Shown here in pieces: positions 1 to 64,000 of a DNA stretch of 64,000 nt; positions within the stretch are counted from its first letter, which is position 1; every line of letters starts with the position of its first letter. The stretch is from NCBI GenBank assembly GCA_008933995.1, contig WARS01000010.1:9217001-9281000 (forward strand). The letters are read 5' to 3'. The notes below the pieces were generated by a model. The model did not search any database and was not told the DNA's origin. It saw only the letters and a program-made list of their open reading frames with translations. Both the position numbers and the translations under genes were made by a program. This stretch comes from Datnioides undecimradiatus. Lineage: Eukaryota > Chordata > Actinopteri > Lobotiformes > Datnioididae.

Positions 1-470
1 ATCTTGCTATAACTTCATGTTTGTTTGGTGCCACATGAGGAACAGGGAATAGGGAACAGTAGGGGGTAGGACCCAAATGCAGCGAACTGGGCACAGGTTA
101 ACAGTGCAAAATTGTTTATTTAGCAAAAAGAAACAAATCTTACTGTTAAGCAGGTAAAAAGTCCAAATCCACAAAAGAATATAAATTACAACTGTGAACC
201 CAGAAGAAAGAAACACACTTGACAAAAAGTCACACGCACATCAACACTCCAAACCAAACAAAGGGAGCGACAAACAATACATAGACAAGGGAGAGGAGGC
301 GAGCGAGACACAGGTGGCACCAATCAACAAACGAGACACAGGTGAAATGACACAGGAGGTAAACTCGCACACAGAGACATGGGAGGACAAAACTCTACAA
401 AATAAAACAGGAAATGAACAGAACTTAAACTCTAACCATGACAGAAAAGGGATATAAAAGTTAAACAGAC
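1..470. repeat. Probable dispersed repeat fragment
   Basis: The stretch has long runs of A-rich, C-poor words of the kind ACAGGTGAAA, GGACCCAAATGCAG and AACAGGAAATGAAC ending in ACCATGACAG. I recall these as recurrent in interspersed elements of percomorph genomes. No terminal repeats or transposase were resolved and the element is cut by the window edge, so the class is unknown. Confidence 0.45.
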
Positions 471-1986
471 CTGAATTGAACTGACTTAAGCAAGTTTGTC
501 CTCTGAAAAGCTGGAAATTTGGAGCCAGTGTGCAAAATGAAGGCAGTAAATCCATCTTAAAACACTGGCATCTCCTGACAAAGCACAAATCTGCCTCCTG
601 TGTCTTATATTGAAGGTGGCATTATCATCATTTATTCATGTAATTCATTTGGTGACATTGATTTACAGATTAAAATGAGCTGTTGATATCCAGTCTCTCG
701 TGGACTGTCTTGAGGCTGCTGTGGTATTCTCAGCATAAGAGGAGATTCTGGGAAATATTCAAACTGAAACCTTAAATTTCAATCTCTCAGGTCACACTCA
801 CTGTAAACCCTGACCAGTTCTCCCATTACATAACCCAAAACCCAAGAGGGGAGGGTACAAAAAATCCTTGTACATTCATCACATTTCATTGTAATTACTT
901 TAAGGGTCTTGGATTGGAACTGTTGATTAATTGCAGTTTGAGGATATTGGGGTTAGCTTGAAGAGGGTCAGGCCGTCTTAAGGAAAGCCCTGGGAGAGCA
1001 GGGAGTCTTAAAGGATACATGCAGAACATATGTGTCACTGAGGGGAAGTGGATTAAAGCAGGAGTTTGTGGATTTTAACTGAGGCTCGGAGGGAAATTAA
1101 TGTTTCATGTGTTTGGGAAATGGAAAAAAGATAAAGATGACTACGAAGTGGATCATTTTGTTTTCTCTTGTGTCTCTTGCCACAGCGGTTTTAAGTATAC
1201 AGCTGTGGCAAATGACAATTAAGAGATCAATAGTCATTTTGAGGAGTTCGTTCTTTTGGCCACATGTTGAAGCACTTCTTGCTGTGTTCATAACTTGTTT
1301 GATATATCATCATCATCACTATCATAAACTTACGAACTTGATTAGCAGCAATGTTATGTACTGGAAGTTGTGTGTGTGTCAACCTGGTGAATGGCTCTGT
1401 GTCCGGTCTCCACCAACTCCAGTGTTCACTAACTGTGAAGAGATTGAACCAAAACAGCGAACATGATGTCAGAACAACTGAATAATGTGCTGAAAATCAG
1501 TATAAAGCTGAGAATAGCTGCAGACTGGGAGGTCTTATGTTACATTGTTTTTATGCCATCATTTGAAGTGATTATTAAAATATCCATTATAGTGACTTTA
1601 AACTTTTTTTTCCTTTGATGATGATGTTTGGTCCTTATTTTAATCAACTGCATGTGCTGCAGGGTTGAATGTTGAAATTGGCCTGAATTTGTGGTTTGTT
1701 TTGAATTTTCTGCTGACGAAATTACGCCTGAATCAGCAAAAAACTTTTTGGCTGTTGGTCAACCAGACAATGGGATTGTTTGTTTGTATGAGATTGGCAA
1801 AAGTTTGGGGATGGGCTGTGAGAAGTTGACTGCATTTTTAGTTACTGTATGATCAAAAAGCATCTTTTGACATATATACACACGATATATTCAAGTCTAC
1901 AGTGGTGAATCTACATTACACTGAAGAAATAACATGAATGTAATGAATTCATAAATCATCTGACATTTACTTTCTTTTTCTTCTAG
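1..1986. other. arhgap21 intron, 5' part of window
   Basis: No exon of a recognisable family was found. The missing PDZ-start exon (WPGPKT / GFGFTLRHF / YPPES) was searched for by eye and not seen. The first ~470 bases look like a dispersed repeat, given separately. A 119-codon open frame at 1107-1466 has no family resemblance and AT-rich codon use. Confidence 0.6.
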
Positions 1987-33940
<31,954 letters not shown>

Positions 33941-35150
33941 AACGACCAGAGTGGTCTTGTCTCATGTGTTTGTATGAATTAAAACCATGGAATGAATGCG
34001 TAAATGTACGAATGTTGGTATTTTAGCTAAGGTTACTGCACAATATTTTTTCTACAAAGTATACTTTATGTATCTACTGTACATATTGTGTATAGGCTTA
34101 CGTGATTGTTACTGGAATAATGCTGAAGAGATGTTTTATGTGTGTAATTCCACTGACTTGTTGGTCGTACTGGAACAAAAAGGTGGAAAAAACTCAGACT
34201 TCCTCCCGCGAGATGGAACCCTACGAATGCGCGAATGTGACGTGGATGATCAGATGTGGTTGTCAGTGGGACAGAAATGAGCTGAAAGGGTCAACGTGAC
34301 TATTACTGAAGAAAGCAGGAGGAAACCTTTTTCAAAGGAATCATGGTTCAGTTCTTCCTATAATAAGCGGTATGAAGAATGTATTACTCTCTTTGGACTA
34401 ACACTAGTTGCTTGTGACAATATTGTCATCAAAACAATATGTATGTGTTATTGTTTTGTTTTTTGCCTGTACTTGAAGTATGTGGAGGTAACTGAAGGCT
34501 GCTTTCTGAGCTGGGTGCTGTGGGAAGTTTTGATTTTTTTTGTTTTTTTGTTTCTTTTCACAGTACAGTTACAACAGCCAGATATTAGCTCGAGGGACTG
34601 GAGGATTATTTGAAATGCTGATACTATAGTATGTAATGCTTGGTACAGTAGTTTTTATTTCCAAACTTTGTCCAGTTATAGTCCAAAAAGTAAGTTTTTA
34701 CATATGTGCAAGTTGTTTTTATCTCAAAAAGAAAAAGTGCCTCTTTTTTTTCTTTTTTTAATCTGTCTTTACCAACAGTTGTCAAGACGAGAAATTTTAA
34801 AAACATTTTTAGAAAAAAACCTCACAGGCATTCCAGAGATTTTTTCCATTTTGTTTTGTGGTCTTTTCCTGTTTTCAGTCAAACTCGACATCAGAACAGT
34901 CAAATTTTGGTTAGTTTCTTTGTTTCATTATAGTTTTTCTTCATTTTTGCCCCCTTTGTATTTTTTAAGTGCAGTAAAATGCATGGGCGCTACAAACCTG
35001 GGAGAGAAAAACCCAACAAACTTATCTTTGAAACTGCATGAGACAATGTTTCCTGAACAGTGAACATCTCGCCTGTGTACAGCAAAACATGGGTGCAATG
35101 CCCATCTCTCAACAAACACTGGAAATAAATAATCTTTATTAGATCCTTGT
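33941..35150 (+). other. arhgap21: arhgap21 3' UTR
   Basis: AT-rich sequence with no coding resemblance runs from the stop codon to an AATAAA at 35124-35129 followed by a T-rich stretch. It contains TGTACATA (34078-34085), which fits the Pumilio consensus TGTANATA. The 3' end is inferred from the signal, not observed. Confidence 0.7.
35124..35129 (+). terminator. poly(A) signal of arhgap21
   Basis: Canonical AATAAA about 1.18 kb after the stop, followed within 60 bp by TG/T-rich sequence (GTGTCTGTGTGATGTC). Confidence 0.6.
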
Positions 35151-36299
35151 GTCTGTGTGATGTCATTGTTTTATACCTTCAAAACATCTTGAAGGAATCA
35201 AATGCATGTTATTCTTAATCTCTGACACATTGTACCAACATTCATGTTTACAGTTTGCGTTTAGTTTTTCATTTTTTACTTTATTGCAATATCCCAGACA
35301 ATGTAAATTGTACAATGGATCATAAATTAGCAGCTCATGTGGAATTCCAGCTCAACACTGCAAAGTTTAGTGGATCAGCCCAGATCCTGACGGTTTATGT
35401 GCCACCTTTAGATTGTTTTCAGTGAATGCCCATATTCATTTATAGATTTAGTTGTGACTCTCTTCCAAAAGAGAAATTAAAAACATCAGGCTGAACATCA
35501 TACTGGGAAATCACTTAGATGACAGAATAAATAAATAATGTATTTTAGTCTTTTTAAATATATTTTTGTTTTATTTATTTATAAGGGGCAGCATATATGG
35601 ACAATAAACAGATACATATTCACCATAGGCTGTCAAAGGAGATACTCCAACACATCAACATATGAGTGATCTCAAGTTACCACTGTGCCCGCAGATATAC
35701 TTTTCTATTTGCTTTGGCGCCATCTAGTGGTAGCATCAAGAATTACGTACGTATGGGCCCACGGCACTGTGCACCACTCGTAATGATAATAATCCTTGCT
35801 TTTATGGTACCATGTAAGTAGTGTTGGAGCTTAACATAAATCTAAACCTGGAACTAAATTTCCAAAATAGGGTATTGTACATTTTGAAAAAGTAGAGAAA
35901 CAATATGCACAAAATATATTAAAACAACCCAGAAATAGACAAATAAACAAAATAGAACTGGAAAAATAAAATAAGGGTTAACAACAGCAAAAACTGAACT
36001 CATCTGATCACCCAGTCAACGACATACATTTAGATTTTAATTCATGATTTAAAAGGTACAAGCAACTCTTGAGAAAAATGTAAATACACTAATTATAAAA
36101 CGCAGCTCTGATGAAACGTGGTGATGGCAAAGTAAATAAAGATCTGCCAAAAAAAACAAACCCTAAAATAGTGTGGGAACTGAATGGATCAAATATTGAA
36201 CACATATCACAGCGTCTGCATTGTCACAACGTGGGAATGTGCGCGTGATGACAATTTACCTAACGAGCTGCCTCGTGCTGCCGGTGTGACGTAAAGTCA
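35151..36299. other. Intergenic, arhgap21 to apod
   Basis: AT-rich with many AATAAA-like words and no open frame of note. GCGCCATCTAGTGGTAGCAT (about 35718) is a short motif often seen in fish repeats. Confidence 0.5.
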
Positions 36300-36407
36300 A
36301 CGTGAACACACGCCTGTGTTTGTCCCGAGACAGTTTGCAGCGGCAGCAGCAGCAGGGACAGAGTGAACTGCAGCCCCTGACCTCCACCTGACACCTTCAC
36401 ACCTGAG
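36300..36407 (+). other. apod: Probable noncoding first exon of apod
   Basis: A GC-richer segment with a CAG-repeat patch (about 36341-36354) ends in ACACCTGAG|GTAAGG, a near-consensus donor at 36408. It lies 970 bp before the start codon in the direction of transcription. A TGACGTAA (36287-36294, CRE-like) sits just upstream. The start is a guess; the donor is clear. Confidence 0.55.
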
Positions 36408-37372
36408 GTAAGGTTTTATTTATCATATGATTGACAGGGATGATACTGAAATATAATATTAACAGAAAAAACTGAATTATGCATGCAGAGTTTGTTTTTC
36501 CACTTGTTTTTATTTTCTGTGGGCCCTAAATTAGTATTTACGGTAATACTTCATAGCTTTAACTGTTAAAGGTTGAAGTCCCTTGAAAAATTGTTCAGTT
36601 GAAGGTGTTTTGACATTGCTACACAGTAGTATCTCCTACTGGAAAGGAGCCACATATTAGCCTGCACAAAGATGTTGCGTAAAACCAGAAGAACAGGTGT
36701 GGCAATGTGGGATGTTGTGTAAAAAGACACAAAAGAAAAGATGACATCTTCAGCTTTTCACACAGAGAAAGAGCTAGAGGCTTTCACCACTATCTTGTTT
36801 CATAAAACCATCAACTCCAAGTTCACCACTGTGGGGAACAATAGAAGTTGAAATGTAAATACTCCCAGTTATGTGAGTGGAGCACGCCAACACCCTCCAT
36901 GGTCTGCAGTTAGACTGTCAGGATGTGGGCCTCAGTTAAATACCGAACACAGAAACAAAAGCAAACAAAGCACACTGTACATTCCAGCGTACGCACACAG
37001 CCTTACATTTAGATAACACTATTGATCTCCAGAGGTAAATTTACTATCTATCCAACAAGGTGATTAAAATTATGCATCAGTATCATTTATACACTGATGC
37101 ATAATTATAATAATTATAATGCAAGAATATAGTGTAGATGATTCTGAAATAAGCTAGTCTGCACAATTAGTAGTTTTAGTACATAAAGTATGTTTTGATG
37201 GCAGTACCTTTTTTAAATGTGCAGAGCTTTTACTTGTTATGGCTGCACTGAACTGCTACTTTTCCTTAATCTAAAGCTCTGGGTACAGCAGTAAGCAGCA
37301 GCAGTGCTCCTCAGCACCTGTAATAACTGTGACTGTGTGTTCTGTAACCTTCCCTCCTCCCCTGAAGGAGCA

Positions 37373-39293
37373 ATGTCTGCTGTCTACCTTCTCCTCCTGC
37401 TGCTCCCTGTGGTGTCAGCTCAGACCTATCACTGGGGTCCTTGTCCTACTCCCAAGGTGCAGCCCAACTTCAACCTTCAGCAGGTGAACACACATCAAAA
37501 ACAGATTTATTCACATGCACTGTGCCTGACTACTAATGGACCCCTCTCTGTTGGCAGTATCTGGGTAGGTGGTATGAGATCGAGAAGCTGCCTGCTTCCT
37601 TCGAAAGAGGAAAGTGTATTGAGGCCAGCTACGCCATAAGGAAAGATGGTACCATTCAGGTGCTGAACTCTCAGTTCTAGTGAGTATTAACAGATTCCTA
37701 TTGTTGGTTTTAACTTGACTGAAGATTTGGGCCAATGTTCAGTCTCAGTCGTGGCTTAGCTTAGCACAAAGACTGGAAACAAGTGGAAACAGCTAGCATC
37801 AGCTCAAAGTAAGAAAGCCTATACAGCAATGCTAATGGTCAACAGTCAGTAAATAAAATAGGTTTAGCTAAATAAAGTAAAACAACAAAGGCTTTCACTC
37901 AAATCAAACCATGTCACATTGTTTCCCTCTGTCTCTGTCTCAGTAAAGACAAGGTGAGGGTAGCAGAAGGGACAGCAGTGGTTCTGGACCTGAGAGAACC
38001 AGCCAGACTTGGAGTCAGCTTCTCATATTGTAAGCACGCCTCTTCATTCTTATTCTCTTCATGTGTTTTGTTTCTGTCATCTGCTATAGTCCAGTCCTAG
38101 TTTTTATTGTTAGAAGAGTTGTGATAATTATAATAAAAACATGTAGTTTGAGATGGCAAAACAGAACTTAACTACATTTTGGAATGGCACACAGCAGACC
38201 TTTGAGTCACTGAGCTATTTTGAGCTCATCCTGCTTAAAGACAGCACATATCTTGTAAATGATGATATATCAGCAGACACATGATGCAGAAGCCACCGTG
38301 CACTGGTAATGTTAGTGACAATGAGCATGTCTGTCTGACCGTGAATCATCTGTTCAGGTCCATCTAGTTATCAGCAGATGTTTTTCCAAGAACTTGAGCA
38401 GCTCTTAAGGTGACAGGGTTCAAGCCTGACCTCTCAGGCAGGATGCGTAGCATGAGAGGTTCTGAATTCAAACTTTGATGGGTCGTCCATCAGGGCACAG
38501 TGCTTAGTCCAATTTTAATTTTATGAGGGTAGCTATCATATTTGGTACCGATAACCATACTACCAAGGGGGTGGATGACTTTGTCGACTGTTTTTCTTCT
38601 CCAATTCTCAATACTTTCGTTGATGACTAAATACTTGTAAAACCAATGACCTTTCCATTTCCTCTGAACAATGAAACCTGACATTTCTTGCTCTCTGTAA
38701 ACGTTACTGGTAACTCTCCATGTCAGGATCATTCATTCATGTCACATTCAAGGGGCATCTTGAATCTTTCACCTAAGATAAACATGATCAAGGTCAAGTC
38801 ACTCAATCCAGGATGATGTAACAGATCTCACATTTTACATTAGATACCGTTCATTTAAATCAATAATGTATATTTTTTTGGACTTAAAACTGATTTGTTT
38901 GATTTTGCTAAAATGTATTTTGAAGTTCTAAATGTTCTCCATTGCATTGATTTATTTTGTAAATCATTTCAGAAACTGAGCTCTTGAAATATGATTTAGT
39001 CAAATATTGCAGTCATCATGATCATCATCTCTCCCTTATGCCTCTGGCTCTTGCTCCCAGTTACTCCCTACAGCCCCTACTGGGTTCTGAGCACTGACTA
39101 CAGCAGCCTGTCCGTTGTTTACTCCTGCACGGACATCCTCCGCTTGTTCCACATTGACTACGCCTGGATCCTAGGCCGGTCGCGATTCCTGCCACCAGAC
39201 ACAGTGCGGTATGCCAAAGAGCTGCTGATCAATGAAGGAATCGACCTGTTCAGGATGAAGGCCACAGATCAGATGGGCTGCAAGGATAACTAG
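37373..39293 (+). CDS. apod: Apolipoprotein D-like lipocalin
   Basis: A secreted lipocalin that carries small hydrophobic ligands such as arachidonate and steroids. Exons 37373-37483, 37558-37679, 37944-38029 and 39061-39293 give 552 bases, 183 residues, against 189 for human APOD. A signal peptide (MSAVYLLLLLLPVVSA, 1-16) precedes mature QTYHWGPCP. Family motifs: lipocalin signature YLGRWYEIEKLP (38-49), SPYWVLSTDY, VVYSC and DYAWILGRSR. Four cysteines (24, 57, 129, 180) match the two disulfides of human apoD. Odd points: both human N-glycosylation sequons are absent, and human Cys116 is Asp131 here. A polypyrimidine tract ending at 37367, five bases before the ATG, suggests a 5'UTR intron. 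Teleosts have several apoD copies; the paralogue is unresolved. Confidence 0.94.
38030..39060. other. apod third intron, 1.0 kb
   Basis: AT-rich with no coding resemblance; acceptor CTTGCTCCCAG. Confidence 0.6.
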
Positions 39294-40831
39294 GGATTTA
39301 TGGAGACTCAGTGCACTGTAAGCAGTCACAGCACTCAGATGAGACAGGGCTGAGCACTTATCAGCGGGGCTGTTCAGTTTCTCATCATTGTGTTAAACAT
39401 ACTGGACTCCAGGTACCTTTCACTGCTAACTCACTAGACGATGCACTCCTTGGTCGTCTGCATTTCTTTGGTGCGGCCTTCATTTTTTTCACTTTAAAGA
39501 TGCTGAAATATAAATTTAGAAAAGAAAAATATATCCACATTAATACAAGTTGCTAAAATTAATAGTCAGCATATCATCCTTTGATAAAAAAGTAACCATG
39601 TGACATGAAACTCATTTTGTGATTTGAGCAGTTGTATTGTAACATCTATTGCAATTATTTGTTTATTCCAATCATTCTCCAGCATCATCCAGGCTCACAC
39701 CATCCTCATGTTGTTCCTTATAAACCTGACAAAAACTAGGTACAGATATGAAAATATTTAAAGATCTTTCTAAAAATATATTTTTATATATTAACTCGGT
39801 GGTTATTGCTCAGTATGTTGAACATGAAGGAAATGGAATTTGTAAAATTCACATCAACATCGATGCTTAACGAAGTTTCTAAATGTTCATTTTGAATATA
39901 TTGGATTTTGATATTCTGGGAGGACATGTTACATTATGTAAAACATTTGTGGTGATGGAAAAAAGTATGCAGGTGAGTTCTGTGGATATTAAAACTGAAT
40001 TCAGAAAGCAGCTGTTTACTCGTAATTTATCTGGTGAGCATTGAACTGACTTTAACTGGGCAACAATAAGAAGATGAGGAATCAGTAAAAAGAAGACAGT
40101 AAAAAGCACAAAGATAAAAAGATAAATAAAATGTAGCTCCAGCTTCTGAAATTCAAAATAGGGATTTGCTGCTTTTCCTTTTCATTATTTCACTGTATTT
40201 GTATTACTGCAAGTATTGTGATGATATTACTTTAGTCTCTGATGACGCCATCCTCTGTATTTCTCAGTAGTTTGTGAATTTCTATAAACCAAACTCAATT
40301 AATGGAGAAAAGAATCAGCAGATTGATCCATAGTGAAAATAAGAAGTTTACTTACAATTCAGCATAAAATAGATCAGTATTAGCTTAGTTTGCACCAACT
40401 ACAATGGTAAAATCTCGCATTTATATGAATGCATTAGTCATAATAAACTCATGATACAAACTCATATTAGTTGTACTTTTTGATACAGGACTTGAGTGTT
40501 TTTGTGTTTGTGTGTTTTTGAGTGTAGTAGTACAAGTACTTTTACTTATGTAAAGGATCTGAATCCTTCTTCCACCACTGGCCAGCTTAACACTTGTCAT
40601 TTCAGACCATTTCACAGCTCTGTGGAAAAAACACAGCAACACACCAAAAGTCACTCCACATTTAATTCTTAGTTAAACATGAACCATGTATGGTTTTATC
40701 ACTATGAAGGGGCAAAAATGGGCAGCTACAGGGGAAACATGTGGACAGGTTTTGTATCAGCTGGATATGTCGAGGAAGGACTTCTGTCTGTGAGTATAAT
40801 CTGGGCATGGCTTGACTGTTTGTGTGTCAGG

Positions 40832-40895
<64 letters not shown>

Positions 40896-40945
40896 ACATG
40901 TTGGCGCGCGTGTGTGGTGGAGGTCCACTGGCTCTTCCTCTGCTG
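39294..40945. other. apod 3' region and intergenic to otos
   Basis: The apod 3'UTR end is not clear; AATAAA-like words occur near 40120. A reverse family A fragment (about 40290-40345) and a family B piece (about 40495-40582, ending TTCCACCACTG) lie here. A 61-bp GT run ends the interval. Confidence 0.5.
40833..40893. repeat. (TG)30 microsatellite upstream of otos
   Basis: About 30 uninterrupted TG units, the longest simple repeat in the window, directly before the putative first otos exon. Confidence 0.95.
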
Positions 40946-41025
40946 AGCCCCTCACACCACAGACCACAGTCGACCAGCAGATGAACAGCAGCATCTCTCT
41001 GCACGGCTTCACAGACCAACTACAG
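40946..41025 (+). other. otos: Probable noncoding first exon of otos
   Basis: The segment ends at CAACTACAG|GTAAAC (donor at 41026) and is followed by an acceptor TTATTTAG at about 41171, ten bases before the otos ATG. The transcription start is not determinable. Confidence 0.45.
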
Positions 41026-41180
41026 GTAAACATTTGCTTCAGTCTCAGTCTTCTTAGTATCATTTTACTTTTCCAAAATAATGACACTCTTTTAAAAAAT
41101 ATATGTTTTTAGAATTGCGGATGATTACATGCACTGATACGACCACTGGATTAAAGTTTTCATTTATTTAGGACGGCAAG

Positions 41181-42561
<1,381 letters not shown>

Positions 42562-43484
42562 GAGGGAACCTGGAAGGAGCTGGGAAGGAGCTGTTGAGAC
42601 GTCCTGAATTAAAACAATGCATTTCTAACTTTGACATAAATTAAAGATTATGAGAAATTAAATGAAGTGAAGGAAAGGCAAAGCATATCAAGTATATCAT
42701 AAATGGTAGTATAGCCAACACATATAGGCTAGATAACAAATGTAGACTAGGTAGCCCTTTTGTAGGACTGTATGATATCGTCATGTAATGTGCCACAAAT
42801 AAATAAAACATATACGTTGATGTCTGTTTGAAGGATTCTTCTCAGTCTCCTCAAAATTTGTGTATTGTATGTATTATTTTACATTCTGCATTTAATTTTC
42901 TTCTTCTTTTGATAGCCACCTCATAAATCCAAAACAATCGTTCCATAAAATTCAAGTTTAAAAATACAAGAAAAAAATGTCAAGTGGATTTTTATATAAG
43001 GCAATATAAGCCATGCTCCATACACTGTTCTCCAATATGAGCTTGTTAGTAAAACAACACTATTGCCTGTGGTTAAAAAACAGAGCGTGTTACGCGCTAC
43101 TGTCAGAAACATGAGGCTGAAGTGTGGCGTCAAAACCTTGAAAAAACAAAAACATGATGATTTAATAGATATTTTACGAAAGAAAATTTTCAAAAATATG
43201 TGCGTTATTAACTCCTTTTTCAGGATCTTTCATTAACTCTGAGAAGATGTGAGTTTATTTTATAAATATTGTAAAAGTTTGACGTTGTGATTCACACCCC
43301 AGACCAGGTGGTGGCAACAATGCTCTGACTGCAAAGAAACCTCCAAAACGTAGAAGGAGAAAGTTGTCAGCCGGGCACAGTTCACCGCTGCACACGGTTG
43401 TTTTGTTTACGTGTGCCCAAAAGCCAGTACAGCTAGGCACAAACAACAGCTTGTAAACTAAAGTGCTGCTAGGTTGAAGACAAA
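42562..43484. other. otos 3'UTR and intergenic to cops9
   Basis: No coding resemblance. The last ~200 bp before the cops9 ATG is GC-richer and probably contains its promoter and 5'UTR. No TATA box is obvious, as expected for a housekeeping gene. Confidence 0.5.
42798..42807 (+). terminator. poly(A) signal of otos
   Basis: Two overlapping AATAAA hexamers 237 bp after the stop, followed by a TG/T-rich stretch (TTGATGTCTGTTTG). Confidence 0.65.
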
Positions 43485-46400
43485 ATGAAACCGGCCGTGG
43501 ACGAGATGTTTCCTGAAGGAGCAGGGCCGTACGTGGACCTGGACGAGGTGACGTTATGTTGACATATTTGGAGAGAAAACAGCAACGTAATCGCCCCAAA
43601 CTCCGGCTAATGCTAGCAACCGTTAGCTCAGTAATATGATATATCACTAATAATAACAATGCTCTCAGATAAAAGAGGTGTGCAGTAGTTCTGTAGATGT
43701 TTTTATGTCATTTAAATGTTATTATAACAAAACAACACTGTTCAGTTTATTTTATTTTGACATAATAATTATTAACAATAACTTATTATCGGGAATAAAA
43801 GCTGGTTATTATTTAAACCAAAACTGCTTTAAACGGGAGAACTACGCATTATCTAAATTTAAGCGGAAGTAGCGCAGTGTAGCTTGTTGCAAGTCCCTTA
43901 TTTAAAATGTTACTTGAGTAAACGTATTAAAGGGCATTTACGTCAAAATGTAGTCAGGGTGCAAGTGCTTTATACCAATTTTAAAAGGTATATGATTGTA
44001 TTATAAATAGATTGATGTATAAGACTGATGTAAGTGGTTCATTTAAGTTTATATACTGCAGCGTAGCCGTTATGCCTACATTAAAAGATCGTGTTTTTTA
44101 CTTGTAATAAATAATTGCAAGGAACCAGAAACTGTATTTATGGATGAAATGTAGTGGAGTATAATATTTTTTCTTGGAAATGTAGTGAAGTTAGAGGGAA
44201 GGTGACATAAAAAGCAAATATTCAAGTAAAAGTAAATAAAGTAATTGTACTTAAGTATTGGACCTTTGTAAATATATCCAGTTGATTTGCACTACTTCTG
44301 CTTTCTAGAAAAAGCACACAGTAACTGCTCTGTCATTACAGGAGTTTCAGGCAGTCAGACAAACCATCTGACAACAGCCATGTGTTTGAGAGTATGAGAT
44401 ATATAGATATACTTGATATGCGGGTACTGACGTGTGCAGGTTTAGTGGTCAACTCTACTCTTCAAATGTGACAGAATGTATAAAAATAACCCTGCATACA
44501 TGTGTCACAGCTGCCCACAACTATACACATAATAAAAAAGATATTAATGAGGCACCAGCATCTGATGGACTGCAACAGCTATCTGCAATTAGGTTATGGT
44601 ATCGTGAAGATGACTGATGTACTGACATGTAATGTAAAGAGATTTGCTGTTGCCATAAAACTGGTTGTACTGCTGTGTGTTAACAGGCAGGAGGCAGCAG
44701 TGGCCTGCTGATGGACCTGGCAGCCAATGAGAAAGCAGTGCACTCTGATTTCTTTAATGGTAAGCCACACTGTCATATCTGTGTCTTTGTTTCTCAGATT
44801 CAGACATCTGTCTTTAAAGTACAGGGGCAGAATATGACAACACAGACAAAGAGGGGAAAGCTTGCATTGTTGAACAGAAATAAACATGTGTGCCAGGCAG
44901 TCTCAGTAATGGGCTCCAAATCCTTGTTTCCATCTGCTCTTTTGGTTTTATTAACCACACTTGTCGGGTCTATTTCAGACATGAATGACTGTGTTTCATG
45001 CATTTAAGTTACCTGGACATTTCTTATTTTTCTTGACAATGTGACACCTGAAACATCATGTAAATAATAAAGTCAGTTCCCAGAAACCAGGTGAAACACA
45101 GAACATCATTTGGCCACATAAAGCTTCTTTTTAAAGTTAAGCTTAAACTGAACAAAACCAGAAGCTGAAACGTGACTGAACTATTCAAACACCTGCATAA
45201 TGTTAAAAAGCTGTTTTGGAACATGCTGCCTTCAATGCACTTACAAAATCCCAATAGACTTGTTCAGTTTTATGACAAAATGTTCAGGAAGACAAAGTGG
45301 AGATTTGGTATAAGCACATTATCCAGTTTCATGCCTCAATCACGTTGTCCTCTCAAATTAACCCTCAAAAATCCACCACTTTTTGTGCGAGCGGGCACAA
45401 ACACTCAACACACCTAAACACACCCATGGAGGACGCACAAAAAACACCAAGCTAATCTGTTTTCCGTCTTGCAGCGTTGGCTGCCGGCAAAACAATTTTG
45501 GCTCAGCAGCACATGACCCAGAAAGAAAAGAGCTGATTGTTAAAAAGAGAAAAAAAAGGGAGGAAAAGAGGAGAGGAGGACGGTAAAATGGGTTTATAGC
45601 TGCTGTCAGACTGAAACTCAGTGGGACACCTCGCCAGTCAGCTGCTTTAAACACACACATTCTCTCACACACACACACACACACATACATATATACTGCT
45701 TTAAATCACTTGGGTTGTTAACACTTCAAAACTGCTATTTGGTGAATTCTCATGCATGGCACGTCCTCGCTCGTGGCACTAGCTGGGATTTGAGTCCCAT
45801 AAGGGCCCTTTATGCTAATAACGACCACACTGAAACGTTTCAGTCACAAATAGGCTCAACCAGTACACATGATTACACACGCATGTCCAAAAAGATGCAG
45901 TTTAGTGGTTTGTAATGCAATATAATGTATTCGCATTGCACTAATGGGACTTTGTTGTGTGCATACTGCAGTAAAAGCTACAAACATGTCAAGGCCTGTT
46001 CATATAAAAAGGGCAGAGGTCCTGTGTTATAACATCTGACAAAGTGTTCAGGAGATCGGTCTGATCACAGTACACAGGTGATCATTAAAACCATTGAATT
46101 TGAATTCAGAGGGACTTTTCCCTTTAATGGTGCCCAACAAGCTGAGTTTGAGATGTCCCTCTGCCTGATGAGGACACAAGAATGTAACGTTAAGAGGTGG
46201 TCAAAGGTCAACTGCACCGTGTGAAGCATGGACAGTTTTCTCAAGACCACGCTCTGAAAATAAAGTGTGTCAAAGAAGCCTCCCGTTCCCTGGTGCTGGA
46301 ATGGGTTGTGTACTGTATTAAAAGTTGCAAGGGGCTATGGGTAGCCGAGGGGCAAGCTGTTTGACTCTTAGACCAGTCCCTTATTAGGCAAAACGTAGGA

Positions 46401-47658
46401 TATCCTGTTCCTGGAAACCACAGAGACATGAAAGAGTTTCTCAAGCCTGGTTTGCTGATCCGCCTGTGGACATTTCAGCCACACTATATGAATTAAGTCT
46501 AGATTAATAACTGCTGCAATAACCTTAATCTACAGCTGCAGACCACTTTTTGCTTTTAAGTCTCTGATACACCAAGCTGGGGCAGCTGTGGGCCTAGTTC
46601 ATGGTTTGTGTCTTGCACTGTCGCCACTAGTTGGACTCCTGTTGGGGGGTCTTTAATTAGAAGTTGATCTTTTACAAAACCATCTCTGGTAAGTGAGAGC
46701 GGTGTGGAAGAGAAAAGCAAATGCTGCTTTGTGTCCAGTTTGAATATCCTCTCATAGTCTTCGTTTTCCCATTTGAATGATGACTACAGTTTACTTCCAC
46801 CTGCTGGTATGAAGAGTCATTTCCTGTCACGCAGGAGTAGAACGTGTGAGCAGCTTGCAGCATTAATATTCATTAATGAATTCTGTTTGTTTCCATGACT
46901 AAGGCGAGACGCTGTGGATAACATCATTAAAGATGGCAAAATAATAAAATACTATGATTGAAGTGTTTTATTTTGGTTGACAGTAAATGATGGGACGAAA
47001 CATTAGCTTTGTGTCTGGAGACTGTGTCTGAGTTTCTCCAGGAAACTGGTTGGCTGCTGGTCTTGACTTAGTTTTGTGGGATCAGGGGTAAATCCAGGAG
47101 CGGACCTTTAACTTGGCTTTATCACACATTTACCACATGTAACAGTGTCACCTTGATTTCATGTATTAGTCTAATTTAATATTCAAAGAGAGAAACCTTT
47201 TGAATGAAAGTTGACCAGTGAACAACAGAATGAACACTGCTTGGTGGCTGTCGCACAGACAACACACCCGTCTTCCTCTATCACGGTCACTTCTTTGATG
47301 TTGGTTTGGTGCATCTGTGTGTCTGGTTTTACTGTATATAAATGTTTGGCAGTCATCTTTCATCAAGGCATTTTGGGAAAACTCCCAACTTGATTAGAAG
47401 GAAGACGACGCCCAGAAACAAACATTTTATGTAGAACACTATAGCACCCGCTCCTGCCATCAGAGGGAGGACTATAGTTGCAGATGATGATACAATGAAA
47501 ATCTGGGTAAAAGATTCAGACTAGAATAAACCAAGTCATTACGGGAAGATTAGTCAGTCGAGCTGTTTCCCAGAACCCTCAGCTAAACATTTTCATCTTC
47601 GTTCTCTGTTCCACCTGCAGACTTTGAGGATCTGTTCGACGACGATGACCTGCAGTGA
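43485..47658 (+). CDS. cops9: COP9 signalosome complex subunit 9
   Basis: The smallest subunit (CSNAP, formerly MYEOV2) of the COP9 signalosome, the nuclear/cytosolic deneddylase of cullin-RING ligases. Its acidic, aromatic C-terminus docks between CSN3, CSN5 and CSN6 and tunes complex activity. Exons 43485-43547, 44687-44759 and 47621-47658 total 174 bases, 57 residues, identical in length to human. The sequence begins [20 protein letters not shown], continues [18 protein letters not shown] and ends [11 protein letters not shown]. It differs from the human form I recall at only three residues (S for T, S for A, L for I). The last intron is 2.9 kb. No protein this short would be found from open frames alone; the exons were joined by family knowledge. 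Confidence 0.97.
43548..44686. other. cops9 intron 1 with family B repeat fragments
   Basis: Contains TTACTTGAGTAAACGTATTA and AAGTAATTGTACTTAAGTATTG, words of family B (about 43890-44280). No exon. Confidence 0.5.
44760..47620. other. cops9 intron 2, 2.9 kb
   Basis: A CA repeat at about 45665-45685 and ordinary AT-rich sequence. No open frame resembles a known protein. Confidence 0.6.
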
Positions 47659-47798
47659 TGACAGCGGCTGAACACCTGTGTGTTTCCCTGAGTGTATATA
47701 ACAAAAGCAAAACTGGGCTTATTCTGACCACGAGTCCGCTCTTATTTGTACAGCCCCTCCCCCTCCTCACTTGTACATGTCACTCAGCACCATACAGA

Positions 47799-47804
47799 AA
47801 TAAA
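47799..47804 (+). terminator. poly(A) signal of cops9
   Basis: AATAAA 141 bp after the stop, followed by a T-rich run (TCTTTTTGTTTTTTTT). Confidence 0.75.
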
Positions 47805-48344
47805 GTCTTTTTGTTTTTTTTACCAAAAAAGAAAAGCTGTCTTGGTGAACCAGGTGTCTGTGAATTCTGAGAATCCCTCACATTCCAGCTTCAGAGAAAA
47901 TTATGAGTATGGTTTTGGGGTCGTCGTGTTTGAATCCGTCCCCCGGCTGGATTGTAGGTTTGTGGGCTCTGCGAAACACCTGTTAGCAAATGTTAATTAC
48001 ATACAAAATACAGTGTTAACATGACCACCGAATGTTCAGCCGGGACACGATGGGACAGGAACAGGGGGCTGCAGAAAAATGTGGAAATGCTAAAAGATGG
48101 AGGGCAAATGAAGTGTCCACATGAAGCAGCTGCATACGTTTGCATGAGGCCTTAAAAGAAAAAAGATAAAATTTGATTTTTGAAAACTCACTTTGCAAAC
48201 ACTTATTTACATTTTCCATGCACATTAGAATCGTATACATATTCAAAATGATCCCCAGAGACTGCTCGGGGCAGGTGATTAAAAGTTTCACTCTAACAGC
48301 AAGTCAGAACCTCATGCAGGCAAATCAAGTTGTTCCACAACAAA

Positions 48345-48490
48345 CCAGTGGTGAAATACATCCAAGTACAGTTTTGAGGTAACTTTTACCATTTCCATTT
48401 TAGGCTACCTTACACTTTGAGAGGGAAATATAAAACCTTTTATTCCATTTATCTCAGTGCTTGAGTTACAAGTAACTGTACATTATTAAA
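48345..48490. repeat. Teleost dispersed repeat, family B
   Basis: CCAGTGGTGAAATACATCCA, AGTACAGTTTTGAGGTAACT and CTTGAGTTACAAGTAACTGT follow the order of the common percomorph 'ccaccactg ... aagtactttactt' element. Other pieces are at about 40495-40582, 43890-44280 and 51040-51316. Confidence 0.55.
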
Positions 48491-49819
48491 TAAAATGCAA
48501 ACAAGTTCACGTGTTATTACAGGTTAAGACAGCCTGCAGTGTTGCCATTTAAGTAGCTGCAAATGGTTCCATCACCTCCATATTAAAAAATTAAAGTCTA
48601 CATATTAATGCATCATTATAATTTAATAATACTACTACTGCAGCAGCAATTTTGCTTGTTTCACATGACAGATTTCTGTATTTGTGTCTTTATTCTCTGT
48701 GTTCCACTCAGTGGTTCAGAGTGGGCAAGGCTTGGCTGGAAAAAGGTGATGTGGTATCTTTTGCACACCAATCAGAATTTAGCAATGTTTGCATTAAATT
48801 AGTAGCAGATAGATAGTCATAGATGGTTTTTGAGTCTTAAACATGTTATGGATAATAACACATCATGTTTTATTTTAGTTAGTCATGAGTGTTTAAGGTT
48901 TAACAACTGAAACAATGGAAAATGGACAATCTGACGCCAAGTTCAGTGGCTTTAAGATTCCTTTTAAAACAAACAGCCTCAATATAACACAAAATGCTTT
49001 AAATATACTCAATATACACATGGAAATGTAGAAACAAAGTTTATTCTCTGTGCTCAGATGAACACTTGCACAGGAGCCAGCTTCACATGGTGAACACTTT
49101 CCAAAAATGACATCCAAAAAAAAAGTGTCCTCTAAAATATTGCTCAGCTAATGATAAAAACTAATTTTCTCCACAACAAATGTGATTTATTTTGAAATCA
49201 AATCACTTTTGGCGTGAAAAGGCAGCTTTTTCTTTGAAAGTGGAAATCTCAGTTTCTGCATAAACTAATAAAACCACCTCGTGGGACTTCTGTTGAAAAG
49301 GAATTACAGGCTTGTCCACTCAGATGTGCTGATATTGCATCACACATTGTGGCTATATGGCTTTTTTAGAGACCCACTAAAATCACTGTGTGTATGTGTC
49401 TACTGGCAAGCCTCAACACAGTTAAACTGCAGAGGAAACTGTAGATTATCAAATTCCTCATGTGTGCACCAGCTGTCCCTGCATGTGTGTGTTCAGGTTT
49501 AGACAGAAGCTGTGGTTTGGCCCTCACTGAGGGTCCCTGAGAAGTTGCTTATGTGGCACCTCAGCTCCCCTTCATTATTTCCTGATGTTTTCCTTCTTCT
49601 GTCCCATTCTGTCTTTGCTTTTCATGCTTGAGAGTGATAGTTACATCCCAGAAAACAAAGATCCAGAGTCTGATTTATAACCTTTCATGTGACTCATTGA
49701 AGTAATTGGCAGTCATGAATAAATACATTAAAACACAACTTGAAACAACTTCAGTCGCTCCACGTTCCCATCTCTGCTTCAACCCTCCCACCTTCTCTCT
49801 TTTCCTGTTTTTAATTACG

Positions 49820-49970
49820 GTGCCCCTGATTGGCTGAAACTCTTTGAAAGTTCGGACCAATCAGGCATCTTGTTGAGGTGGCCCTTGACCCCCTCAGGTG
49901 GTCCCTGTGTGTGTGTTTTTCTGTGTGAGTGTTAATGAATGCTTGTTGCGTGTGTGTTTGGTTTAAAACC
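49820..49970 (+). promoter_or_regulatory. Putative actinodin promoter region
   Basis: Two oppositely oriented CCAAT boxes about 30 bp apart flank CTTTGAAAG; a TTTAAAAC AT-box follows near 49960. The region lies just before the inferred noncoding first exon. The assignment rests on position and short motifs only. Confidence 0.3.
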
Positions 49971-50089
49971 ATGCCCGAACCCTTCATCGGGGCAGTCTGT
50001 CAGAAGGGCCGCAGGGATAGAGTGCACCAGCAACCTCATTCCCACAAACACACACATACACACACACACGCACACACTTAGTGTTTGAG

Positions 50090-50178
50090 CCCAGGTGGAC
50101 TTAGTCATCTGGCCTGTGAGGTTTCATTTGAGTCCACACCTGGATCTGCAGACGGCCAAGTTGATAAGACAACAACAG
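50090..50178 (+). other. and: Probable noncoding first exon of actinodin
   Basis: The segment ends ACAACAACAG|GTAAGA, an optimal donor at 50179. The next acceptor, GTCTGCAG at 50734, opens a 19-base 5'UTR segment before the ATG at 50754. The 5' boundary is approximate. Confidence 0.5.
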
Positions 50179-50753
50179 GTAAGAGACTCTGGTGATTCTG
50201 CATTTCTGTACGTTTACTTCAGGCACTTACAGGGATTCAAGTTCAGGTTGAAGTCAAGTTTGACTGTGGAGCAACACCTGGTTCTGTTTTTACGATGAAA
50301 AACTAGTAGCTTCAGCTCAGACGGGAGCCCTTTGTTTGTTTAAAGCACCCAACCCAGAGTTCACGCCCAAGCTGCAGGGGTCACTTCAGCAGCTTCTCCA
50401 GGTGAAAACTAGCTCACGTCTGGGCTTCAGGTTTGTTACTGGTGTGGAAATTTAACAACTTCCACCAAGGATTGATGAAGTTTGTAAGTTTCTCTGCACT
50501 ACTGGCCACTCACACACACAGGTAACCAAACCTCTTCTGGTGGTCTCAATCTCAGAGGCTTCTGAATGTGAAGATGTTCAGGGAGTTAGGAAGACTTAAA
50601 TGAGAAACGACATTTTTCTGAATTTGTCAAGCTGTTTTCACTAACAAGCTAAAAATATCATTAACATTTGGAATTTGGAAAAGTGTTGGTTTTTGGAAGT
50701 TTGGGAAGTAAAGTGTCATTCTGAATGTCTGCAGGAGAGGAGGAGGTGAAGTC

Positions 50754-53325
50754 ATGGCTGGAAGGAGGAGGACCAGCTTCTCTGGTGTGTTCATCACAAC
50801 CCTGCTGGCTGTGATGCTGCTGCCTGGTGAGTAATGGATTTGATAAAACGTGTTCCTATGAGAGTTACAGTTGTAACGATGGAGCAAATCTGAAGTATTT
50901 AATATATTATTGGGAAATTTAATTTAGTTCAGTTAATCAAACTAATGTTTGATTAACTGAATAATTGTTTTTAGACTGATTGATTCAGCTCTACTTTAGT
51001 TTACAACAACATATTTCACATTTACACTTAATTCGTGTAGTAATTAGTTAAAGCTGTTTAATAAATGTAGTAAAGCAAAGGGAATAATATTCTCCTCTGA
51101 AATGCAGTGGAGTAGAAATAGACGGGGACATATTCGGCATGGAAATACTCAAGTAAAGTAAAAGTGCACCTCAGAGCTGCAAAGTATTTGTTGGACTGTT
51201 ACACACCACTGCTAAAATGTTTTGATTAGAGTCGAAAACTAAGACACAAAACACTTCTTAGTATTTAAAGTACAAGTACTTTAATAAGATGTACTTAGTT
51301 ACATTCCACCACTGATTAGCCTCCAAAACTCAGCAGTAGAAGAAAACAAAGAAGCAACACTGAGGTTTCAATTCTGAATGAATGGACGGAGGCACATTAA
51401 ATAAGCACGTTACATAAGAATCACTGATGGTTTGATGAAAAATGTCAGCTTCTCTTTTCTTAAAGGACCATAATTTAGAGCCTGTACTTCAACACAATCC
51501 CAAAAATGCTCAGGTCATTTTGTGGGCATTGAATTATGAATAGAAAGCTCAATTTAGTTCCACGTTCATAAAAACCACAAAACTATGTTAAACCTGGTGG
51601 AAAGATAATGGTTCTCGCTAACCAGTTCTCATGTTGAATGATGTTGATTGAGCTATTCATGCCACAGTTTTCTGTCCCTTATTCCAAGTCTTAAGCCTCT
51701 GACATCAGTACAAAGCAGAAAGCAGAGTACTGTGAGCAATATATTCTTAAAGTATCAAGTGTTAAGCAGCAGAATACCTTGTTTCAGGATTATTATTACA
51801 CGTTATGCTGAAGCAGGTTGAAGTAAATGTAAATGTTATTTACTGTAAGATACTTTGTAATACAGATTACATTTTATAAGCATATCATTGTGTGTGTAAA
51901 ATACAATATTTGCTTTGGAAATGTAGTGGAGCATAGAAGTATAAAGTAGCCAGTAAATATACACCCTGCCCCTCATTTGTGATCTACAGAAATATTTACT
52001 CATCATTCATAGTTTCTTTGTTTTTGTTTCCATTCCTTTAAAACTGCCAGTAAATAAATTCTACTGGAGTTACAGCTTCACAATCTATATTTCAAGGTTT
52101 TCTTTGTTAAGGTTAAGGGTTAGATGGTCTGCTTAGAGTCCGTGCCCTTCGCCAGTTCATGGACATGGGCTCAACTGTGCTTCTTTTATATCATAATGCG
52201 TCTCTCAGCCTGCGGTGTCCATATATCATCTGTAATGCTGCAACGTGAGGACAGGTTGCTCGTCCAACACCTGTTTCCAGTTTGCTCTCAACATGACTGA
52301 CATATTTACAAAGGGACAAGGGCTTATCTTTCCTTTAAAATGGTTTTTAAAATTGCACCTTGGGTTTAAAGGAGGGGGGATTAACAGGGGGGAGGAGGAG
52401 ATTCTTTCATCGTTTCTGGTCCTGTAAAAAATGAGTACCTGTCAGCATCACCTCCTCCTCTGCCCTCTTAAAGCTCTGCTGTTTCCAGATGTGCCAGCTA
52501 GTTTTTTTTTTGGTTTTTTTTTTTTACAGGCTCGTAAAAACCATTACAGCGGATACACTGAGACAGCATCATTTAGCCCACCCTCCTCCTCGGGTCACCT
52601 TCACCTTCTTCATCTGCCTTTAGTTCTGGTTTTCCTCTGCAAATTCATGCCTCTGCTTGTTAGCCTTCATCTTTGACCTTACACGCCACAACGCACATCA
52701 CATACGCTAAAACTACCTTTTTTAATCGGGAGACTTACGTCTTCCCACTTCCAACACGCGTCACATAACCTGAACCTTGCGTTACCCCCCCCGGATCTCT
52801 CTTTTAAACCTGTTGTCTGTTCCCTTCTTACATGTCCTCTTCCTCTTCCTCTCCTTCTGTAAGGCATTAACACCTTTTCCCTGTGGAGATGAAAGAAACC
52901 TGGAACAGAGCTGAATCCGCCATTTCCCTCAGCTGCATGGGGTCAAACAGTGCACATACGTACACATATGAGACGCACACAGTTGCACACACAGCTCTTT
53001 GTAGATTTTATAGGTGAGCCTGTAACATCAAACCACATGCTGGGTTTTCAAAGAGCTGCAGTTGCCAGCGCTTCAGGCAAAGCCCATTACCCCTGTCCTA
53101 TTTAATGAATAATATCTGCCTGTCAGTATTTCAGATTCAATGCCATGTATTTTCACAATTTCCACAATTGAATGTTAACCTCAGCAGCTTCTGGATTTTA
53201 CATCTGTTTTTGCTTTTCTCTGTGTTTGCAGCATTCTTGTCTGCTGGACCAGTTGTGAAAAAGCCAAAAGGAAATGGTAACTATACGATTTTCATAGTAT
53301 GACATTGGTGTTTGTTTCTAGAAAG

Positions 53326-53356
<31 letters not shown>

Positions 53357-56300
53357 ATTTTGCTCGGGGTAAGAGATCACCAAAGCTGGGAAACAACCTT
53401 TTAATGAAAGAATAACACTGAAATTCATCAGAGCACGTCACCTCGCTGCTCGCTTCAGTGTACCGTCAACACTGTGGTCAATATCTAATGTGATATAGCT
53501 GCAATTTTCTTGACAGGTAAAAACAGTCGGGGCTGAATAATGTCCAACCCCCAAATAAAACAAGTTTGAGGCCTTGAATATCCTGTTCTAAACTTTTAAA
53601 GTCATGAGAGAGTCTTTGCGGTGTCTACCATCTTTTCTTTTCTGGCTCCAGCAGGACAAAGTATCCAGGAGAGGGCGGCTGCAGCTGAGTTACACAGGAA
53701 GCTGATCCGCAACCGCAGGAACATCAGCTGGTACAAACAGCACTCTGACTTCTGGGGCTGGTATAAGTACTTCACTGACAATGGCAACCAGGAGGCAGTA
53801 AGTAAACACACCCACAAGAAATAAAACATTGTTTTTTATTTCTAAATTTACTGCTTCAAAAAAAGTCACAATCATAAATCCATGTACTGACTCATGATAA
53901 ATGGTACTGTTGCTCCATGTGTAAATAGTAGAGCTGATATTATCCCACGAAATTCATTCATCACTGATATACTGGTGTCAGTGTATATGTTCCTGATATA
54001 AGATGTCAACCATCATATCTGTTCTGAGTTTTTCTCGCTCTAATACTTTTTTTTTTAAATCCTGTATTGTTCAGGCTCTAGTGAATAGACAACTGACTGC
54101 CAACATGTTACCCATATCAGCTTCATAATATGGTAATATGAGTGTTGGGAGCAGTGGTGTAAACAAAGGTCTTGAGACTAAAACCACTCTAACCTCATAA
54201 TCCAATTCTCCACTGTCCATCTGTACTCTCAGTTGTCATCAGCAGTTAGATTTCCTGTTGTTAAAGCTTAAATTTAGGTTGGTTACAGCTGAATACAACA
54301 ATGCTGACTACAGCTGCTCTGTTTTGTCTTTCCTCCTGTGACCATGCGTCATCTGAACCAGCTCACCAATAATCTTCTCTTCCCCTTTCAGGTTCAGGAG
54401 ATGGACCGCATCTACCTGGCCTACCTCCAGAACAAGAACCGTGCTGAGGGACGCCGCTCCTACAAGGCCTACTTGCGCCACCTGGGGGAGGTCTACAAGT
54501 CCTGTGCTGATTCTGATGACCCCAACTGCGTGGCCTCCTACACCACCAGGCCTAAACCTAAACCAGAGCCCCCCAAACCTGCACCAGTGAAAACCTGTGA
54601 CCCTACCAAGGACCCCTACTGCCTATATGCTGCTTTGGTCCAGGGCAAGAGCCCCTATTTGCCCCTGGTACTGCCAGCTGCCACCCCTGCCCCAGCACCA
54701 GTGAAGGCCCCAGCTCCTCTTTATGTCCGCTCTGCTGCTCCAGCCAAAGACCCACAGTCAGGGTATTACTACTATGCTCCATCTGCAGTGCCTTTCCTTT
54801 CCAAGGTATGTTGCTCAGAGCTCTTGTCAATATTACTATAGAGATTTTAGGGTTTTATATTGATGATCATCAGTCTACCTGCTCTCATGCAGTCTGTTGT
54901 ATCTGTAAATAAGATACAAGTATATCTTATTTAAAAGCCACAATGTGTAGGATTTTTAGAAAATTGTGGACTTGATATGACATGACATCAAGGTACCATA
55001 TCTGCCTCTGTTTGTCATGCTGCTTCAGGAGCAGAAGGCCGAGCTGCTGCGTATCTGCTCTAATGACGACGTTGAGTGTCTGCAGTACCACTTGAGAGCT
55101 GCTCACGGGTATGCACCCTCTGCTGGACCTCTGCCTTCCTATGCTCACCTTGGCTGTGACCCCAAGAAAGATCCCACCTGCAAACCCAAATTGGTGCAGA
55201 AAGCCCCCTCTGGTCTTTACCTGCAGTACCCCAACTGTGATCCACTCCGGGATCCCCTCTGTGCCTATGCTGCCTCTCTTGTGGTATGCTTTGTTTATTA
55301 TCATGATGTGTTTTTAAAAATGTAACAAAAACACATTTTAATATATGTTCCTGGTTTTTATATTTACATTTGCATCAGTGCCTTGTTTACTTGACACCAT
55401 GGCTTATGGTGTTTCTACTGTCATGTGTTCCTCCAGGCACCCCATGCCCCTAACCCCCCCGCCCCTGCTGGCCCTGGATCCTGCAATCCTCTTTTTGAAG
55501 ATGGCTGCAACCCTCTTACAGCCACCAGATTTGCCACTCCCCCTGAGGCGTACAAAAATGGGGACAGTGATGAGGCTGCTGCCATTCGTGCTGCCCCTCC
55601 TCCTGCTGAGCAGAACAATGACCCCTATGCCATGTTTAGGGATGCTTATGCTAACAGAGTTTCTGATCCCTATGCTATGTACCGCCAAGCAAGTGCTCCA
55701 GCTTCTCCTCCAGCCAATGACCCATTTGCCATCCTGCGCAGATACATGGCCCAAGCTCAAGGTAATGACCCATACGCTCCACACATGGAGGCTGCTCCAG
55801 AGTCTAACCCCAATGATCCTTTCTCTGCAATCCGTGAGGCAGCGGCTGCCATGCATCGCCATGGTCCCCACGCCCCAAGGCAACAGTACCCTTTTGCCAA
55901 TCCCAATTATGAAGAGCCTGCACAGGAAAGGCACCACCCTCTTGGCCCCCCAGGTAAAACCAAGGAGGGCTATGACTGCTTCATCGGCTACGATCGTGAA
56001 TGCTACCCTGTGAAGCCCAATGAACCACGCTCTGGAGTTCACCGCCGCATCCCCTATCCTGCTGAAGCCTATGAACCCCACCTAAATGCTGATGGCACCC
56101 GAAATGGAGTCCTGGAGCCTGAAAACCCACACTGTGATCCTGAGCACGACCCTGACTGCCGTCTGCGTCGCTACGAGCCAGAGCAGACTCATGTAGAGGC
56201 TCAACCAAGCCATCACGCTGAGGAGGACCACAACCAGGGAGCGGCTGAGACCGAGCAGCACCCGGAGCAGGAACAGGATCTGTATGAGGCAGAGCCCTAC

Positions 56301-56447
56301 CAGAGTGGCCAGGAGGAGCCTCACATGTCCTACCAGCCCTTCTCACAGGGTATGCCCAGCCTCCAGGATATACTGAGGCGCTATGGAGACCAGCAGCCTG
56401 AGCAGGATGATCACAGAGCCTATGCAGACGACTACCGCAAAAAATAA
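50754..56447 (+). CDS. and: Actinodin (actinotrichia structural protein)
   Basis: Actinodins are secreted, noncollagenous parts of actinotrichia, the stiff fibrils of the fish fin fold, described in zebrafish and reported lost in tetrapods. Exons 50754-50826, 53232-53276, 53652-53797, 54392-54805, 55029-55283 and 55437-56447 total 1944 bases, 647 residues. Order: signal peptide with hydrophobic core FITTLLAVMLLP (13-24); a family block rich in Trp and Tyr (WYKQHSDFWGWYKYF, 66-80, then MDRIYLAYLQNKNRAEGRRS, 92-111); a proline-rich part with eight cysteine pairs of the CDPxxDPxC kind; five DPYA-type repeats (372-441); a charged Glu/His/Gln-rich tail. It is the last gene before 7 kb with nothing recognised. 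The paralogue (and1, and2 and so on) cannot be settled by eye. Confidence 0.9.
50827..53231. other. actinodin intron 1 (after signal-peptide exon), 2.4 kb
   Basis: AT-rich. Family B repeat pieces occur at about 51040-51316. T-runs sit at about 52502-52527 and CT-rich stretches at about 52560-52860. No exon was recognised. In zebrafish, fin-fold regulatory elements of and1 lie close to its promoter, so this intron is a reasonable place to look; nothing specific is visible. Confidence 0.5.
51040..51316. repeat. Teleost dispersed repeat, family B
   Basis: Contains AAATGCAGTGGAGTAGAAAT, AAATACTCAAGTAAAGTAAA and ATGTACTTAGTTACATTCCACCACTG in element order. Confidence 0.6.
53326..53353. repeat. 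(CA)n microsatellite in actinodin intron 2
   Basis: About 14 CA units shortly after the exon 2 donor. Confidence 0.9.
53652..53797 (+). CDS. and: actinodin exon 3, family signature, tandem acceptor
   Basis: Encodes GQSIQERAAAAELHRKLIRN followed by the signature WYKQHSDFWGWYKYF. The acceptor is CTCCAGCAG, a NAGNAG site. Use of the first AG gives an extra Ala before Gly-Gln; use of the second (exon from 53655) gives one residue fewer. Both keep the frame. Confidence 0.88.
53798..54391. other. actinodin intron 3, 0.6 kb
   Basis: AT-rich, nothing recognised; acceptor CCCCTTTCAG. Confidence 0.6.
55437..56447 (+). CDS. and: actinodin last exon, repeat and acidic tail
   Basis: 336 codons and a TAA stop at 56445-56447. 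It holds cysteine pairs 327/335, 492/500 and 544/552, five DPYA/DPFA/DPFS repeats spaced 15-18 residues, a PLGPPGKTKEGYD segment and an E/Q/H-rich end. A long antisense open frame (55404-56081) is a shadow. Confidence 0.9.
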   Translation, partial: APHAPNPPAPAGPGSCNPLFEDGCNPLTATRFATPPEAYKNGDSDEAAAIRAAPPPAEQNNDPYAMFRDAYANRVSDPYAMYRQASAPASPPANDPFAILRRYMAQAQGNDPYAPHMEAAPESNPNDPFSAIREAAAAMHRHGPHAPRQQYPFANPNYEEPAQERHHPLGPPGKTKEGYDCFIGYDRECYPVKPNEPRSGVHRRIPYPAEAYEPHLNADGTRNGVLEPENPHCDPEHDPDCRLRRYEPEQTHVEAQPSHHAEEDHNQGAAETEQHPEQEQDLYEAEPYQSGQEEPHMSYQPFSQGMPSLQDILRRYGDQQPEQDDHRAYADDYRKK

Positions 56448-56873
56448 ATATACTAAGACAAATGCATGCAGATGGACATGAATACACAGTCCCATGCGTT
56501 CTTGTAGTTTAGCCCTTGATCGCCTCACACAGTGCGCAGCAAGTCCTTCCAGGACCAGATATGGGACACAAGAGAAGTCTATGGACCCAATGAGCGAGTA
56601 CATGCATGTACATCCACTCATAGCTTCCAGCTGTAGGAGCACGCTCAGAAAGCTGAGGGTGTTCGAGCAATGTTTTCATCTCTTTAGCTGCTTTAGACCT
56701 GTTGCTTTGGCCTATTGCTTTCTGATTTCCACCTCCTCAAACCACTCGAATGTGTAATGACTCCTCAGTGCTCAGCTTTGCTTCTGTATCTATGCATCTC
56801 ATTTTTTTATTTGTTTGTTGCTTTTGTCAGTGATGGATTATGTAAAGATTTTTTTTTTCATTTTGAATGTTCT

Positions 56874-56879
56874 AATAAA
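56874..56879 (+). terminator. poly(A) signal of actinodin
   Basis: AATAAA 427 bp after the stop, with a preceding T-run. Confidence 0.75.
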
Positions 56880-59800
56880 AAGCTCTAGAAAGCTGCTTTT
56901 GCATTAAATTTACTGAATTTTGACACTGAACTCAAACTGATTGAGTTTACTCATCATATACTATCCCATGGACACAACGTAAGGTGCAACTGACTTCCAA
57001 AGCCAAAACATGTTTTTGATCCAGTAGTTTGGTTTTAAACTTCAATAAACTATTGCTAACTGTCTTGTGAGGCTGTTCTTAGAGTTGAGCTCTAATCTGC
57101 AACTAGCACTTAAACTGATCTTACAGTTACAGTGATCATCACCTTCGTTTAGCTTATTAGCATGCTAATATTTGTCAGGTAGACGTGATCGTAAGTTCAT
57201 TAGTTTTGTTATCATTTTGTTATAAACAAGTATTTGATCCGATGAAGGAGAAACCTCCTCTGAGGTCTCCATTGTACGTTCAGATGTAGGAAAATTAAAC
57301 AGATTTAAAGTGAAAATTTTTATGGTGAGTCAACTATGACTCATGAGTTACCCTGTGTCTCAATTTTATGATGATTTACTGTATTTGTGACTCACTTTTA
57401 AAAAAAAATTTCTGTCACCTTTATTTTTTGTGGCAGCTATTGCCTTCCATAGTGCACAGTACTGCAAACAGATACAGCTTTAGTTTGCTGTCCAGCTGAG
57501 GCAGAACGCAGCCGGTCACGCTACTGTTTCCTAACCATGAAAACCTGTGACTTTTGGAGGACATTGTAAGTGTCATTTAGGCATTAATCCCATCTGACCC
57601 TGTCTGCTGTTCCCAGGATACATTAGCATTTTGGATACTATTTTGGTTGAAGTATTTACATAAAACTTTTGTCTGACACATAAAGACTATTTTCTCAAAA
57701 ATCAATCAAAAATGGTAAACAGTACTGTAATATGTCCAAGTTACAGTATTAATGTTATATTTCTGTCTATTAAAATTGATTCATTTGAGTTAAACATTCA
57801 CTCTTGGGTCACATCCTCACATTGTGATGATAGTAACAAGTTGATTTTCAGGTTGACTTGTCAGCAGAGTCAACCTACACTTGAACTTCTCCAGATAAGC
57901 CCAAAGCTCAATTTATAAAAGGGGTTTCTCTGCTCCTCTGCACTCGTCTTAGCCTCCTCTGCCTTCATTTGTTGCTGTGCTGGTTCACTCCAGCTCCAAC
58001 ACCACACAGCATGGGTTGGGGAGAGGGTCACAGAGAGCAGGGGCTTGACTTCATCGATCTAACAGCTCTCAGACGCATTAACAGCAGCAGCCATTCGGGC
58101 GTCCGGAGGGAAGCTCATGTAGTGTCCAGACAGTTGCTGAAAACTTAAGACCTGAGCTAAAAGAACTCTTAGCTGTGGTGGCCACTTTGTAGACAAAGAG
58201 ATGTAAGGGGGGAAAAAAAACCCCACTGATGGCAGGAGATGTGGTGAAAAGGTCAAGATTAGGTGGGGGCTTCAGAGATGTTATAGTTGTAAAATGTGTT
58301 AAAAAAAAAAAAAGCAATGTTAGCAGCAAGGAGCATCTGCACAGGAGTAGAATACTCCAATGGCAAAACTCCTCAATACTAATTCTGATCACTTCAGTTT
58401 TAAATGCAAATCACCCCCTCTGGTTGTGTGTGATGTTTAAGCTGGATCAGGGAGCATCCTGTTAATTAGACTACTTATTTTAAATAATGTTGTGGGATAC
58501 AGTCAATTATCATACTGGGCAGATGCAAATGGATTTAAAAAGTAGTACTGTCCAGATGGCAATCTCTAAAAAAAGTATGAGAATGAAGAATAACACATTT
58601 TTGGGTTTCTTTTCCATTATTATTGAGATAGAGATTGTGCTATTGTGGAAATGCCAACCCAATCTTTGAGGTGGTTGAGATATAGACATTCAAAAATGTC
58701 AAATCTGATAGAAAATGACCTTCTAAAACAACTAACGATAAAAAGTTTGAAAACAGCTCCAACTTCTGACTTTACTTTGGTCTTCAGAAGTCGATCCAAC
58801 GTGCACTTGATGGCTTTAAGTTTACTGTAATTCCGCTACTTTTGGCAGCAACTACCTTCTTCAGTAACAATTACTGAAATTTAGAATTTGCACAATACTT
58901 TTCTCTTACAGGAAATAATAAACACCTACAAAAAAGATAGGTGTAGTCGATTCCACAGATTTAATGTCAGCCAACCTTCTTTTACCAAATCCTACTGTCT
59001 AACCAAGGCAATACAAGTGTAGTGTGCAGGCAAAGACAATGGTTGGCGTTGTCCTCTGGCAGTCAGCATTAATAACTCATGTCACTACAGAGATAAACTT
59101 TATCCATCCCTGTACCCATTAACACCTGTTTCACACTGTTCTGCAGCACAGTGTTCATTAATAATTACTTAGATATGCAGTCTTTCTGAGGTGATTCAAC
59201 CGTTTGAGAAAACGTGAAACACATTCGTTTTCAGTAATTTTGTCACAGACCGACAAAACGATGGATGTAACAATCTCAGTTAAACTGCCACAGGTTGCCA
59301 GTAGCAACCACTGCTTACCCAGGCCCATAACACTAATACTCATAACTCAAAATACTGACCGTCTGTATTACTCAACATTATAAATCACAGAAAAAAAAAT
59401 GGGAATCATTTTCAAGTGGAGGCAAGGGGTAGGCCAGTGGCTTGTTGAAGGTGTGGCAGCACCAGGAAACCCACAAAATGTGAGAGTCATTGTTGATATC
59501 AATCTGCTCCTCCTTCACTCTTGTACTGTACACCTCCTGGGCAGGTCGCATACAGACCTTTGCAATTATGTTTTCTGCTGTCTTTTTATCCTGAATTTGA
59601 CTGTTGCACTGTGCATTATTGATTTGCCTCCTTTCGGTCCACAGGGCTGGTTATTGCCTATGTTCTTTCCCTTCTTTTATCTGATTTTAGCTAGAAAGGA
59701 TATTGTGTCTTTATGAAATTGACTCTCTGATAATATCTGAAAATGCATAAATGTCTGTGGTTAAATAAGGAAGATATACCCGGCCTACGGGAACAGAAAA

Positions 59801-60982
59801 CTGTATTATTACAGTAAATTAAACAGTTCCAACTTCAACTCCCCCAGAGATCCTCCGTGGCCAACACTGAGCTTCATCTTCAAAATACTGAATCGAGTGA
59901 CTTATGTGAAAACATCAACATCAAAGTCTGGTACCAAAAGTATTTTTATAACATTGTACCACTATCAAGATACATAACAAACATTAACATGGTTAACACC
60001 CAACAACACCTGAAACTCTAGATGACAGTAGTGCACATCTACTTTAATAATGTTAACACACTGCTGAAGCTGATACAGTAGAAACTGGTATAAATGATAT
60101 TGTATTATTTGGCTTTTAACTTTGCTTGAACATGAATTCAAACTAATACAGTAACATACCATATATCTGAAAACTAAAATGTGTTCTCCCCATATTATCT
60201 ATATCATGATACTGCATTGTGAAGGTGACTCAAACTGAACTTTAAGATTAACGTGCTCATCAGCAGTGACATGCATAACATTTTTCAAACTCCACTTTTA
60301 TTAAGCTGACATGGACACACAAAATCCCCAAACTACAGATATATAAAGTAAACCTTAGTGCAACATGAGCATGAGATGATAACACAAAAAATATTTATGT
60401 ATTTGGCAAATGTACTCTTCGGACTGGCTCAGATCAACCTTTAATTACCTATTCAAACAAAATACAAAATCTCTTAATTCAAAAACAAGATAGATGAGTC
60501 AGATGTTTTCTGTGAATCGATGTGACCTTGAAAGAACTTGCAGTAATATACATTTTATATCTTTTGTTAAACACTGAGGGGCAGCATAGAGTGTTGGCAA
60601 GAGCAGACACGGACAGCTGAGTTTGTTGCAACTAGATCCAACTTCTGTGACTCCCTTTGGAAATTTAATACTCTTTGGTAATAGTTGAAAATTAGTAGAA
60701 CCTGTGCATCCAGGGGAGGTAGAAGAACTAAAATAAAGAATAAACAAACACAATGCTGTAAGGAGAGAATGACAGATCAAGGGCCTCCATCTTGCCCTGC
60801 AGAAGTCCACAAACAGGAAGAGGGGACAGTATGAGACAAACTCCATGCAGGGAAATGAAGTAGTGACTGGTGGCATGTGTCTCATCTGTTTGTGTGTATG
60901 ACAGAGAAAGAGATCGTCACCCCTAAATATAGTTGAGTGTGCCTCCAGCTGCTGACAAAGTCGTACCCCCCGTGCAGCTATG

Positions 60983-60983
<1 letters not shown>

Positions 60984-61019
<36 letters not shown>
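60984..61019. repeat. (CA)n microsatellite
   Basis: About 18 CA units. Confidence 0.9.
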
Positions 61020-61026
<7 letters not shown>

Positions 61027-62774
61027 TAAGTCATGTCTCCCTCTTGTGGTGGCTGCTGATGTACAGGCGCAGATGAGGTGGATGTCATTAACAACTGCCA
61101 AGGCTGATTATCTGTTAAAGACTAACAATAGATCACACTGTCAAACTAATTACTGTACTTCCTTTACACCTCTGTCCTGTCATTAGCTGTTTAACAAACG
61201 CATTATTTACACACAGGGCATGCAATACTACAGTAGATGTGCAAATAGTTACATTCATTTACCTCAAATGTAGACAGGAGCAGGTTAAAATATATATGGG
61301 TATATAAATATATGTCCATATTTTAAATGTATATTTGTATTTTGTATGTATTATTTCTGCACTTCTCCAGCTCGCCCTCTACCAGAACAACGTAGCCAAG
61401 CTTCTACTTTTAAAATTCAGTGTCTGCAGGGGCTTGGGGCATACAGCGGCATATAGGAAATGGATTTATGATTTGTTACAGACAAGTGTGGAAACTTTGA
61501 CGCTGTTAAACTCAAATCACAACTTTAAAAACCAGATCCGAAGGACTGGAAAAGTAATTGGCATGTTGCCCCTCTTCTTTTTAAATTGGAGGAGACAGTG
61601 AGGAAGAGGGGCCTTAAAATGACCTGAACCAGATCCCTCACAAACCTGAGAACAAGCTGATGCCTTTATGTGTTGACCAGACTGTGAGCTGTAAGTTTGA
61701 TTTTCCCCCTCACAGTAGGCCATGAATTATTTGTACGTGTATATGCTTGGATGGTATTTTATTTTGGGTGGTTTATTTAATATTTGATTTCAACTCAGGG
61801 CTAGTTTTTGGGCCAGGCCGTAACCTCATATCTGGCAATAAAAGAAATACTGAATAAATTGACAGGTACTGTGAGGACACTGCCGCACCTATACTGATAC
61901 ATAACTGTCGCAGTATCATCTCTCTGTAAGATATCTTGCTGGAAATGAGGGCACTATTCCCAGCCTTCAGTTCTTGAGGGAGTCAGAGTGTTGTCAGTTA
62001 TTCCAGTAATTTACTGATGAAGAGTTTTGGCTCAAATCTGCACCAGAGCTAGGTGAGATGATTTATTTGTCATCCTAAACTCAATGTTTTGTTTTGGGTT
62101 TTTTTTTCCAAATCAACCTGCATATTTTGTCTTATTTCAGGATGGACTGATATAATAATTATTCTATTTATATCACACTTTTCAGGACAGGAGTGCATGC
62201 ATTAAAAACAGCAAAAAGAAAGTACATGACCCATCAAACATCACCCACAAAAGGTAAAAACATTCAAAAAGAGTGAGTGGTAAGCCAGCAGATCTAAGAA
62301 TCTCACAGGCACAGCTTTATTTGTCCCCATCACTTGAAATTTAACACTGTACCCTCATTCTAAATAAGATTAGAACGACCAAATTAAAATGAATTCTGTT
62401 GGTAAATTGCCATGAAATCCCCCAGAGCTGTAAAAATGACTCACAATGCGATGTTATGTCAGGATGACGCATCGCCTAAATAGGAAAAAAAAAAAAAAAA
62501 GAAGTGTAACTCCTTGTGTTCAGAGGTGGAAAACTGGAACCAGGTGAGCTGACTCCTGGGAGGGGTCCACCTCTGCGCTCATTTCCAGTAATTGAACTTC
62601 AAAAAAAGAAAGTGAAAGAGAGACTGATGGAAAGACAGAAAAAAGACACAAGCCGAGAGAAGACAGTGAGAGTGGGTGAGCCGACGAGGAGAAGGGTAAG
62701 ACACAGACACAGCAGGCGTCTTGTGAAAAGGCCACGTTCACAGACCTTCTCCATGTACGGAAATATTCCAGCGC

Positions 62775-62900
62775 ACGTCACCGATTATGAGACGTCATGA
62801 TGTGAAGGATAAGTGGTTCAGTATTGAATTATTGCTCCCTCCTCTTTCTCCTCTGTCCCCGAGTCAGCAGTGGAGGGTCAGTGAGGTCACCATGACGTAA
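62775..62900. promoter_or_regulatory. Cluster of CRE/ATF-like sites
   Basis: Within 126 bp: CACGTCACC (CGTCA at 62776-62780), GACGTCAT (62791-62798) and TGACGTAA (62893-62900); a further TGACGCATC is at 62465. CpG-containing words are otherwise rare nearby. It could be a promoter or enhancer; no transcript is evident. Confidence 0.3.
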
Positions 62901-64000
62901 AGCCCACTGACATCATGACAGACAGAGAAAGCTCCTTGTTTGTAAAACATAAAAAAAGTTTTACTACTGTCATTAGAAAGTATTCTTTGAAATAACAGCT
63001 TAAGATTCCTTCCATCATATGTATTTCCACATCATGGTGAAAGGTCTAAAACTAACTAGATCTATGTATTTTGTTCAGATGTGAACTTTTTGTATCCGAA
63101 GTGTTTCGAACCATTTTGAAATCCAGAGAAATTCATCCTTTAAACCAGGATAAACCAGCTCTGTTCCATTTGATCGCCTTCCAACGGCGTCATCGTGCCC
63201 CTCTTGCGCCTGGGCCAGTGTTGTGGTTGCCTGCCAGAAGCTGTCACCAGTTGACTTTTCTTCCAGCTTTAAGCACAAATGTGTGACTGCTTTATTCAGT
63301 GTTTTTAATCAGTTTGAAATAATCTCGCCTGTGTGTTCTGGAGAGGGTAAACCTCTGGATGATTTAACTCCTGATAAAAACCGACTGCACTGACAGCAGG
63401 GGGACTACCCCGGTGAGCAACACATTCATTTTGATGCATTAATTTTCACAAGAGTCACAAAACTGGGTGTCTCCTTAACCTCAAAATAGTCTGACAGGCC
63501 AAATTGCATTGATTCTTAGATACTTAGACATTTGTAGTTGTTGAACAGCCCTTCATTAGTTTATTACCTATTCACGAGTATTTGTTTGAGTAAATTACCT
63601 ATGCAATATAGTCACCTATATTATATTAGGAATATTAGAATGTCACTTATCAGGTTTTTCCTGATTTATCCCTCACTCGTTAATGAGAAAGCCTCAGGAT
63701 GCATTGTCATTGTATGCAGCGTCACAGTCAGAGAAGTCAGAGAAACACAGAGTCAGCAGTTTTCACAGGTAGATTTACACTGGCTCCAAAACTCCAGGAT
63801 TACACTGAGGAAGAGTCCACAATATTAATATGAGGGGATTTGAGGGTTTTATTCATTTCTTGCCTCCCCCTTCACAAACTTTCTTGCAGCCTGACTTTGA
63901 TGTCCTTGACCAAGAGAGCATAGACCTACACTCTCAGAGTCTGGATCATGTTAAACAGTAGAATCCTTTTATAAAGGTGATTAATAATCTTATCTAAGAG

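Follow-up and report, generated by a model that had tools for sequence, protein, structure and literature searches.

Actinodins are characterised by a published repeat, C(N/D)PXXDPXC (Biscotti et al. 2016, PMC4764851); in that paper a partial lungfish actinodin transcript has 11 such loops. In zebrafish, and1 and and2 are needed for the synthesis of actinotrichia, where they are located, and and1/and2 double mutants lack actinotrichia; the same source (PMC13120675), citing Zhang et al. 2010, describes And3 and And4 as poorer than And1 and And2 in functionally important structural repeats. The window, that is, the whole 64,000-nucleotide stretch of the Datnioides undecimradiatus genome analysed here, contains a gene whose protein carries this repeat in eight cysteine pairs. 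Since the motif is already in print, the cysteine-pair repeat of actinodin1 is known; it is also real and strongly conserved.

The actinodin1 gene of the window

Judged by its sequence, the gene is actinodin1, an ordinary fish fin-fibre gene encoding a non-collagen protein of actinotrichia. The predicted exons, spliced by script, gave a protein of 646 amino acids. Exons 1-3 are short and located upstream of exons 4-6, with predicted splice sites. The coding features are as follows.

50754..50826, plus strand: coding exon 1, start codon and signal peptide (ATG, GT donor, in-frame join to exon 2)
53232..53276, plus strand: coding exon 2, propeptide (AG/GT boundaries, in-frame joins)
53655..53797, plus strand: coding exon 3, propeptide end, R-x-R-R and start of the N-terminal domain (begins in phase 1, ends in phase 0)
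53708..53719, plus strand: RNRR, furin-type cleavage motif, residues 58-61 (sequence)
53729..53797, plus strand: W65-A87, first part of the 34-residue core resembling otospiralin/augurin (sequence comparison)
54392..54805, plus strand: coding exon 4, remaining N-terminal domain, loops 1 and 2 (spliced model)
55029..55283, plus strand: coding exon 5, loops 3-5 (spliced model)
55437..56447, plus strand: coding exon 6, loops 6-8, cysteine-free stretch, C-terminal tail and stop (spliced model)

Exon 3 is preceded by a CAGCAG acceptor at 53649-53654, and the annotated Siniperca orthologue fits the form longer by one codon; because of this acceptor, the cysteine residue numbers in an earlier sequence-only reading of this DNA were one higher than those given below.

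A protein search with the window actinodin1 found 345 homologues, and the best identities among the 120 listed were 88-90%. Among the matches listed, the closest proteins come from ray-finned fishes; the named ones are mostly "actinodin1", and others bear automatic names. The similarity to annotated actinodin1 extends over the full length (up to 90% identity over 100% of the query), and the C(N/D)PXXDPXC repeats comprise four exact copies among the eight pairs, the remainder being variants. The last fifteen residues, EQDDHRAYADDYRKK, are those of the platyfish And1 C-terminal peptide made for antibodies (PMC9946992); a cysteine mentioned in that paper is a residue added to a peptide. In repeat, C-terminus and full-length similarity the window protein shows no essential difference from described actinodins. 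The host genome (581 Mb) contains three more actinodin loci with cysteine loops, of which one resembles And2 and the other two And3/4. Some actinodin1 homologues carry the automatic name "COPII coat assembly protein sec16-like".

Spacing and conservation of the cysteine pairs

The spliced model contains 16 cysteines, at residues 125/133, 156/164, 235/242, 268/276, 295/303, 326/334, 491/499 and 543/551, which form seven C-x7-C pairs and one C-x6-C pair with no cysteine unpaired, as the sequence-only reading had counted them. Chance spacing was ruled out by permutation: in 200,000 random placements of 16 cysteines, seven equal neighbour separations never occurred, and the maximum, six, was reached once. 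The loops are the following.

54503..54529, plus strand: loop 1, CADSDDPNC, x7 (spliced model, alignment)
54596..54622, plus strand: loop 2, CDPTKDPYC, x7 (motif search, spliced model, alignment)
55056..55079, plus strand: loop 3, CSNDDVEC, x6 (spliced model, alignment)
55155..55181, plus strand: loop 4, CDPKKDPTC, x7 (motif search, spliced model, alignment)
55236..55262, plus strand: loop 5, CDPLRDPLC, x7 here (motif search, spliced model, alignment)
55482..55508, plus strand: loop 6, CNPLFEDGC, x7 (spliced model, alignment)
55977..56003, plus strand: loop 7, CFIGYDREC, x7 (spliced model, alignment)
56133..56159, plus strand: loop 8, CDPEHDPDC, x7 (motif search, spliced model, alignment)

Exact CDPxxDPxC is found in loops 2, 4, 5 and 8, exactly four of the eight, so the earlier wording that most loops follow this pattern was too strong. 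Compared with the published consensus, the repeat is a looser C-x6/7-C with D/E/N at position -3 from the second cysteine, and loops 1, 3, 6 and 7 deviate. Across the host genome the motif occurs at 15 places. Four of them belong to the window actinodin1; two on contig C9, one at C477:7176355 and one on C482 lie inside the three actinodin paralogues; no actinodin neighbourhood was found around those at C477:510906 and on C480, and the remaining two are on C334. The three places on C65 were rejected as a simple repeat, judged by their letters.

All 16 cysteine columns are conserved in at least 120 of the 121 aligned actinodin1 rows. The spacing is x7 in all 121 rows for loops 2, 7 and 8, in 120 rows for loop 1 (x8 in one), in 118 rows for loop 4 (x6 in three), and in 120 rows for loop 6, with one pair broken; in loop 5 it is x7 in 82 rows and x6 in 38, with one pair broken, while loop 3 is x6 in 121/121. 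The two broken pairs, in rows P0091 and P0117, look in our judgement like gene-model faults. These per-loop counts mean that the pairing is fixed and the seven-residue spacing is not: freely varying spacing, which would have refuted the sequence-only reading, was not seen, but invariance of x7 fails for loops 3 and 5.

Cysteines are accounted for by x6/x7 pairs in 1,922 of 1,960 cases in 120 actinodin1 rows and in 738 of 903 cases in 120 actinodin3/4 rows. Of the 38 and 165 unpaired ones, respectively, 31 and 138 are located within the first 35 residues, which leaves 27 past residue 35 in actinodin3/4. The first 35 residues contain 35 cysteines in total across 27 of the 120 listed actinodin1 orthologues; the window protein itself has no cysteine in its signal peptide or N-terminal domain. 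Beyond residue 35, D/E/N occupies position -3 from the second cysteine in 1300 of 1322 loops (240 And1 and And3/4 rows).

Paralogues differ in their number of loops by complete units, as does one orthologue. Counted by eye, the And2-like paralogue of the host genome has 10 loops and the two And3/4-like paralogues have 3 and 4. The Syngnathus acus orthologue, in which a block of three is repeated, has 11. In 116 of the 121 actinodin1 rows (odd rows P0086, P0091, P0113, P0116 and P0117 omitted), loop size varies by at most one residue and the longest linker ranges from 80 to 313 residues, with three linkers near-fixed in size (modal fractions 0.97, 0.96 and 0.91). Mean identity in actinodin1 is 0.833 for non-cysteine loop residues versus 0.773 for linkers and 0.928 for the N-terminal domain, which is the most conserved of the parts measured. 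Whole-unit differences, the near-fixed acidic position and the toggling between x6 and x7 provide peptide chemists with a defined module.

Probable bonding within the loops

The C-x6/7-C units are probably small disulfide loops, each bonded within itself, along the actinodin1 chain; the probability we assign to this reading is about 0.75. Bonds inside each loop are favoured because the pairing is fixed and units are added whole. The independent disulfide loops proposed in the sequence-only reading are upheld to that extent, from conserved pairs and whole-unit differences, and oxidation of the cysteines within each loop is something we infer, not observe. Each unit would close on itself into a disulfide loop of 8 or 9 residues, in which the Asp/Asn-Pro turn following the first cysteine in most loops and the acidic residue at -3 of the second would fix the turn. 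Eight such knots would be spaced along a probably disordered chain rich in Pro, Ala and Tyr. More speculatively, they could serve as stiff sites at which collagen docks or stacks in elastoidin, and cleavage at RNRR, which precedes the otospiralin/augurin-like N-terminal domain, could release the chain. Several results weigh against this reading: the loop residues other than cysteine are conserved only modestly better than the linkers, 27 unpaired cysteines lie past residue 35 in actinodin3/4, and the AlphaFold2 model of an actinodin3 shows no ordered structure around the loops (blocks at about 54-65 pLDDT). That model, with a mean pLDDT of 57, is of too low quality for a fold search, and a PDB sequence search gave a best E of 0.75.

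Interchain disulfides might instead cross-link actinodins into an insoluble elastoidin mesh, the spacing only setting two cross-link points together. Such cross-linking would suit actinodins as structural constituents of a stiff fibre, which is absent from the and1/and2 double mutants (PMC13120675). Paralogues nevertheless differ in loop number by whole pairs, and pair spacing is constant despite widely differing linker sizes, which makes the interchain mesh unlikely. Some linkers are fixed as much as the loops, in its favour; since three linkers are near-fixed like loops, fixed spacing alone is no proof of intraloop bonds. Also counting against the mesh is the easy closure of a disulfide ring of 8 or 9 residues of this kind. 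Free thiols used for cross-linking are another possible alternative to bonds within the loops.

The proposal that paired Asp residues make the loops calcium- or metal-binding nodes is unsupported and very improbable. In its favour are the four of eight loops that read CDPxxDPxC, with two Asp each, and the near-universal D/E/N at -3 (1300/1322). Against it, the two-Asp pattern is found only in some loops (the first Asp is missing from loops 6 and 7), and the common element is a single D/E/N at -3. Among 240 actinodin3/4 x7 loops this position is Asn in 40% and His in 8%. The D-x-D-x-D-G pattern of EF-hand or TSP3 calcium-binding loops is present, on inspection of the sequence, in 0/8 actinodin1 loops.

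The N-terminal domain and a probable origin of actinodins

A relation of the actinodin N-terminal domain to otospiralin and augurin is likely true, and represents a side result worth specialist attention. A family of small secreted proteins may have given rise to actinodins as a fibre-building branch. We think it probable that they arose from the otospiralin/augurin family: an ancestral neighbouring gene pair would have been duplicated, giving otospiralin/actinodin in one copy and otospiralin-like/augurin in the other, after which the actinodin copy would have gained its cysteine-loop, Pro-rich tail. Actinodins would be made as pro-proteins. A furin cut at R-x-[KR]-R would turn the augurin-like domain into the N-terminal end of the cleaved chain, a position in which it could bind collagen fibres or nucleate them. 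If the link is true, the origin of actinodins is traceable to hormone-like secreted proteins that humans still have, and furin processing of actinodins is predicted. Actinodins were lost with fins in tetrapods, where otospiralin and augurin are still present, and this loss has been linked to the transition from fins to limbs. A literature search, with subscription papers mostly outside it, found no paper joining actinodin, augurin (ecrg4) and otospiralin in any pairing. Some actinodin3 rows carry the PF15187 label, so that databases already hint at the actinodin-augurin relation.

The other explanation, convergence of short aromatic amphipathic helices and not common descent, appears improbable to us, although the short region (34 residues) and parts of the Pfam evidence favour it. 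The window protein falls below the 27-bit gathering cut-off of both Augurin (PF15187; E 0.0047, 17.5 bits whole, 19.6 bits domain) and otospiralin (PF15182; E 0.07, 13.5 bits whole, 17.4 bits domain), and the actinodin1 set matched at E<=0.01 in only 1/54 rows for Augurin and 3/54 for otospiralin, these rows comprising 53 of the 120 proteins listed and a fragment of 24 aa. The isolated And2 domain matched neither model; the isolated domains of And1 (Augurin E 0.0011, otospiralin E 0.0042), And4 (Augurin E 0.0037) and And3 (otospiralin E 0.019, Augurin E 0.041) gave matches. Against convergence, the Augurin model hits 106 of the 120 listed actinodin3/4 proteins with E<=0.01 (lowest E 3.2e-8; otospiralin in 2/120), most of them weakly and some above the cut-off, and 21 of the 120 have a precomputed PF15187 domain.

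Profile comparison by hhalign gave probabilities of 93.9 for And1-otospiralin, 90.3 for And3-augurin, 38.8 for And3-otospiralin and 22.9 for And1-augurin, with distinct rows as input (103/120 for And1, 87/120 for And3/4, 101 of 120 plus the host genome's own for otospiralin) and a single sequence for augurin. The scores of the first two (44.65 versus a shuffle maximum of 20.67, and 37.17 versus 19.83) were reached by none of 60 column shuffles each, which argues against convergence and puts the likeness of And1 to the otospiralin profile beyond composition. No shuffle out of 60 reached the scores of And3-otospiralin (24.34 versus 17.99, a smaller margin) or And1-augurin either, the latter being barely above shuffles (23.26 versus 21.86), and otospiralin compared directly with augurin gave nothing (probability 0.43); these last two results fit convergence. 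Without gaps, the 34-residue core of And1 shares 12 residues with And3, nearly the same number with otospiralin (11), and 9 with augurin.

Otospiralin resembles actinodin1 in a Trp followed by SDFW..Y..YF...G, and its two AlphaFold2 helices after the Trp (60-73 and 76-96, mean pLDDT 66), predicted with modest confidence, resemble those of the actinodin3 N-terminal domain (55-64 and 67-103). Unlike actinodin1, it stops at the end of the domain (89 aa for the window otospiralin) and has no cysteine loops. Augurin/ECRG4 is similar to actinodin in its propeptide, furin-type motif, W-x5-D core and same-phase introns at the same places; it differs in being a short secreted peptide precursor without cysteine loops, in place of which actinodin has a long Pro-rich cysteine-loop extension. 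We know of no structural role for augurin.

Identity of intron place and phase with augurin is another argument against convergence. A phase-0 intron interrupts the core in And1, And2, And3, And4 and augurin (predicted splice sites); in And1, And3, And4 and augurin it is located identically, at 23 residues counted from and including the core Trp, and in And2 the aligned position has an intron of equal phase. Actinodin1 thus has the augurin-like intron as defined by the host genome's augurin, not by a published family rule. A phase-1 acceptor is predicted upstream of the core in all seven genes, two otospiralins included, but the window otospiralin has no phase-0 intron, a single exon encoding the domain. 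R-x-[KR]-R precedes the core Trp in 113/113 actinodin1 rows with the core (of 120) and in 110/119 And3/4 rows with the core, and is also present in the host genome's augurin. It is found in 27/28 otospiralin-like rows, in 5/12 rows fitting neither pattern and in 0/80 true otospiralin rows, the last count favouring convergence. Human augurin has a putative furin-like site at residues 68-71 (PMC10088197).

Upstream of actinodin1 the window contains two further genes.

41181..42561, plus strand: otospiralin gene, predicted with three coding exons, of which the last (42374-42561) encodes the domain (PF15182, 131 bits)
43485..47658, plus strand: COPS9 (MYEOV2) gene, three predicted exons (PF15004, 115 bits)

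The order on one strand is otospiralin, COPS9 and actinodin1 (50754-56447), with otospiralin about 8 kb upstream of actinodin1, a proximity that also speaks against convergence. The arrangement parallels an otospiralin-like/augurin pair elsewhere in the host genome, on contig C468, where ~6 kb separate an otospiralin-like exon from the first identified augurin exon, which follows it on the same strand; the augurin signal-peptide exon was not located. Stretches of 30 kb around actinodin2, actinodin3 and actinodin4 showed no convincing otospiralin exon. Among the matches listed, compared by eye and with equal contig size taken as the same contig, an equal-size contig shared by otospiralin-like and actinodin1 rows was never seen, and actinodin1 and true otospiralin are on contigs of equal size in 12 of 14 comparable species, the exceptions being Salvelinus alpinus and Oryzias melastigma. 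In Merluccius polli the two are apparently on one contig of only 154,567 bases. The COPS9 domain PF15004 is found inside two actinodin1 models (P0021 and P0113).

A furin-type motif and the exon 3 acceptor

Features of the fin-fibre gene actinodin1 are:
50754-56447, + strand, actinodin1
53649-53654, + strand, CAGCAG acceptor (NAGNAG) of exon 3
53708-53719, + strand, furin-type motif RNRR
55509-55976, + strand, cysteine-free middle (residues 335-490)

The RNRR motif lies a little N-terminal of the core tryptophan, and R-x-R-R is retained in all 113 core-bearing actinodin1 relatives among the matches listed. The motif suggests that a propeptide is cut from actinodin1; the portions of the literature covered by the search contained no description of such a cut.

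The tandem acceptor can add one alanine codon, which accounts for residue numbers in the sequence-only reading being one higher than in the spliced model.

Repeats and loops

The cysteine-free middle carries five [NS]DP[YF] repeats, each resembling half a loop devoid of its cysteine. Among the 120 listed orthologues (the best of 345 homologues), DP[YF]A copy number in this region ranges from 0 to 12, and its length varies from 80 to 313 residues in 116 of the 121 aligned rows. The actinodin2-like paralogue of the same genome (locus L009, contig C9) shows ten loops when counted by eye, two of which, CDPRFDPYC and CHPFDPSC, have no counterpart in actinodin1.

Neighbouring genes

41181-42561, + strand, otospiralin
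24468-24938, + strand, open frame encoding a PH domain (PF15410, E 1.4e-12)

Otospiralin, which shares its strand with actinodin1 and precedes that gene by about 8 kb, is similar to the actinodin N-domain. A parallel arrangement is found on contig C468 of this genome, where an otospiralin-like gene lies upstream of augurin (loci L018/L019).
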